This document shows, in pieces, positions 1-60,607 of a stretch of DNA of 60,607 nt (within the stretch, counting starts at the first letter, position 1; each line of letters opens with the position of its first letter). The position numbers and the translations under genes are program-made. The stretch is from an uncultured Pelagibacteraceae bacterium (GTDB taxonomy: Bacteria > Pseudomonadota > Alphaproteobacteria > Pelagibacterales > Pelagibacteraceae): the NCBI GenBank assembly GCA_902555185.1, contig CACDSA010000005.1:1-60607 (forward strand). Direction: 5' to 3'. The notes under the pieces were generated by a model. That model saw only the letters and a program-made list of their open reading frames with translations. It was not told the DNA's origin and did no database searches.

Positions 1-1199
1 AAAAAGGCTATTACAACAGGTATTATCACAGAATTGTAAAAGGGAGGGCCAACCGAAATCTTATTATTTGAAATTGCGTCTGTAAATATTGGGTACAAAG
101 TACCTAATAACACTGTGATTAAATAAAACATCATGAACCAATTATTTATCAAAACAAAAGTTTCTTTACTGTTCGAGTTAATCAGGTCGTTCGTTGGCTT
201 ATATTTACTAAATAAAAAATAAATTGATACGAAAATCATTAAGCTTAAAAATATTAAAATGTATATACCTCTCGATGGATCGTTAGCAAAAGTATGAACT
301 GAATTAAGTATTCCAGACCTAACCAAAAAAGTACCTGTTACACTTAAAGTAAATGTCAGTAAACAAAGTATAATTGTCCAAAAATAAAGTGTATTTCTTT
401 TTTCTAAAACTAATAGGCTATGTAACAGAGCTGTCATTGCAAACCATGGGAGTAAGGATGCATTTTCAACTGGGTCCCAAAACCAAAAACCTCCCCAACC
501 TAACTCATAGTATGCCCAGATAGATCCTACTAGGATGCCTAATGTTTGAAAAATCCAAGAGATCAAAACCCAATTTTTGATTGATTGCGCAAACAAACTG
601 CCAGAGTAATTTGTAATCATTGAAGCCATAGCTGCAGAAAAATATATGGAGGATCCTACAAATCCAATATAAAGTAGAGGGGGGTGAATTGCTAAAGCTG
701 GATCCTGTAATATTGGATTCAAACCTAACCCTTCTTTAGGAATAGGGATTATAGAGCTAAAAGGATTCGAGTTAAAAATTATAAAAAATAAAAAACCTAA
801 AATTAATAAGTTTTGAATTATTAAGGTATAAAGTCTGTAATTCTTTGGATGATTTTTATTTAAAATCAAAAATAAAAATGAGAAAATTGTAAGTATTATA
901 ACCCAAAGTAATAAACTTCCCTCATGGTTTCCCCAAGTTCCAGAAATTTTATAAAAGAGAGGCTTTAATGAATGAGAGTTTTGATAAACAGTGATTAAAG
1001 AAAAATCGGAGACAATGAAAGCAGCAGAGAGTGTAAAAAAACAAATTAAAACTAAAGTGCTTTGCAATAAGCTAATCTGATAAATATTTTTGAAAATTAA
1101 ATTATTTTTTATTTTTAAACATTTTAAAGAATTATAAATAATTAACGAACTTAAAAGAATATTTATAAATAAAAGAAAATTTCCAGTATTACTTAGCAT
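1..1199 (-). CDS. ccmF: Cytochrome c-type biogenesis protein CcmF (3' part outside window)
   Basis: Haem lyase subunit of the System I cytochrome c maturation machinery in the inner membrane; with CcmH it ligates haem to apocytochrome CXXCH. About 399 codons from the start are inside the window and the rest runs off the left edge. The translation is strongly hydrophobic and carries the family hallmarks GTWGNHEGSLLLW near residue 90 and the tryptophan-rich haem-handling (WWD) motif WGGFWFWDPVEN near residue 240. The ATG at 1199 overlaps the last 11 bases of ccmE, so translation is probably coupled. It is the last visible gene of the ccmCDEF operon. Confidence 0.93.
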   Translation of the reverse strand, partial: MLSNTGNFLLFINILLSSLIIYNSLKCLKIKNNLIFKNIYQISLLQSTLVLICFFTLSAAFIVSDFSLITVYQNSHSLKPLFYKISGTWGNHEGSLLLWVIILTIFSFLFLILNKNHPKNYRLYTLIIQNLLILGFLFFIIFNSNPFSSIIPIPKEGLGLNPILQDPALAIHPPLLYIGFVGSSIYFSAAMASMITNYSGSLFAQSIKNWVLISWIFQTLGILVGSIWAYYELGWGGFWFWDPVENASLLPWFAMTALLHSLLVLEKRNTLYFWTIILCLLTFTLSVTGTFLVRSGILNSVHTFANDPSRGIYILIFLSLMIFVSIYFLFSKYKPTNDLINSNSKETFVLINNWFMMFYLITVLLGTLYPIFTDAISNNKISVGPPFYNSVIIPVVIAF

Positions 1200-1617
1200 T
1201 TTCTTTCATTATGTTTTTTAGTTCTGGAGGCATATAATTCTCATCATGTTTTGCTAAAATTCTGTCAGCGACAAAAAACTTTTTGTCCTGTAGTTTACCC
1301 TCTGCCACTACCCCTTTGCCCTCTGCAAATAAGTTTGGTATTGTTCCTTTAAAACTTACATTGATCTCATTTTTAAAATCTGTAATTATAAATCTAATTT
1401 CCTGATCTTTTATTTTAAGTGTATTTTTTTTCACCATTCCGCCAACTCTAATTTTTTTTTCAAAATTTATATCTTGGTTTATCTTAATATCAGTAGGAGA
1501 ATTAAAATATAAAATATTTTTATTAAGAGCATTTAGAATCAAAAAAATTCCAATTACTGAACCAAATAAAAATAATGCTACAAGAGAGGCCCTTTTTTTT
1601 ACTTTTTTTGGAAGCAT
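1189..1617 (-). CDS. ccmE: Cytochrome c-type biogenesis protein CcmE (haem chaperone)
   Basis: Periplasmic haem chaperone that binds haem covalently and passes it from CcmC to CcmF. It has 142 residues, normal for the family. A lysine-rich start is followed by one membrane anchor (about residues 10-30), then the OB-fold domain. The haem-binding motif LAKHDENY is present near the C terminus, with His124 as the covalent ligand and Tyr128 as the axial ligand by family knowledge. The stop overlaps the start of ccmF by 11 bases and the start lies 8 bases after the ccmD stop. Confidence 0.96.
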   Translation of the reverse strand: MLPKKVKKRASLVALFLFGSVIGIFLILNALNKNILYFNSPTDIKINQDINFEKKIRVGGMVKKNTLKIKDQEIRFIITDFKNEINVSFKGTIPNLFAEGKGVVAEGKLQDKKFFVADRILAKHDENYMPPELKNIMKENAK

Positions 1618-1625
1618 TAAATGCT

Positions 1626-1859
1626 TTAAATCGTTTTATTGTATGATGCTAATATTTTCGAAGCGATTTTAGAATTTCTTAGAACTGTTTTTTTTTGTTG
1701 AATAGAAAGTTCTTCAATTTCTTTGGCAAATTCCTTCTCATATTTTTTCAGTGTTTTTCTTGTCTTGTAGTAAACAAGCCCACAAACTAAAAAAGTTATC
1801 ACAAAAGATGACCATACGAAAATTCCGTATCCGTTCATAGTTATAAAATTACTGATCAT
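1626..1859 (-). CDS. ccmD: Haem exporter protein CcmD
   Basis: Small membrane protein that helps release holo-CcmE from the CcmABC complex. It has 77 residues with one transmembrane segment (about residues 13-30) preceded by the family-typical NGYGIFVW, then a long charged cytoplasmic tail, somewhat longer than usual. The call rests on size, this motif and the position between ccmC and ccmE. The start overlaps the ccmC end by 11 bases; Met8 (base 1838) is an alternative start that would remove the overlap. Confidence 0.85.
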   Translation of the reverse strand: MISNFITMNGYGIFVWSSFVITFLVCGLVYYKTRKTLKKYEKEFAKEIEELSIQQKKTVLRNSKIASKILASYNKTI

Positions 1860-2562
1860 ATCTCTTTAAATTCTTTTTCTTGATTCTAATGATTTCTGTC
1901 TTGTATTTCATTAGAAAAATTAGCGCACAATACAAAATTAATACAAAAAACATAAGCAATAAAGGCGTTAACATTGAAGAATGTATTGTACTTGTACCAC
2001 TAATCTTAATACTTGCAGGTTGATGTAGCGTACTCCACCATTCTACAGAGTATTTAATGATTGGTATATTTATTAGACCTATAACTGCAACAATGCTCGA
2101 GATTTTGTTTGCTTTATCATCTTCATCAAAAAATTTGTGTATGACAATGAAAATTAAGTAAAATAGTGCCAATATTACCATAGAGGTTATCCTTGCGTCC
2201 CAGGCCCAAAAAGTTCCCCATGTAGGCTGACCCCAAATGGATCCAGTTACTATTGCAATACAAGTAAACATCAAACCTATAGGCGCAATACTCTTTGTAA
2301 TTAATTTCAAGTTTTTAATTTTGAAAATAAAATTTAAAATAGAAAGAATCGCAATACAGCTGAAGGAGGCAAGACTAATCCAGGCCGCCGGTACATGCAC
2401 ATACATTATTCTCACACTTTCGCCTTGCAAATAATCAGGGGGAGAAAAAACTAATGCAAACGAAAGAGCAATTAAAAGTAAAACAAAAAATATTGAATTA
2501 ATAAAATTTATTAATTTTTCTATTAAAAAAAAAATATAACTATTATGAAAAAAATTTAACAT
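1849..2562 (-). CDS. ccmC: Haem ABC-associated protein CcmC
   Basis: Integral membrane protein that presents haem to CcmE in System I cytochrome c maturation. It has 237 residues, about six membrane spans, the tryptophan-rich motif WGQPTWGTFWAWDARIT at about residues 110-126, and the two flanking haem-ligand histidines expected for the family, His56 in MYVHVPAAW and His180 in STLHQPAS. It is the first gene of ccmC-D-E-F. No convincing Shine-Dalgarno precedes the ATG, but an A/T-rich TATTAT-like element lies about 15 bases upstream, so a short-leader transcript is possible. A candidate structured RNA lies between this gene and hspQ. Confidence 0.96.
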   Translation of the reverse strand: MLNFFHNSYIFFLIEKLINFINSIFFVLLLIALSFALVFSPPDYLQGESVRIMYVHVPAAWISLASFSCIAILSILNFIFKIKNLKLITKSIAPIGLMFTCIAIVTGSIWGQPTWGTFWAWDARITSMVILALFYLIFIVIHKFFDEDDKANKISSIVAVIGLINIPIIKYSVEWWSTLHQPASIKISGTSTIHSSMLTPLLLMFFVLILYCALIFLMKYKTEIIRIKKKNLKRYDQ

Positions 2563-2608
2563 TTAGTTTAACTACTATAATATTTTTTTTTTGTGAAGTT
2601 AAATTATA

Positions 2609-2681
2609 AGCCCAATTGAGAATGGGAGGGAGTAATACAATAAGATTATTCTCAATTAGGCTAAAACATCCTTTTATTACC
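2609..2681 (-). ncRNA. Candidate pseudoknotted leader RNA upstream of ccmC
   Basis: A 15-bp stem (2609-2623 with 2648-2662) encloses a 24-base loop. Bases 2631-2637 in that loop can pair with 2675-2681 outside the stem, giving a 7-bp H-type pseudoknot. Each helix has one non-Watson-Crick position; read on the minus strand both are G-U wobbles, on the plus strand both would be A-C mismatches. This favours a minus-strand RNA in the leader of ccmCDEF or the 3' region of hspQ. The loop also holds a CCCTCCC tract. No U-run follows, so it does not look like a terminator. I do not recognise a named family. The rest of the 2563-2736 gap holds only A/T-rich DNA. Confidence 0.4.
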
Positions 2682-2736
2682 TTGTCTGTGTGTCGCAGAT
2701 TTGAATAAATTTTGTTTTATTTTAGGCGATTAGAAA

Positions 2737-3060
2737 TTAATTAGATATTTTGAGGTAACTTGATCCTTTTTTACCTGAAAAAATTTCCTCAATTAGAGGG
2801 TGCTTCACAGGCTCTTTGGAACTATCTAAAAGTAAATTTTGCTCTGAAACGTAAGCTTCGTAAGTTACGTCATTACTTTCGGCCAAAAGATGATAAAAAG
2901 GTTGGTCTTTTCTAGGTCTTACTTCTTTTGGGATCGATTGGTACCACTCCTCTGAATTATTAAATTCAAAGTCAACGTCATAAATTACTCCTCTAAAATC
3001 GAAATGACGGTGTTTAACCACTTCTCCTATTGAAAATTTAGCTCTATTACTTATTGCCAT
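2737..3060 (-). CDS. hspQ: Heat-shock protein HspQ (YccV-like)
   Basis: Small protein of the HspQ/YccV family, which in E. coli binds hemimethylated DNA and acts as a specificity-enhancing factor for Lon. It has 107 residues with the family core: KFSIGEVVKHRHFDFRGVIYDVD at the N terminus, the PFYHLLAE strand near residue 75 and YVSEQNLL near residue 92. It is transcribed toward ccmC with a 174-base gap that contains the candidate leader RNA, so it may be a separate unit. It has its own divergent upstream region facing yciB. Confidence 0.9.
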   Translation of the reverse strand: MAISNRAKFSIGEVVKHRHFDFRGVIYDVDFEFNNSEEWYQSIPKEVRPRKDQPFYHLLAESNDVTYEAYVSEQNLLLDSSKEPVKHPLIEEIFSGKKGSSYLKISN

Positions 3061-3137
3061 TCCTAATAGTTAGTAATTTTTTTGCTAAAATCAATATCTA
3101 ATTTGTTATAGTTAAATTATATGTTAGTCTTTAATTT

Positions 3138-3683
3138 GTGAATAAGTCACTTTTAAAATTTATTACTGACTTTGGACCTTTATTAATCTTTTTTACTATC
3201 TACTATAAAAGTGGAAATAATCTAATTGTTGCTATTCCTCCTTTAATTATTGCCACTATTGTAGCTGTTGCAATTATGTACTTTGTCGAAAAAAAAATAC
3301 CATATGTGCCATTAGTTGGAGGTATAGTTATTACACTATTTGGTGGCCTTACTCTTTATTTTAATAACCCGATTTTTATTTACATGAAACCAACCATAGT
3401 GAATTTAATTTTTTCTGGAATATTGATTATTAGTAAAGTCTTTTTTCAGAGAAACTTTCTGAAATTTTTTTTACAAACGGCTTTTCAGTTAAACGACATT
3501 GGTTGGAATAAGTTAAATTTTAGATGGGCATATTTTTTTATATTTTTAGCAATACTCAATGAAATTGTTTGGAGAACGCAGCCTGAAACAACTTGGGTAA
3601 ACTTCAAGGTGTGGGGTATTCTACCAATTACTTTTATATTTACAGCTTTTCAGGTACCATTAATTAACAAGTATAAAATATGA
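3138..3683 (+). CDS. yciB: Inner membrane septation protein YciB (IspZ family)
   Basis: Polytopic inner membrane protein of the intracellular septation protein A family, linked in enterobacteria to cell envelope synthesis and the division machinery. It has 181 residues and five or six membrane helices. Family signatures are visible: FITDFGPLLIFF at the start, KPTIVN and the LNDIGWNKLNFRWAYFFIF and LNEIVWRTQ blocks. The start is a GTG at 3138; the ATG at 3121 is in another frame and closes at once. The stop overlaps the next ATG by four bases. Confidence 0.9.
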   Translation: MNKSLLKFITDFGPLLIFFTIYYKSGNNLIVAIPPLIIATIVAVAIMYFVEKKIPYVPLVGGIVITLFGGLTLYFNNPIFIYMKPTIVNLIFSGILIISKVFFQRNFLKFFLQTAFQLNDIGWNKLNFRWAYFFIFLAILNEIVWRTQPETTWVNFKVWGILPITFIFTAFQVPLINKYKI

Positions 3684-4027
3684 ATAAAATAAAATTAATT
3701 ATAAATAATGATATTAAGAAAAATGAAAAGCAGAAATTTTTTATTAAGAAAGAACTTCAATGTATTTTAAATCTTTATGCAAAAATGGTATCTAATGGGT
3801 CTTGGAAAGATTACTCCTTTTCAACTGGCGCAAAAGAAGTTTCATTTGATGTTTACAAAAGAGCATCTGAAAAACCTGTGTTGAGAATTACAAAAAACTT
3901 AAAGCCAAATTATTTTAACGAAAAATTTCTAATTAAAGATAAGGATGGAAAAGTAATAAAAAAGTCGGAAAGTCTAAATTTTCTAATAGATAGAACCAGT
4001 TGGAATAGATTAAAACTTATAAAATAA
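3680..4027 (+). CDS. DUF2794 family protein
   Basis: Member of a small cytoplasmic family of unknown function that is typical of Alphaproteobacteria. It has 115 residues; the recognisable core is KDYSFSTGAKEVSFDVYKRASEKPVLRI, which matches the family pattern of a beta-rich domain. It starts inside the yciB stop codon, so the two genes are probably co-translated. Its stop abuts the stop of the convergent BI-1 gene with no spacer. No function can be assigned from sequence. Confidence 0.75.
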   Translation: MNKIKLIINNDIKKNEKQKFFIKKELQCILNLYAKMVSNGSWKDYSFSTGAKEVSFDVYKRASEKPVLRITKNLKPNYFNEKFLIKDKDGKVIKKSESLNFLIDRTSWNRLKLIK

Positions 4028-4771
4028 TTATCTTCTTTGGCCAAAAAGTCGTAGAAGCATAATGAACAGATTTATAAAATCGAGATAAAGAGTTAGTGCG
4101 CCCATTACAGCCTTTTTGCCCATTAGCTCTCCGCTATCGCTAGCTAAATACATATTTTTAATTTTTTGAGTATCGTAAGCTGTTAAACCAACAAAAATTA
4201 ATACTCCGATTATTGAAATTACAAAATACATCATGGCAGACTTCATAAATAAATTCACTAAAGATGCAATTATTATCCCAAAAAGTCCCATGATTAAAAA
4301 AGAACCCAATTTAGTTAGATCTCTTTTAGTTGAATATCCGTAAATGCTCATAGCACCAAATGTTCCAGCTGTAATAAAGAATACTCTAGTAATACTGGCG
4401 CCAGTGTATGCGATAAATATGGATGATAAAGATAAACCCATCAAAGATGCAAAAATCCAAAAAACAGTTTGTGCTTTAGCTGCGCTCATTTTTGCAATAC
4501 CAAAACTCATGTAGAAGACAACACCAAGTGGAGCTAACATTACAACCCATGCCAAGCCTGAGTTATACAGAGAATTTCCTAAAGACGAAAGAATAAGAGG
4601 TTCAAAGGAGACAACAGCAAACTTTGCTGTAAGAAGTGCAATAAACCCTGTTAGAGCTAAAGCAGAGCTCATGTAGTTGTAAACCTTTAGCATGTAGGAT
4701 CTTAAACCCTGATCAATTATTGCTTCTGAGGCTGAAGATCTGACTGTTGATCTTTGTTTATTAATTTCCAT
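4028..4771 (-). CDS. Bax inhibitor-1/YccA family membrane protein
   Basis: Inner membrane protein of the BI-1/TMBIM family; characterised members conduct Ca2+ or modulate the FtsH protease, but the role in this group is not established. It has 247 residues with about seven transmembrane helices. The family features AYTGASITRVFFITAGTFGAMSIYGY and LTAYDTQKIKNMY (helix-capping acidic residue) are present. The N terminus of about 25 residues is hydrophilic and cytoplasmic. It is monocistronic, with an 80-base divergent region shared with the Tas-like reductase. Confidence 0.92.
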   Translation of the reverse strand: MEINKQRSTVRSSASEAIIDQGLRSYMLKVYNYMSSALALTGFIALLTAKFAVVSFEPLILSSLGNSLYNSGLAWVVMLAPLGVVFYMSFGIAKMSAAKAQTVFWIFASLMGLSLSSIFIAYTGASITRVFFITAGTFGAMSIYGYSTKRDLTKLGSFLIMGLFGIIIASLVNLFMKSAMMYFVISIIGVLIFVGLTAYDTQKIKNMYLASDSGELMGKKAVMGALTLYLDFINLFIMLLRLFGQRR

Positions 4772-4851
4772 AGTTAATTATATAAGTTTTTTTAAATACT
4801 TTTCAATAGGCAAAAATTGACCTAAAAAACTATGATAATTATTAGTTTTTT

Positions 4852-5889
4852 ATGAAATTTAAAAAATTGGGCACTACAGATCTAGATGTGAGTTTAATTT
4901 GCCTAGGCACAATGACATGGGGAACACAAAACTCTGAAAAAGATGCTTTTGAGCAAATGGACTATTCGCTTAGCGAGGGAGTAAATTTTTTTGATACGGC
5001 CGAACTTTATTCTGTTCCTCCTAATTCAGTCTCATACGGTAAAACTGAAACAATGATTGGTAATTGGTTCGAAAAAAGAAAAAACAGAGACAAAATAATT
5101 TTAGCATCTAAAGTCGCAGGTCCTGGATGTGATTGGATTCGAGGTGGAGGAAATAATTTTAACGAGAAAAAAATTGGTGAGGCAATCGAGGGAAGTCTCA
5201 AGAGGCTAAAAACAGATTACATTGATTTGTATCAATTGCATTGGCCTGAACGATCAGCAAATTTTTTTGGTAGGAGAGATTACATAAATAATGATAGTGA
5301 AGGTAAATGGAATAGTTTTGAAAGTGTACTTGAGGCTCTAAAAAAGTTTATTGAGAGTGGAAAAATTAGATATATTGGTATGTCTAATGAAACACCATAT
5401 GGGTTTTCTAAATACATAGAGTTGTCAAAAAATAAGAATCTTCCAAGAATGATGTCAGTTCAAAACCCATATAATTTAGTAAACAGAACTTATGAAATTG
5501 GCATGTCAGAAATATCTATTAGAGAAAAATGTGGCTTACTAGTCTATTATCCATTAGCAGCTGGAGCGCTTTCTGGAAAATACAGAAATGGTAAAATGCC
5601 TAAAAATTCCCGTCAAGCTTTATTTAAAGGTTGGGAAAGACATTTAAATCCTTTGGCAATGAAAGCTTATGATGAATATTATGAATTAGCTAAAGATAAT
5701 AACTTGACTATGGTTCAACTTGCTCAAGCATTTGTTAATACGAGACCGTTTGTTACAAGCAACATCATTGGAGCAACAACCATGAAACAGCTAAAAGAAA
5801 ATATAGATAGTATAAATATAGAATTGTCTGACGATATTATAGAGAAAATTAATCTTATTCATAATAAAAATCCCAATCCATCTCCTTAA
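4852..5889 (+). CDS. tas: Tas-like aldo/keto reductase
   Basis: NADP(H)-dependent aldo/keto reductase closest to the E. coli Tas type by its start and loop pattern. It has 345 residues forming an (alpha/beta)8 barrel. The catalytic tetrad is visible as Asp48 and Tyr53 in FFDTAELY, Lys87 in ASKV and His130 in DLYQLHWPER. The C-terminal cofactor region reads IIGATTMKQLKENI. The substrate is unknown. It is apparently monocistronic; only a weak 5-bp hairpin without a U-run follows the stop. Confidence 0.88.
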   Translation: MKFKKLGTTDLDVSLICLGTMTWGTQNSEKDAFEQMDYSLSEGVNFFDTAELYSVPPNSVSYGKTETMIGNWFEKRKNRDKIILASKVAGPGCDWIRGGGNNFNEKKIGEAIEGSLKRLKTDYIDLYQLHWPERSANFFGRRDYINNDSEGKWNSFESVLEALKKFIESGKIRYIGMSNETPYGFSKYIELSKNKNLPRMMSVQNPYNLVNRTYEIGMSEISIREKCGLLVYYPLAAGALSGKYRNGKMPKNSRQALFKGWERHLNPLAMKAYDEYYELAKDNNLTMVQLAQAFVNTRPFVTSNIIGATTMKQLKENIDSINIELSDDIIEKINLIHNKNPNPSP

Positions 5890-5932
5890 TTCAAAGCATT
5901 GAAATAGATAATTTTTAGTATAAAAACTAAAT

Positions 5933-6433
5933 ATGTCTCTAAAAAAAATTTTATTAACTTTTATATTAGTTATATTTTCTGTGAATGCAGTTGCAGTAAC
6001 TCCAAGATCGACTGGAAAGTATAAAAACTGGGAAAGTTTTATTGCTGAGACTGATAAAGGGAAAATTTGTTTTGCTCAAACTATGCCGATCAAAAGAGCA
6101 CCTGCTGCAGTAAAAAGAGATGAGTCCAAATTATTTGTTACTTTTAGGCCTTCAGAAGATATAAAAGACGAGGTGAGCTTAACAAGCGGTCATGATTTCA
6201 AATCCTCGAGTGTAACCGCCTCTTCAGGAAAAAGAAAATACTCTTTTTTTTCACAAAAAAACTTTGCATGGTTGCTCGATGATCAGGAAGAAAAAAAATT
6301 TATAAAACTAATGAAAAAAGCGACAAATGTAATTGTAAAAGCAAGAACAATAAAAGGTGCGGAAACTACTGATCATTATTCAATGATGGGATTTACAAAA
6401 GCATATAATACCGCAAAAAAAACCTGCGGTTAG
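5933..6433 (+). CDS. IalB-family periplasmic protein
   Basis: Secreted protein of the invasion-associated locus B superfamily, widespread in free-living Alphaproteobacteria where invasion is not the likely role. It has 166 residues with a clear signal peptide (cleavage probably near residues 20-22, VNAVA) and a small beta domain containing KNWESF and the late GFTKAYNTAKKTCG block. Only two cysteines remain after processing, Cys46 and Cys165, which could form one disulphide. The stop is followed directly by the argG ATG, so the two are co-transcribed. Confidence 0.8.
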   Translation: MSLKKILLTFILVIFSVNAVAVTPRSTGKYKNWESFIAETDKGKICFAQTMPIKRAPAAVKRDESKLFVTFRPSEDIKDEVSLTSGHDFKSSSVTASSGKRKYSFFSQKNFAWLLDDQEEKKFIKLMKKATNVIVKARTIKGAETTDHYSMMGFTKAYNTAKKTCG

Positions 6434-7618
6434 ATGAAGAAAATTGTATTAGCTTACTCAGGCGGATTAGATACTTCAGTAATTTTAAGATGGTTGCAAG
6501 AAAATTATAGAGCAGAAATAGTTGCTTATACTTCAGATATTGGCCAAGAAATTAATAGAAAAAAAATTATAACTAACGCGAAAAATCTGGGAGTAAAAAA
6601 AATAATAATCGAAGATTTAAAAAATATCTTTGTAAAAGACTATGTGTTTCCATTGATTAGAGCACATGCTGTTTACGAAGGAATTTATTTACTTGGCACT
6701 TCAATTGCTAGACCTTTAATAGCTAAAAGACAAATTGCCATCGCAAAAAAATTTAAGGCTTACGCAGTATCTCATGGAGCGACAGGTAAAGGCAATGACC
6801 AGGTTAGATTTGAACTTGGTTATGCTTTTTTTGGTGGAAAAAAAATTAAAACTATTGCACCTTGGAGAGAGTGGAAATTGCAGTCTAGAGCAGATTTAAT
6901 TAAATATGCAAAAAAAAATAATATTCCTATTCCTAAAGACAAAAAAGGTGCGCCACCTTTCTCCGTTGATGATAATATTTTCCATACTTCTACTGAAGGT
7001 AAGATTTTAGAGAATCCAAAAAATTCTGCACCAGAATTTATTTTTCAAAGAACTGTTTCGCCGGAGAAAGCCCCAAATAAAAAAACAAAAGTAAAAATTA
7101 CCTTTAGAAATAGTGATCCAATTGCTGTGAATGGAAAAAGATTAAGGCCTGATAAACTTTTAGATAAATTGAATATTCTTGCCGGAAAAAATGGCGTTGG
7201 AAGAGTAGATCTTGTTGAAAATAGATTTATTGGTATCAAATCAAGAGGTGTTTACGAAACACCTGGTGGGACTTTGTTATATGCTGCACATAGAGCGATG
7301 GAGTCAGTGACATTAGATAAAAAAACAGCCCATGATAAAGAGAAAGTTATGCCTGAGTATGCTGAATTAGTCTACAATGGATATTGGTTTTCAAAAAAAA
7401 GAATTAAACTTCAAAAAATAATTGATAAAAAAAGAAATAAGGTTTCAGGCGAAATAGTTTTGAGCTTGTACAAAGGAAATATTACAATTCTTTCAAGGAA
7501 TACAAAAAACAAAGCCTATTCAGTGAAAAAAGTTTCTTTTGAGGAAAATAAAACTTTTAATAAGAAAAAAGTTGAAAATTTTATAAAATTTCACTCTAAA
7601 CAGTTAAATAAAGGTTAA
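6434..7618 (+). CDS. argG: Argininosuccinate synthase
   Basis: Joins citrulline and aspartate with ATP to make argininosuccinate in arginine biosynthesis (cytoplasm). It has 394 residues, close to the family norm. The PP-loop AYSGGLDTS is at residues 8-16; GTSIARPLIAKRQ and SHGATGKGNDQVRFE are the citrulline/aspartate-binding blocks, and SVDDNIFHTSTEG follows. The start codon touches the stop of the IalB-family gene with zero spacing. No argH is in view, as expected when arginine genes are dispersed. Confidence 0.98.
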   Translation: MKKIVLAYSGGLDTSVILRWLQENYRAEIVAYTSDIGQEINRKKIITNAKNLGVKKIIIEDLKNIFVKDYVFPLIRAHAVYEGIYLLGTSIARPLIAKRQIAIAKKFKAYAVSHGATGKGNDQVRFELGYAFFGGKKIKTIAPWREWKLQSRADLIKYAKKNNIPIPKDKKGAPPFSVDDNIFHTSTEGKILENPKNSAPEFIFQRTVSPEKAPNKKTKVKITFRNSDPIAVNGKRLRPDKLLDKLNILAGKNGVGRVDLVENRFIGIKSRGVYETPGGTLLYAAHRAMESVTLDKKTAHDKEKVMPEYAELVYNGYWFSKKRIKLQKIIDKKRNKVSGEIVLSLYKGNITILSRNTKNKAYSVKKVSFEENKTFNKKKVENFIKFHSKQLNKG

Positions 7619-7640
7619 ATTTTTGATACAATATTAATTG

Positions 7641-8027
7641 ATGAACAATTCGATTCGAAATATTCAACTTGTCGCTGTTGTAGTAGTTCTAGTCTCAACT
7701 ATCATTGCTTTCTTTTTAGAGATGAGAGAAATGTATGAGAATAGAGATATTACATTAGCAGACCTGCTTTTGATGTTCATCTACATAGAAGTTATCGGTT
7801 TGGTTAGATCTTATTGGGAAACAAGAGCAGTAAGAATTACTTATCCTTTAGTAATAGCAATAACAGCCTTAGCCAGATTTATTATATTGCAAGACAAAGA
7901 GAGTGATCCTGCAAACTTAATTTACATATCTGTTGCGATTTTAATTGTCGCTTTAGCCACTGTAATAATAAGATTTAGAAATAGTAAATACTTAAAAATC
8001 GATAAATCAAAATCTAACGAGCTTTAA
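7641..8027 (+). CDS. PsiE-family membrane protein
   Basis: Small inner membrane protein of the phosphate-starvation-inducible PsiE family; the molecular function is unknown. With the ATG at 7641 it has 128 residues and four hydrophobic segments. The conserved family patch LLLMFIYIEVIGLVRSYWE is present, as is the RFIILQDKE motif. A TTG three bases upstream is in frame but less likely. It follows argG after 22 bases. Its last 14 bases overlap the 3' end of the convergent folD gene. No Pho-box was recognised upstream. Confidence 0.82.
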   Translation: MNNSIRNIQLVAVVVVLVSTIIAFFLEMREMYENRDITLADLLLMFIYIEVIGLVRSYWETRAVRITYPLVIAITALARFIILQDKESDPANLIYISVAILIVALATVIIRFRNSKYLKIDKSKSNEL

Positions 8028-8850
8028 AGCAATCAAGGGTATTTTTAAGTAAACAAGCAATTGTCATTGGTCCTACTCCTCCGGGTACCGGAGTAATAGC
8101 TTTAGATCTATCTTTTACAGCATCAAAATCAACATCCCCAACGATTTTGTCTCCTACTTTATTTATCCCTACATCAATAACTATTGAGTTTTTTTTTACC
8201 CAATCTTCTTTTACTAACTTAGCTACTCCAACTGCTGCGATTAGGATATCAGCCTTTAAACATTCTTGTTTTAAATCTTTTGTTTTTGAGTGAACTATAG
8301 TTACCGTACAATTTTCCTTTAATAACAATTGAGCCATTGGTTTGCCATTTAAATTAGATCTTCCTATTATAACTGCATGTTTACCTGCTAAATTTGATTC
8401 TACTTTTTTAATTAATAAAAGACATCCTAAAGGGGTGCATGGAACAATTGAATCATAACCTGATGAAAGATTACCAACATTTATTGGGTTAAAACCATCT
8501 ACATCTTTGGACGGATTAATTGCATTAATAATTTTCTCTTTACTTATTTGGCTGGGCAAAGGAAGCTGAACTAAGATACCAGAAATTTCATCGTTTTTAT
8601 TCAGTTCTTTAATTTTTTCTAAAATCTCTTTTTCACTCACATTTTTTGGATATCTAATTATTTCAGAGTTAATGCCAACCTCTCTAGCACTTTTTTCTTT
8701 ATTTTTTACATAGATTAAACTGGGCGCAAAGTCTCCAATCAAAATAACTGTCAGACTTGGTATTTTGCCATTCTTTTTTTTTAAATCTGAAATTTCTCTT
8801 TTAATTTCATTTCTAATAATCTCTGCTTCTTTCTTTCCATCAATAATCAT
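8014..8850 (-). CDS. folD: Bifunctional methylenetetrahydrofolate dehydrogenase/cyclohydrolase FolD
   Basis: Interconverts 5,10-methylene-THF, methenyl-THF and 10-formyl-THF, feeding one-carbon units to purines and formyl-Met. It has 278 residues, standard length. Visible signatures are the IYVKNKEKSAREVGI stretch with the catalytic lysine, GILVQLPLP, KDVDGFNP, GRSNLNGKPMAQLL of the NADP fold, and the C-terminal TPVPGGVGPMTIACL. The start overlaps the yggT stop by four bases, so it is in one operon with yggT and the MscS gene. Confidence 0.98.
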   Translation of the reverse strand: MIIDGKKEAEIIRNEIKREISDLKKKNGKIPSLTVILIGDFAPSLIYVKNKEKSAREVGINSEIIRYPKNVSEKEILEKIKELNKNDEISGILVQLPLPSQISKEKIINAINPSKDVDGFNPINVGNLSSGYDSIVPCTPLGCLLLIKKVESNLAGKHAVIIGRSNLNGKPMAQLLLKENCTVTIVHSKTKDLKQECLKADILIAAVGVAKLVKEDWVKKNSIVIDVGINKVGDKIVGDVDFDAVKDRSKAITPVPGGVGPMTIACLLKNTLDCFKAR

Positions 8851-9143
8851 CTTAAAAATAATCCTGGTGCAAACATTTCAAAAACTAAATTTCTAAAAAA
8901 CATTAACCCTAAAATAAGTATTACTGGGGAGATATCTATAGATCCTAAGTTGGGTAAAAATCTTCTAATAAAATTAAGAGGTGGTGCTGTCAATTTATAG
9001 GATACGTCTAAAACAGAGTAAACAAAACGGTTACTTGTATTCAAAACATTAAAAGCAACCAGCCAACTAAATATAACGTGGATAATTAATATCCAAATGT
9101 AAAGACTAACTATATTGTCGAACAGAATTAATATCGACTTCAT
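8847..9143 (-). CDS. YggT family membrane protein
   Basis: Small inner membrane protein of the YggT family with two hydrophobic segments; it has been linked to osmotic tolerance and to division/envelope functions in other bacteria, without a defined mechanism. It has 98 residues and the family patterns IFSWLVAFN, LTAPPLNFIRRFLPNLGSIDISPVILIL. It lies between the MscS gene (one-base overlap) and folD (four-base overlap), a tight operon. YggT next to an osmotic channel is suggestive of a shared envelope role but proves nothing. Confidence 0.85.
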   Translation of the reverse strand: MKSILILFDNIVSLYIWILIIHVIFSWLVAFNVLNTSNRFVYSVLDVSYKLTAPPLNFIRRFLPNLGSIDISPVILILGLMFFRNLVFEMFAPGLFLR

Positions 9144-10234
9144 TAATTTTTCTCCACATAAATTGATGTACTAGGAAAGGCAAAAGAAGCTTTATGTTTT
9201 TCAACAATATTTTTTATTTCAATTGCAAGAATATCTTTTATTTTCATCCATTCTAGATAGTTTTTAGTTTTGGTAAAACATATTAATTTAATATCTATAG
9301 AGCTTGCTGCAAACTGATCAATTTTTACTGAGAGAATAGTATTATCAGAAGTGGTGAAATGCTCACTTTTTTTAATGTATTCCTCAATTTCTTTTTTAAT
9401 ATCAGAAAGTTGCTTGCTAGTTGTTCTATATTCTAGACCTATAATCCAATTAATTCTCCTATTAGTGATTTGAGAATTATTTATTACTGCTTTCTCAGCG
9501 AATTGAAAATTCGGTATTGTGGCTAAAGATTTATCAAATCTTCTAACAACAGTAGATCTAAAGCCAATAGATTCGACTGTACCCTCAATAACATCCTCTA
9601 CAAAAATCCAATCTCCAACCTGGAATCTTCTTTCGACTAAAACTAAAATTCCTGAAATAAGATTCTTAAATAGGTCTTGCGCGCCTAGTGCAACTGCAAC
9701 ACCAAATAAGCCTAAACCAGCAATGATAGGACCTATTTTAATTCCCCAAAGTTCTAATACCGCGGCTACTCCTAATATAAAAATTAAAACTTTAATTGCT
9801 TTTATAATCCAATTCACAAGATCGCGAGAAATAAGATCTCCTATTGATTTTATTACAACTGAAAGTGGGCCAATGATTTGATGAAAAGTCCAAAAAATTA
9901 AAATTGTTATCAAAGAACGATTAATAGTTTCAAGAAATTCTGCTGCTTGATTTTCGATAGTTAAATAACTTGTAGATACAAAAAACCCTAAAACAATTGG
10001 AAAGAACTTTGCAGGTCCCTCCATTGAAAAAACTAATGAATTATCAAAATTATTTGTAGTTTTTGATACGTAATTTTCTAATCGCTTAATAACAAATTTT
10101 GAGAAGATGCCCCTTAAAAAAAGAAAAAAAAGGAATATTAACAAGGCTATAGCAATTTCGGAAATGTTAACTCCAGATATTCCCTTGTTCCAAACATCAA
10201 AAAACAAATTTTTAAAATTCTCTAATACTTCCAT
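9143..10234 (-). CDS. Small-conductance mechanosensitive channel, MscS family
   Basis: Inner membrane channel that opens on membrane tension to release solutes after osmotic downshock. It has 363 residues: a hydrophobic region of about four helices (about residues 20-185), the pore-lining TM3 with GPIIAGLGLFGVAVALGAQDLF rich in Gly/Ala, then the beta domain with GDWIFVEDVIEGTVESIGFRST that matches the MscS vestibule, and a C-terminal alpha/beta cap. It is the first gene of the MscS-yggT-folD run, with hemD ending four bases upstream. Confidence 0.93.
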   Translation of the reverse strand: MEVLENFKNLFFDVWNKGISGVNISEIAIALLIFLFFLFLRGIFSKFVIKRLENYVSKTTNNFDNSLVFSMEGPAKFFPIVLGFFVSTSYLTIENQAAEFLETINRSLITILIFWTFHQIIGPLSVVIKSIGDLISRDLVNWIIKAIKVLIFILGVAAVLELWGIKIGPIIAGLGLFGVAVALGAQDLFKNLISGILVLVERRFQVGDWIFVEDVIEGTVESIGFRSTVVRRFDKSLATIPNFQFAEKAVINNSQITNRRINWIIGLEYRTTSKQLSDIKKEIEEYIKKSEHFTTSDNTILSVKIDQFAASSIDIKLICFTKTKNYLEWMKIKDILAIEIKNIVEKHKASFAFPSTSIYVEKN

Positions 10235-10238
10235 TCAA

Positions 10239-10937
10239 TTATTTTTCTAATTTTGTTAATTCTTCTCCAGCTTCGAATATTTCTAACTTTTTCCAACCAG
10301 CCTGCTTAAATACACTTAAAACTTTCTCACTTATACACATAACTTTTGATTCTGTCATCAGCCCTTTAAGTGAATATTTTTTCATAAGTTCGTTAAAGCT
10401 TTCTGCGCTCCTTTTTGAGTAAACAAAAATTATGTCAGGAGGATGATCGTTGATTAAATTATTCGTATCTGCGTTTAATTCTTTAATTTTTTCTGAAGTA
10501 TAATTGATAATTTTGTCTATTTGAAAACCCTCTTTCTGAAGATCTAGATCTAAGTCTGAGGTAATATTATCTCCACATATATACGCTAAGACTTTTTTTT
10601 TATCTAAGTCACCTGAATTAACAATAATATTTTTTAAAGCATTTATCGTTCCGCCAGCTGAAATAGTATTGTTATAACCTTGTTGTCTTACAATCTTTTC
10701 TGTAATTGCTCCAACGCAGAAACAAAGTTTATTTCTATCTGGTTTTAACAGTTTTAGACTTCTTATTGCATTAGCGCTTGTAAATATAAATGCATTGTAC
10801 TTATCAGGATCGATGGGATCAAGATTTGCTTTAGAGATCTTTAAAGTAGGTACATGAATAATTTTATGACCTAAAGAAAATAATTTACCCATTAAATCTT
10901 CAGAGTCTATTAAAGGTCTTGTTATTATAATATTCAT
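10239..10937 (-). CDS. hemD: Uroporphyrinogen-III synthase
   Basis: Cyclises hydroxymethylbilane to uroporphyrinogen III with inversion of ring D in haem biosynthesis. It has 232 residues. HemD sequences diverge strongly, but the two-domain pattern is visible: IIITRPLIDSEDLMGKL at the start, FTSANAIRSLKLL near residue 55, and the second-domain VYSKRSAESF near residue 175. The assignment is strengthened by a four-base overlap with hemC upstream. It is part of a minus-strand run that continues into the MscS gene. Confidence 0.88.
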   Translation of the reverse strand: MNIIITRPLIDSEDLMGKLFSLGHKIIHVPTLKISKANLDPIDPDKYNAFIFTSANAIRSLKLLKPDRNKLCFCVGAITEKIVRQQGYNNTISAGGTINALKNIIVNSGDLDKKKVLAYICGDNITSDLDLDLQKEGFQIDKIINYTSEKIKELNADTNNLINDHPPDIIFVYSKRSAESFNELMKKYSLKGLMTESKVMCISEKVLSVFKQAGWKKLEIFEAGEELTKLEK

Positions 10938-11851
10938 TTTTTTTTAAATTTTTCTCCAGCTAGATCTAATAATTTTTCTCCAACACTTTTTCCAATAAAA
11001 GAAGCTTCAGTTTCTCTTCCGGATAGTTCGTATTCAAAACTTTCTTGGCCACTATCTGAAAACAGCTGAGCTTTAAGTTTTAATTTATGATTTTCAATTT
11101 CTGCTAAACCACCTATCGCAGTATCACAATCACCTCCAATAGTTTGAAGCATTTTTCTCTCAGCTATTGCGCATAAACTAGTTGAATTATCATTTATTCT
11201 ACTTATAAAATTTTTAATTCTATCTTCCTTTCTACATTGGACAGCAATTATTCCTTGTCCTACTGCTGGTAAAATTTGCTCACAATTAAAAGTTAAGCTA
11301 ATTTTTTTATCGAGTTTTAGTGATTTAACTCCAGCAGCTGCAAGAATGACTCCGTCTAAATTGTTCTCATTGATTTTATTTATTCTAGTGTCAATATTTC
11401 CTCGAATATTAATTACAGAAATTTTATTATTGATTTTTTTTAATTGAAGCTCTCTCCTTCTAGAGCTTGAACCGATTTTAATACCGTCTTTTAAATCGGA
11501 TATACTCTCAATTTTTTCACTAATTATAACATCACGTACATCGTTTCTTTTTACATATGCTCCGATTAAAAGACTCTGATTTTCATTAGCCTCCATATCT
11601 TTTAAAGAATGAACAGCAATATCTATTTCTTTTTTTAATAAGGATTCTTCAATTTCTTTACAAAATAAATTTTTTCCACCTATTTCTGAGATGTTTTTCT
11701 TTAAATCCAAATCACCTGATGTTTTTATGGGTTTAAAATTAATATTTTCTTCTTTAAGGTCATTATTATTTTTTATTAATAATTCCTTAACTTTTGCCAC
11801 ATAGGCTAATGAAAGTTTACTGTCACGAGCTCCAATTGTAATTTTTGTCAT
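10934..11851 (-). CDS. hemC: Hydroxymethylbilane synthase (porphobilinogen deaminase)
   Basis: Condenses four porphobilinogens into hydroxymethylbilane. It has 305 residues. GARDSKLSLAY opens the protein, AVHSLKDME carries the catalytic acidic residue near 85, GSSSRRRELQL and NIRGNIDTRI bind the growing chain, and Cys242 in GGDCDTAIGG is the dipyrromethane cofactor attachment site. It is transcribed divergently from tsaD with a 55-base gap that must hold both promoters. hemC-hemD are coupled here, while hemE, hemH and hemJ lie together 15 kb away beside the putative origin. Confidence 0.97.
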   Translation of the reverse strand: MTKITIGARDSKLSLAYVAKVKELLIKNNNDLKEENINFKPIKTSGDLDLKKNISEIGGKNLFCKEIEESLLKKEIDIAVHSLKDMEANENQSLLIGAYVKRNDVRDVIISEKIESISDLKDGIKIGSSSRRRELQLKKINNKISVINIRGNIDTRINKINENNLDGVILAAAGVKSLKLDKKISLTFNCEQILPAVGQGIIAVQCRKEDRIKNFISRINDNSTSLCAIAERKMLQTIGGDCDTAIGGLAEIENHKLKLKAQLFSDSGQESFEYELSGRETEASFIGKSVGEKLLDLAGEKFKKK

Positions 11852-11906
11852 TAATTGATTATATATTTGATAGAATCATTTTATACTATTTTAATTTTTT
11901 AAAGAG

Positions 11907-12983
11907 ATGAAAAAAAAGATTATATTTTTAGGAATTGAAACCAGCTGTGATGAAACTGCAGCAGCAGTAATTAAGGAAAATGATAAGGGTACTGCTGATA
12001 TTTTATCAAATATTGTTTCAAGTCAGATTTTAGAACATAAAAAATTCGGAGGAATTGTGCCTGAATTAGCTGCTAGAGCGCATATAGAAAATATTGAATA
12101 TATTATCGAAGCTGCTTTAGAGGAAAGTAAAGTTTCTTTAAATGAAATAGATGGTATTGCCGCTACTGCAGGTCCAGGTTTAATTGTTTGTTTAACAGTT
12201 GGACTCAACATAGGTAAATCAATCGCGACATTTTTAAATAAACCATTCGTTGCGGTTAATCATTTAGAAGGTCACGCTCTAAGTCCAGGACTAGAAAATA
12301 ATATTCAATTCCCTTATTTGCTTTTATTAATTTCTGGAGGTCACTCTCAATTTTTAATTGTGAAAGATGTAGATGAATATGAACAATTAGGGACCACAAT
12401 TGATGATGCTTTAGGAGAAGCATTTGATAAAACTGCAAAAATGCTTGACCTAGGTTATCCTGGTGGTCCGAGTGTTGAAAAGTCTTCAAAACTGGGTGAT
12501 AAAAATTTTTTTAAACTTCCTGAACCGATAATTAATAAAGCAGGATGTAATTTATCATTTGCTGGACTTAAAACTGCAGTTTTAAGAGAGTCGAAAAAAT
12601 TAAACGGAAACAATAAATTAAGATTTAATCTTGCAGCATCTTTTCAAAATACTATTAATAAAATTCTTTACAAAAAGACGAAAATTGCAGTTGAAATGTT
12701 TAAAAAAAAAATCAATACATCAAATCTTAATTTAGTTGTAGCTGGAGGTGTTGCTGCTAATATTTCGATAAGAGAAAATTTAAAAAAGCTTTCAAAAGAG
12801 ATAGGATTTAAAACTGTTTACCCTGATTTAAAATTTTGTGGCGATAATGCTGCTATGATTGCCTGGGCTGGTATCCAAAGATTTAAAAAAAAATTATTAA
12901 ATAGGATGGATGTTGAAGCTAAATCTAGATGGCCTTTGGATGAGAATGCTCCTTACATGAAAGGGCCTGGTTTAAAGTTATAA
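11907..12983 (+). CDS. tsaD: tRNA N6-adenosine threonylcarbamoyltransferase TsaD
   Basis: Transfers the threonylcarbamoyl group to A37 of ANN-decoding tRNAs, working with TsaB/TsaE and TsaC. It has 358 residues with the ASKHA fold. GIETSCDETAAAV is at residues 9-21; the metal-binding HLEGH has His119 and His123; LLISGGHSQF and the late DNAAMIAWAG are also family signatures. The stop overlaps the next ATG (TAATG), so the EVE gene is translationally coupled. Divergent from hemC. Confidence 0.97.
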   Translation: MKKKIIFLGIETSCDETAAAVIKENDKGTADILSNIVSSQILEHKKFGGIVPELAARAHIENIEYIIEAALEESKVSLNEIDGIAATAGPGLIVCLTVGLNIGKSIATFLNKPFVAVNHLEGHALSPGLENNIQFPYLLLLISGGHSQFLIVKDVDEYEQLGTTIDDALGEAFDKTAKMLDLGYPGGPSVEKSSKLGDKNFFKLPEPIINKAGCNLSFAGLKTAVLRESKKLNGNNKLRFNLAASFQNTINKILYKKTKIAVEMFKKKINTSNLNLVVAGGVAANISIRENLKKLSKEIGFKTVYPDLKFCGDNAAMIAWAGIQRFKKKLLNRMDVEAKSRWPLDENAPYMKGPGLKL

Positions 12984-13396
12984 TGAAATATTGGTTACTT
13001 AAGTCTGAACCTGATGTTTGGTCAATTGAACAACAAATAAAAGCTGGACTTAAAGGTGCTGCTTGGGATGGAGTCAGAAATTATCAAGCTGCTAATAATT
13101 TGAGAAAAATGAGAAGTGGTGACTTATGTTTTTTTTATCATTCAAATATTGGAAAAGAAATTGTTGGTATAGTTAAAGTGATTAAATCAGCGTTCATCGA
13201 TAAAACTGATAAGAAAAAGAGATTTGTAGCCGTTCAAGTTAGGTTTGTTAGAAAGTTAGAGAAGCCTGTTTCATTAGAAAAAATTAAAAAAAACAAGAAA
13301 ATTAATCATTTACCCTTAATAAAACAGAGCAGACTATCAGTTATGCCTATAGATTTTAAAAGCTGGAAAATTATTTATAACATGGGTAAAATATAG
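12983..13396 (+). CDS. EVE domain-containing protein
   Basis: Small protein made of a single EVE (PUA-like) domain of the thymocyte nuclear protein 1 type, predicted to bind modified bases in DNA or RNA. It has 137 residues. Signatures: the opening [36 protein letters not shown], the DLCFFYHSN strand and the late [16 protein letters not shown]. It is coupled to tsaD by a one-base overlap and is followed 17 bases later by acs. The physiological substrate is unknown. Confidence 0.9.
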
Positions 13397-13413
13397 AAAA
13401 TTTAGAGGTTTTT

Positions 13414-15561
13414 GTGGCTAAAAAAAAAAAAAGAAAAAAGAAACAGTTTAGAAAAATTAAAAAGACTAGAAAAAAAACTAGAAAAATTAGAAAATCTAGA
13501 AAAGCAAAAAAGTCAAAAAAGAAGAATAAAATAATTAGAAAATCTAAAAAAAAAACACGAAAGAAAAATAAAAAAGTAAGAAAAATTAATTTTAAAGCTC
13601 CGACTTATTCGAAGGATAGTGATGGCAACTCTTTAATTAAAGTTTCAGATAGTTGGGCGAACCATGCTTATGTAAACGAGTCTAAATACAAAAAAAAATA
13701 TAAACTTTCTTTAAAAGAAAATGATAAATTTTGGGCAAAAGAAGGAAAAAGAATTTCATGGATAAAAAAATATACCAAAATAAAAGATGTTAAGTATAGT
13801 AAAGATGAAGTTAAAATCAGATGGTATTATGACGGCACTTTAAATGCGTCAGCGAACTGCATCGATAGACACCTTAAAAAAAATCCCAGCAAAACAGCAA
13901 TTATATGGGTTGGGGATGATCCTGCCGATACAAAAAAAATATCTTATAGGGAACTTCATCAGAATGTTTGTAAAGCCGCTAATGGTTTAAAAAGTTTAGG
14001 TATTCAAAAAGGTGATAGAGTCACAATTTATCTCACTATGATACCAGAGCTAGCTTACATAATGTTAGCTTGTGCAAGAATAGGTGCTGTCCATTCAATT
14101 ATTTTTGGAGGGTTTTCTCCAGACTCAATCGCTACAAGAATTTCAGATTGTAAGTCAGAATACTTAATAACTGCTGATGAAGGAGTTAGAGGTGGAAAAA
14201 TTATTCCTTTAAAAAAGATTGCAGATGAAGCATTAGATCAATGCCCTGACGTAAAAAAATGTGTAGTTGTTGAAAGAACTGGAAATCAAGTAAATTGGAA
14301 TAACGAAAGAGACGTTTCATATAAGGAATTAATTTCCTCTGTGCCTGCTAAATGCGATCCAGAGGAGATGAACGCTGAAGACCCTTTGTTTATTCTTTAT
14401 ACTTCAGGATCAACAGGTAAACCTAAAGGTGTTCTTCACACAACAGGAGGATATATGGTTTACGCATCAATGACACATCAATATATTTTCGATTATAAAA
14501 CTAATGATATTTACTGGTGTACAGCAGACATCGGTTGGGTAACAGGTCACAGCTATATTATCTATGGCCCCCTCTCAAACGGGGCTACTACGATAATGTT
14601 TGAAGGTATTCCAAATTATCCTGATAGCTCAAGGTGGTGGCAAATTGTAGACAAATTTAAAGTTAATATTTTTTATACTGCTCCAACCGCTATTAGAGCT
14701 TTAATGAGAGAAGGAGACGGGCCTGTAAAGAAAACTAGTAGAAAAAGCTTAAAATTACTTGGCACAGTCGGCGAGCCAATAAATCCTGAAGCTTGGATGT
14801 GGTATTATAAAACAGTTGGTGATGCAAGATGCCCAATAGTAGATACTTGGTGGCAAACAGAAACAGGTGGAATTCTAATCGCACCACAACCTGGAGCAAT
14901 AGATTTAAAACCTGGATCGGCCACAAAACCTTTTTATGGCATTAAACCGGTGTTAGTAGATAAAGATGGTAAAATAATCAAAGGTGAGGGTAAGGGAAGA
15001 CTTTGTATGGCTACGTCATGGCCTGGACAAATGAGAACTGTATATGGCGATCATCAAAGATTTATTGATACATATTTTTCTCAACATGATGGTAAATATT
15101 TCACGGGTGATGGATGTCGAAGAGATAAAGATGGATATTATTGGATTACCGGTAGGGTTGATGACGTTATAATTGTATCAGGCCATAATCTTGGCACAGC
15201 CGAGATAGAAAGTGCTTTTGTAGCTCATCCGAAAGTAGCGGAAGCAGCTGTAGTTGGTTTTCCACACAGTATAAAAGGAAACGGATTATATTGTTACGTT
15301 ACATTAAATGCGGGTGAAAATCCCTCTGGTGACTTAGAAAGAGATCTTAAACTTTGGGTAAGAAAGCAAATTGGTCCAATTGCGACACCTGATGTTATAC
15401 AGTTTGCACCTGGACTACCCAAAACTAGATCAGGTAAAATAATGAGAAGAATTTTGAGAAAAATTGCAGCAAATGAGCCAGATAATTTAGGCGATACAAC
15501 GACTCTAGCAGATCCAAGTGTAGTTACATCGCTGGTAGAAAACAGACAGAATAAAGGTTAA
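13414..15561 (+). CDS. acs: Acetyl-CoA synthetase with lysine/arginine-rich N-terminal tail
   Basis: Activates acetate to acetyl-CoA through acetyl-AMP. It has 715 residues against about 650 for typical Acs. Residues from about 60 on are a normal Acs: [12 protein letters not shown] near 72, the P-loop [13 protein letters not shown], the WWQTETGG motif, and the C-terminal SGKIMRR whose lysine is the usual acetylation switch. Residues 2-58 are about two thirds Lys/Arg, like a histone H1 tail. The GTG start has a good AGAGG site seven bases upstream and no in-frame ATG or GTG start lies near the domain edge, so the tail is probably translated. It ends with a four-base convergent overlap. Confidence 0.95.
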
Positions 15562-16199
15562 CTAAAATTTAAATCTTTTGTTCTTTTTTTAAATTCATCT
15601 TTCATAAGACCCCATTTTAATGAGATTGAGTTTAAAACTATTTTTTTATCTAAAGTTTTTAATTCATCAGCAATTGGTGACCAATAATATAGTGCTTCTC
15701 CACTTTCCTTAAAAGGATCATTTAAATGATAGTTTGAAAAATTAACTTTATCTAATCTTTCTAGAAAGTTTTTTTTACCTCTATCAAAAATTTCATCACT
15801 TAAACCATTTTCTTTTTCATTTTCTAAAATATTTAGAAAAATTTCTTTACAATCATTGTCTTTTAAGTTTTTTTCTGAAATAAGATAAGAAAAAACGTAA
15901 AAAGCGCAATCAGCTAATGCAACCACATAGATATTCCATTTTGCAAGATTGATTGACTTTAAAAACCTTTCATCCTCCATCATGGCAATATATTTAACTC
16001 CGATTCTAGTTTTTAAATAACCATAAAGAGTTGTTTGAGTAACATGAGCAGATCTCTCTTGAATAAAATTTTCTAAATCTTTTTTTGATTTTATGCTTTT
16101 AAATAAACCGGAAATTTTCCAAATCGGAATTACATATTCCCAAACGCTTATTAGAGTGGTTCTAAGAGTGTTTCGCAATTTATTTAGATTCAATTTCAC
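15558..16199 (-). CDS. Conserved protein of unknown function between acs and the acetate-type symporter
   Basis: 213 residues with a GTG start; I do not recognise a named family. The protein is mostly helical and soluble, with charged stretches and no signal peptide. Conserved-looking patches are [19 protein letters not shown] near residues 49-67, [21 protein letters not shown] near 87-107, and [15 protein letters not shown] near 166-180. The alternation of aromatic and acidic residues suggests a protein or ligand interaction surface. It is read opposite to acs and the symporter pair and shares with the latter a 155-base divergent region holding two palindromes, so it could be co-regulated with acetate uptake; that is inference. 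Confidence 0.7.
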
Positions 16200-16280
16200 G
16201 TTGTATTTAAAAAACCCTTTATTTACTTGTCTTATAGCATTTCAATTTGGTTTTGGGGTCCTTTTTTCTCTTTTAATTCA

Positions 16281-16293
16281 ACTCATAATGAGT
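16281..16293. promoter_or_regulatory. Short palindrome in the symporter upstream region
   Basis: ACTCATAATGAGT: perfect 6-base arms around a central A, 62 bases before the DUF4212 ATG and 82 bases from the divergent gene. It could be half of a regulator-binding array with the 18-bp palindrome 22 bases downstream. A palindrome this short may occur by chance in AT-rich DNA. Confidence 0.3.
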
Positions 16294-16314
16294 ATGCTTC
16301 CCAGCAATAAGAGT

Positions 16315-16332
16315 ACTTTTTACGTAAAAAGT
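16315..16332. promoter_or_regulatory. Perfect 18-bp palindrome, operator-like, upstream of DUF4212-actP
   Basis: ACTTTTTACGTAAAAAGT is a perfect inverted repeat with no spacer, centred on TACGTA and ending 22 bases before the DUF4212 ATG. There is no U-run of terminator type after it, and the adjacent strong ribosome-binding site (AGGGGG, 16345-16350) belongs to the gene downstream. The position suits a repressor operator or a 5' UTR hairpin controlling acetate-type uptake. Confidence 0.45.
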
Positions 16333-16354
16333 TAAAAAATAAATAGGGGGAAAT

Positions 16355-16612
16355 ATGTCAAATAAAGACGCATATTGGAATAAGACCAAAAACCATATGA
16401 TAGTAACATTGGTTCTTTGGGCTTTCTTCTCATTAGTGATCTTCATGTTTGGTTCAGAACTGAACACGATGTCTTTTCTTGGCTATCCACTAGCATATTA
16501 CATGACTGCGCAAGGTTCACTTCTTGCCTTTGTGATAATTTTGTTTTGGACTGCAAATAAACAAGAAAAAATCGACGAAGAACATGGTTTCTCAGAAAGA
16601 GAGGATGACTAA
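16355..16612 (+). CDS. DUF4212 small subunit of sodium:solute symporter
   Basis: 85-residue membrane protein with two transmembrane helices (about residues 15-37 and 46-68), matching the DUF4212 family that is nearly always encoded just upstream of an SSS-family acetate/pyruvate-type symporter. KNHMIVTLVLWAFFSLVIFMFG is the first helix, and the second helix holds the conserved GYPLAYYMTAQGSLLAF. A strong AGGGGG Shine-Dalgarno precedes it. The stop overlaps the actP ATG by one base (TAATG), so subunits are made in step. Confidence 0.9.
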   Translation: MSNKDAYWNKTKNHMIVTLVLWAFFSLVIFMFGSELNTMSFLGYPLAYYMTAQGSLLAFVIILFWTANKQEKIDEEHGFSEREDD

Positions 16613-18468
16613 TGTTTAAAGGAGATTTTATACAAAACCTTCCTAAAATATATGGTACCTACACTGGTGGCTTTATAGTGTTCATCATTTTGATGGCATT
16701 AGCAGAGCAAGCAGGTGTGTCAGCTAAAAACATTGGAGTGATGTTCGTGGCTTTCACGGTATTGATTTATGCCTTAATCGGTTATTTATCAAGAACCATT
16801 CAAGTAGATGCCTACTATGTTGCAGGAAGACAAGTGCCGACCGTGTTTAACGGGATGGCAACAGCAGCTGACTGGATGTCAGGTGCATCATTCGTAGCTT
16901 TAGCGGGTGGAGTTTACTTTGGTGGCTATACTTATATGGCCTTCTTAGTAGGTTGGACAGGTGGATACGTACTTGTTGCAACTCTAATGGCTCCGTACCT
17001 AAGAAAGTTTGGATGTTACACAGTTCCTGATTTTATCGGAACACGATACGGTGGAAATGCGGTGAGAGCTGCATCAGTATTCGTGCTCTTCATAGCATCA
17101 TTTACTTACGTAACAGCACAAATTAATGCTACGGGAACAATTGCTTCTAGAGCTCTTGGAATTCCATTCGAAGCGGGTGTATGGGTAGGATTAATAAGTA
17201 TCCTTATCTGTTCAATGCTTGGTGGAATGAGAGCCGTAACTTGGACACAGGTTGCTCAGTACATTGTATTAATCATCGCATACTTAATACCAGTATTCTG
17301 GATTAGTTCTAACGTAGGTGGAGGAATTTTCCCTCACTTAATGTTAGGTGATGAAGTTGCAAGACTTGGCGAACTTGAACAACAATTTGGACTAGTTAAA
17401 AACAGCGCCGCAGATATGAAAGCAGCTGGGGTACCAGGAGGATTGAAATACATCTCTGGAACTCACTCTGGAGTACCTGAAGGTGGAATGGCTGTCTGGA
17501 AATACTTATCGTTAGCGATTTGTATGATGGTGGGAACTGCATCGTTACCTCATATCTTAATGAGATACTTTACAACTCCTACAGTAAGAGCAGCAAGAAA
17601 ATCAGTAGCTTGGTCGCTATTCTTTATTTTCTTACTTTACTCTTCAGCGCCTATGTTAGCGACATTGTCTAAATTGGCATTAATGGATCCAAATCTACCA
17701 ACTGGAATTATCGGAAAATCTATTTCTGAAGTTCAGTCAATAGAGTGGGTACAAAGATGGTCTGAAGTTAAACAAGTATTTATAGCAGACTTTAATGGTG
17801 ACGGAATACTTCAGTTGAACGAATGGTTCATGAGAGGTGACGTTGTAGTATTAGCTACTCCAGAAGTAGCGGGTCTACCGTTCGTAATCTCAGGACTAGT
17901 GTTTGCTGGTGGTATGGCTGCTGCCATGTCAACTGCCGATGGATTAGTTTTAGCGATCTCAAATGCGTTATCACACGACATTTACTACAAGATCATAAAT
18001 CCAAAAGCGGAAACTGCTAAAAGACTATTAGTTGCTCGTACACTTCTAGTAATAATCGGAGCTGCTGGTGCTTACATAGCCTCATTCAGGCTAACAAGTA
18101 TCTTAGGTTCGGTTGCTTGGGCATTCGACTTTGCAATGTCAGGTTTATTCTTCCCACTTGTACTTGGTGTATGGTGGAAGAGAGCTACTAGAGAAGGTGC
18201 AATCGCTGGTATCTTGGCGGGAATTATTTCAGGAACAGTTTACTTAACGTGGGTGTTCCCTAAATTCTCAGTTCCAATATGGGGCGGTGTAAATACTCCT
18301 TTCTTAGGTATTGACCACTTAAGATTTGGTTTAATTGGAGCACCAATTTGTTTAGTTGTAATGGTGGTAGTCAGTTTAATGACTAAAGAGCCAAGTCCAG
18401 CTACACAAAAATTAGTAGACGATACAAGAATACCGACAGGTAAGGCTATTCTTGGTAAGCAACACTAA
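16612..18468 (+). CDS. actP: Sodium:solute symporter, ActP-like (acetate/pyruvate type)
   Basis: Na+-coupled carboxylate symporter of the SSS family, the type paired with DUF4212. It has 618 residues and about 13 membrane helices. Typical motifs: AADWMSGASFVALAGGVYF near residue 85, the Na+-site region GGMAAAMSTADGLVLAISNALSHD near 440, and WAFDFAMSGLFFPLVLGVWWKR near 505. A loop at residues 393-404 carries an EF-hand-like Ca2+ sequence, DFNGDGILQLNE. Codons are richer in C/G endings than in neighbours, as in highly expressed genes. Nearness to acs supports acetate as substrate, though pyruvate or other short acids are possible. It is followed by a strong terminator. Confidence 0.88.
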   Translation: MFKGDFIQNLPKIYGTYTGGFIVFIILMALAEQAGVSAKNIGVMFVAFTVLIYALIGYLSRTIQVDAYYVAGRQVPTVFNGMATAADWMSGASFVALAGGVYFGGYTYMAFLVGWTGGYVLVATLMAPYLRKFGCYTVPDFIGTRYGGNAVRAASVFVLFIASFTYVTAQINATGTIASRALGIPFEAGVWVGLISILICSMLGGMRAVTWTQVAQYIVLIIAYLIPVFWISSNVGGGIFPHLMLGDEVARLGELEQQFGLVKNSAADMKAAGVPGGLKYISGTHSGVPEGGMAVWKYLSLAICMMVGTASLPHILMRYFTTPTVRAARKSVAWSLFFIFLLYSSAPMLATLSKLALMDPNLPTGIIGKSISEVQSIEWVQRWSEVKQVFIADFNGDGILQLNEWFMRGDVVVLATPEVAGLPFVISGLVFAGGMAAAMSTADGLVLAISNALSHDIYYKIINPKAETAKRLLVARTLLVIIGAAGAYIASFRLTSILGSVAWAFDFAMSGLFFPLVLGVWWKRATREGAIAGILAGIISGTVYLTWVFPKFSVPIWGGVNTPFLGIDHLRFGLIGAPICLVVMVVVSLMTKEPSPATQKLVDDTRIPTGKAILGKQH

Positions 18469-18486
18469 TAAACAATTATTTAAAAT

Positions 18487-18519
18487 TAAAAGGGGCGATT
18501 TATTCGCCCCTTTTTTTTT
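18487..18519 (+). terminator. Rho-independent terminator after actP
   Basis: GGGGCGA-TTTAT-TCGCCCC forms a perfect 7-bp GC-rich stem with a five-base loop, flanked by A4 on the left and T9 on the right. It lies 18 bases after the actP stop and is one of only two classical terminators seen in the window. Confidence 0.95.
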
Positions 18520-18544
18520 ACCTGAATCATGATATTTTAAAAAT

Positions 18545-18880
18545 ATGATACCTACTTGGGCGATCGTTTTAGATTATATATTAGGAACAATAATGTGGAC
18601 TTTAATCGGTCGAGCATTTATGAATATTTTTCAAAGAGAAGACTCTCAGTTTTTCTTCATGAGAGTTTTTGTAAAATATACTAATCCTATAATTAATCTG
18701 TTCAAATTTATCACGCCTAGTTTCTTATTTGGTCCTTTTATATCTTTGTATGTTGCTTGGTTTTTCTACCTATTTAGATTCTATGCTATGCCGTATATTT
18801 TAGGTTATGACGTCTGGGGAATGCTTGCATTTCCATTAGAAAGTGATTTTTCAAGACAATTATATCAACTGTTTAATTAA
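18545..18880 (+). CDS. Small membrane protein of unknown function, weakly YggT-like
   Basis: 111 residues with two or three hydrophobic segments (about residues 8-24, 53-77, 80-90). The block YTNPIINLFKFITPSFLFGPFISLYVAWFFYLFRFY recalls the arrangement of YggT proteins, but the match is loose and I would not assign the family firmly. The gene starts 25 bases after the actP terminator and precedes rpe by 43 bases, so it probably begins a separate transcript. The function is unknown. Confidence 0.65.
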   Translation: MIPTWAIVLDYILGTIMWTLIGRAFMNIFQREDSQFFFMRVFVKYTNPIINLFKFITPSFLFGPFISLYVAWFFYLFRFYAMPYILGYDVWGMLAFPLESDFSRQLYQLFN

Positions 18881-18923
18881 GCTTATTTTTTGACAAAGTT
18901 TTGGATTAAAATATAAGTAAAGA

Positions 18924-19586
18924 ATGAGTAGTTCGATTAAAATTTCACCATCTATTCTATCAGCTGATTTCAGTAAATTGGGTAGTGAGGTTATTTCTTT
19001 AGAAAAAGCTGGTGCAGACTATATACACATAGATGTAATGGATGGACATTTTGTTCCAAATTTAACTATAGGCCCTGAAGTTATAAGAAAACTTCGTCCT
19101 CTAACAAAGAAAACATTTGATGTTCATCTAATGATTTCACCGGTAGATAACTTTATTAAAAACTTTGCTGATGCAGGATCAGACATTATTACTTTTCATC
19201 CTGAGGCTACTCAAGATGTTTCGAAAACAATAGATTTAATTAAGAATGAGAAAAAAAAGGTTGGAATTTCGCTTAAACCAAAATCGAAAATAGACCTAAT
19301 CGAAAATTATTTAAGCGAGATAGACTTAGTGCTTATTATGAGTGTTGAGCCTGGATTTGGTGGGCAAAAATTTATGCCTGAAGTTTTAAGTAAAACTAAA
19401 ATTTTAAAAAAAATGATTAAAGAAAAAAATTTAAATGTAGATATTGAAATTGATGGTGGAATTAATTTTGAAAATTGTACTCTGGCTAAAGAGGCTGGTG
19501 CAAATATTCTTGTTTCTGGTTCAACTATATTTAAAGAAAATCAAGGTAATCTAAAAAAAAATATAGAAATTTTAAGAAAAAATTAA
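18924..19586 (+). CDS. rpe: Ribulose-phosphate 3-epimerase
   Basis: Interconverts ribulose-5-phosphate and xylulose-5-phosphate in the pentose phosphate pathway. It has 220 residues and a TIM barrel. SPSILSADFSKLG opens the protein, HIDVMDGHFVPNLTIGP carries metal-binding His and Asp, MSVEPGFGGQKF is the phosphate loop, and DGGIN and VSGSTIF close the barrel. The heparinase-type gene follows after three bases, the arrangement common in Alphaproteobacteria. Confidence 0.97.
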   Translation: MSSSIKISPSILSADFSKLGSEVISLEKAGADYIHIDVMDGHFVPNLTIGPEVIRKLRPLTKKTFDVHLMISPVDNFIKNFADAGSDIITFHPEATQDVSKTIDLIKNEKKKVGISLKPKSKIDLIENYLSEIDLVLIMSVEPGFGGQKFMPEVLSKTKILKKMIKEKNLNVDIEIDGGINFENCTLAKEAGANILVSGSTIFKENQGNLKKNIEILRKN

Positions 19587-19589
19587 TAG

Positions 19590-21236
19590 ATGTTTGGCTT
19601 AAAAGGTGCCTATTTTTATTTAATTGCTCTTCAAATAACTATTTTAAAATTTTTTAAAAAAATATATTTTACTTCGAACTATTATAATAAATCTTTACAA
19701 TCTAAAGTTCCAGTTCAAGTATATTTTAACCCAAACCCGTTTTTACTATCGATCATATCTCCCTACAAAAAAAAATTATTTAAAGTAGAAGAGATAGATC
19801 CAAATAATTTTTGGTTGAAAGAAGAAGAAAACGCTCAGCTAAATGAACGTCATAACTTCTTATGGTTAAACTTAATTAATAGAAAAACAGATGGAAAGAA
19901 CATTCAAAAAATTATTTATTTATGGATGCAAAAGAACGCAAATTTTAAAAAAAAAATTTGGGATAGTAAAACTTTAAGTTCCAGAATCACAAGTTGGATT
20001 TTAAATATAGATATTATTATTAATAAGGGAACATTTGATTTTAAAAGAAATTTTTTTAACAGTATAATATCTCAATGTAATCATCTAAAAAAAAATATTC
20101 GGTTCGAAAAAGATCCACTTGTTAAGGTACAAATCCTAACTGCTTTAATTTTATCCGGTTTAGCTTTCAAAGAGTACGAAGAAAATTTTAATATTGCTAT
20201 TAATGAATTGGACAAGTTTGTAAATTCCTATTTTGATGAAGATGGATTCCCGTTATCAAGAAATCCAAATGATTTAGTTTTTTTAACGAGGTATTTTTTA
20301 TTATGTAACGAGTCTATTAAAGATGCCCAGAAATATATTCCTGAATTCTTAGAAAAAATTATTGAGCGAAATTTATCTTGTATTAAACTTATAAAAACAC
20401 CGGATGAAAAAGTTCCACTTTTTAATGGTGGATCTGAAATTGATTTATCTATTTTCGAAAAATATCTTAATGACACTAATCATAAGAAAAAAAATAAAAG
20501 AAATACTATAGGTGGTTTGTTTTATGCTAAGTCGAAGTCTCAATTAATCTTTTTAGATATAGATGGACCTCCAAGAAAAAATTTTTCAAAAAATTATCAA
20601 TCAGGACCTTTATCTTTTGAATACTTTGTAGATGGAACAAAAATAATTACTAATTGTGGGTTTGGAAACCACTTATCTTCAAAGGCTGTTTTAATAAGTA
20701 GATTAACAGCTAGTCAGTCTACTTTAACTATTAATGATACTTCTATTACTAAATTTGAGAGAAATAAGCTTGTTAATAGAATTTTTGGAAACTCGATAAA
20801 AAATACTTTTAAAACAAGTGAACTTAAGCTTACAGACGATAAAAATTTAATTGGTTGCTCAATATCACACAATGGTTATGAAAAAAATTTCGGTTGTTTG
20901 CATAAAAGGGAAATTTATATTGATAAAGAAAGCAATAAATTAAAAGGAGTTGATCATATAACTAAAAAGAGTGACGGAATACCTGTTAGATACGTATTTC
21001 GTTTCCATTTAAATCCTATTTTAACTGCGGTCAAAACAATGAGTGGTAACAGTGCATTAATACAAATATCTAAGAATAAATCACTAATTTTCACAATAGA
21101 AAATGAACAAATTGAAATTGAAAAAAGTATATTTTTGGGAGGTAAAAAAATATTAGATAACTCTTGTATAACAATCGCTGGTAATTTAGTTAATAAAAAT
21201 AAATCTTTTAATTGGGAAATTAGAAAAAAAATTTAA
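19590..21236 (+). CDS. Heparinase II/III-family protein
   Basis: 548 residues. The N-terminal two thirds is alpha-helical like the alpha/alpha toroid of polysaccharide lyases; the C-terminal part, from about residue 310 (GGLFYAKSKSQLIFLDIDGPP), looks like the heparinase II/III beta-sandwich with FEYFVDGTKIITNCGFGNH and the SQSTLTINDTSITKF block. No signal peptide is evident, so it may not be a secreted lyase. In Alphaproteobacteria a gene of this family commonly sits just before purH, as here (one-base gap). The true substrate is unknown; an envelope or capsule polymer is one possibility. Confidence 0.8.
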   Translation: MFGLKGAYFYLIALQITILKFFKKIYFTSNYYNKSLQSKVPVQVYFNPNPFLLSIISPYKKKLFKVEEIDPNNFWLKEEENAQLNERHNFLWLNLINRKTDGKNIQKIIYLWMQKNANFKKKIWDSKTLSSRITSWILNIDIIINKGTFDFKRNFFNSIISQCNHLKKNIRFEKDPLVKVQILTALILSGLAFKEYEENFNIAINELDKFVNSYFDEDGFPLSRNPNDLVFLTRYFLLCNESIKDAQKYIPEFLEKIIERNLSCIKLIKTPDEKVPLFNGGSEIDLSIFEKYLNDTNHKKKNKRNTIGGLFYAKSKSQLIFLDIDGPPRKNFSKNYQSGPLSFEYFVDGTKIITNCGFGNHLSSKAVLISRLTASQSTLTINDTSITKFERNKLVNRIFGNSIKNTFKTSELKLTDDKNLIGCSISHNGYEKNFGCLHKREIYIDKESNKLKGVDHITKKSDGIPVRYVFRFHLNPILTAVKTMSGNSALIQISKNKSLIFTIENEQIEIEKSIFLGGKKILDNSCITIAGNLVNKNKSFNWEIRKKI

Positions 21237-21237
21237 A

Positions 21238-22788
21238 ATGAATCAAAAAATTAAAAATGCTCTTATATCTGTATCAGATAAGGAAAATTTAATTTCAATT
21301 TTAAAAATATTAAAGAAGTTTAATGTTAAAATTATAAGTTCAGGTGGAACTTATAAATCAATTAAAAGATTAGGTTATGATTGTACCGAAGTATCTAAAT
21401 ATACTGGATTCAAAGAAATGCTCGACGGAAGAGTAAAAACACTTCATCCGAAAATACATGCTGGTATCTTGCATGATAGACAAAACAAAATTCATAAAAA
21501 TGAGATGAATATAAAAAAATTTCCCCCAATAGATTTAATTATTGTTAACTTTTATCCGTTTCAAAAAGTTGTAATGAGTACCTCTAATCCAAAAGAAATT
21601 ATTGATAATATAGACATTGGAGGCCCTACTATGGTGCGTGCAGCTGCAAAAAATTTTAAAAATGTAGCGATAATTACAAATAAAAATGATTATTCTGAAT
21701 TAGCAAAAGAACTAGAAAAGTATAAAGGCAAAACAAGTCTCAAATTTAGGGAGATTATGTCCTCCAAAGCCTTTGGTCTTACTGCTTATTACGATGCCAT
21801 GATTTCAAACTGGTTAAACAAAAAACTAAGTATCGAGTTTCCTGAAAGAAAAACTATATTTGGCAGAAAGTTAAAAAGGCTAAGATATGGTGAAAACCCT
21901 CATCAAGAAAGCTCAATTTATATTAATGACTATGAGGACCAAGAACTCGGCTTTACACAATTAGCTGGTAAGGAATTGAGCTACAATAATTACAATGATA
22001 TGTTTGCTTCCTTAGAAATTTTGGAGACTTTAGGAAAAGAAACTGGGACTGTAATTGTAAAACATGCTAATCCATGCGGAGTTTCAAAAAACAAAAATCC
22101 AATCGAGTCATTTAAAAATGCTTTTGCCTGCGATCCTTTAAGTGCCTTTGGAGGTGTGGTTGCATGTAATTTTAAAATTAATGGAAAAATGGCAGCTGAA
22201 ATTAACAAAAATTTTTTAGAAGTAATATTAGCTAAAGGTTTTGAAAAAAATTCTCTAAATATTTTAAAAAGAAAGAAAAATTTGAGAATTATAGATATAT
22301 CTGGATATAAATTTAAAAATATGACAAGTATTAAAAATTTTGATGGTGCATTTTTAGTTCAAAATAAAGATAAAATTATTTTAGATAGGAAAAAGCTTAG
22401 ATGCGTAACAAAATTAAAGCCGAGTAAAAAAGAATTAAACGAAATTGAATTTACTTTCAACGTTAGCAAATACGTTAAGTCTAATGCAATAGTTCTATGT
22501 AAGAACTTTTCAACTATAGGAATAGGTGCAGGACAACCAAGTAGATTTGATAGCTGTAAAATCGCAATACAAAAAGCCAAAAAGTTTCAACCTCAAAAGA
22601 TTAAAAATTCAATAGCTGCATCAGATGCTTTTTTTCCATTTACAGATGGAGTTGAAGCTTTAATTAAAGCTGGTGTTAAAATAATTATTCAGCCCGGAGG
22701 TTCAATAAGAGATCAAGAAGTTATAAACTGTGCTAATAAAGGAAAAGTTAAAATGTTATTCACCGATATAAGGCATTTTAATCATTGA
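21238..22788 (+). CDS. purH: Bifunctional AICAR transformylase/IMP cyclohydrolase PurH
   Basis: Performs the last two steps of IMP synthesis. It has 516 residues. The N-terminal MGS-like cyclohydrolase domain has ALISVSDKENL, SSGGTYKSIKRLG and LDGRVKTLHPKIHAGIL; the transformylase domain starts near residue 200 with RYGENPHQESSIY, and has GKELSYNNYND and VKHANPCGVS with the catalytic Lys-His. FPFTDGVEAL and QPGGSIRDQEV close it. The stop abuts the stop of the convergent pterin dehydratase gene. Confidence 0.98.
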   Translation: MNQKIKNALISVSDKENLISILKILKKFNVKIISSGGTYKSIKRLGYDCTEVSKYTGFKEMLDGRVKTLHPKIHAGILHDRQNKIHKNEMNIKKFPPIDLIIVNFYPFQKVVMSTSNPKEIIDNIDIGGPTMVRAAAKNFKNVAIITNKNDYSELAKELEKYKGKTSLKFREIMSSKAFGLTAYYDAMISNWLNKKLSIEFPERKTIFGRKLKRLRYGENPHQESSIYINDYEDQELGFTQLAGKELSYNNYNDMFASLEILETLGKETGTVIVKHANPCGVSKNKNPIESFKNAFACDPLSAFGGVVACNFKINGKMAAEINKNFLEVILAKGFEKNSLNILKRKKNLRIIDISGYKFKNMTSIKNFDGAFLVQNKDKIILDRKKLRCVTKLKPSKKELNEIEFTFNVSKYVKSNAIVLCKNFSTIGIGAGQPSRFDSCKIAIQKAKKFQPQKIKNSIAASDAFFPFTDGVEALIKAGVKIIIQPGGSIRDQEVINCANKGKVKMLFTDIRHFNH

Positions 22789-23124
22789 TTAAATTTTATC
22801 TATCTTTGCTGCTAGGATAAAATCGCTTTCTGCAAGGCCTTTAATAGCATGAGTAAAAATTTTTACTTTACAATACCCCCACCCAAAAGAAATATCAGGA
22901 TGATGATTTTCTTTCTCAGCAATATCGCCGATTCTATTTACAAAACTTTGACTTTCAATAAAATTTTTAAATGTAAACTCTTTTATTAAATAAAAACTTT
23001 TGTCTTGATTGCTTTTAACATCCCATCCATTAATTTTTTTTAAATACTTGTGAATTTCACTTTGATCAAAAGGAGATATATTGCCCTCACAAGGTATACA
23101 TTTTTTACTTGCTAAATCAGTCAT
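22789..23124 (-). CDS. Pterin-4a-carbinolamine dehydratase
   Basis: Recycles tetrahydropterin cofactors by dehydrating 4a-hydroxytetrahydropterin (PhhB/PCD family). It has 111 residues. The active-site motif ENHHPDISFGWGYCKVKIFTHA holds the conserved histidines. The cysteine pair near the start in KKCIPCEGNISP matches a common version of the family. No phenylalanine hydroxylase gene is in view, so the pterin-dependent partner is unknown. The gene lies next to tRNA-Gly on the same strand. Confidence 0.9.
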   Translation of the reverse strand: MTDLASKKCIPCEGNISPFDQSEIHKYLKKINGWDVKSNQDKSFYLIKEFTFKNFIESQSFVNRIGDIAEKENHHPDISFGWGYCKVKIFTHAIKGLAESDFILAAKIDKI

Positions 23125-23131
23125 TTTAATT

Positions 23132-23206
23132 TGGAGCGGGCAAAGGGACTTGAACCCTCGACCTTCTCGTTGGCAACGAGACGCTCTACCACTGAGCTAT
23201 GCCCGC
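23132..23206 (-). tRNA. tRNA-Gly (anticodon GCC)
   Basis: A complete cloverleaf is readable on the minus strand. The 7-bp acceptor GCGGGCA/TGCCCGC is followed by discriminator T and an encoded CCA (bases 23132-23134). The anticodon arm CTCGT-TGCCA-ACGAG presents GCC in the loop TTGCCAA, and the T arm holds the GGTTCAA sequence. It decodes GGC and GGU. No variable-arm insertion or intron was seen. Confidence 0.97.
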
Positions 23207-23321
23207 ATGTCCTATAACCATTGAAATTAGTAGCTTTTTTTAAATTAAGCAAGAGGGAAAATTACAAATATTGTTAACTATGTCGCTATCAGTAGTTTAA
23301 AACTTTTAATATAATAATCTT

Positions 23322-23939
23322 ATGAAAAACTTTCCGAATATAATTCCTGTCTTTCCCTTAAGTGGTGTAATCTACTTTCCAAAAACCAATCTTCCTTTAA
23401 ACATATTTGAACAAAGATACCTAAATTTAGTAAATGATTGTTACAATCAAAATAAAATGATGGGAATGATACAGTCTCAGAAAAACGGTAATGATGTTTT
23501 TAAAGTAGGATGCTTAGGTAAAATTAGTGATTTCCAAAAGAGTGATGATGGTAGAATTTTGATTAATCTGACTGGTATTACAAGATTTAAGATTATAGAA
23601 GAGGTCAAAAATGATAAGTTATATAGGGAATTTAAAGTTGATTACAAAAATTTTGAAATTGATCTTAAAAATGTGTCTGAAAATAAAAGCACTGACAGTC
23701 TAATGGATAAAGCAAAAATCTTTTTTAAAAGAAATGGATTGTTGTTAAATTGGAGAGAATTTGAAAAACTCGATCTTAATCAAAAAATAAATACCTTATC
23801 AATGATATCGCCAGTAACAAATGAGGAGAAACAAAAGCTTTTAGAATCTTTAACTTTTCAGGATAGAGTTGAAAATTTAGAAAATATTATTAGTTTTTAT
23901 TTACATGAAAAGGGCTCCAATAATCAAACAATTCAATAA
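23322..23939 (+). CDS. LON peptidase substrate-binding domain protein
   Basis: Stand-alone protein equivalent to the N-terminal substrate-recognition domain of Lon, without ATPase or protease domains. It has 205 residues. IIPVFPLSGVIYFPKTNLPLNIFEQRYLNLV is the diagnostic beginning, followed by GCLGKISDF and DGRILINLTGITRFKI. Such free-standing forms are common in Alphaproteobacteria, so this is a normal family member and not a truncated lon. It converges on rho with a three-base gap. The role is unknown. Confidence 0.9.
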   Translation: MKNFPNIIPVFPLSGVIYFPKTNLPLNIFEQRYLNLVNDCYNQNKMMGMIQSQKNGNDVFKVGCLGKISDFQKSDDGRILINLTGITRFKIIEEVKNDKLYREFKVDYKNFEIDLKNVSENKSTDSLMDKAKIFFKRNGLLLNWREFEKLDLNQKINTLSMISPVTNEEKQKLLESLTFQDRVENLENIISFYLHEKGSNNQTIQ

Positions 23940-23942
23940 TTG

Positions 23943-25217
23943 TTAATTAGCAGATTTATTCATTGAGTCAAAAAAATCTGAGTTATTTTTCGTATTTTTT
24001 AACTTAGAAATTAGAAATTCTATGCCATCCATAGTTCCCATTGGGCTGATAATTCTCCTAAGAACATTCATTTTGGATAGCTCATCTTTCTCAAACAATA
24101 ATTCTTCTCTCCTTGTGCCCGATCTAGTAATATCTAAAGCAGGATAAATTCTCTTATCTGCAACTTTTCTATCTAAAATCAGTTCTGAATTACCAGTTCC
24201 TTTAAACTCTTCAAAGATAACTTCATCCATTCTGCTACCTGTATCAATTAGAGCTGTTGAAATAATTGTTAAAGATCCTCCCTCTTCTACGTTTCTTGCT
24301 GCACCAAAAAATCTTTTAGGTCTTTGGAGTGCGTTTGCATCCACACCACCTGTCAAGACTTTACCAGAACTAGGAATAACAGCGTTGTAAGCTCTTCCTA
24401 ATCTTGTAATTGAGTCTAATAAAATTACTACATCCTTTTTATGCTCAACCAGTCTTTTAGCTTTTTCAATTACCATCTCTGCAACGGCAACGTGCCTCGA
24501 AGCTGGTTCATCAAATGTTGATGCAACAACCTCTCCTTTAACTGATCTCTGCATGTCAGTTACCTCTTCTGGTCTTTCATCAATTAATAAGACCATCAAA
24601 TAACATTCTGGATGATTTGCAGTAATTGATTGAGCAATATTTTGTAGAATTATTGTTTTTCCTGCTCGAGGTGGTGAAACAATTAGTGATCTTTGTCCTT
24701 TTCCTATCGGACTAACTAAATCAATAAGCCTTGCAGTATTATCTGGTTTCTTTTCTATCTTAGTAGTTTCAACCTCTAATTTAATTCTCTCATTGGGATA
24801 AAGAGGAGTTAAGTTATCAAACGCAATTTTATTTTTGCCTTTTTCAGGATCGTCAAAGTTAATCTTGTTCACTTTTAAAAGAGCGAAGTATCTTTCGGCG
24901 TCTTTGGGGCCTCTAATCTCTCCTTCGACGGAGTCACCTGTCCTAAGACCAAACTTTCTAATTTGGCTTGGACTAACGTAAATGTCGTCAGGTCCTGGAA
25001 GATAATTAGATTCAATTGCTCTTAAGAAACCAAATCCATCCTGTAATACCTCTAAAACTCCAGTGGCTGTGATTTGTTCGTTTTTTTCTGCAAGTTTCTT
25101 TAAAATAGCAAAGAGAATTTCTTGCTTTCTTAAAGTGCTTGGATTTTCAATACCAAGTTTTTCTGCTTCATTAATTAATTCTGCAGGATTTTTTTGCTTT
25201 AATTCTTGTAAATTCAT
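23943..25217 (-). CDS. rho: Transcription termination factor Rho
   Basis: Hexameric RNA helicase that ends transcripts. It has 424 residues: an N-terminal helical domain ([18 protein letters not shown]), the cold-shock-like RNA-binding domain with [14 protein letters not shown] near residue 58, then the RecA-type motor with Walker [10 protein letters not shown] and [29 protein letters not shown] and [16 protein letters not shown] form the Q and R loops. Few intrinsic terminators exist in this window, which fits heavy reliance on Rho. Upstream on the same strand are hemJ, hemH and hemE. Confidence 0.98.
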
Positions 25218-25279
25218 GAGATTTTGATTTAAGAAGTGTATTAAAAATATAGGACTTTTTTCAGAAAATTCAACCCCTT

Positions 25280-25711
25280 TTATATCGGTTTAAATATTAC
25301 CAAAAATATTACTACTATCAGAAGAATTGTCGGAATTTCATTATAAATTCTGAAAAATTTTGCGCTTTTTTGATTTTGATCTATGGCAAAATCACTTAAA
25401 TATTTTCCTAAACTGAAATGATAATAGGTGAGAACTAAAACAGCGATGGTCTTAATCTGCATCCATAATTCTGAAAAAACTGCAAAGCCAATACTGTGAA
25501 TTAGTAAAATACCAAAAAGCCAAGAAAGCAACATAGCTGGCATCATTATATAGTTGTAAAGTTTTCTCTCCATTACCTTGAAAATTTTTTTTTGACTATC
25601 GTGCTCTGCTTCTGAATGATACACAAAAATTCTTGGTAAATAAAGTAAACCAGCCATCCAAGAGATTACAGCTATTAAGTGCAATGACTTGAATAATAAA
25701 TAAAGATTCAT
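25280..25711 (-). CDS. hemJ: Protoporphyrinogen IX oxidase HemJ
   Basis: Membrane-bound HemJ type of protoporphyrinogen oxidase. It has 143 residues and four membrane helices. [27 protein letters not shown] contains the conserved His, and the [14 protein letters not shown] and [23 protein letters not shown] blocks match the family. It sits one base from hemH and in the same run as hemE, which explains the pathway order HemE, (oxidation), HemJ, HemH. Confidence 0.94.
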
Positions 25712-25712
25712 T

Positions 25713-26705
25713 TTACAAATATTTGTTAACTAATTTTTCGAATAACATTATGTGTTCAGGATTATCGTTTAAGCAAGGTATTAAATCAAAATTTTTCCCT
25801 CCTGCTTTTAAAAAACTTTCTCTACCTTGAATATTTATTTCTTCTAAAGTTTCTACACAATCTGATGCGAAACCAGGGCAAACTACAAGCAAGTTTTTAA
25901 TTCCTTTACTAGGTAAACTCTCTAAAGTTTTATCTGTGTAAGGAGTAAGCCATTCTTGTGGTCCAAATCTTGACTGAAAAGTTGTTTGAATTTCTATTTT
26001 TTTAAAGCTCTCTTTAATTAATCTTGTAGTTTTTTGACAATAACAATGATATGGGTCGCCCTTTTCAAAATAAGACTTAGGTATTCCATGATATGATGAA
26101 ATAATTAGTTCTGGTTGCCAGGTAATTTCCTTAATTTTTTTTTCAATACTTTTTATAATTGCATCAATATATAACGGCTCACTCTCGTAATGAGGTATAA
26201 TTTGAAGGCTTGGTTGCCATCTCATTCGCATCAAAGACCTATAGACTTCATCGCAAACTGTTGCTGTGGTCGCTGCAGCATATTGTGGATATAACGGTAA
26301 TATTACAATTTTTTCACAGCCAGCTTCCTTTAATTGAATTAATTTGGAATTTATACTTGGATTTCCGTATCTCATTGCAAAATCTACAATAACATTTTGG
26401 TTTCCAATTTTTTGATTCAATAAACTCGCTTGACGTTTTGTGAAATACAGCAGAGGAGACTCATTGGTTTCTTTTCTCCATATTTGCTTATAAGCGTGCG
26501 CAGTTTTCGCTGGCCTAAATGTTAAAATAAATAAATTTAAAATTATTTGCCAGACAATTGGATTTATTTCTATAACTCTCCTATCAGATAAAAATTCTTT
26601 GAGATATTTTCTAATATCCCACCAACTAGTAGTATCTGGTGTGCCAAGATTAATAATAAGAACCCCGATTTTTCCATATTTTATCTCCGGGTGATTTTTA
26701 TCCAT
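25713..26705 (-). CDS. hemH: Ferrochelatase
   Basis: Inserts Fe2+ into protoporphyrin IX to make protohaem. It has 330 residues. GVLIINLGTPDTTSWWDIRKYLKEFLSDRRVI at the N terminus, LPLYPQYAAATTATVCDEVYR with the metal-site neighbourhood, the catalytic His in ISSYHGIPKSYFEKGDPYHCYC, and FQSRFGPQEWLTPYTDKTL are all typical. CPGFASDCVETLEEI near residue 277 closes the fold. The start overlaps the hemE stop by one base. Confidence 0.98.
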   Translation of the reverse strand: MDKNHPEIKYGKIGVLIINLGTPDTTSWWDIRKYLKEFLSDRRVIEINPIVWQIILNLFILTFRPAKTAHAYKQIWRKETNESPLLYFTKRQASLLNQKIGNQNVIVDFAMRYGNPSINSKLIQLKEAGCEKIVILPLYPQYAAATTATVCDEVYRSLMRMRWQPSLQIIPHYESEPLYIDAIIKSIEKKIKEITWQPELIISSYHGIPKSYFEKGDPYHCYCQKTTRLIKESFKKIEIQTTFQSRFGPQEWLTPYTDKTLESLPSKGIKNLLVVCPGFASDCVETLEEINIQGRESFLKAGGKNFDLIPCLNDNPEHIMLFEKLVNKYL

Positions 26706-27703
26706 TAATAGTTCCTATAAAAGTTAATTAGACTCAATACTTTATCAGGATCTGTATTAGGAAGTAACCCGTGTCCTAGATTAAAAATGTAAGGGATATC
26801 TTTAAAAGTTTGAATGTATTTCGTCGCTTTGTCATTAATTTCTTTATCAGTTTTGAATAATATTTTTGGATCCATTCCACCTTGCAATACTACTTTCTTC
26901 AAATTCTCCTTAGCCCACAATGGGTCTATCTCCGGATCTAAGTTTATCCCGTCTGGTCTAACTATATTATTAAACTCTTTATACTTTTCTTTAATCCCTT
27001 TAGGAAAACAAATATTAGGAATCTTTTCTTTTCTGCAAAACTCAACTATTTTTTCATTAGGAATAAAACAATAATCTTTAATACGGTTACTTGGAATTAA
27101 ACCTGCCCAAGAATCAAAAATTTGAACTACATCGGCACCAGCTTCAATTTGATTTTTAATATGTAGGCATAAATATTTTATTAATTCTTCTAGTACTTTA
27201 TTTAAATTTTTATTTTTTAGTACAGTTGAGTTTATTTCTTTATCATTTTTTTTTATACCAAACATATAAATTAGCAACGTCCAGGGTGCACCAATAAAAC
27301 AAATTAAAGATTTCTCTCTTCTTAGTTTTTTTCTTGTAATTTTTATTGCTTGATACACTGGTTTAAGCTTTTTTGAAAAACTACTTTCATCATTTTTAAA
27401 AAAAATATTAGGATCAAATTTACTTAATTTTGGTCCTTTGTCTTTCACAAACGATACATTTTGTCCTAATGCATATGGAACCATTAAAATATCTGAAAAA
27501 ATTATTGCTGAGTCTAAATCAAATCTTTTTATAGGTTGAAGTGAAATTTCAGAACTTAATTCACTGTTTAAACAAAGTTTTATAAAATTAGAATTTTTAT
27601 TCCTTATCTTTCGAAATTCTGGTAGATATCTTCCAGCTTGTCTCATAAACCAGATAGATTTACAAGATTTTCTGTTTATTAATATGTTTTTAAGATTACT
27701 CAT
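26705..27703 (-). CDS. hemE: Uroporphyrinogen decarboxylase
   Basis: Decarboxylates uroporphyrinogen III to coproporphyrinogen III. It has 332 residues. WFMRQAGRYLPEFRKIR near residue 18 is the signature substrate-binding motif, with FSDILMVPYALG, FIGAPWTLLIYM and VQIFDSWAGLI also present, and NLGHGLLPNTDPDKV at the C terminus. It is the gene immediately left of the largest intergenic gap; in Caulobacter and Rickettsia the replication origin is beside hemE. Confidence 0.98.
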   Translation of the reverse strand: MSNLKNILINRKSCKSIWFMRQAGRYLPEFRKIRNKNSNFIKLCLNSELSSEISLQPIKRFDLDSAIIFSDILMVPYALGQNVSFVKDKGPKLSKFDPNIFFKNDESSFSKKLKPVYQAIKITRKKLRREKSLICFIGAPWTLLIYMFGIKKNDKEINSTVLKNKNLNKVLEELIKYLCLHIKNQIEAGADVVQIFDSWAGLIPSNRIKDYCFIPNEKIVEFCRKEKIPNICFPKGIKEKYKEFNNIVRPDGINLDPEIDPLWAKENLKKVVLQGGMDPKILFKTDKEINDKATKYIQTFKDIPYIFNLGHGLLPNTDPDKVLSLINFYRNY

Positions 27704-27975
27704 ATAATATAAAAAGTTTTTTAAACTTTGTTTTGTTAATAGGGTATGTTTAAAGCATTAATAAACACTTATACACGGTTTATACATACTTAGTTGAATT
27801 GTTTTCTTATTAAAACCATCAATATGCTATCTTTATTAATCTTATAAACATTAGTAAAACAACATTATAAACATCGAATAAAATGTTTAAATGATGTTAA
27901 TTAATGTTAATTTTTTTTCTAAATTTAAAAAAAAGGTGAAAAAACATAGTTTACTAATTATTTATTAACAAATTT
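27704..27975. other. Candidate chromosomal replication origin (oriC)
   Basis: The longest non-coding stretch here (272 bases), very AT-rich, between divergent hemE and ppsR. DnaA-box-like 9-mers (consensus TTATNCACA), each one or two mismatches off: TTATACACG 27769-27777, TTATACATA 27780-27788, TTATAAACA 27842-27850 and 27865-27873, TTATTAACA 27962-27970. The stretch 27890-27935, with ATGTTAAT repeats and A/T runs, could be the unwinding element. Caulobacter and Rickettsia origins lie beside hemE, and parAB with parS-like sites is about 19 kb away. The same gap must also hold the promoters of both flanking genes. Confidence 0.65.
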
Positions 27976-28794
27976 ATGAACGAAAAATACAATGTATATC
28001 TTGTGTCTGATTCTACCGGTGAAACCCTAGATAGAATTTTTTTATCTTTAAAATCGCAATTTGCAAATTTCGAGTATGAGAAAAAAGAATTTGCTTTTGT
28101 GAGAACTGAACAACAAATAGATAAAATTATTAAAGAATGTAACGGATTAAAAAATTCTTTAATTTTATATACTATTGTTGAAACAAAACTGGCAAAGTAT
28201 ATCTCAAACCAAAGTGAACGAAATAACGTACCCTGTTTTGGAATTTTGGGCAATTTGATATTAAGTTTTTCTAAACTCTTAAATCAGAAAGCAATTCATA
28301 AACCTAGCGCACAGCATGTCCTGGATGAAGATTATTATAAAAGAATAGAGGCTATTCAGTTTACTATGTCTCATGATGATGGAAAAAAAGTAGACGATAT
28401 TAATAATGCAGATGTAATTTTATTGGGTGTGAGCAGAACAAGCAAAACACCCACATCTATTTACCTTGCTAATCGTGGCTATAAAACTGTAAATATACCA
28501 CTGGTTCCGCACCAACAAACACCTCAAAGTTTAACTACTAATACAAGGGCTTGTATAATTGGTTTAGTCGCAGATCCTGATAGGCTTGCAGACATCAGAC
28601 GAAATAGGGTTGCAATAATGAACGAGCACAAATTAAAAGATTATACAGATCTAGAAGCAATAAAAAAAGAAGTAAATGATTCTAAAGCTTTTTTTAAAAA
28701 AAATAATTGGCCTGTAATCGATGTTACTAGAAGATCTGTTGAAGAGACCGCAGCATCAATTTTAAAGATAATCGAAATAAAAAAAAATAAATGA
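27976..28794 (+). CDS. Pyruvate, phosphate dikinase regulatory protein (PpsR/PDRP family)
   Basis: Bifunctional ADP-dependent kinase and Pi-dependent pyrophosphorylase that controls PEP synthase or pyruvate phosphate dikinase (DUF299 family). It has 272 residues. VYLVSDSTGETLDRIF opens the protein; the atypical P-loop GVSRTSKTPTSIYLANRG is near residue 155, and NIPLVPHQQTP and ADPDRLADIRRNR follow. The first gene right of the putative origin, in a tight run ppsR-maf-aroE-coaE-dnaQ with four-base overlaps. Confidence 0.93.
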   Translation: MNEKYNVYLVSDSTGETLDRIFLSLKSQFANFEYEKKEFAFVRTEQQIDKIIKECNGLKNSLILYTIVETKLAKYISNQSERNNVPCFGILGNLILSFSKLLNQKAIHKPSAQHVLDEDYYKRIEAIQFTMSHDDGKKVDDINNADVILLGVSRTSKTPTSIYLANRGYKTVNIPLVPHQQTPQSLTTNTRACIIGLVADPDRLADIRRNRVAIMNEHKLKDYTDLEAIKKEVNDSKAFFKKNNWPVIDVTRRSVEETAASILKIIEIKKNK

Positions 28795-29375
28795 GAATAA
28801 TTTTAGCATCAAAAAGTGGAGTTAGAAAAAAAATACTAAATGATCACAATATGGATTGTGAAGTCATAGTTTCTAATGTTGATGAGGATGAAGTTAAAAA
28901 TTCTCTTCTTGCTGAGGGTGCCGACCCATTGATAATTTCAAAAAACCTTGCAGAAATTAAATCAATTAAAGTTAGTACTAATCATCCGAATAAGCTTGTT
29001 TTAGGAGCGGATAGTGTTATTTCATTAAATAACAAATTGATAAATAAACCTAGGTCTAGAGATGAAGCTTTAAAAATCTTAAAGAAGCTAAATAACACTA
29101 AACACGAATTAATAAGCTCTGTTTGTATTTCAAAGAACGGCGCTATGATTTGGAACCATACAGACACATCAGAACTAAAAATGAAAAATTTTCAAGACAA
29201 AGAGCTAATTGAATATTTAAACAAGATTAAGACAGAAACTTTATTGGCTTATGGAGTTTACCAAGTTGAAGCTGAAGGTTCGCAATTATTCGAATATATT
29301 AAAGGAGATCATAATTCTATTATGGGGTTACCTATAAATGATATAATAAATTTTATAAACAAATATAATAAATGA
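28791..29375 (+). CDS. maf: Maf family nucleotide pyrophosphatase
   Basis: House-cleaning nucleoside triphosphate pyrophosphatase that hydrolyses non-canonical or modified NTPs. It has 194 residues. ILASKSGVRKKIL opens it, LGADSVISLNNKLINKPRSRDEA contains the catalytic Asp and metal-binding residues, and YGVYQVEAEGSQLFEYIKGDHNSIMGLPI is the conserved C-terminal block. Start and stop overlap ppsR and aroE by four bases each. The precise subclass (dTTP/UTP or other) cannot be settled by eye. Confidence 0.93.
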   Translation: MRIILASKSGVRKKILNDHNMDCEVIVSNVDEDEVKNSLLAEGADPLIISKNLAEIKSIKVSTNHPNKLVLGADSVISLNNKLINKPRSRDEALKILKKLNNTKHELISSVCISKNGAMIWNHTDTSELKMKNFQDKELIEYLNKIKTETLLAYGVYQVEAEGSQLFEYIKGDHNSIMGLPINDIINFINKYNK

Positions 29376-30193
29376 CAAAAAATTTTGGCATAATTGGCAA
29401 TCCTATTAATCACTCTCTGTCGCCAGAACTTCACAATTATTGGTTTAAAAAATATAAAATTGATGCAAATTATTCAATTTTAAACATCAAAGAGCAAGAC
29501 CTACCTGACATAATTTTAGAAATCAAAAGTAAAAAATTAAGTGGTATCAATGTTACTTTGCCATTTAAGCAAAAAATTGTACCTCATCTTGATGTTTTGA
29601 TAAATGATGCTGAAATAACTAGTTCCGTTAATACAATTTTCCTGAATAAGGATAATTTAGTCATAGGAGAAAATACAGATGTTTACGGTCTACAGGCTGC
29701 GTATCTAAAAGAAGTCGCTAATATTGCAGGAAAAAAAGCGTTGGTCATTGGTGCAGGTGGCGTTTCACCTTCAGTAATTTTATCTCTACAAAAATCAGGA
29801 ATAAAAGAAATTTCAATAACAAATAGAACTATGGAGAAATGCATTTTTTTAAAAAAAAAATTTATAAATTTAAAACTTATAGAGTGGGAAAGTCTTTATA
29901 ACGAAATACAAAATTTTGATATTATTATAAATGCAACAAGCTTAGGTTTAAAAAATGGTCAGGATTTCAATTTTGAATTTGAAACTGTAAAACCAAACCT
30001 TATATATATAGATACAGTTTATAACCCTTTAGAAACAAAAACTTTAAAATACTTAAAAGAGAGAGATATAAAAGTTTTTAACGGCTTAAATATGTTTATT
30101 TACCAAGGTCAGAAAGCATTTTATTTATGGAATAAAGTTAACCCTGAAATCGATGAAAAATTAGTTCAAAATTTGCTCTCGAAATTAAAATGA
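29372..30193 (+). CDS. aroE: Shikimate dehydrogenase
   Basis: NADPH-dependent reduction of 3-dehydroshikimate in aromatic amino acid synthesis. It has 273 residues. GNPINHSLSPELHNYWF binds shikimate, GINVTLPFKQKI holds the catalytic lysine, ENTDVYG follows, and the nucleotide fold has ALVIGAGGVSPSVILSL and ITNRTMEK. FNGLNMFIYQGQKAFYLW is the C-terminal substrate helix. Overlaps of four bases on both sides indicate a coupled operon. Confidence 0.97.
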   Translation: MTKNFGIIGNPINHSLSPELHNYWFKKYKIDANYSILNIKEQDLPDIILEIKSKKLSGINVTLPFKQKIVPHLDVLINDAEITSSVNTIFLNKDNLVIGENTDVYGLQAAYLKEVANIAGKKALVIGAGGVSPSVILSLQKSGIKEISITNRTMEKCIFLKKKFINLKLIEWESLYNEIQNFDIIINATSLGLKNGQDFNFEFETVKPNLIYIDTVYNPLETKTLKYLKERDIKVFNGLNMFIYQGQKAFYLWNKVNPEIDEKLVQNLLSKLK

Positions 30194-30756
30194 AAAAAAT
30201 AGGGATAACAGGTTCAGTAGCTTCTGGTAAAACAACAGCAAGTAAGATTTTATCTTTAAATAAAGGCCCGTTATTTAGTGCCGACGCTTCTGTAAGAAAA
30301 ATTTATAAGACAAATAAATTTATAAATAAAATATCAGCTAAATTTAAGATCGAAAACAAAAGAAATATAAAAAAAATTTTGAAGAAAAGAATCACAGAAG
30401 ATCCATCATATATAAAAAAACTTGAAAAAATTATTCATCCTTATGTAAGAAAAGAAATGAAAATCTTTATCAAGAAGAACTATAAGAAAAAATTCATTTT
30501 TCTTGAAATACCACTCTTAATAGAAAGTAAGCTGATGAAATGGTTTGATGTAATTTTTTATATAAAAGCTAAAAAAAGTCTCAGATTAAAAAGATTTAGG
30601 TCAAAAGGCGGTAATAAAAAATTTTTTCATATTCTTAACAATAAACAGCTTAACGATGCTAAAAAAACTAAATTTTGTGATCACATAATTAGTAATGAGA
30701 AAAATTTAAAGTTTTTAAAAAAGAATTTGTTAGATATAATAAAATTATATGAGTGA
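30190..30756 (+). CDS. coaE: Dephospho-CoA kinase
   Basis: Last step of coenzyme A synthesis, phosphorylating the 3' hydroxyl of dephospho-CoA. It has 188 residues. The P-loop GSVASGKTTASK is at residues 8-19, SADASVRKIYK near 30 is the substrate-binding start, HPYVRKEM and FLEIPLLIESKLMKWFD near 100-120 are family signatures. It is rich in lysine, as expected from base composition. The end overlaps dnaQ by eight bases. Confidence 0.94.
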   Translation: MKKIGITGSVASGKTTASKILSLNKGPLFSADASVRKIYKTNKFINKISAKFKIENKRNIKKILKKRITEDPSYIKKLEKIIHPYVRKEMKIFIKKNYKKKFIFLEIPLLIESKLMKWFDVIFYIKAKKSLRLKRFRSKGGNKKFFHILNNKQLNDAKKTKFCDHIISNEKNLKFLKKNLLDIIKLYE

Positions 30757-31408
30757 GATTTTTTTGGATACAGAAACTACAGGATTGTCTTTTAAAGATG
30801 GTCATAAAATTGTTGAAATTGCCTGTATAGAAACAAACGATCTGATTGCTACAGGGAAAATCTTTCATAGACTTATTAATCCAAAAAGAGATATACCAGA
30901 GGAAGCCTTCAAAGTTCATGGTTTCTCTACAGAATTTTTAAAAGATAAAGAAACTTTTGATAAAATAGTTGAGGATTTTCTGAGCTTTATACAAGGTAAG
31001 AAATTAATAATTCACAACGCTCCGTTTGATTTAGGATTTCTTAATGGAGAATTAAAAAATTTAAACAAGAAACCTATAGATAAAGCACATGTAATAGACT
31101 CGTTGGAACTCGCAAGGAATAAATTTCCAGGCTCCTCTAACTCTTTAGATGCCTTGTGTAAAAAATTTAACATTGATTTGTCTAAGAGAACAAAACACAA
31201 TGCTTTGCTCGATTGTGAGTTATTAAGAGAAGTTTACATAAATCTTCTGGACGCAAAAGAACCTAAATTTAACTTATTAGCAGCGAACACTGGAAACCAA
31301 GTATTTAAGAGTGAAAGTTACAATAAAAAGATTATCAATATTTCTGAAGATGAAATTAAACTTCATAATGAATTCTTAAAAAAGGAACTAAAAAAAAATT
31401 ATCATTGA
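30749..31408 (+). CDS. dnaQ: DNA polymerase III epsilon subunit (proofreading exonuclease)
   Basis: 3'-5' proofreading exonuclease of the replicative polymerase. It has 219 residues. Exo I motif FLDTETTGLSF with Asp7/Glu9, Exo II IHNAPFDLGFLN near residue 90, and Exo III KHNALLDCELL with the catalytic His and Asp near 150. The C-terminal tail (from about residue 175) would contact the alpha subunit. Coupled to coaE by an eight-base overlap and ending seven bases inside the convergent secB. Confidence 0.95.
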   Translation: MSEIFLDTETTGLSFKDGHKIVEIACIETNDLIATGKIFHRLINPKRDIPEEAFKVHGFSTEFLKDKETFDKIVEDFLSFIQGKKLIIHNAPFDLGFLNGELKNLNKKPIDKAHVIDSLELARNKFPGSSNSLDALCKKFNIDLSKRTKHNALLDCELLREVYINLLDAKEPKFNLLAANTGNQVFKSESYNKKIINISEDEIKLHNEFLKKELKKNYH

Positions 31409-31821
31409 ATTTTTCTTTTTTCGTAAAGATCTTGGAAGTCAACATATCTATTTATCTTTATGTCTTTAAAACCAGAATTTTCAAAGAGACTAACAAATAT
31501 TCTCCTTATTTCTCCATAAACCTCAGTTGGTACATTTATTAGAATTATTTTTTCTAATTCATTTTTTTCAATTTTATCTTTGGTTATCTCAACAACAGTT
31601 GCAAAAACAATTCTTGTAGTTATTTTTTCTGGATCGCTTTTAATATTCGCTAGACTTAAAGAAATAAGCACTTCTATAATGTTTTGCTTAATCTGAGTAC
31701 TTTGGATGTCAATTTTTATTTTATAATTAGAAATATTTTTTGATAGTAAAAAAAAAGCATTGTCATTTGGTATATTGAAATTTAGATCTCTAATATACTT
31801 ACCTATAATTTTATAACTCAT
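31402..31821 (-). CDS. secB: Protein-export chaperone SecB
   Basis: Tetrameric cytosolic chaperone that holds preproteins unfolded for SecA. It has 139 residues, slightly short. GKYIRDLNFNIPND opens the protein; IDIQSTQI, FATVVEITKDKIEKNELEKIILINVPTEVYGEIRRI and SGFKDIKINRYVDFQDLYEKR are the standard SecB elements including the SecA-contacting surface. The start overlaps the fxsA stop by 11 bases. The dnaQ-secB-fxsA-Tim44 order is typical for Alphaproteobacteria near the origin. Confidence 0.93.
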   Translation of the reverse strand: MSYKIIGKYIRDLNFNIPNDNAFFLLSKNISNYKIKIDIQSTQIKQNIIEVLISLSLANIKSDPEKITTRIVFATVVEITKDKIEKNELEKIILINVPTEVYGEIRRIFVSLFENSGFKDIKINRYVDFQDLYEKRKIQ

Positions 31822-32230
31822 CTTTGTTTTTCTTTATAATTTCACCATCAATTGTTTTATTGTTTTTTACATTGTTTACGTTTTTTTTATTTCTGATAGT
31901 AATTTTAAAAATTATATTTCTGGTTAAAGGTATAAGAAGCAGAAACCCAAAAAAGTCCGTTAAAAATCCTGGCGTAATTAATAAAATAGCAGCTATAGCT
32001 ATTGATGCCCCCGCAATAATTTCATAAATCGGCGCTTTATTCTGGTATAAATTTTCAATTCCTGATTTCAAAGTTTGCATTCCTTGTATTCTTGCGAAAT
32101 AAATACCAACAATTGCAGTTAAAAATATTAGCATTATTGTGTTTAACGCGCCTATTTCGCCACCAATTTCGATAAGTAAGAAGATCTCTATTATTGGTAT
32201 ACCTAAAAATATCAAGAAAAATGTGTTCAT
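31811..32230 (-). CDS. fxsA: FxsA family membrane protein
   Basis: Inner membrane protein of the FxsA family (E. coli FxsA relieves F-plasmid exclusion of phage T7; the cellular role is unclear). It has 139 residues: three or four hydrophobic segments, with LFLIFLGIPIIEIFLLIEIGGEIGALNTI at the start and the family motif ILLITPGFLTDFFGFLLLIPLTR near residue 85. The C-terminal tail is hydrophilic and Asn/Lys-rich. It is upstream of secB with an 11-base overlap. Confidence 0.9.
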   Translation of the reverse strand: MNTFFLIFLGIPIIEIFLLIEIGGEIGALNTIMLIFLTAIVGIYFARIQGMQTLKSGIENLYQNKAPIYEIIAGASIAIAAILLITPGFLTDFFGFLLLIPLTRNIIFKITIRNKKNVNNVKNNKTIDGEIIKKNKDEL

Positions 32231-32274
32231 TTGTCTGATACAAAATTATATTATTCATGTATATTTATCAAATT

Positions 32275-32874
32275 ATGAGTAACAGTTTTGGCTATTTAGA
32301 TATAATTTTACTTGGAATGATCGCAGGATTTATAGTCCTACGACTTAGAAGTATATTGGGAAGAAAAACTGGCCACGAGTCCAAAGTTTATCCAAATTTT
32401 GCTGAGAAGAAATTTAGCATGCCGCAAAAAGATGTTGAATCAGTTAAGCAAAATTTAGATGTACTAGAAGGCAAAGAAAAAAAAGAGTTTTTAAAAGGCG
32501 CTGAGATTGCTTATGAAAGCATTTTAACCTCTTTTGCTAGCGGAGATCTCATTAAATTAAAATCTTTATTAGCACCAAACATGTTTTCTAATTTTTCTGA
32601 TGCAATAAAAGCTAGAAACAAAGATAATATTAAATCAGAATTCACTTTTATTGGTGTCAAAGAGTCTTCTGTAGAAAAATATGATAAAATAAAAGATAAC
32701 TTATTTGCTACAGTTAGATTTGTTGCTGAAGTAATTTCCGTAAAAAAAGATAAAGATAATAAAATTATCGAAGGAAACCCTGATAAAATTAAATTTGTAA
32801 CTGACAATTGGAAATTTACAAAAAATATTAATAATAAAAGTCCAAACTGGTATTTATCTGAAATTATCAGCTAG
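32275..32874 (+). CDS. Tim44/TimA family membrane-associated protein
   Basis: Bacterial homologue of the mitochondrial import motor component Tim44; in Caulobacter the TimA protein is membrane associated. 199 residues from the chosen ATG. A membrane helix (about residues 7-23, DIILLGMIAGFIVLRL) is followed by LGRKTGHE, then a Tim44-like domain (about 60-195) starting KKEFLKGAEIAYESILTSFASGDL and ending SPNWYLSEI. I prefer the ATG at 32275 because family members begin with a short MxxxFGYxD leader; an in-frame ATG at 32257 would add six residues. It ends one base into the Smr gene. Confidence 0.85.
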   Translation: MSNSFGYLDIILLGMIAGFIVLRLRSILGRKTGHESKVYPNFAEKKFSMPQKDVESVKQNLDVLEGKEKKEFLKGAEIAYESILTSFASGDLIKLKSLLAPNMFSNFSDAIKARNKDNIKSEFTFIGVKESSVEKYDKIKDNLFATVRFVAEVISVKKDKDNKIIEGNPDKIKFVTDNWKFTKNINNKSPNWYLSEIIS

Positions 32875-33290
32875 TGGTTAAAAAAAAGGATCTTTCTTTA
32901 GAGGATAAAAAGGCTTGGGAAGATTATATTAAAAATCCATCAGACCTGTACGATAAAGATGAAAGAAATCAAAATAAAAATAAAAAAGGAAGATTTAAAT
33001 TTGATCTTCATGGATTTACCTTAGATAGTGCGAACAAAAAGGTAAAAGAAATTTTGCATTTTTGTATTGATAATAAATATAAAGAATTATTATTAGTTAC
33101 CGGAAAGGGTATACACTCTACTATCAATAAGGACGCTTATATTTCAAAAGATTTTGGAAAATTAAAATTTTCTGTTCCGGAATTTATTAGATCTGATCTT
33201 GAATTAAATAAATTTATCATTTCTATAAATGAAGCTGATATTAAAGACGGCGGCAAGGGTGCAATTTTAATTAAGTTAAAAAACTTATAG
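32874..33290 (+). CDS. Smr domain-containing protein
   Basis: Small protein with a C-terminal Smr domain, a nuclease-like or nucleic-acid-binding fold first seen in MutS2. It has 138 residues and a GTG start that shares one base with the preceding stop. The N-terminal 40 residues are lysine-rich and disordered-looking; [22 protein letters not shown] and [11 protein letters not shown] match the Smr DLHG and TGKG motifs, and [10 protein letters not shown] ends it. The histidine after TGKG is typical. The end overlaps hslU by six bases. Confidence 0.9.
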
Positions 33291-34661
33291 TATAAACTTT
33301 GATAAATCTGTATCTTTAACTAAATTACCTAAATTTTCTTGAACGTATTTTTTATCTACTTTAATTGTTTGTCCAGCTTTATCTGTAGCATTAAAACTTA
33401 TATCGTCTAAAACTTTCTCAATTATAGTATGAAGTCTTCTAGCCCCAATATTTTCGATTGAAGAATTTACTTCCGCAGAAATCTTTGCAAGCATGTCAAT
33501 TCCATCTTCAGAAAATTCAAGGTTTACATCTTCAGTCTTTAATAGAGCTTTATATTGTTTGATCAAACTGTTATCTGGCTCTTTTAAGATTCTTTTAAAA
33601 TCATCCTCTTTAAGGGCATTTAATTCTACTCTTATAGGCAGTCTCCCTTGTAACTCTGGTAAGAGATCAGACGGTTTTGCTAATTGAAAGGCTCCTGAAG
33701 CGATAAAAAGAATATGATCAGTTTTTATGGGACCATGTTTAGTGCTTACAGTTGTGCCCTCAATCAGAGGTAACAAATCTCTTTGAACACCTTCTCTTGA
33801 AACGTCTCCACCGACTCTATCACTTCTTGCAGAAACTTTATCTATTTCGTCTAAAAACACAATTCCATTTTCTTCTGTTGCTTTCTTTGCTTCTTTAATA
33901 ATTTTATCCTCTTCAATCATTTTATCTGACTCTTGTGCTACTAAAATTCCATGAGACTCTTTAACAGTCATCTTTTTTTTCTTACCTTTTTTCCCACCCA
34001 TTGACTTACCTAATATATCTCCTAAATTAACCATTCCAACATTCCCTCCAGGCATCCCAGGTATCTCAAAACTTTGTAACCCAGATGAGTTATTTTGAAC
34101 TTCAATCTCTATTTCATTGTTATCTAAGTCGCCATCTCTTAATCTTTTTCTAAAACTTTCTCTTGTAGCAACACTTGCTTTATTACCGACTAAGGCATCT
34201 AAAACCTTTTCTTCTGCCTTCAATTCAGCTTTTGCTTTAACCTCTTTTCTTTTTCTTTCTCTTTCCATCGCTATAGCAATTTCAACCAAATCTCTTACGA
34301 TTTGTTCAACATCTCTACCTACGTATCCTACTTCAGTAAATCTTGTCGCTTCAACTTTTATAAAAGGTGCTTCAGCTAATCTCGAAAGTCTTCTTGATAT
34401 TTCAGTTTTACCTACTCCTGTTGGACCAATCATAAGTATATTTTTTGGTAATACTTCGTCTCTCATTTCATCAGTTAGAGCCTGCCTTCTCCACCTATTT
34501 CTTAATGCAACAGCAACAGCTTTTTTTGCCTCCTTTTGACCAATTACATACCTATCTAGCTCTGAAACTATTTCTCTTGGAGAAAGAGCGCTGACCTTTG
34601 AGCTATCAGTTTTAGATCCTTTAACAAGTTTTAAATTTGTTTCTTTTTTTGATTTTGACAT
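33285..34661 (-). CDS. hslU: HslU ATPase subunit of the HslUV protease
   Basis: AAA+ unfoldase that feeds substrates to HslV. It has 458 residues. [34 protein letters not shown] begins the ATPase, Walker A is GPTGVGKTE near residue 75, Walker [10 protein letters not shown] near 270, and the I domain (about 110-245) includes a Gly/Lys-rich insertion. [28 protein letters not shown] and [19 protein letters not shown] follow. The start overlaps the hslV stop by one base. Confidence 0.98.
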
Positions 34662-35200
34662 TAAATTTTTTCCATCGTTACGTTATTGTTCGTGAATACA
34701 CAAATATCTGATGCAACCTTTAAAGCTTTTTTTGCTATCTCTTCAGCTTTCATGTCAGTTTCGATTAAAACTTTAGCAGCTGCAAGAGCATAGTTTCCTC
34801 CAGATCCAATTCCAATAATTCCATCTTCTGGTTCTAAAACATCACCAGTTCCAGAAATTATAAAGCTATGATTTTTATCTGCTACTGCCATTAATGCTTC
34901 TAATCTTCTTAAAAATTTATCACTTCTCCAATCTTTGGCTAGTTCCACAGCTGCTCTTTGTAAGTTGCCGGCATGCTTTTCTAATTTTGCTTCGAGTCTT
35001 TCAAATAAAGTTAGAGCGTCTGCAGTTGAGCCGGCAAATCCTGCGATTACTCCTCTGCTCTCAATTTTTCTAACCTTCTTGGCTTTGCTCTTTAAAACTG
35101 TATTACCAAGACTGACTTGACCGTCGCCTGCTACAATGGTCTCACCGCCCTTTCTAAGTAGGACAATTGTAGTACCGTGCCATTTTTCAGCTGTATTCAT
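34661..35200 (-). CDS. hslV: HslV peptidase subunit of the HslUV protease
   Basis: Proteasome-like N-terminal threonine peptidase. It has 179 residues. A nine-residue propeptide ends at Gly9 and exposes Thr10 in HGTTIVLL as the nucleophile. [38 protein letters not shown] and [16 protein letters not shown] are family blocks. It is the first gene of hslVU, divergent from hisB with a 96-base gap. In Alphaproteobacteria hslVU often sits beside the his genes, as here. Confidence 0.98.
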
Positions 35201-35296
35201 GAAGTTATATGTGGAGATTATTTTGAGATCTTCAATAGTGATTTATTGATAAAATGACCATTTAAATATATATCAAAGGTAAATCAGGCATAGTTT

Positions 35297-35887
35297 ATGA
35301 GTAGAAAAGCAAAAATTACTAGAAAAACGAAAGAGACCAGTATTTCTGTCGCGGTTAATCTAGACGGAAAAGGAAAGTATAAAATTAAAACTGGAATAGG
35401 TTTTTTAGACCACATGTTGGAGCAACTATCGAAGCACTCTCTTATAGACCTAGATGTTAAAGCAAAAGGTGACACGCATATAGATTTACACCACACTACT
35501 GAAGATACAGGTATAGCAATTGGTGAAGCTATTAAAAAAGCAGCAGGTAATCGAAAAGGAATTACACGATATGCATCAACAATGATCCCTATGGATGAAA
35601 CTCTAAGCCGAGTTTCAATAGATGTATCGAATAGACCTTATTTAATCTGGAAAGTAAATCTACCGGTTGAGAAACTTGGTGAGATGGATACAGAATTATT
35701 TAAAGAGTGGTTCCAAGCATTTTCACAATCAGCTGGAGTTACTTTACACATAGAAAATATTTACGGTGAAAATAGTCACCACAAGATTGAGTCGTGTTAC
35801 AAAGGTTTGGCTAGATCATTAAAAGATGCTTTAGCGATTGATAAAAGGATTAAAAACTCAATACCTTCGACAAAAGGCTCTATTTAA
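35297..35887 (+). CDS. hisB: Imidazoleglycerol-phosphate dehydratase
   Basis: Sixth step of histidine synthesis; Mn2+-dependent dehydration. It has 196 residues, the single-function form without a phosphatase domain. [16 protein letters not shown] and [16 protein letters not shown] hold metal-binding histidines in the first half, and [29 protein letters not shown] in the second. The first gene of a plus-strand hisB-hisH-hisA-hisF-hisE cluster with spacings from minus one to five bases. Confidence 0.98.
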
Positions 35888-35892
35888 AATTG

Positions 35893-36519
35893 ATGAACGT
35901 CACAATTGTTGACTACCAATCGGGCAATATTAGCTCTGTCATAAATTCTTTTACAGAGGTAGCTAAAGGTAAAATTAATTTAGAAGTAACGTCAGACATC
36001 AAGAAAATTAAGTTTAGTGACAAGATTGTTTTACCAGGGCAAGGTTCATTTAAAAGCTGTGTTGACTCTCTTAATCAAATTAAGGGATTAGTTGATACAC
36101 TTAAAGAATTTGCAATAACAAATAAGAAACCTTTATTAGGAATTTGTGTAGGCTTACAAATGTTTGCTGATATTGGGTATGAGGAAGCAGAAACAAAGGG
36201 ATTAGGTTGGATTTCTGGTAAAGTTTCTAAAATTGATAATCAAAAAGGAAAATTTAAGCTTCCACACATCGGTTGGAACGAAATTGAAATTCAAAAAGAA
36301 AGTAAAATATTCAAAGATATTAAAAATAAATCTCACATGTATTTCGTACATAGTTATGAATTTATTCCAGAAGATAAATCAGTCATTTCAGCGACAACAA
36401 ATTACTCATCAAAAATTGTCTGCTCTGTCGAAAGAGATAATTTATTTGGAACACAGTTTCACCCTGAGAAGAGTGATAAAATCGGATTAAAAGTAATTGA
36501 AAATTTTTTAAAATTATAA
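35893..36519 (+). CDS. hisH: Imidazole glycerol phosphate synthase, glutaminase subunit HisH
   Basis: Class I glutamine amidotransferase that supplies ammonia to HisF. 208 residues from the ATG at 35893; an in-frame TTG three bases upstream is less likely. VDYQSGNISSV opens it, LPGQGSF, the nucleophile in LGICVGLQMFA (about Cys84), FVHSYEF, and the catalytic His/Glu in GTQFHPEKS are visible. GLKVIENFL ends it. It overlaps hisA by one base. Confidence 0.97.
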   Translation: MNVTIVDYQSGNISSVINSFTEVAKGKINLEVTSDIKKIKFSDKIVLPGQGSFKSCVDSLNQIKGLVDTLKEFAITNKKPLLGICVGLQMFADIGYEEAETKGLGWISGKVSKIDNQKGKFKLPHIGWNEIEIQKESKIFKDIKNKSHMYFVHSYEFIPEDKSVISATTNYSSKIVCSVERDNLFGTQFHPEKSDKIGLKVIENFLKL

Positions 36520-37244
36520 TGAAAATATTTCCTGCAATAGATATAAAAGATAAGAAATGCGTAAGATTAATCAAAGGTGACTTCGAAAATAAAACTGAAT
36601 ACGAAAATTCACCTATTGAGCAAGCAGCAAAATTTAAAGATCATGGCTTCAAAGACTTACACATTGTAGATCTTGACGGAGCTTTAACGGGTAAAACAGT
36701 CAATTTAGATATTATAAAAGAAATAGTAAGTAAATATGATTTGAAGATCGAAATAGGTGGAGGCATTAGATCTCTCGATAGCATTAAACAATATATCGAT
36801 ACAGGTATTGATAAAGTTATTTTAGGAAGTGGCGCTATTAAAAATAAAAAATTTTTAAAAGAGTCTTGTGAAAAGTTTAAAGGTAAAATTGCTTTAGGTT
36901 TAGATGCAAAAGATGGAAATCTTTCTGTATCAGGATGGAAAGAAAATCTAAATATTAAAACTATAGATTTTCTTAAAGATGTAAATAACTATGGAGTAAG
37001 CAGAATTATTTATACAGATATTAACAGAGATGGAATGAAAACTAGCCCTAACTTTGATGAGACTGTGAAGATTACAGAACTTTCTAATTGTCCTGTTGTA
37101 ATTTCAGGAGGTGTTTCTTCAATAAGCGATATTAAGAAAGCTAAAGAATTAAATAATAAAAAAATTGAAGGTATCATAGTTGGTAAAGCGATATATGATG
37201 GTGATATTAAACTTGATGAGTTAGCAAAGGAGATTGATGCTTAA
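36519..37244 (+). CDS. hisA: ProFAR isomerase HisA
   Basis: Opens the ribose of ProFAR in an Amadori rearrangement during histidine synthesis. It has 241 residues and a TIM barrel. [20 protein letters not shown] begins it with the catalytic Asp8, [13 protein letters not shown] and [10 protein letters not shown] bind phosphate, and [14 protein letters not shown] carries the second catalytic Asp. [14 protein letters not shown] closes the barrel. Its last eight bases overlap the hisF start, which lies behind a good AGGAG site. Confidence 0.97.
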
Positions 37245-37995
37245 AAATAGAATTATACCTTGTCTTGATGTGAAAAATGGAAGAGTTGTTAAAGGTATTA
37301 ACTTTGTTGAATTAAAAGATGCTGGAGATCCAGTAGAGCAAGCTAAAATTTATAGTGACGGCGGAGCTGATGAGATCTGCTTTTTAGATATCACTGCATC
37401 AAATGAAAATAGAGAAACGATCATTGATATTGTTAGAAAAACCGCTAAAGAATGTTTTGTTCCTTTAACTGTCGGTGGCGGAGTTAGAACCATTCAAAAC
37501 ATAACTGATTTATTGTTAGCAGGTGCAGATAAAGTTTCTATTAATACTGCCGCAGTTAAGAATGTTGATTTTGTAGAGGAAGCATCAAAAAAATTTGGAT
37601 CTCAATGCATTGTTGTTGCGATTGACGCCAAAAAAGTTTCAAAAAATAAATGGGAAGTGTTTACTCACGGTGGAAGAAATAAAACCGGTATTGATGTAGT
37701 GGAGTTTGCTAAAAAGGTAGAAGAAGATGGTGCCGGAGAAATTTTATTAACATCAATGGATAAAGATGGAACTAAATCTGGTTACGATATTGATTTATTA
37801 AAAATAATTACAAAAAGTACTAATATTCCTGTAATAGCTTCTGGTGGAGTTGGAACTCTAGATCACTTATACGATGGCATTGTTAAGGGCGGTGCAAGTG
37901 CAGTTTTGGCGGCTTCTATTTTTCATTATGGTGAATATAAAATTAAAGATGCCAAAGAATATTTGAATTCTAAAAATGTATCAGTAAGGTTATAA
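37237..37995 (+). CDS. hisF: Imidazole glycerol phosphate synthase, cyclase subunit HisF
   Basis: Uses ammonia from HisH to make imidazole glycerol phosphate and AICAR. 252 residues from the ATG at 37237 (a TTG just before it is in frame but poorer). [19 protein letters not shown] with catalytic Asp, [30 protein letters not shown], and [19 protein letters not shown] with the second catalytic Asp are present. [13 protein letters not shown] ends the barrel. AICAR formed here feeds back to PurH. Confidence 0.98.
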
Positions 37996-37996
37996 A

Positions 37997-38269
37997 ATGT
38001 TTGAAAACTTAGAACAATTAATTAAAACAATCAGAGAGAGAAAAAATTCTTCTCCAGATAAGTCTTATACTAATAAACTTTTGAACGATAAAAACCTAAG
38101 TGTTTCAAAAGTAAAAGAGGAAATAGACGAATTAATAGAATCTGTGGAAAAAAATTCAAATAAGATTCACGAAGCTGCCGATGTGGTTTATCATTTGATG
38201 GTTTACTTAGAGGCTAACAACATAAAAATTGAAGATGTGATGAGTGAACTTAAGAAAAGACAGAAATGA
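37997..38269 (+). CDS. hisE: Phosphoribosyl-ATP pyrophosphatase
   Basis: Second step of histidine synthesis, releasing pyrophosphate from PR-ATP. It has 90 residues. LEQLIKTIRERKNSSPDKSYTNKLL and the metal-binding helices KVKEEIDELIES and KIHEAADVVYHLMVYLEANN match the all-alpha MazG-like fold; EE and EAAD are the Mg2+ ligands. It ends the his cluster and overlaps the HIT gene by four bases. No hisI, hisG or hisD is in view. Confidence 0.95.
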   Translation: MFENLEQLIKTIRERKNSSPDKSYTNKLLNDKNLSVSKVKEEIDELIESVEKNSNKIHEAADVVYHLMVYLEANNIKIEDVMSELKKRQK

Positions 38270-38622
38270 GTTACGACAAAAATAATATATTTGCTAAAAT
38301 TCTAAGAGGAGAAATCCCGTGTAAAAAAGTTTATGAAAATGATCATGTTTTAGCTTTTCATGATATTAATCCTCAAAAGAAAGTTCATGTTTTAGTTATT
38401 CCTAAAGGTGAATACGTAGATCTTAATGATTTCAACAACAAAGCTTCAGATAAAGAGATTGTAGAATTAAATAAAGCCGTGACACATGTTGCAAATTTAG
38501 TGGGTGCAAAAGATAAAGGTTATCGGGCTTTAACTAATATCGGCAGCGATGGTGGGCAGGAAGTTCCTCATTTACATTTTCATATATTTGCAGGTGAAAA
38601 GATTGGAAAAATGGTCAGCTGA
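38266..38622 (+). CDS. HIT family purine nucleoside phosphoramidase (HinT-like)
   Basis: Histidine-triad hydrolase that cleaves adenosine phosphoramidate-type bonds. It has 118 residues. NIFAKILRGEIPCKKVYENDHVLAFHDINPQKKVHVLVIPK is the standard N-terminal half, NIGSDGGQEVPHLHFHIFAGE holds the HxHxH catalytic triad. Translationally coupled to hisE and to the GNAT gene (TGATG). Its presence in a his operon is common in Alphaproteobacteria. Confidence 0.96.
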   Translation: MSYDKNNIFAKILRGEIPCKKVYENDHVLAFHDINPQKKVHVLVIPKGEYVDLNDFNNKASDKEIVELNKAVTHVANLVGAKDKGYRALTNIGSDGGQEVPHLHFHIFAGEKIGKMVS

Positions 38623-39128
38623 TGGTTTCAAGAGTAAAAAGATATTTCTTAGAAATAAAAGATTTTTCAAAAACTGTTGATTTGAATCTTCCAGAAAACT
38701 TTCAAATTATTTTAGATGATAAAGATAATTTCCACTTAAACCGATTTTTCTATAAACAAATAGGTGTAGATCACTATTGGAGAGACAGATTACTTTGGTC
38801 TGATAGTGAGTGGGTAAAGTATGTTACGAATAAGAATTTAGAAACGCATGTTCTTAAAAAAGGTGAAGATCTAGTAGGATATTACGAACAAGAATATCAC
38901 CCTGGATCAAATGAAGTAGAGCTTATCAATCTAGGAGTACTTAAAGAATTCAGAGGCTTAAAGCTTGGCTCAACACTTGTAAACCATGCTATCGCAAGTG
39001 CATCAAGAAAAAATCCTAAAAGAATGTGGGTTCATACTTGTAGTTTAGACCACAAACACGCATTACAAAATTATAAATCCAAAGGTTTTGAAATTTTTAA
39101 AGAAGAAGAAATTGATTTTGTAGCTTAG
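38622..39128 (+). CDS. GNAT family N-acetyltransferase
   Basis: Acetyl-CoA-dependent acetyltransferase of unknown substrate. It has 168 residues. The core motif A region LINLGVLKEFRGLKLGSTLVNHAIASA (about residues 104-130) contains the R/Q-x-x-G-x-G/S acetyl-CoA-binding pattern, and MWVHTCSLDHKHALQNYKSKGFEIF is the conserved second half. The N-terminal part includes an acidic-aromatic DHYWRDRLLWSDSEWVKYV. It ends four bases into the convergent lolA. Possibly a small-molecule or protein amine modifier. Confidence 0.85.
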   Translation: MVSRVKRYFLEIKDFSKTVDLNLPENFQIILDDKDNFHLNRFFYKQIGVDHYWRDRLLWSDSEWVKYVTNKNLETHVLKKGEDLVGYYEQEYHPGSNEVELINLGVLKEFRGLKLGSTLVNHAIASASRKNPKRMWVHTCSLDHKHALQNYKSKGFEIFKEEEIDFVA

Positions 39129-39694
39129 TTTATTTCAGGCACTTTAAAGGTACCTTTTTTAAAAACGTCATTTTTAGCAACAATATTTAGGGAGAAATTT
39201 ATACTGTTATTGTATTGATCTTTTATCTCCCATCCTTTTAAATCAAGATTTTCTCTGTCAAAAAAAACTGTAATGTCGTTATCTCCATAATAAACAAGCC
39301 TAATTATTTGATCAGTTAACTCTAATTCTCCTGATTGTACTATTTCTAAAAGTTTATCTTTATATAAAATATTTAAGAACGGAGATTTTGAAATTGGATA
39401 ATAGTAAGTTTTATTATACCTTTTTTGCGTTATTGCTAATCTCTTATTATTAATAACCAGCTCTTTTTTCTTGTCATCAAAGTAATTACATTTTAATTTT
39501 CCAGGGAACTCTAAAAGACAACTACCTTTTTCTTTTTTTTCATTAATTAATTGATCAAATGTAAATTCTAAAGAATTTAAGTTATTTAATTGCGCAACTA
39601 TCTGGTCTTTTTCATTAGCTGATAAACTCGTTGTTATTAATAGAAAAAACGAGATTACAAATGTTTTTTTAAAGAACTTCACGTTTACCAACAT
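39125..39694 (-). CDS. lolA: LolA-like outer-membrane lipoprotein carrier
   Basis: Periplasmic chaperone that carries lipoproteins from LolCDE to the outer membrane. About 189 residues from the chosen ATG. A signal peptide (FFKKTFVISFFLLITTSLSA) is followed by a beta-barrel-type domain with LNSLEFTFDQLI, KGSCLLEFPGKLKCNYF and VFFDRENLDLKGWEI. The start is uncertain: ATG 39712 or 39694 and GTG 39682 are all in frame, and the gene begins inside the ftsK end. LptE elsewhere in the window and this gene show an active outer membrane assembly system. Confidence 0.8.
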   Translation of the reverse strand: MLVNVKFFKKTFVISFFLLITTSLSANEKDQIVAQLNNLNSLEFTFDQLINEKKEKGSCLLEFPGKLKCNYFDDKKKELVINNKRLAITQKRYNKTYYYPISKSPFLNILYKDKLLEIVQSGELELTDQIIRLVYYGDNDITVFFDRENLDLKGWEIKDQYNNSINFSLNIVAKNDVFKKGTFKVPEIN

Positions 39695-41750
39695 GATTTG
39701 CTTTACTAACAATACCTTTTTCTTCCATCATATCAATAATTCTAGCAGCTCTATTATATCCGATTTGTAATTTTCTCTGAAGAAAGCTTGTAGAGGCTTT
39801 TCCTTCAACTTTTATAATTTCTACGGCTTGATTAAATAATTCATCTTCATCACCTTCATTTCCATGTGTTAAAGAGCTTTCGGTTGTTTCTTGGGAAGTA
39901 ATTTCTTCCATATAATCTGGCTCTCCCTGAGCTCTTAATGAGTTTGTAATTTTCTCAACTTCTTGTTCAGAAACGTAAGGGCCATGAATTCTAACTATTC
40001 TATTTGCTGAAGACATGAATAACATGTCTCCTTTTCCAAGCAATTGTTCAGCACCCTGCTCTCCTAAAATTGTTCTACTATCAATCTTGGAACTAACTTG
40101 AAAAGATATTCTTGTTGGGAAATTCGCTTTTATTGTACCTGTTATTACATCAACACTTGGTCTTTGCGTAGCCATGATGATATGAATACCGGCAGCTCTT
40201 GCCATTTGAGATAATTTTTGTATGTAGTTTTCAATTTCTTTTCCAGCTACAAGCATTAAGTCTGACATCTCGTCAACTACTACAACGATGTAAGGCATTT
40301 TAAGTTTATGCTTAGCATTATAGCCATCAATGTTTCTAACCCCCACCTTGCTCATTAATTTATATCTGCTGTTCATTTCTTTTACTGTCCATGATAAAGC
40401 CGATGTAGCTTTCTTAGCATCAGTAATAACCGGAGTTAATAAATGAGGTATTCCTTCGTAACTAGACAGTTCTAACATCTTTGGATCAATTAAAATAAAT
40501 TTACAAAGATCAGGACTTAGTTTGTAAAGCAGTGAAACAATTATAGTATTAATACAAACAGACTTCCCTGAACCAGTGGTACCCGCAATTAACAGATGAG
40601 GCATTGAAGTTAAATCACCAACAATTGGCATTCCAGAAATGCTTTTACCTAAAGCTATCGGAAGTCTCACATCTTTTTTTTGAAACTTATCGTAAGAAAT
40701 TATTTCTCTAAGTGATACGCCCTCTCTTTCCTCGTTTGGAATTTCTATTCCAACAGTGTTTTTTCCTGGGATGACGGAAACTCTTGTAGAAGTTGAGCTT
40801 GTATTTCTTGCTAAATCCTCAGATAAATTAATAATTTTTGATACTTTTACTCCGGGTGCTGGCTCGAATTCGTAAAGGCTTACTACAGGTCCGTTATTAA
40901 TTGTTTTAATTTTACCATCTATGCCAAAGTCTAATAATATTTTTTCCATAAACGCACCATCAGGACGATTTTTACTAGCATCAGAACTAAGTTTGGATAA
41001 ATTTTTTTCTAAATAATTTATATCTGGTAATTTATATTTAGTTTTCGTAGTAACTTTCTCTGTTTGAGAACTTGTGTCAGCATCAAATGAAAAAGATTGC
41101 TGTGGTTTTTCTAATGTTTGCGGCTGGTCTTCAATATTAATTTTACTAAAATCTGGTTCAATATTTTCAACAGGTTTTCTTCTAAAAAGTGAAATAATTA
41201 CTGAGAATACTTTTTTATAATTTATATCTGCTGAAAATGAAAAAAAAATTATAGTTAATAAAAGCAGTCCATAAATTGAGTATGGGCTGTCTATCCATGG
41301 AGCCCAAGTATTAATAAAGTTATAGGTAATTTTTCCAACAAAACCTGAATTCCCATTGTCGATTAGCCAAAAAGAATTATCGAAAGTTAAATAGATAAAA
41401 ACTGTGCCTACGATCAAATAGGCTATAACTAAAAATAGTTTTAAAATTATTCTTTTTAATTCTTTCTTTATTATTAAATCTAATCCCCAAAATAAAAAAT
41501 TAAGTAATAATAAAAAAGAAGCCAAACCAAAACTTTGTAATAAAAAATCTGCAACGCTACTTCCATAAATCCCAAAAAAATTTTGGATCTCGAAGCTCCT
41601 ATCTCCATAAATAAATGAGGGATCTTCAGGAGAATATGTTGTAAAGGCGATTGCGAGTGCGACACTTGATAAAACTAGGATTAATCCTAGCAATTCAAAG
41701 GTTCGCTTTTTCAAAAAATTTGTTACACTATCTAAAAAGTTTGTATTCAT
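39669..41750 (-). CDS. ftsK: DNA translocase FtsK
   Basis: Septal ATP-driven DNA pump that clears the terminus and activates XerCD at dif. It has 693 residues, shorter than in E. coli because the linker is short. Four N-terminal membrane helices (about residues 15-180), a short linker, then the motor from about 240: YEFEPAPGVKVSKIINL, Walker A GTTGSGKSV, Walker B VVVVDEMSDLM, MATQRPSVDVITG. The C-terminal gamma winged helix LQRKLQIGYNRAARIIDMMEEKGIV recognises KOPS. Divergent from the Ubi hydroxylase gene; the stop overlaps the start region of lolA. Confidence 0.98.
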   Translation of the reverse strand: MNTNFLDSVTNFLKKRTFELLGLILVLSSVALAIAFTTYSPEDPSFIYGDRSFEIQNFFGIYGSSVADFLLQSFGLASFLLLLNFLFWGLDLIIKKELKRIILKLFLVIAYLIVGTVFIYLTFDNSFWLIDNGNSGFVGKITYNFINTWAPWIDSPYSIYGLLLLTIIFFSFSADINYKKVFSVIISLFRRKPVENIEPDFSKINIEDQPQTLEKPQQSFSFDADTSSQTEKVTTKTKYKLPDINYLEKNLSKLSSDASKNRPDGAFMEKILLDFGIDGKIKTINNGPVVSLYEFEPAPGVKVSKIINLSEDLARNTSSTSTRVSVIPGKNTVGIEIPNEEREGVSLREIISYDKFQKKDVRLPIALGKSISGMPIVGDLTSMPHLLIAGTTGSGKSVCINTIIVSLLYKLSPDLCKFILIDPKMLELSSYEGIPHLLTPVITDAKKATSALSWTVKEMNSRYKLMSKVGVRNIDGYNAKHKLKMPYIVVVVDEMSDLMLVAGKEIENYIQKLSQMARAAGIHIIMATQRPSVDVITGTIKANFPTRISFQVSSKIDSRTILGEQGAEQLLGKGDMLFMSSANRIVRIHGPYVSEQEVEKITNSLRAQGEPDYMEEITSQETTESSLTHGNEGDEDELFNQAVEIIKVEGKASTSFLQRKLQIGYNRAARIIDMMEEKGIVSKANHVGKREVL

Positions 41751-41805
41751 TTCGAATCGATTACGTACTTTTTACCATTTTTATGAAAGTGTTAAAAATT
41801 TTAAT

Positions 41806-42915
41806 ATGATAAAACAGAGAATATGTATTGTCGGAGACGGTCTTTCAGGCTTAATGACAGCTGTAATTTTATCTAAAGTATCGGGTTTAGAGGTAAATCT
41901 AATAGCTAAAAAATGTATAAAAAACGCCGATAAAAGGACTACTGCTATATCAGATACAAACTATAAGTTCATCACTCAAAATATTAAAAGTTTTGGAAAA
42001 AAGTTGTTCTGGCCCTCAAAAAAAATTAAGCTTTTTTACGAAACTTCTAAGGAAAATATAAATTTTTTAAATCTAAACGAGGCAAACTCTAATCTTATGT
42101 ATGTTTTTGAGAATGATAAAATTAAAAAAGTATTATTGAAAGAAATTTCAAAAAATAAAATTAAATTAATCAGAAAAGACTTAAAAAATTTAGATGAATT
42201 AAAAAATTATGATTTGATTATCCTCTGTATAGGAGGACAATCTAACATTTATAATAGCATAACAAAAATTAGATCTATCAGGAAAGATTATAAAGAAATA
42301 GCTATTACAGGATATGTTAAACACAATTTTAAGAAACTCGACACTAGCCAATTCTTTTTAAAAGAAGGACCGTTAGCTATACTTCCTTTTTCAAAGAATT
42401 ATTTCTCTTTTGTTTGGAGTGTAAAGAAATATTTTTTTGAAAATAACTCAAAAAAAATTAAAACTTTAGTAAAAAACAAATTAGCAGAAAATTTGAAGAA
42501 TAAACAAGATATCACTATTAATAATATTCAGTCGTATCCTATTTCTCTAAGTTTAAGACGTCAGTATCATCAAAAAAATGTATTAATTCTTGGTGAGGGT
42601 TTGCACACTATTCATCCTGTAGCCGGTCAAGGCTTTAATCTAGTTCTAAGGGATATAAAAAAACTGGAAGAAATTATTAGATATTATGTGTGTTTAGGTA
42701 TTTCTATTAAAAATAGCTACGCGCTAAATGATTTTTACAATAACAGAAAACCCGAAAACACTATCATGAGTTTAGGCGTTGATGCTACCCATAGTTTCTT
42801 TAAACAAAATAAATATTTAGATCCATTCAAAGAAATAATTGTAAAAAATATTAAGAACAACGAGACATTAAAAAAATTCAGTAAAATAATCTCCAATCGA
42901 GGTTTATCATTATAA
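41806..42915 (+). CDS. UbiH/Coq6-type FAD-dependent hydroxylase
   Basis: Flavin monooxygenase of the ubiquinone ring-hydroxylase family. It has 369 residues. RICIVGDGLSGLMTAVILSKV is the FAD-binding fold, KRTTAISDTNYKFI follows the family start of the substrate domain, and ILGEGLHTIHPVAGQGFNLVLRDIKKLE is the ring-hydroxylase DG/GD motif region. The exact ring position (C1, C5 or C6) cannot be told; one enzyme may serve several steps. Four bases after its stop mnmE begins. Confidence 0.88.
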   Translation: MIKQRICIVGDGLSGLMTAVILSKVSGLEVNLIAKKCIKNADKRTTAISDTNYKFITQNIKSFGKKLFWPSKKIKLFYETSKENINFLNLNEANSNLMYVFENDKIKKVLLKEISKNKIKLIRKDLKNLDELKNYDLIILCIGGQSNIYNSITKIRSIRKDYKEIAITGYVKHNFKKLDTSQFFLKEGPLAILPFSKNYFSFVWSVKKYFFENNSKKIKTLVKNKLAENLKNKQDITINNIQSYPISLSLRRQYHQKNVLILGEGLHTIHPVAGQGFNLVLRDIKKLEEIIRYYVCLGISIKNSYALNDFYNNRKPENTIMSLGVDATHSFFKQNKYLDPFKEIIVKNIKNNETLKKFSKIISNRGLSL

Positions 42916-42919
42916 TTCA

Positions 42920-44248
42920 ATGAACATTTATGCTTTATCTTCGGGTAGGGGACCCTCTGGAATAGCTATTGTTAGACTATCAGGTAGTGAAACACTTAAG
43001 ATTTGTCAAAATTTGACTAAGTCTAAAAATATAAAGTCGAACGAAGTTAATTTTTGTAAGTTCTATGACCCTAAGAACGGTAATGTAATAGATCCAGAGG
43101 CTTTATTATTGTGGTTTCCTGGGCCAAATAGTTATACTGGTGAAGACTTAGCAGAATTACAGATCCATGGAAGTAATGCGGTAATAAACGCTCTATTGAG
43201 AGTTTTGTCAGAGCAAAAAAACTGTAGACTAGCTGAGCCAGGTGAGTTCACTAAAATTGCTTTTCAAAATGATAAAATTGATTTGTTAAAAGCAGAAAGT
43301 ATAGGCGATCTTATCCATTCCGAAACAGAACTACAAAGACAGCAAGCGATAAAATTAGTTCAGGGATATGCATCAAACTATTATAATAATTTGAGGGAAA
43401 AAATAATAAAATCCCTTGCTTTTATAGAAGCAAAAATTGATTTTGCAGAGGAAGATCTCCCAGAAAAAGTACTAAAAGATGCCCACAAATCAATAAAAGA
43501 AATTCACTCAGAAATTACTAAAATTATCGAGGATAATAAAGTAGGTGAAAAAATTAGAGACGGTTTTAGAGTTTCTATTACAGGAGAAGTTAATGCTGGA
43601 AAATCCTCATTATTAAACTTACTTTCAAAAAGAGAAGTAGCAATCGTTTCAGATGAGGCTGGTACGACTAGAGATGTTATAGAAACTTATTTAAATTTAG
43701 ATGGATATCCTGTTCTCTTAGCTGACACTGCTGGTATTAGAGATACTAAAAATGAAGTAGAGAAAAAAGGAATTTCCTTAGCCCTTGGAAAATCAAAAGA
43801 AGCAGATTTGAATATAGTTGTTATTGATAATTCATCAAAAAAAATCAACAAAGAAATAAATAATATGATTGATAAAGATACTATAATATTTTTAAATAAA
43901 TCAGATGTTTCAGATAAACCAAATCATAAATTTGAGGCTGATACTGTTTTGGCTTCAGTAAAAAATAATAAAAATATTAATAAATTAATAAATTTGGTAA
44001 AAGCTAAATTAAGCAAGAAATTCACATCTAACAATAGCGCTTTAATCACAAGAGAAAGGCATAGAATTAAGCTTAATGATTGCTTAAAAGAAATTAATAA
44101 GTTTCTTAAAAAAGATCAAAGCAAAGACCTCGAATTAGCTGCTGAAGACTTAAGAATGGCTACACGACATCTTGGTAGCATCGTTGGTAAGGTAGATGTG
44201 GAAGAAATACTTGGATCTATATTCAAAGATTTCTGTATTGGTAAATAA
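42920..44248 (+). CDS. mnmE: tRNA modification GTPase MnmE (TrmE)
   Basis: With MnmG makes the cmnm5 modification at U34 of certain tRNAs. It has 442 residues. The N-terminal THF-binding domain has IYALSSGRGPSGIAIVRLSG, the G domain starts near 215 with GEVNAGKSSLLN, then VSDEAGTTRDVIETYL and LADTAGIRDT; the NKSD motif FLNKSDVSD binds guanine. The catalytic C-terminal FCIGK is present. It begins the mnmE-mnmG-rsmG-parA-parB run. Confidence 0.98.
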   Translation: MNIYALSSGRGPSGIAIVRLSGSETLKICQNLTKSKNIKSNEVNFCKFYDPKNGNVIDPEALLLWFPGPNSYTGEDLAELQIHGSNAVINALLRVLSEQKNCRLAEPGEFTKIAFQNDKIDLLKAESIGDLIHSETELQRQQAIKLVQGYASNYYNNLREKIIKSLAFIEAKIDFAEEDLPEKVLKDAHKSIKEIHSEITKIIEDNKVGEKIRDGFRVSITGEVNAGKSSLLNLLSKREVAIVSDEAGTTRDVIETYLNLDGYPVLLADTAGIRDTKNEVEKKGISLALGKSKEADLNIVVIDNSSKKINKEINNMIDKDTIIFLNKSDVSDKPNHKFEADTVLASVKNNKNINKLINLVKAKLSKKFTSNNSALITRERHRIKLNDCLKEINKFLKKDQSKDLELAAEDLRMATRHLGSIVGKVDVEEILGSIFKDFCIGK

Positions 44249-44290
44249 AATACTTCTTGTATTCTTAATTTAGACGTTTACATTCACAAC

Positions 44291-46159
44291 ATGACAAAAC
44301 AAAGCTATGATGTAGTAGTTATAGGTGGAGGACATGCTGGATGTGAGGCAGCTGCAGCTTCGGCTAGAATGGGTGTAAATACTGCTCTTTTTACCCATAA
44401 AATAGAGACTATTGGTGAAATGTCATGCAATCCCGCTATAGGTGGACTTGGAAAGGGGCATCTTGTTAGAGAAATCGATGCTTTAGATGGTTTGATGGGT
44501 ATTGTAGCTGATAAATCAGGTATTCAATTTAGATTATTAAATAGAAGTCGTGGTCCAGCAGTGCAAGGACCAAGGACTCAGTCAGACAGAGCTCTTTACA
44601 AAGAGCATATGCAAAAAATTTTGCTTAATTATCAAAACTTAGAAGTAATAGCAGATCCAGTAGTTAAATTCTTGTTTGAGAAGAATAAGGTTGTAGGATT
44701 TATTAGTCAGAGTGGCAAAGAAGTAAGGACTAAAGAATTAATACTAACTACAGGCACTTTTTTAAATGGCTTGATACATATAGGTGAAACACAAATACCA
44801 GCAGGTCGGTATGATGAAAAACCAGCTATTGGTTTGAGCGAACAGTTGTCAAAATTTAAAATGCGGATTGGTAGATTAAAAACAGGAACACCTCCTAGAC
44901 TAGATGGAGATACAATTAACTATGACGATTTAGAAATGCAGCCTGCAGATGATGATCACTATTACTTTTCTTTCTTAACGAAAAAAATTGATAATAAACA
45001 GATTAAATGCGGTATGACTTACACAAATAACGATGTCCATAAGATCATAAGCGACAATATTTCGAGGAGCGCCATGTATTCAGGCAACATTAAAGGAATA
45101 GGACCAAGATACTGTCCATCAATAGAGGATAAGATCGTTAAATTTAAAGAAAAAGAAAAACATCAGATTTTCTTAGAACCTGAAGGATTAAAGGACAATA
45201 CTATTTACCCAAATGGTATATCTACGTCTCTTCCAGAGGAGATACAGCTTAAAATACTCAGTAAAATCAAGGGTCTAGAGCAAGTTAAGATGAAGAGAGC
45301 TGGGTATGCTATTGAGTACGATTATGTGGATCCTAGAGAGCTCAAAGGTACATTAGAAACAAAAAAAATTAATTCTTTATTCCTTGCTGGTCAAATCAAT
45401 GGAACCACAGGTTATGAGGAAGCCGCAGCTCAAGGATTGATAGCTGGGATTAATGCGGCTTTAAAAATCAAAAATCAAGAGGAGTTTATTTTAGATAGAT
45501 CAACTTCCTATATTGGAGTTATGATTGATGATCTTATTACGAAAGGAGTTACAGAACCTTATAGAATGTTTACATCAAGAGCTGAATATAGATTAACTTT
45601 AAGAGCGGATAACGCTGATCAAAGACTAACTGATTTAGGGATTGGTTTAAATCTTATAAGTTTCGAAAGAAAAAAAATATTTGATGAAAAGAAAAAAAAT
45701 ATTATGGCTCTTAATAAAATTTTAAAAAATAATTTCTTAACACCTAATCAAGCTATGAAATTTGATATTAAAATTGCTATGGATGGAGTAAAAAGATCTT
45801 GTTTAGAAATTATGGGGCAGCGAAAAGTGAATATGGCAAAAATAAGGCAAGTATTTAGCGATATCCCTAACTTTCCAAGCTCTATAGAAAATCAAGTTGT
45901 AACAGATGCTCATTATATGGGTTACTTGGAGAGACAAGGCAGAGACATAGAGTCTTTTAAGAAAGATGAGTCAATTATAATACCGGAGAGTATTGATTAC
46001 GATAAATTGAGCGGTTTATCTAATGAAATTAAAAGTAAGTTGCTTCAAATTAAACCAAAAACGCTAGGCCAAGCTTTACGTATTGACGGTGTTACCCCTG
46101 CAGCTGTAATTATTCTTCTTTCTCATATTAAAAAACTCAGATATAAAGCTACTGCTTAA
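44291..46159 (+). CDS. mnmG: tRNA uridine-5-carboxymethylaminomethyl synthase MnmG (GidA)
   Basis: FAD/NADH-dependent partner of MnmE in U34 modification. It has 622 residues, normal length. [21 protein letters not shown] is the FAD fold, [25 protein letters not shown] carries the conserved Cys, [14 protein letters not shown] and [14 protein letters not shown] follow, and [29 protein letters not shown] is the second signature. The C-terminal domain ends with [19 protein letters not shown]. One-base overlap to rsmG (TAATG). Confidence 0.98.
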
Positions 46160-46773
46160 TGCAGCAGCTTGAAGTTATAAATATCCTAAAAAAAGATTTA
46201 AATTTTACAGATCAATCTATAGAAAAGCTTAAAAAATTTACAAATCTGGTTTTGAAAGAGAATAAAAATTATAATTTAATAGCAAAAAGCACTGAAGAAC
46301 AGATTTGGGTGAGGCATGTACTCGATTCAGCTCAATTGGTTAAATTTATCGATTTTAGGCTCAAATCATTAGCTGATATTGGTACTGGGGCAGGATTTCC
46401 TGGTCTAATTATAGAAATATTCAATAATAACAAGGCTTTTCACGTGAAATTATATGAAAAATCACCTGTTAAAAGAAAATTTTTAATAAGTGTAATCAAG
46501 GACTTGGATCTTAATGCTGAGGTGTTAGGCGATGTTAGAGATGAAGTGTTAGATTCTGACATTGTAATTTGTAGAGCATTTAAAAAATTAGATCAAGTAA
46601 TACAAGTTTCACGTGAAATTGCTAAAAAACCACATAAATTAATGATTCTGAAGGGTCAAAATGCACAGAAAGAAATAGAAAATTCTTTTAAAAAGAAAAA
46701 ATACGCTTATAAATTAGAGCAAAGCATGACAAATAAAGATTCAAAAATAATTTTAATGGAGATTAATAAGTAG
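46159..46773 (+). CDS. rsmG: 16S rRNA 7-methylguanosine methyltransferase RsmG (GidB)
   Basis: Methylates G527 of 16S rRNA using SAM. It has 204 residues. LKENKNYNLIAKSTEEQIWVRHVLDSAQL, then the SAM motif LADIGTGAGFPGLIIEI near residue 75, YEKSPVKRKFLI, and VICRAFKKLDQVI. The gene contains two CACGTG-centred parS-like palindromes at 46436-46451 and 46605-46620, so its codons carry a partition signal. It abuts parA directly. Confidence 0.96.
   Translation: MQQLEVINILKKDLNFTDQSIEKLKKFTNLVLKENKNYNLIAKSTEEQIWVRHVLDSAQLVKFIDFRLKSLADIGTGAGFPGLIIEIFNNNKAFHVKLYEKSPVKRKFLISVIKDLDLNAEVLGDVRDEVLDSDIVICRAFKKLDQVIQVSREIAKKPHKLMILKGQNAQKEIENSFKKKKYAYKLEQSMTNKDSKIILMEINK
46436..46451. promoter_or_regulatory. 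parS-like site 1 (inside rsmG)
   Basis: The 16-mer CTTTTCACGTGAAATT matches the parS consensus TGTTTCACGTGAAACA at 12 of 16 positions including the whole TTTCACGTGAAA core. It lies inside rsmG, about 340 bases before parA. By itself a weaker match than site 2. Confidence 0.55.
46605..46620. promoter_or_regulatory. parS-like site 2 (inside rsmG)
   Basis: The 16-mer AGTTTCACGTGAAATT matches the parS consensus TGTTTCACGTGAAACA at 13 of 16 positions. It lies 154 bases before the parA start and 169 bases from site 1. The two together, beside parAB, are good candidates for ParB loading sites. Confidence 0.65.
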
Positions 46774-47571
46774 ATGTCCTCGCCGACAATTTTAGCAATC
46801 ATTAATCAGAAAGGTGGCGTTGGAAAAACGACAACAGTAATTAATTTAGCTGCATCACTGTCCATTATGGGTCAAAATAATTTAGTAATTGATCTTGATC
46901 CACAGGGCAACGCAACGACTGGATTTGGTAAAAATAATAATGAAGAAGAAAAAAATATTTACAATCTTTTAATTAAAAAAATCAACATGAAAAATATAAT
47001 TCAGAAAACAGAAATTGAGAACTTGGATTTGATAGGTTCGCATGTAAATCTCTCTGGTCTTGAGGTCGAAACAGCGAATGACTCAAACAGGGCATTTGTA
47101 TTGAAAGAAATTTTAAATTTAAATAAAGAAGGTGTATTAAAAAAATACGATAATATTTTTATAGACTGTCCTCCTTCCTTGAGCCTGCTTACTATAATGG
47201 CATTAGTTGCATCTGATGAATTATTGGTTCCTCTTCAAACAGAATTTTTTGCTTTAGAAGGAATTACTCAACTCGTGAAAACTATTGATCGAATAAAAGA
47301 AAATTTAAACCCAAGTCTTAAGATCAGGGGAATTCTTTTAACGATGTTTGATAAGCGAAATAAACTGTCCTCTGAAGTTGATAAAGAAGCACGAAATTAT
47401 TTCAAAGAAAAAGTGTATCAAACTGTGATTCAAAGAAATGTACGTTTGTCAGAAGCGCCATCTCATGGTTTACCTTGTGTTGTTTATGATAAAAATTGTT
47501 CTGGTAGCAAATCGTATTTTAAACTTGCCGAAGAATTTTTAAAAAAAAATCAAATTGAAAGTGCCGCATGA
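46774..47571 (+). CDS. parA: Chromosome partitioning ATPase ParA
   Basis: Walker-type ATPase that moves ParB-parS complexes over the nucleoid. It has 265 residues. The deviant Walker A INQKGGVGKTTTVINLA is at residues 11-27, VIDLDPQGNATTGFG near 42, FIDCPPSLSLLTIMAL near 130, and GILLTMFDKRNKLS follows. It lies right after rsmG and overlaps parB by four bases. With parS-like sites nearby this is the chromosomal type of ParABS. Confidence 0.98.
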   Translation: MSSPTILAIINQKGGVGKTTTVINLAASLSIMGQNNLVIDLDPQGNATTGFGKNNNEEEKNIYNLLIKKINMKNIIQKTEIENLDLIGSHVNLSGLEVETANDSNRAFVLKEILNLNKEGVLKKYDNIFIDCPPSLSLLTIMALVASDELLVPLQTEFFALEGITQLVKTIDRIKENLNPSLKIRGILLTMFDKRNKLSSEVDKEARNYFKEKVYQTVIQRNVRLSEAPSHGLPCVVYDKNCSGSKSYFKLAEEFLKKNQIESAA

Positions 47572-48422
47572 ACGCAGGAAAAAAAAAAGGTTTAGGAAGA
47601 GGTTTATCTGCACTTTTTGGAGATACACCACCTAAAGAAAAAACGAAATCAACAAACAAAAACAATATGGTAGCTATTGCAGATTTATCAAGAAATCCTT
47701 ACCAGCCTAGGCAAATTTTTAAAGAAAACAAACTAGAGGAATTGGCCAATTCCATTAAGAAAAACGGTATTATTCAGCCAATTGCAGTAAGACCCAACAA
47801 ATCAAGCGAAGGAAAATACGAGATCATAGCTGGAGAAAGAAGATGGTTGGCTGCTCAAAGAGCAGGATTACATGAAATACCTGTCAGAATTCTAGATTTA
47901 TCCGACGTTGAGTCCTTAGAAGTTGCAATTGTAGAAAATATTCAACGAGATGACTTGAATCCCATCGAAGAAGCAAAAGGATATAAAAGGCTTAACGAAG
48001 AGTTTAAATATGATCATGAGAGTATTTCTAAATTAATGTCAAAAAGTAGAAGTCATATTAGTAACACTTTAAGACTTTTATCTTTACCATCTGATGTTGT
48101 AGCAATGTTAGAGGAAGGTTCTTTAACCTCAGGTCAAGCAAGACCTTTAATTGGTATATCTAATGCTTCATCAATTGCAGAGGAAATAGTATCTAAGAAT
48201 TATAGTGCAAGAAAAGTAGAATATCTTGTTAGAAGCAAAAAAAGTGGAAGATTTGAAAAAACAATTGATACCAATATTCTTAAAACTCAGGAAAAATTAC
48301 AAAAAATTCTAGGACTTAAAGTTAATATTATAAACAAAAAAAATAACTCTGGAAAAATTTCTATTGAGTATAAGGACTTAGACCAATTTCAAATGATTTC
48401 TGATTTGTTGACTAAGCATTAG
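47568..48422 (+). CDS. parB: Chromosome partitioning protein ParB
   Basis: CTP-dependent DNA clamp that loads at parS. It has 284 residues. KKGLGRGLSALFGD at the N terminus, then IADLSRNPYQPRQIF and the CTP-binding IIAGERRWLAAQRAGL and VESLEVAIVENIQRDDLNPIEEAKGY; the HTH (about 145-170) includes SKLMSKSRSHISNTLRLLSLP, then LTSGQARPLI. The C-terminal dimer domain follows. Overlaps holA convergently by 11 bases. Confidence 0.98.
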   Translation: MNAGKKKGLGRGLSALFGDTPPKEKTKSTNKNNMVAIADLSRNPYQPRQIFKENKLEELANSIKKNGIIQPIAVRPNKSSEGKYEIIAGERRWLAAQRAGLHEIPVRILDLSDVESLEVAIVENIQRDDLNPIEEAKGYKRLNEEFKYDHESISKLMSKSRSHISNTLRLLSLPSDVVAMLEEGSLTSGQARPLIGISNASSIAEEIVSKNYSARKVEYLVRSKKSGRFEKTIDTNILKTQEKLQKILGLKVNIINKKNNSGKISIEYKDLDQFQMISDLLTKH

Positions 48423-49398
48423 CCATTTGGCAAATATCAATTAAAAGTTTTTTAATTAATACTTTTTTGTTTATCGATGAGTTTGATTTAATTTTTATCT
48501 CTAAATCATAAGTTTGATTTAAAGTTTTCTTAATTTTTTCGTTATTCCATTTTTTGGCTTGTGCTAAAAAAAATGGTTTGTCTTTCCAAAAAACTGGTGG
48601 CTTTAAATTGTTTATAGCATTTTCTAGACTTTGTTTATCTGAATTATCTATTTCTTTAATTTTATTCAGTCTCGAATTTATTATGTTTATGTAATAGATG
48701 ATTTTATCATCTTCTATTACAGTGTTTGCGAGAAGTTTATTAGTTTTTATTTTGTTACCCATCAGAGCTTCATCTCTGAGAGCATTAAAATCGTTATTTG
48801 ATGCGTGATTGAGAAGCTTGAGCAAATTCTCTTCATCTAATAATTTATTATCAAAAAATCCTATTATTTTTTTTAGTTCATTATAAAGTTTTGCTCTATC
48901 CAAGTTACAGTTGTCTATTATTAAGTTAATGTTGTTAGGAGTAAGGCCCTTAAAATCTTTTAAATAGTTTTCAATAATTCGCTTAAGGCTTAATTCATTG
49001 TCTTGGTAACACGCAATTGAGGCGCATAATTCTGTTTTTTCAAAAAAATTTCTTAATTTGGACTTCTTTTCTAATGTATCACTAAATAAATATATTTTTT
49101 GATTATCTATTAATTCTTTTATTTTAATAATTAAATCTAATATCTTGTCATTTACATTTTGAATAAAAAAAATCTTTTCTTTTTCAAAAAGAGAGATATT
49201 CATGATTTCTTTTAAAATTATCTCTTCACTTTTAAGAATTTCATCTTGTGTAAAATTTAATATTTCCTTGTCTTTATAGTTAACCTTGATCTTTATTTTA
49301 AACTCATTTTTGAGACCTATATTTTCCCCATGAAATAAAACTAATTTTTCCTTAATAATTTTTAAATTTTGTTCTACAATGTAGCTCTTATATTGCAT
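48412..49398 (-). CDS. holA: DNA polymerase III delta subunit
   Basis: Clamp-loader subunit that opens the beta clamp. It has 328 residues, a divergent sequence typical of AT-rich genomes. KEKLVLFHGENIGLKNEFK matches the N-terminal start of the family, FSDTLEKKSKLRNFFE the next block, NINLIIDNCNLDRAKLYNELKKI near 160 and PPVFWKDKPFFLAQAKKW near 275 the C-terminal collar. The order leuS-lptE-holA supports the call; it overlaps lptE by 11 bases. Confidence 0.88.
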   Translation of the reverse strand: MQYKSYIVEQNLKIIKEKLVLFHGENIGLKNEFKIKIKVNYKDKEILNFTQDEILKSEEIILKEIMNISLFEKEKIFFIQNVNDKILDLIIKIKELIDNQKIYLFSDTLEKKSKLRNFFEKTELCASIACYQDNELSLKRIIENYLKDFKGLTPNNINLIIDNCNLDRAKLYNELKKIIGFFDNKLLDEENLLKLLNHASNNDFNALRDEALMGNKIKTNKLLANTVIEDDKIIYYINIINSRLNKIKEIDNSDKQSLENAINNLKPPVFWKDKPFFLAQAKKWNNEKIKKTLNQTYDLEIKIKSNSSINKKVLIKKLLIDICQMANA

Positions 49399-49858
49399 TT
49401 AGTAATAAGGAAAGTTCGTCAATTATTTCATCAGCTATTTTGTCTGTTAATACATCAATTAAAATTTTTTCATTATTAAGTGTTTGTGAATATTGACTTG
49501 TAACATTAAAATCCCCAGATCTTGATACTGAAAATTCTTTATTATTAGCTCCGTTTAATTCGTCATAAAACACTTTCACATTAATCTTAATTTCATATTT
49601 AGTAATTTCGTTTTTAATGTTTTTTTCTTTTACAATTTTTTGTTTGCTAGTATTCAAGTGTATTTTAATTGATTTTTCTTTTTGTTTTTTAGTATTAAAA
49701 GTTAATTTGTTTTTTAATTTGTAATTTATTCTTTTCTCTCCTTCTGTTGTTACTGTGTTTATGGAAAAATTTAATAGTTCAGAACGGTCTATAACTTTGA
49801 ATCCGCAGCTTATTGTTAGGAACGAAAAAATTATAATTAAAAAAATTTTGTATTTCAT
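49388..49858 (-). CDS. lptE: LPS assembly lipoprotein LptE-like
   Basis: Outer-membrane lipoprotein plug of the LptD LPS translocon. It has 156 residues. A lipoprotein signal peptide ends at LTISC with Cys18 as the lipid anchor; the rest is a beta-rich domain with GFKVID at the mature start. Sequence conservation in LptE is low, so the call relies on the lipobox, the size and the conserved position between leuS and holA. It overlaps leuS by four bases. Confidence 0.8.
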
Positions 49859-52371
49859 TTACTAATAATATAATTAATTATTTTGTTTTTAACAAAAATT
49901 GTTTTTATTACTTTTGCCTCGGCAAGATACTTATTTGCCTTGGAATCCCTCAAAATTATCTTATTAAGTTCTTTTTGATCTGTATCTTTTTTAACTGTAA
50001 TTATATCTCTCGTTTTTCCATTAATTTGTATTGCAACTTTTATTTGATCTATTAAGTTTTTTTTATCAATTTCTGGCCATTTTCTAGCATTTTTACAATT
50101 AAACATCTCTAAACATTCACTTGCTAAGTGTGGCGTAAAAGGCATCATTAATTTCATAATTTTTATAATATTTTCAACTAATACTTCATTACTAATTTTT
50201 TTTTTTAAAAAATCTTTAAAGAAATTATAAATTTCATAAAAGTGCGCTATTGAAACGTTGAACCTAAAGTTGTCAATTGAACTGTCAATTTTATTTGCGT
50301 AGCTATTAATTACAGATACAAATTCTAGTTCTTGTTGTTTATCATTATTAATATTATCTCTAATTTTTATTGAATAATTTAAGTTCCATATTTTTTGTAG
50401 AAACTTATTAGCAGATGATACTCCAGCGTCTGACCATTGGATATCTTTTTCTGGTGGACTATCTGATAATATAAACCATCTAACAGAATCAGCCCCATAT
50501 TGTTTAATCATGGTTTCAGGATCAATAGTATTCTTCTTAGATTTAGACATAGACTCTGGCGGACCAATTATTACTTTAGTATTATCAGTTAACTTGATTG
50601 CGCTAGCGTTACTAATCTTTTTTATTTCGTCAGGATATAACCAGTTACCGTCCTGGTCTCTATAGGACTCATGGCAAACCATACCTTGAGTAAATAAATT
50701 TTTAAAAGGCTCAGATAGGTTAAAATTTTTGTTACATTTTTTTATTCCTTTTGTAAAAAAACGAGAATACAGCAAATGTAAGATCGCATGTTCTATGCCG
50801 CCTATGTATTGATCAACCGGCATCCAATAGTTTACCTTTTTTTCATCAAAAGGAGATGAATTATGTTTTGGAGAGCAAAATCTTAGAAAATACCAAGAAG
50901 AGTCAACAAAAGTATCTAAAGTATCCGTCTCTCTCGTTGCCTTTTTACCAGTTGATTTTTCTGTTGTATGTTTCCAGCTAGGGTGGCTATCTAAAGGATT
51001 ACCATTTGCTTTTAAATCAATATCATCTGGAAGTTTTATAGGTAATTCACTTTTATCAACTGGCACAACACTCCCGTCTTCAAGATAAATCATTGGAATC
51101 GGGCAACCCCAATACCTTTGTCTTGAGATACCCCAGTCTTTTAAACGATATAATGTTTTACTTTTTCCTATTCCTTTGTTTTCAATTTCTTTAATAATTC
51201 TTTCTTTTGCTTTAAGAATGTCTAAATTATTTAAAAATTCTGAATTTATCAATTTTCCATTTCCTGTAAAAGCCTCCTTAAGATTAGAATTAGATTTTCC
51301 ATCTGACACCACTTGAATAATTTCAAGATTATATTTGATTGCAAAATCAAAGTCTCTTTGGTCATGCGCTGGGCAACCAAAAATGGCTCCACTTCCGTAA
51401 TCCATTAACACAAAATTTGCAAAATATATTGGGATAGTTTTATTTTTAATGAATGGATGTTTTGCAATTAGACCACTATTGAAACCAATTTTATCAGCAT
51501 TAGCCAAAGCCTCCTCAGTAGTACCTGTTTTATTACATTCCTCTTTAAATTTATTAAATTCCTTATCATCTTTAAAGCGTCTGTTTAATGGATGATCAAT
51601 GGATAGAGCAATAAAACTTGCACCGAATATTGTATCTGGACGCGTTGTAAAGATATTTACTGTTTCTGTGGAATTTTCTATTTTGAAATTTATTTCACAC
51701 CCGTATGATTTACCAATCCAATTCTTTTGCATAAGTCTAACTTTTTCAGGCCAACCATCTAAATTTTCCAAATCTTTTAAAAGCTCTTCTGAGAATTTTG
51801 TGATATTAAAAAACCATTGAGATAATTTTTTTCTTTCAACGACGGCATTAGAGCGCCATCCTCGACCATTAATAACTTGCTCATTTGCCAAAACGGTTTT
51901 TTCTACAGGATCCCAATTAACATAAGTTTCTTTCCTTGAAACAAGACCTTGATTATAAAAGTTAATAAATATTTCTTGCTGGTGTTTATAGTAATTTTCT
52001 TCACATGTTGAAATTTCTAAATCCCAATCAATTGAAAGGCCAAGCAATTTCAATTGATTTTTCATGGTTTCTATGTTTTTTTTCGTCCAATCTTTTGGGT
52101 GCAAATTATTTTGTCTAGAGGCATTTTCTGCAGGCAAACCAAATGCGTCCCATCCCATTGGATGTAAAACGTCAAAACCTTTCATGAATTTGTAACGAGC
52201 TACTACGTCTCCTATAGTATAGTTTCTAACATGGCCCATATGTATTTTTCCGGATGGATAAGGAAACATTTCTAGGCAGTAAAACTTTTTCCCTTGCTTA
52301 TTATATAGTTTTTCTAAAATAAATCTGGATTGCCATTTTTTTTCAATTACTTGAAAATTAATTCTTTCCAT
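49855..52371 (-). CDS. leuS: Leucyl-tRNA synthetase
   Basis: Charges tRNA-Leu. 838 residues from the ATG at 52371; a TTG one codon upstream is less likely. The HIGH motif is HMGH in [20 protein letters not shown]; the CP1 editing domain (about 225-410) includes [29 protein letters not shown] near 585 is the KMSKS loop. [12 protein letters not shown] is also typical. Anticodon-binding and C-terminal domains close the protein. Upstream is a DUF3576 lipoprotein gene. Confidence 0.98.
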
Positions 52372-52376
52372 CAAAT

Positions 52377-52931
52377 TTATTGTTTTTTATTTTTTTGTTC
52401 TTTTTCTAATACTGCTGCCTTTTGTAAAATAGTTGCATGGAGCTCATCTCTAATTTTAGTTTGTTGGAGAACTGATATTTTGCAATTATTACTAGCAACG
52501 CATGTTTTCTTATGGACTATTACTTTCAAGCTTTCACTTCTGATATCATTCGCAAGAAATCTAATCGAGATTTTTATGGAGTCTTGGTTACCCGAGACAT
52601 CATCATAATACCAATCCGTGATAATCATTCCACCAGAGTAGTCTACAGTTGTTAATGGTAAAAAATCTAAGGTCTCTAAAGATGCTCTCCATAAAGGATT
52701 AGATGTAGAAAATTCATAAGTTGTTTTTCCTCCCCTAATACCTTTAGCAGCGTTAGCTATCGACACACCTCTGCCTTCCTCGATATTCTTTTTTGCCCTT
52801 TCAGGACCTTCTAAAGCCTCTGATTTTTTGAATTTAAATGCACCGCACGAATTTAAGGATAAAAAAAGAAAAATTATGAATAAACTTTTAACAAGCTGAT
52901 TAAACAATTTAAATTTTATAATTTTAAGCAT
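52377..52931 (-). CDS. DUF3576 family lipoprotein
   Basis: Alphaproteobacterial envelope protein of unknown function. It has 184 residues. A signal peptide ends at a lipobox-like LNSC with Cys29; the mature part includes [31 protein letters not shown], the family core. The two cysteines in [10 protein letters not shown] near residue 155 are typical of a small loop. It is just upstream of leuS, a neighbourhood widely conserved in the class. Confidence 0.85.
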
Positions 52932-53104
52932 GAAGTCAATTAAGATGTTAAATTCATTTTATAGAACAATACATTTACATTGAAATAAAAAAATGGCTAA
53001 ATTATTGAGTTTTCTGTGTGATATTTATGCAACAATAATTAAATAATTGCCCAATTTATCAATATTTTAGCCTCTTAAGGTACCAAAAAAGGTAAAAAGC
53101 TATG

Positions 53105-53125
53105 ATTAATTTAATTTAAATTAAT
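53105..53125. promoter_or_regulatory. AT-only palindrome before the porin gene
   Basis: Ten-base arms (53105-53114 and 53116-53125) around one central T form a perfect inverted repeat of A and T only, 24 bases before the porin start and just before its AAGGA ribosome-binding site (around 53138-53142). It may be an operator or a weak 5' UTR hairpin; chance is quite possible in AT-rich DNA. The rest of the 218-base gap 52932-53149 is A/T-rich with no ORF I can support; the porin promoter must lie in it. Confidence 0.3.
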
Positions 53126-53149
53126 AATTAATAACAAAAGGAAAAAACA

Positions 53150-54235
53150 ATGAAAAATGTACTAAAATACGCAGTAGTATTATTTACTGCATTATCATTT
53201 TCATTTGCTCAAGCAGGAGAACTTTCTGTAACAGGTAGCGCAAAAGCTTCATATGTAATTATATCAAGCGATTCATCTACAGGTGCACAGGAACAACCAA
53301 ATTCTCTTGGTGTAGCCAATGAATTTAACTTAGGTGCAAGTGGTGAGTTAGACAACGGTATGTCTTGGGGTTACAACATCGACATCGATGGTGACACTAC
53401 ACAGGACGACGGAAGTCTATTCTTATCAAGTGGCTTTGGTAAAGTAATGATCAGTATTTCTGAAGGTGGACTAGAGACATCTAAGAAAGGTATTTTCTCA
53501 GCAACTGGGGACAGAGGATCTGACTCAGCTTACGATGAGGGAATGTTTGAAGAGTGGTCAATCGGTGATGCTAATAACATCTCGTACCACACTCCAGCTG
53601 ACATTTTACCATTTGGTATCAAAGCTTCAGTAGCTTACGCTCCATCAACTGTAAATGACGCTAACCAGTCAGTTAATAACTTAGTAGCTGCTAATACAGG
53701 TGCTATTACAGCTCCAAACGATTCAGGAAAAGTATACTCATCTGGATCTGTAGCTAACGCTGGTAGAACAATGACGCAATACGCAGTACACGCAACTCCA
53801 GTTGACGGTTTAACATTAGGTGCTTCATACGAAGATTTCGGTGGTGCAACTGGTGATACTGGTCAAAATGCTGAAGGTGGTGCATGGTATGCACAATATG
53901 TTATCGGAAACGCTAAAATCGGTTACGGTAGATCATACGTTGCGTTACCAAATGCAAAAACTGACACAGCTTATGAATCAGTACTAGGTACGAAGTACTC
54001 TGCTTTAGTAGCGGTGAACGACAACCTATCACTTTCATACGGTGTTGAGAAATCTGAAACTACACATATGTTAGCAACAACAGCTGATGTAGAAATGGAA
54101 GTAACTCAGATTGCAGCTGCTTACACTACAGGTGGATTAACATTAGCATTATCTATGAACGACTACGAAAACGTGTTGTACACAGCTAATCAAGATGTAA
54201 AATCTACAGTGTTTAACGTGTCAATGGCATTCTAA
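53150..54235 (+). CDS. Outer-membrane porin
   Basis: Beta-barrel outer membrane channel. It has 361 residues. A signal peptide of 22 residues ends at AQA, before GELSVTGSAKASYV; alternating amphipathic beta strands follow and the last residue is Phe (NVSMAF), the BAM recognition signature. ELDNGMSWGYNIDIDGD is the typical porin style. Codons are richer in C-ending forms than in neighbours, which fits very high expression. It has its own ribosome-binding site and terminator, so it is monocistronic. The specific substrate is unknown. Confidence 0.88.
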   Translation: MKNVLKYAVVLFTALSFSFAQAGELSVTGSAKASYVIISSDSSTGAQEQPNSLGVANEFNLGASGELDNGMSWGYNIDIDGDTTQDDGSLFLSSGFGKVMISISEGGLETSKKGIFSATGDRGSDSAYDEGMFEEWSIGDANNISYHTPADILPFGIKASVAYAPSTVNDANQSVNNLVAANTGAITAPNDSGKVYSSGSVANAGRTMTQYAVHATPVDGLTLGASYEDFGGATGDTGQNAEGGAWYAQYVIGNAKIGYGRSYVALPNAKTDTAYESVLGTKYSALVAVNDNLSLSYGVEKSETTHMLATTADVEMEVTQIAAAYTTGGLTLALSMNDYENVLYTANQDVKSTVFNVSMAF

Positions 54236-54255
54236 TTAATTTAGAATTTATTGAT

Positions 54256-54828
54256 TTAAAAAAGCCGGTTAGAAATAGCCGGCTTTTTTTTTATTTCAGT
54301 CATAATCGCCACGCCCTCAGAAGATAAATTTTTCAAGGTATTTAAATTTGAATGATTAATTCCTCCTAAAGGAATTAAATTTTTTGATATTTTCAAAAAG
54401 TTATTAAATTTAATTATACCATAAAAAAAATTATTGTTATCGTAAGAAACTTTAAATAATCTTGACATTAGGATATGTTCACATCCTTGCTTATTTTTCA
54501 GCTGTATTTCTCTTATATTATGTGCCGATCCAATTACTGAATAATTTGCATTTTTTAAAAAAAGACATCTAAAGCTTTTGTTATATGACGAAACATATAA
54601 ACCGTCGGCTTTGAGTAACACTGCTAGGCTAGCATTATTTGCAATAAAGAATTTTACACTCTTTAAGTGACAAGTCTTCCTATAAATTTTTAATTTTTCG
54701 ATATCTTCTATTTTTTTATTGTCTCGTCTATAAATTATTGTCAATTTATTGTTTTTTTTTATATTTTTTAATTCTAAATCTTTGATACTCTCAATTATAA
54801 AAAAATATTTCTTTTTAAAAGCAAACAT
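54256..54828 (-). CDS. Thiamine phosphate synthase-like (ThiE/TenI) protein
   Basis: 190 residues from the ATG at 54828 (a GTG at 54837 would add three). The fold is recognisable: KADGLYVSS, YSVIGSAHNIREIQLKNKQGCEHILMS, and PLGGINHSNLNTL match the ThiE/TenI TIM barrel. However the pyrophosphate-binding motif with FxTxTK after the GCEHILMSRLF strand is missing, so it may not be an active thiamine phosphate synthase. It is divergent from yggS with start codons one base apart, and its 3' end lies in the porin terminator. Confidence 0.75.
   Translation of the reverse strand: MFAFKKKYFFIIESIKDLELKNIKKNNKLTIIYRRDNKKIEDIEKLKIYRKTCHLKSVKFFIANNASLAVLLKADGLYVSSYNKSFRCLFLKNANYSVIGSAHNIREIQLKNKQGCEHILMSRLFKVSYDNNNFFYGIIKFNNFLKISKNLIPLGGINHSNLNTLKNLSSEGVAIMTEIKKKPAISNRLF
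54258..54292 (+). terminator. Terminator after the porin, overlapping the end of the thiE-like gene
   Basis: A GCCGG...CCGGC stem (54264-54268 with 54279-54283), extended by A6/T6, is followed by nine T. On the minus strand A6 gives a U6 run, so it may act in both directions. The last codons of the convergent thiE-like gene are read from this hairpin. Confidence 0.92.
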
Positions 54829-54829
54829 T

Positions 54830-55480
54830 ATGAGCACAATAGTAGAAAGATTTAAAGAAATACAATTGAAAATTACGTCCTTAAAACCTCTTAAACCGGT
54901 TAATATTATAGCTGTAAGTAAAACATTTAATTTAGATTATATAAAGCCACTAATTCATCATGGACATTTACATTTCGGTGAAAATAAAGTTCAAGAAGCC
55001 ATAGCTAAATGGTCTGAACAAAAAAAGATTAAGCAAGATTTAAGACTTCATATGATTGGAAAACTGCAAAGTAATAAATCTAAAGATGTAGTCAAACTAT
55101 TTGATTATGTACACTCACTCGATAATCAGAAGCTAGCAGACTCTTTAGCAAAACATCAATCAAACTTAAATAGAAACTTGAAGTATTTTATCCAGGTAAA
55201 TATTGCAAATGAAACTCAAAAATCTGGTATTTCAGTAAATGATTTAGATGGTTTTTATAATTATTGTGTGAATGAAATTAATTTAAACATAATAGGTTTG
55301 ATGATAATTCCACCAATAAATCAGGAAGTTGATAAATATTTTAAATCTTTAAACGAGTTAAACAAGTCCTTGGCTCTTGAAAATCTGAGTATGGGTATGT
55401 CTTCGGATTATATTCAGGCTGTGAAATATGGATCAACTTTTGTAAGAGTGGGAAGCTCTATTTTTGGTGCTCGATCTTGA
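54830..55480 (+). CDS. yggS: YggS family PLP homeostasis protein
   Basis: Pyridoxal-phosphate-binding protein that keeps the PLP pool in balance, without known catalysis. 216 residues from the ATG at 54830. VNIIAVSKTFNLDYIKPLI contains the PLP lysine, HFGENKVQEAIAKW, LHMIGKLQSNKSKDVVKLFDYVHSLD, NIANETQKSGIS and MGMSSDYIQAVKYGSTFVRVGSSIFG are all typical. An upstream in-frame ATG at 54749 exists but would lie inside the divergent gene. The end overlaps the L,D-transpeptidase gene by 23 bases. Confidence 0.95.
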   Translation: MSTIVERFKEIQLKITSLKPLKPVNIIAVSKTFNLDYIKPLIHHGHLHFGENKVQEAIAKWSEQKKIKQDLRLHMIGKLQSNKSKDVVKLFDYVHSLDNQKLADSLAKHQSNLNRNLKYFIQVNIANETQKSGISVNDLDGFYNYCVNEINLNIIGLMIIPPINQEVDKYFKSLNELNKSLALENLSMGMSSDYIQAVKYGSTFVRVGSSIFGARS

Positions 55481-55958
55481 CTTTTGTATTGTTATTTATT
55501 TTTCCAAGAACCTTTAAAAGATCAATTTTTTTTATAGCTATACATCCTTCCGTCTTTTTATAATTTCTCTTTGCTACATGTATAAATATTGCACTACCTC
55601 TATTCTTAATTATAGGGTTCATATTATAGTTTAAAACTAATACAATATCGTAGCAATTATCTTTTCTATAAAGTTTTTCATAACTATAGTCGTAAGGCAA
55701 TTTTACAAGTTTGTTATAATTTTTGGATTTTGGATCATTGCACCAACCCATATCTTTTTTAATGGCTATCTTTCTGATTTTGCTTTGTATTTTTTTAACC
55801 CTATCGTTTCTGTAAAGAACAAATCTAATTTTATAACTTCCTTTTGGTGTTATTAAATCCCCCTCTTTTCTTTTTAAATCAATTCCCCTTTTACCTAAAG
55901 CACATTTTGCTTTATAGTTTCCATAAGTTAAGTTTTTTTTATTAATTATTATATGCAC
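55458..55958 (-). CDS. L,D-transpeptidase (YkuD) family protein
   Basis: Peptidoglycan cross-linking or hydrolysing enzyme with a YkuD domain. It has 166 residues and a GTG start. GDLITPKGSYKIRFVLYRND is the substrate-side block, DMGWCNDPKSKNYN follows, and the catalytic motif is IFIHVAKRNYKKTEGCIAI with conserved His and the nucleophile Cys. No signal peptide is evident, which is unusual for an enzyme expected in the periplasm; the family also contains such short forms. Start codons of this gene and the divergent response regulator abut. Confidence 0.88.
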   Translation of the reverse strand: MHIIINKKNLTYGNYKAKCALGKRGIDLKRKEGDLITPKGSYKIRFVLYRNDRVKKIQSKIRKIAIKKDMGWCNDPKSKNYNKLVKLPYDYSYEKLYRKDNCYDIVLVLNYNMNPIIKNRGSAIFIHVAKRNYKKTEGCIAIKKIDLLKVLGKINNNTKVKIEHQK

Positions 55959-56558
55959 AAATTAACAGTTCAGATTCTTGGCCCATCTTCGTTCGTCTTA
56001 ACTTTAAATGAATTGAAAACCTTTTTAAAGTTTAATCCTTTATTTGATAATTTAAATGAAAATCCGAACGTTATTTTATTCCATACAGACGCTTTAATGG
56101 ATAAAAAGCAAATAAATTATATTAAAAACAAAAATTCAATAAAAATATGTGCAGGAAAAAAAAAAAATCTTAAAGAGAGTTTTGATGCAAATATAGAGCT
56201 ACCAACCACTTTAAAAGAAATGAATAAAGTTGTGGAAAGTACATATGCTAAGAAGAAGTTTAATAAAAATTCTTCAATAGAGGTTAAAAGTTATTTTTTG
56301 AATAAAAATGAAAAAAAATTGTCTAAATTAGATGATCATATACAACTTACAGAAAAGGAAGTTCATCTTATTGAGCTGTTTTTAAATAGTAGGAAGCCAA
56401 TTTCAAAAAATGATATTTTACATTCTGTTTGGAATTATTCTTCTGAAGCAGATACCCATACAGTTGAGACGCATATTTATAGATTAAGAAAAAAAATTGC
56501 AGATAAATTTATGGATGAAAAATTTATTCTTAACAATAAGGATGGATATTATTTGTGA
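55953..56558 (+). CDS. OmpR/PhoB-type winged-helix regulator with degenerate receiver
   Basis: 201 residues. The C-terminal winged-helix domain is clear (about 125-201): QLTEKEVHLIELFLNSRKPISKNDILHSVW, then HTVETHIYRLRKKI as recognition helix and NNKDGYYL as the wing. The N-terminal half resembles a receiver domain only weakly; the acidic pair and phosphoacceptor pattern are not clear, so it may work without phosphorylation. No histidine kinase is nearby. Overlaps the L,D-transpeptidase start by six bases and arfA by four. Confidence 0.82.
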   Translation: MHKLTVQILGPSSFVLTLNELKTFLKFNPLFDNLNENPNVILFHTDALMDKKQINYIKNKNSIKICAGKKKNLKESFDANIELPTTLKEMNKVVESTYAKKKFNKNSSIEVKSYFLNKNEKKLSKLDDHIQLTEKEVHLIELFLNSRKPISKNDILHSVWNYSSEADTHTVETHIYRLRKKIADKFMDEKFILNNKDGYYL

Positions 56559-56674
56559 AAAAAAGGAATAAGATAGCTATTGATCTTTTAACGACCAAAT
56601 ATAGGAAAAGAGTTGTGAAACCCAAAAAAGGTAAAGGTAGTTTCAGAAGAAAAAAAAATAAATTAATTATTTAA
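56555..56674 (+). CDS. arfA: Alternative ribosome-rescue factor ArfA
   Basis: 39-residue, very basic protein with a GTG start overlapping the regulator stop (GTGA). It carries YRKRVVKPKKGKGSFRRK, which matches the conserved ArfA core (RxRVxxxKKGKGSYxRK). ArfA frees ribosomes stalled on non-stop mRNA by recruiting release factor 2. It lacks the long hydrophobic C-terminal tail of the E. coli full-length form and looks like the short active form. It ends 12 bases inside the convergent kinase gene. Too short for routine ORF cut-offs. Confidence 0.85.
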   Translation: MKKRNKIAIDLLTTKYRKRVVKPKKGKGSFRRKKNKLII

Positions 56675-57595
56675 TCTAGCACCAATAATCTGAATAACCT
56701 TAGCGGACATTTCTGTCCCAGTTTCTAAACTTTCTTTAATAGTTTTTTTGTTTATTAGGCCATGTAAAAAACCACCTGCAAATAAATCTCCGGCTCCAGT
56801 CAAATCTTTAATATTAAGATTTTTTTTTGCAGAACATTCTACAATCTCACCTTTATTTATTGCAATCGCTCCCTTGTCACCTCGAGTAATGACAATTAAC
56901 TTATTCAAATTTTTAGCAAAATTAATTACATCATCAAACGTCTTTACATCAATTAGTGACATAATTTCTTGTTCGTTTGAAAAGGTAACATCTAATTTAT
57001 TTTTAACTAATTCTAGAAAATGAGGCTTGTGTCTTTCAACACAAAATAAATCTGATAATGACATTACAACTTTGTTTGAATTATTTATCGCTTTTTCAAA
57101 AGCTTCTTTTGGATCACCTTCATCCCAAAGGTACCCTTCTAAAAATAAAATGTCACTTTGTTTTACTATATTCTCATCAATATCATATTTATTAATCTTT
57201 CCTGCAGTTCCTAAAAAAGTGACCATTGTTCTCTCAGAGTCTGGTGTTATTAATATTAGACAAGTCCCAGTAGGAACGTTTTCCTTTTTTTTTGAGTATA
57301 AGAATTCAACATTTTCTTTTTTTAGACCTGCCTCATATTTATTCCCCAAAATATCATCACTTACTTTGCCAATAAAGCCTACTTTATTTCCAAGTTGTGA
57401 GAGACCTACCATTGAATTAGCCACTGAACCACCAGAAACCGTTTCTTCAATCTTAAGCTTTGATAACAGTTTTTTAAATTCAGATTCATCTACAAGTTTC
57501 ATTGTGCTTTTCGTAAGTTTGTTTTGAGTTAAAAAATTTTCTTCAACTTTACAAATCACATCGACTATTGCATTGCCAATACCTATTACTTTCAT
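56663..57595 (-). CDS. PfkB-family sugar/adenosine kinase
   Basis: 310 residues, ribokinase fold. VIGIGNAIVDVICKVEENFL is the adenosine-kinase-like N terminus, VSGGSVANSMVGLSQLGNKVGFIGKVSDDILG the substrate-lid region, and DLTGAGDLFAGGFLHGLI the ATP/catalytic DxGAGD motif. It is best described as an adenosine kinase-type PfkB member, though other ribonucleoside or sugar substrates are possible. It is directly downstream of nth (no gap). Confidence 0.9.
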   Translation of the reverse strand: MKVIGIGNAIVDVICKVEENFLTQNKLTKSTMKLVDESEFKKLLSKLKIEETVSGGSVANSMVGLSQLGNKVGFIGKVSDDILGNKYEAGLKKENVEFLYSKKKENVPTGTCLILITPDSERTMVTFLGTAGKINKYDIDENIVKQSDILFLEGYLWDEGDPKEAFEKAINNSNKVVMSLSDLFCVERHKPHFLELVKNKLDVTFSNEQEIMSLIDVKTFDDVINFAKNLNKLIVITRGDKGAIAINKGEIVECSAKKNLNIKDLTGAGDLFAGGFLHGLINKKTIKESLETGTEMSAKVIQIIGARLNN

Positions 57596-58249
57596 TTAAG
57601 CTTTTTTTGTTTTAACGGGTTTTTTTCTATTGGGATAACAGCTTTTACAAATTTTACAAGTAATTCCAAAACAATCTCTTGCTTTACAAAATTCTCTTCC
57701 ATACCATATTATTTGTAAATGAAGCTTGTTCCAGTATTTTTTTGGAAAGATATTTTTTAGATCCTTTTCAGTTTGAACAACATTTTTCCCGTTAGTTAAT
57801 CCCCATCTTTGAGCTAATCTATGAATATGGGTATCTACTGGAAAAGCAGGAAATCCAAAACCTTGAGACATTACAACACTCGCAGTTTTATGACCAACTC
57901 CCGGTAATTTTTCTAATTCTTCATAAGTTTTCGGCACTTTTCCTTTGTACTTTTCTACCAAAGTCTTCGATAGGTAAAAAATACTTTTAGCTTTGACTCT
58001 AAATATTCCAATTCTCTTTATTAAACGTTCTATTTTTTTTCTACCGAGTTTTACAAAGTGTTTTGGCTTATTATATTTTGGGTAAATATTTTTTGTAACA
58101 TTATTGACATTAACATCAGTGCATTGTGCTGATAACAAAACAGAAATCAATAAAGTAAATGTATTTTTATATTTGAGTGGCGTAGGAACTTTAGGATAGA
58201 TATTATTTAATACTCTTAAAATAATTTTAGCTTTCTTTTTATTTTTCAC
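57596..58249 (-). CDS. nth: Endonuclease III (DNA glycosylase/AP lyase)
   Basis: Base-excision repair enzyme that removes oxidised pyrimidines. It has 217 residues. LLSAQCTDVNVNNVTKNIYPKY, the HhH-GPD LEKLPGVGHKTASVVMSQGFG with catalytic Lys, and FPVDTHIHRLAQRWGL with the catalytic Asp are present. The Fe-S loop ends with FCKARDCFGITCKICKSCYP, in which cysteines are at relative positions 1, 6, 11, 14 and 17; the usual form is 1, 8, 11, 17. It overlaps dapB by four bases. Confidence 0.95.
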   Translation of the reverse strand: MKNKKKAKIILRVLNNIYPKVPTPLKYKNTFTLLISVLLSAQCTDVNVNNVTKNIYPKYNKPKHFVKLGRKKIERLIKRIGIFRVKAKSIFYLSKTLVEKYKGKVPKTYEELEKLPGVGHKTASVVMSQGFGFPAFPVDTHIHRLAQRWGLTNGKNVVQTEKDLKNIFPKKYWNKLHLQIIWYGREFCKARDCFGITCKICKSCYPNRKKPVKTKKA

Positions 58250-59022
58250 TTAAAGTTAAGAAGATCTCTCATCGTATATAAGCCAACTTTTTTAGACATT
58301 AACCAATAAGCAGCTGTTAAAGCGCCTTCAGAATATAAAGCTCTATCAAAAGATTTGTGATTAAGTTTTATAACCTCTTTTCCACTAAAAAATCTTACTT
58401 CATGTTCGCCAATAAATTTACCTTTACGAATAGAATTAAAATTGATTTTTTTGGAATAAGGGAAAGATTTTTTATTTAAATATTTTTTTCCTATTAAATT
58501 ATAAAATTCTCTTTTTTTCCCATACGCTATTCCTTTAGCTAACATTAAAGCTGTGCCAGACGGATAATCAATTTTGTTTTTATGATGAACCTCATATATT
58601 TTACTTAAAAAATTATTACCAAGAGATCTTGAAGCAATCTCTGTTAGATACATAAGCAAATTTACCCCTAGACTCATGTTGCCTGCTTTTAGAATAGGAA
58701 TTTTCTTTGAAAAATTTTTTATTAGTTTTTCTTCTTTTTTAGTAAAACCTGTTGTTCCAATTACAACCCTTTTTTTTTGTTTTGCTGCAATTTTAAGGAT
58801 TTCAAAAGTGCACCGAGGAACTGTAAAATCTATTATTACGTTAGCTTTTTTAAACGCTTCTAGGGAATTAAATTGAGGTTTAATTCCAGAAATTTTCTTT
58901 TTAATATGTCTATTCTCAGTCAAAGATACAATTTTAAAATTTTTATTTCTTTTTACAGATTTAATGAGCTGTTGCCCCATTCTTCCCATGCATCCTGAAA
59001 TAGTTAAATTAATTCTTTTCAT
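58246..59022 (-). CDS. dapB: 4-hydroxy-tetrahydrodipicolinate reductase
   Basis: Second committed step of diaminopimelate/lysine synthesis. It has 258 residues. LTISGCMGRMGQQLIK is the NAD(P) loop, VIIDFTVPRCTFEIL, VVIGTTGFTKKEEKLI, NMSLGVNLLMYL, and EVHHKNKIDYPSGTALMLAKGI with catalytic His/Lys. GEHEVRFFSGKEVIKLNHKSFDRALYSEGAL is the C-terminal signature. The start shares one base with the stop of the small membrane gene upstream (TAATG). Confidence 0.97.
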   Translation of the reverse strand: MKRINLTISGCMGRMGQQLIKSVKRNKNFKIVSLTENRHIKKKISGIKPQFNSLEAFKKANVIIDFTVPRCTFEILKIAAKQKKRVVIGTTGFTKKEEKLIKNFSKKIPILKAGNMSLGVNLLMYLTEIASRSLGNNFLSKIYEVHHKNKIDYPSGTALMLAKGIAYGKKREFYNLIGKKYLNKKSFPYSKKINFNSIRKGKFIGEHEVRFFSGKEVIKLNHKSFDRALYSEGALTAAYWLMSKKVGLYTMRDLLNFK

Positions 59023-59189
59023 TATTTAAACAAATAGATGACCACAATAATCACTACTACGATTATAGTCCAGACGGATAAATTGCTTAAAAATTGTTTA
59101 AACTTGTTATTGGTGGATAAAAAACCTGGTAAGACTAAAGCAAGCACAGCAATAAGAAATATTGCAGACATTAACTGATTGGTTTCCAT
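59022..59189 (-). CDS. 55-residue membrane protein between dnaJ and dapB
   Basis: Short gene with ATG at 59189 and TAA overlapping the dapB ATG by one base, which implies coupled translation. Two hydrophobic helices, about residues 7-24 (MSAIFLIAVLALVLPGFL) and 40-54 (WTIIVVVIIVVIYLF), flank a short basic loop STNNKFKQF. No named family is recognised. It fills the otherwise empty gap between dnaJ and dapB. The one-base overlap and clean hydropathy pattern favour a real gene. Confidence 0.7.
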   Translation of the reverse strand: METNQLMSAIFLIAVLALVLPGFLSTNNKFKQFLSNLSVWTIIVVVIIVVIYLFK

Positions 59190-59194
59190 TAGAA

Positions 59195-60319
59195 TTAAGT
59201 TTTTTTCCAGAATTTTTTAGCTTTTTCAAAAAAACTTTTAATTACTGGATCCGGTTTATTAGTCTCAATTTCGTTAAATTCCTCCAGAATCTCTTTTTGC
59301 CTCTTAGAAAGAGATGTTGGTACTTGAGTAACAACTCTTATATAAAGATCACCGAACGTACTTCTTCTAAGAATTGGCATTCCTTTACCTCTTAATCTAA
59401 ATTGTTTACCATGCTGAGTACCTGAAGGAATTTTGATTTTTGACTTTCCACCATCAATAGAAGGTACTTCTACTGAAGTTCCAAGTGCAGCATCAGAAAA
59501 GGAAATTGGCAGTTCGTAATAGAGATTTTCATCAGATCTTTTAAAAATATTGTGATTATCTATAGCTATAAATAAATAAAGATCTCCACTTGAGCCGCCT
59601 TTGGAACCTGCTTCACCTTTACCAGATAACCTTATTCTTGTTCCATCGTCGACACCTTTAGGAATTTTAACTGTAACGTTTTCATTTGATTGTACTTTTC
59701 CATTTCCACTACAATCACCACAAGGTTTGCCAATCATTTCACCATAACCACTACACTGAGGGCAAGTTTGTTGAACTGTAAAAAAACCTTGATTGGTTCT
59801 TACTTTTCCTCTACCCGAGCAATAATCACATCTAATTGGTTTTGAACCTTTTGCCGCTCCACTTCCTGAGCATAATTTACAAGTTTTATACGTAGTATAT
59901 CTAACATTTTTTTCGGTTCCTCCATAAGCTTCTTCCAAGCTAATGCTTACATCATACCTTAAATCATTTCCTCTATTACTTGTTCTCCTTGAAGAACCAC
60001 TACCAAAGTCACTAAAAAAGTCCTCAAAAATATCTGAGAACGACGAACTATCAAATCCACCAAAACCTTGAAATCCACCACCGCCTCCTCCACCTTCAAA
60101 AGCTGCGTGGCCAAACTGGTCATAGTTAGCCTTTCTCTTGTCATCTGAAAGTATGTGATACGCTTCACTAGCTTCTTTGAATTTTTCTTCAGAAACCTTA
60201 TCTCCTTTATTTTTATCAGGATGATATTTTAATGCTTGTTTTCTGTAGGCTTTTTTGATGTCATCTTTTGATGCACCTCTCGGAATACCTAAGACATCAT
60301 AACAATCTCTTTTAGCCAC
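59195..60319 (-). CDS. dnaJ: Chaperone protein DnaJ
   Basis: Hsp40 co-chaperone that stimulates DnaK. It has 374 residues. J domain 1-70 with [10 protein letters not shown] (HPD at about 33-35), a Gly/Phe-rich linker (about 75-95), four CxxCxGxG zinc repeats (about 145-205: [32 protein letters not shown]), then the substrate-binding C-terminal domain with [22 protein letters not shown]. Upstream is dnaK. Confidence 0.98.
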
Positions 60320-60342
60320 AGGACGTCTCCTTATATTTTATC

Positions 60343-60607
60343 TTAGGCGCTTTTTTCCTTATCTTCTTTTACGTCTTCAAAATCTGCATCAACAACATTA
60401 TCCTTTTCACTAGGCTTAGCATCTTTTGGTCCACCAGTTCCCTTATCTTTATCGTTTGGTTTCTGTTGGCTTTTATAAACCGCTTCACCGAGTTTCATAG
60501 ACACTTGAATTAAACTTTGCGTTTTCTTTTTAATATCTTCAACGTCTGTACCTTCAAGAGATTTTTTAAGGTCAGCTATTCCACTTTCAATAGCTTTTTT
60601 CTCCTCA
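60343..60607 (-). CDS. dnaK: Chaperone protein DnaK (C-terminal end only)
   Basis: Only the last 87 codons are inside the window. The reading frame gives a helical lid fragment, IESGIADLKKSLEGTDVEDI, then LIQVSMKLGEAVYKSQQ, and a disordered acidic tail with GGPKDAK and the end VVDADFEDVKEDKEKSA, which matches the VxDAEFEEVK-type DnaK C terminus. Next to dnaJ on the same strand with a 23-base gap, the standard dnaKJ order. Confidence 0.95.
   Translation of the reverse strand, partial: EEKKAIESGIADLKKSLEGTDVEDIKKKTQSLIQVSMKLGEAVYKSQQKPNDKDKGTGGPKDAKPSEKDNVVDADFEDVKEDKEKSA

Follow-up and report, generated by a model that had tools for sequence, protein, structure and literature searches.

A conserved minus-strand RNA with a C-rich loop between hspQ and ccmC in SAR11 bacteria, a probable trans-acting small RNA

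What does a SAR11 genome keep in the 174 bases between hspQ and ccmC? The window analyzed here, a stretch of 60,607 nucleotides from a SAR11 genome (Pelagibacteraceae), carries on its minus strand, in this order, hspQ (2737-3060, PF08755), the 174-base gap, ccmC (1849-2562, PF01578), ccmD, and ccmE, the last two names being taken from their position and from a first-pass annotation of the sequence. That annotation had correctly placed the gap between two minus-strand genes and had read it as a pseudoknotted leader RNA of ccmC, possibly under the control of haem or iron. A conserved small protein was rejected as the content of the 174-base gap, since no open reading frame of 40 amino acids was found in it.

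The proposed stem was borne out. Read on the minus strand, a 5' arm at 2648-2662 pairs with a 3' arm at 2609-2623 over 15 nt, with 24 nt between them and a single non-Watson-Crick pair, which is U-G on this strand. This 15-bp helix is the longest in the gap; in 300 dinucleotide shuffles of the same 174 bases, the longest helix averages 8.2 and never exceeds 12. Within the genus, a DNA search gave matches in 114 of 169 genomes (some of them short chance matches, though only a few), and 104 hspQ-ccmC gaps of 165 to 194 nt were aligned, with a non-redundant set of 63 sequences that includes the window's own. In alignment A1, 99.0% of the stem cells pair and 7 of the 14 pairs show two-sided changes (38 cells), values reached by none of 500 shuffles, and sliding the partner by one column lowers pairing to 53-57%. 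Across the family (57 sequences), both sides have changed in 11 of 14 pairs, and the covariation check across the gaps of relatives thus revealed a conserved and strongly covarying stem.

The strand of this RNA follows from the same alignments. On the 63 non-redundant sequences, RNAalifold returned a single stem with a score of -16.15 on the minus strand and only a poor fold (-4.16) on the plus strand. Moreover, stem cells in the 104 genus sequences comprise, on the minus strand, 1189 Watson-Crick pairs, 156 G-U pairs, and 1 A-C pair. Because a G-U pair on one strand is an A-C pair on the other, the plus-strand reading would retain one G-U pair versus 156, and the RNA is that of the minus strand. 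The G-U argument of the first-pass annotation, weak from a single sequence, is hence strong for the stem across relatives, and a plus-strand RNA, which would lose the G-U pairs of its stem and folds poorly, was rejected. Altogether, the hspQ-ccmC gap contains a conserved, covarying, structured minus-strand RNA.

Upstream of the hairpin lies a conserved block at 2680-2727 on the minus strand (GCC..AAAT..AACA...TT....CAAA..T..GaCA), with a mean identity of 0.79 versus 0.48 just upstream in the 63 non-redundant genus sequences. The elements run from this block through 11 nt (N11) to TAnnnT, the family consensus of a -10-like hexamer that is TAATAA in the window (2674-2679, minus strand). From GCC to the TA of the hexamer, all 57 family sequences are free of gaps, and the hexamer itself has T at position 1 in 53, A at position 2 in all 57, and T at position 6 in 37 of them. 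Its fixed distance from the block, together with a TA-to-hairpin distance that varies from 13 to 19, has the pattern of a promoter with a 5' end of variable length behind it. We infer that the block is the promoter or activator region of the RNA, and transcription would start at the G of a conserved tGTT at about 2667 on the minus strand, seven bases past the -10-like hexamer. Since the -35 region is unlike TTGACA, an activator may possibly act at this promoter. A general regulator site was rejected as an explanation of the block because, in the SAR11 loci checked among the matches listed, the exact block occurs only at this locus. In each of the 41 Pelagibacteraceae loci with the exact block among these matches, CTCCCT is found 93 to 98 nt further on. 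Another alphaproteobacterial locus among the matches listed (L337) has the block without CTCCCT. In some genus members (L076 and L090, 5' part of the gap), the block has at its middle a perfect palindrome, AAATCTATGaCATAGATTT, that may serve as a regulator site.

A second conserved block (2570-2598, minus strand) lies downstream of the hairpin, shortly before the ccmC ATG, and consists of CTTCAC, an A-run, and TATTATAGTAGTT / TATTATAGTAGT, with mean identities of 0.96, 0.83, and 0.91 for its three pieces. TATAAA-like boxes occupy the same place in other genera, and this suggests that ccmC has a separate, nearly leaderless promoter of its own. Within this block, the conserved CTTCAC, located 13 nt upstream of TATAGT, is unusual.

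The H-type pseudoknot proposed on top of the stem did not withstand comparison. The 7-bp complementarity between 2631-2637 and 2675-2681 is literally present, but a loop-upstream helix of at least 7 bp occurs in 54% of 300 dinucleotide shuffles, and the longest such helix averages 5.8 in relatives versus 5.6 in shuffles. Six of its seven pairs are kept in only 6 of the 63 relatives, the window's sequence counted. The pseudoknot was therefore rejected, its second helix being at chance level and unconserved and its outer arm overlapping the putative -10 box. An intrinsic terminator was likewise rejected, given the 24-nt loop, the absence of a U-run on the minus strand, and a terminator scan that recognized none for the RNA.

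The loop of the hairpin (2624-2647, minus strand) is open and pyrimidine-rich, with a core of the invariant type, ACUCCCUC at 2626-2633, as the proposed seed. In other genera, the predicted folds are hairpins of 12 to 19 bp with an open loop of about 20 to 28 nt containing CUCCCU(C/U); in genus g5, the predicted fold has a small inner helix within the loop. CUCCCU is near-invariant in the family (an exception, L148, has CUCACU) while the sequence of the stem differs greatly between genera, and the loop is for this reason likely the working part of the RNA.

A model joining the upstream block and the hairpin (R2) matched 313 of the 397 genomes of the order, including 127 of the 151 that are at least 90% complete, and 9 of its 13 genera. 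The window's genome has one copy; its remaining matches either repeat that site on the opposite strand or score no better than chance. Class-wide sampling added just one convincing match, from a genome with another family label (G739), again in the arrangement hspQ-RNA-ccmC; two weak matches (L280 and L281) were rejected because they are situated within coding genes. The Rfam search suggested at annotation assigned no family: the window's gap and six representative loci gave no gathering-score match in Rfam 15, and known families were rejected, as only far sub-threshold chance matches appeared. This is a real, new, and widespread SAR11 RNA family outside Rfam, and it may be one of the ocean small RNAs left uncharacterised by Shi et al. 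(2009, Nature). Like the structured RNAs of Meyer et al. (2009, PMC2704228), it is a conserved RNA element in a SAR11 intergenic region, whereas those of that study with an assigned role are mostly cis-acting or housekeeping; the hspQ-ccmC gap is absent from its Table 1 of GC-rich, GC-ranked gaps.

Does this RNA serve one of its neighbours? The order hspQ-RNA-ccmC, found in most genera and probably ancestral, would suit a hairpin that lies within the ccmCDE mRNA and regulates it in cis, as initially proposed, and so would the absence of a terminator between the RNA and ccmC and a locus (L267) in which the RNA precedes ccmC without hspQ, the upstream gene resembling an ABC permease. A cis-acting leader or riboswitch should nevertheless always stand directly upstream of ccmC, and in genera g3 and g6 (L178, L181, L182, and L184-L187) as well as in L163, the RNA follows hspQ while the next gene is not ccmC (L186 has a PagL-family gene, PF09411, in that place). 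In those g3 and g6 genomes where ccmC turned up at another location, no convincing R2 match lay near it. With, in addition, a -10-like box between the hairpin and the ccmC ATG, directly ahead of the latter, and an unconserved pseudoknot, the ccmC leader is unsupported and appears quite unlikely to us, and nothing was found pointing to haem or iron. The RNA starts 80 to 90 nt past the hspQ stop in nearly all loci, even those without ccmC, as might be expected of an element of the hspQ 3' UTR, either a hairpin stabilising the 3' end or an RNA cut from the hspQ mRNA. We consider this unlikely, as the RNA persists without hspQ in L267 and behind an insertion of about 735 nt between hspQ and the RNA in L301 (AG-439-F03), the upstream block looks like a promoter, and a stability hairpin needs no large loop with an invariant C-rich core. 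Because of these arrangements in g3, g6, L163, L267, and L301, the RNA belongs to neither neighbour.

The element might also act otherwise than by pairing with mRNA. Inverted repeats can be operator sites, and this one is flanked on both sides by conserved promoter-like DNA; a regulator binding site with no RNA role is however barely credible, given the strand asymmetry of the G-U pairs (156 versus 1) and stem sequences that change wholly between genera while pairing is retained. Alternatively, the loop could titrate or deliver a protein, for which the near-invariance of CUCCCU would be as suitable and which agrees with counts of AGGGAG sites in the genus that do not exceed those of a reversed-pattern control. 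Open C-rich loops are nevertheless typical of base-pairing RNAs, and in some genera the loop and the proteorhodopsin sites seem to have changed in step, making a protein-binding RNA very unlikely in our view.

From the sequence evidence, we consider it reasonably probable that this is a stand-alone SAR11 small RNA whose C-rich CUCCCU seed loop pairs in trans with G-rich ribosome-binding sites without Hfq. We propose a model in which the promoter at about 2674-2727 would give a minus-strand transcript starting near 2667, which would fold at once into the hairpin of 12 to 19 bp and present a C-rich open loop of 20 to 28 nt with its near-invariant seed. The loop would most likely base-pair in trans with ribosome-binding sites of the AGGGAG type, thus blocking or tuning translation, with the mRNAs of proteorhodopsin, the ammonium transporter (amt), and ftsZ as candidate targets. 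No Hfq (PF17209) was found in 21 Pelagibacterales genomes by a search that detects it in Caulobacter, and the action would hence be Hfq-independent.

A stable hairpin exposing a conserved C-rich loop is what characterizes base-pairing small RNAs of the C-rich-loop type, and the SAR11 RNA has one. In Firmicutes, the UCCC-type loops of such RNAs (RsaE/RoxS, IsrR, and LhrC) bind Shine-Dalgarno regions. The SAR11 RNA has a C-rich loop of the same type, but these bacteria are unrelated to SAR11 and some of their RNAs have several C-rich sites. The likeness would be one of function, and the SAR11 targets are candidates. GsrN of Caulobacter is likewise a small RNA with an exposed C-rich hairpin loop, which pairs with G-rich stretches of mRNA, the katG leader among them (PMC5869019). 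Its loop has six tandem C instead of CUCCCU, its sequence, locus, and promoter are different, and Caulobacter has Hfq whereas none was found in the 21 SAR11 genomes. No GGAAC motif of the sigma-EcfG type occurs on the minus strand of 2668-2736, and membership in the GsrN family was rejected on the absence of such a -35; at most, the SAR11 RNA works like GsrN.

Which mRNAs could carry the sites? Among 149 open reading frames sampled from the window's genome with simple first-ATG starts, AGGGAG precedes none and GGAG precedes 6. In a search of three genomes for AGGGAG-N3-12-ATG, the genus genomes displayed no genome-wide excess over the reversed pattern, versus 29 against 17 in the one genome outside the genus. 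The only orthologous AGGGAG starts common to the two genus genomes are those of proteorhodopsin, amt, and ftsZ, named from reading the protein sequences, and the starts of the third genome also include proteorhodopsin and amt. Of 27 proteorhodopsin genes, 23 retain AGGGAG (g1, g2, g4, g7, and g12), with deviating sites in g9 (AGGAGA), g5 (AGGGGATT), and g6 (GAGAGG). The loop base that follows CUCCCU matches the site in g1 and g4 (C opposite G) and in g12 and g7 (U opposite A), with g2 as an exception, and the g5 site reaches -14.8 kcal/mol with its own loop versus -9.1 to -11.0 with the loops of three other genera. These co-changes reflect a small number of evolutionary events, and AGGGAG may be conserved just for its role in ribosome binding; the three targets are accordingly a lead rather than a result. 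No proteorhodopsin gene was found in the genome of the window (78% complete), and the small RNA does occur in genomes in which that gene was not found. As a separate observation, proteorhodopsin leaders (L478-L497) hardly vary within the genus, most reading AAACGAGGGAGGTTTTC-ATG, although Shine-Dalgarno motifs are uncommon in the window's genome.

We advance only tentatively, and as less likely than not, the broader idea that a near-universal, Hfq-independent SAR11 RNA uses its one CUCCCU loop, which co-evolved with its target sites, to control how proteorhodopsin, the ammonium transporter, and FtsZ are translated. Such control would couple energy from light to nitrogen uptake and cell division in bacteria with very few regulators. 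SAR11 count among the most numerous marine bacteria and have few known regulators, and the RNA described here is conserved, single-copy, and outside Rfam in a lineage without detected Hfq. An RNA with conserved complementarity to the proteorhodopsin and amt starts would be a concrete, testable regulator balancing light energy and nitrogen. Elsewhere in the window, a strong hairpin resembling an intrinsic terminator is located at 18483-18519 (AAAAGGGGCGA / TCGCCCCTTTTTTTTT) and is among the few of its kind in this stretch.
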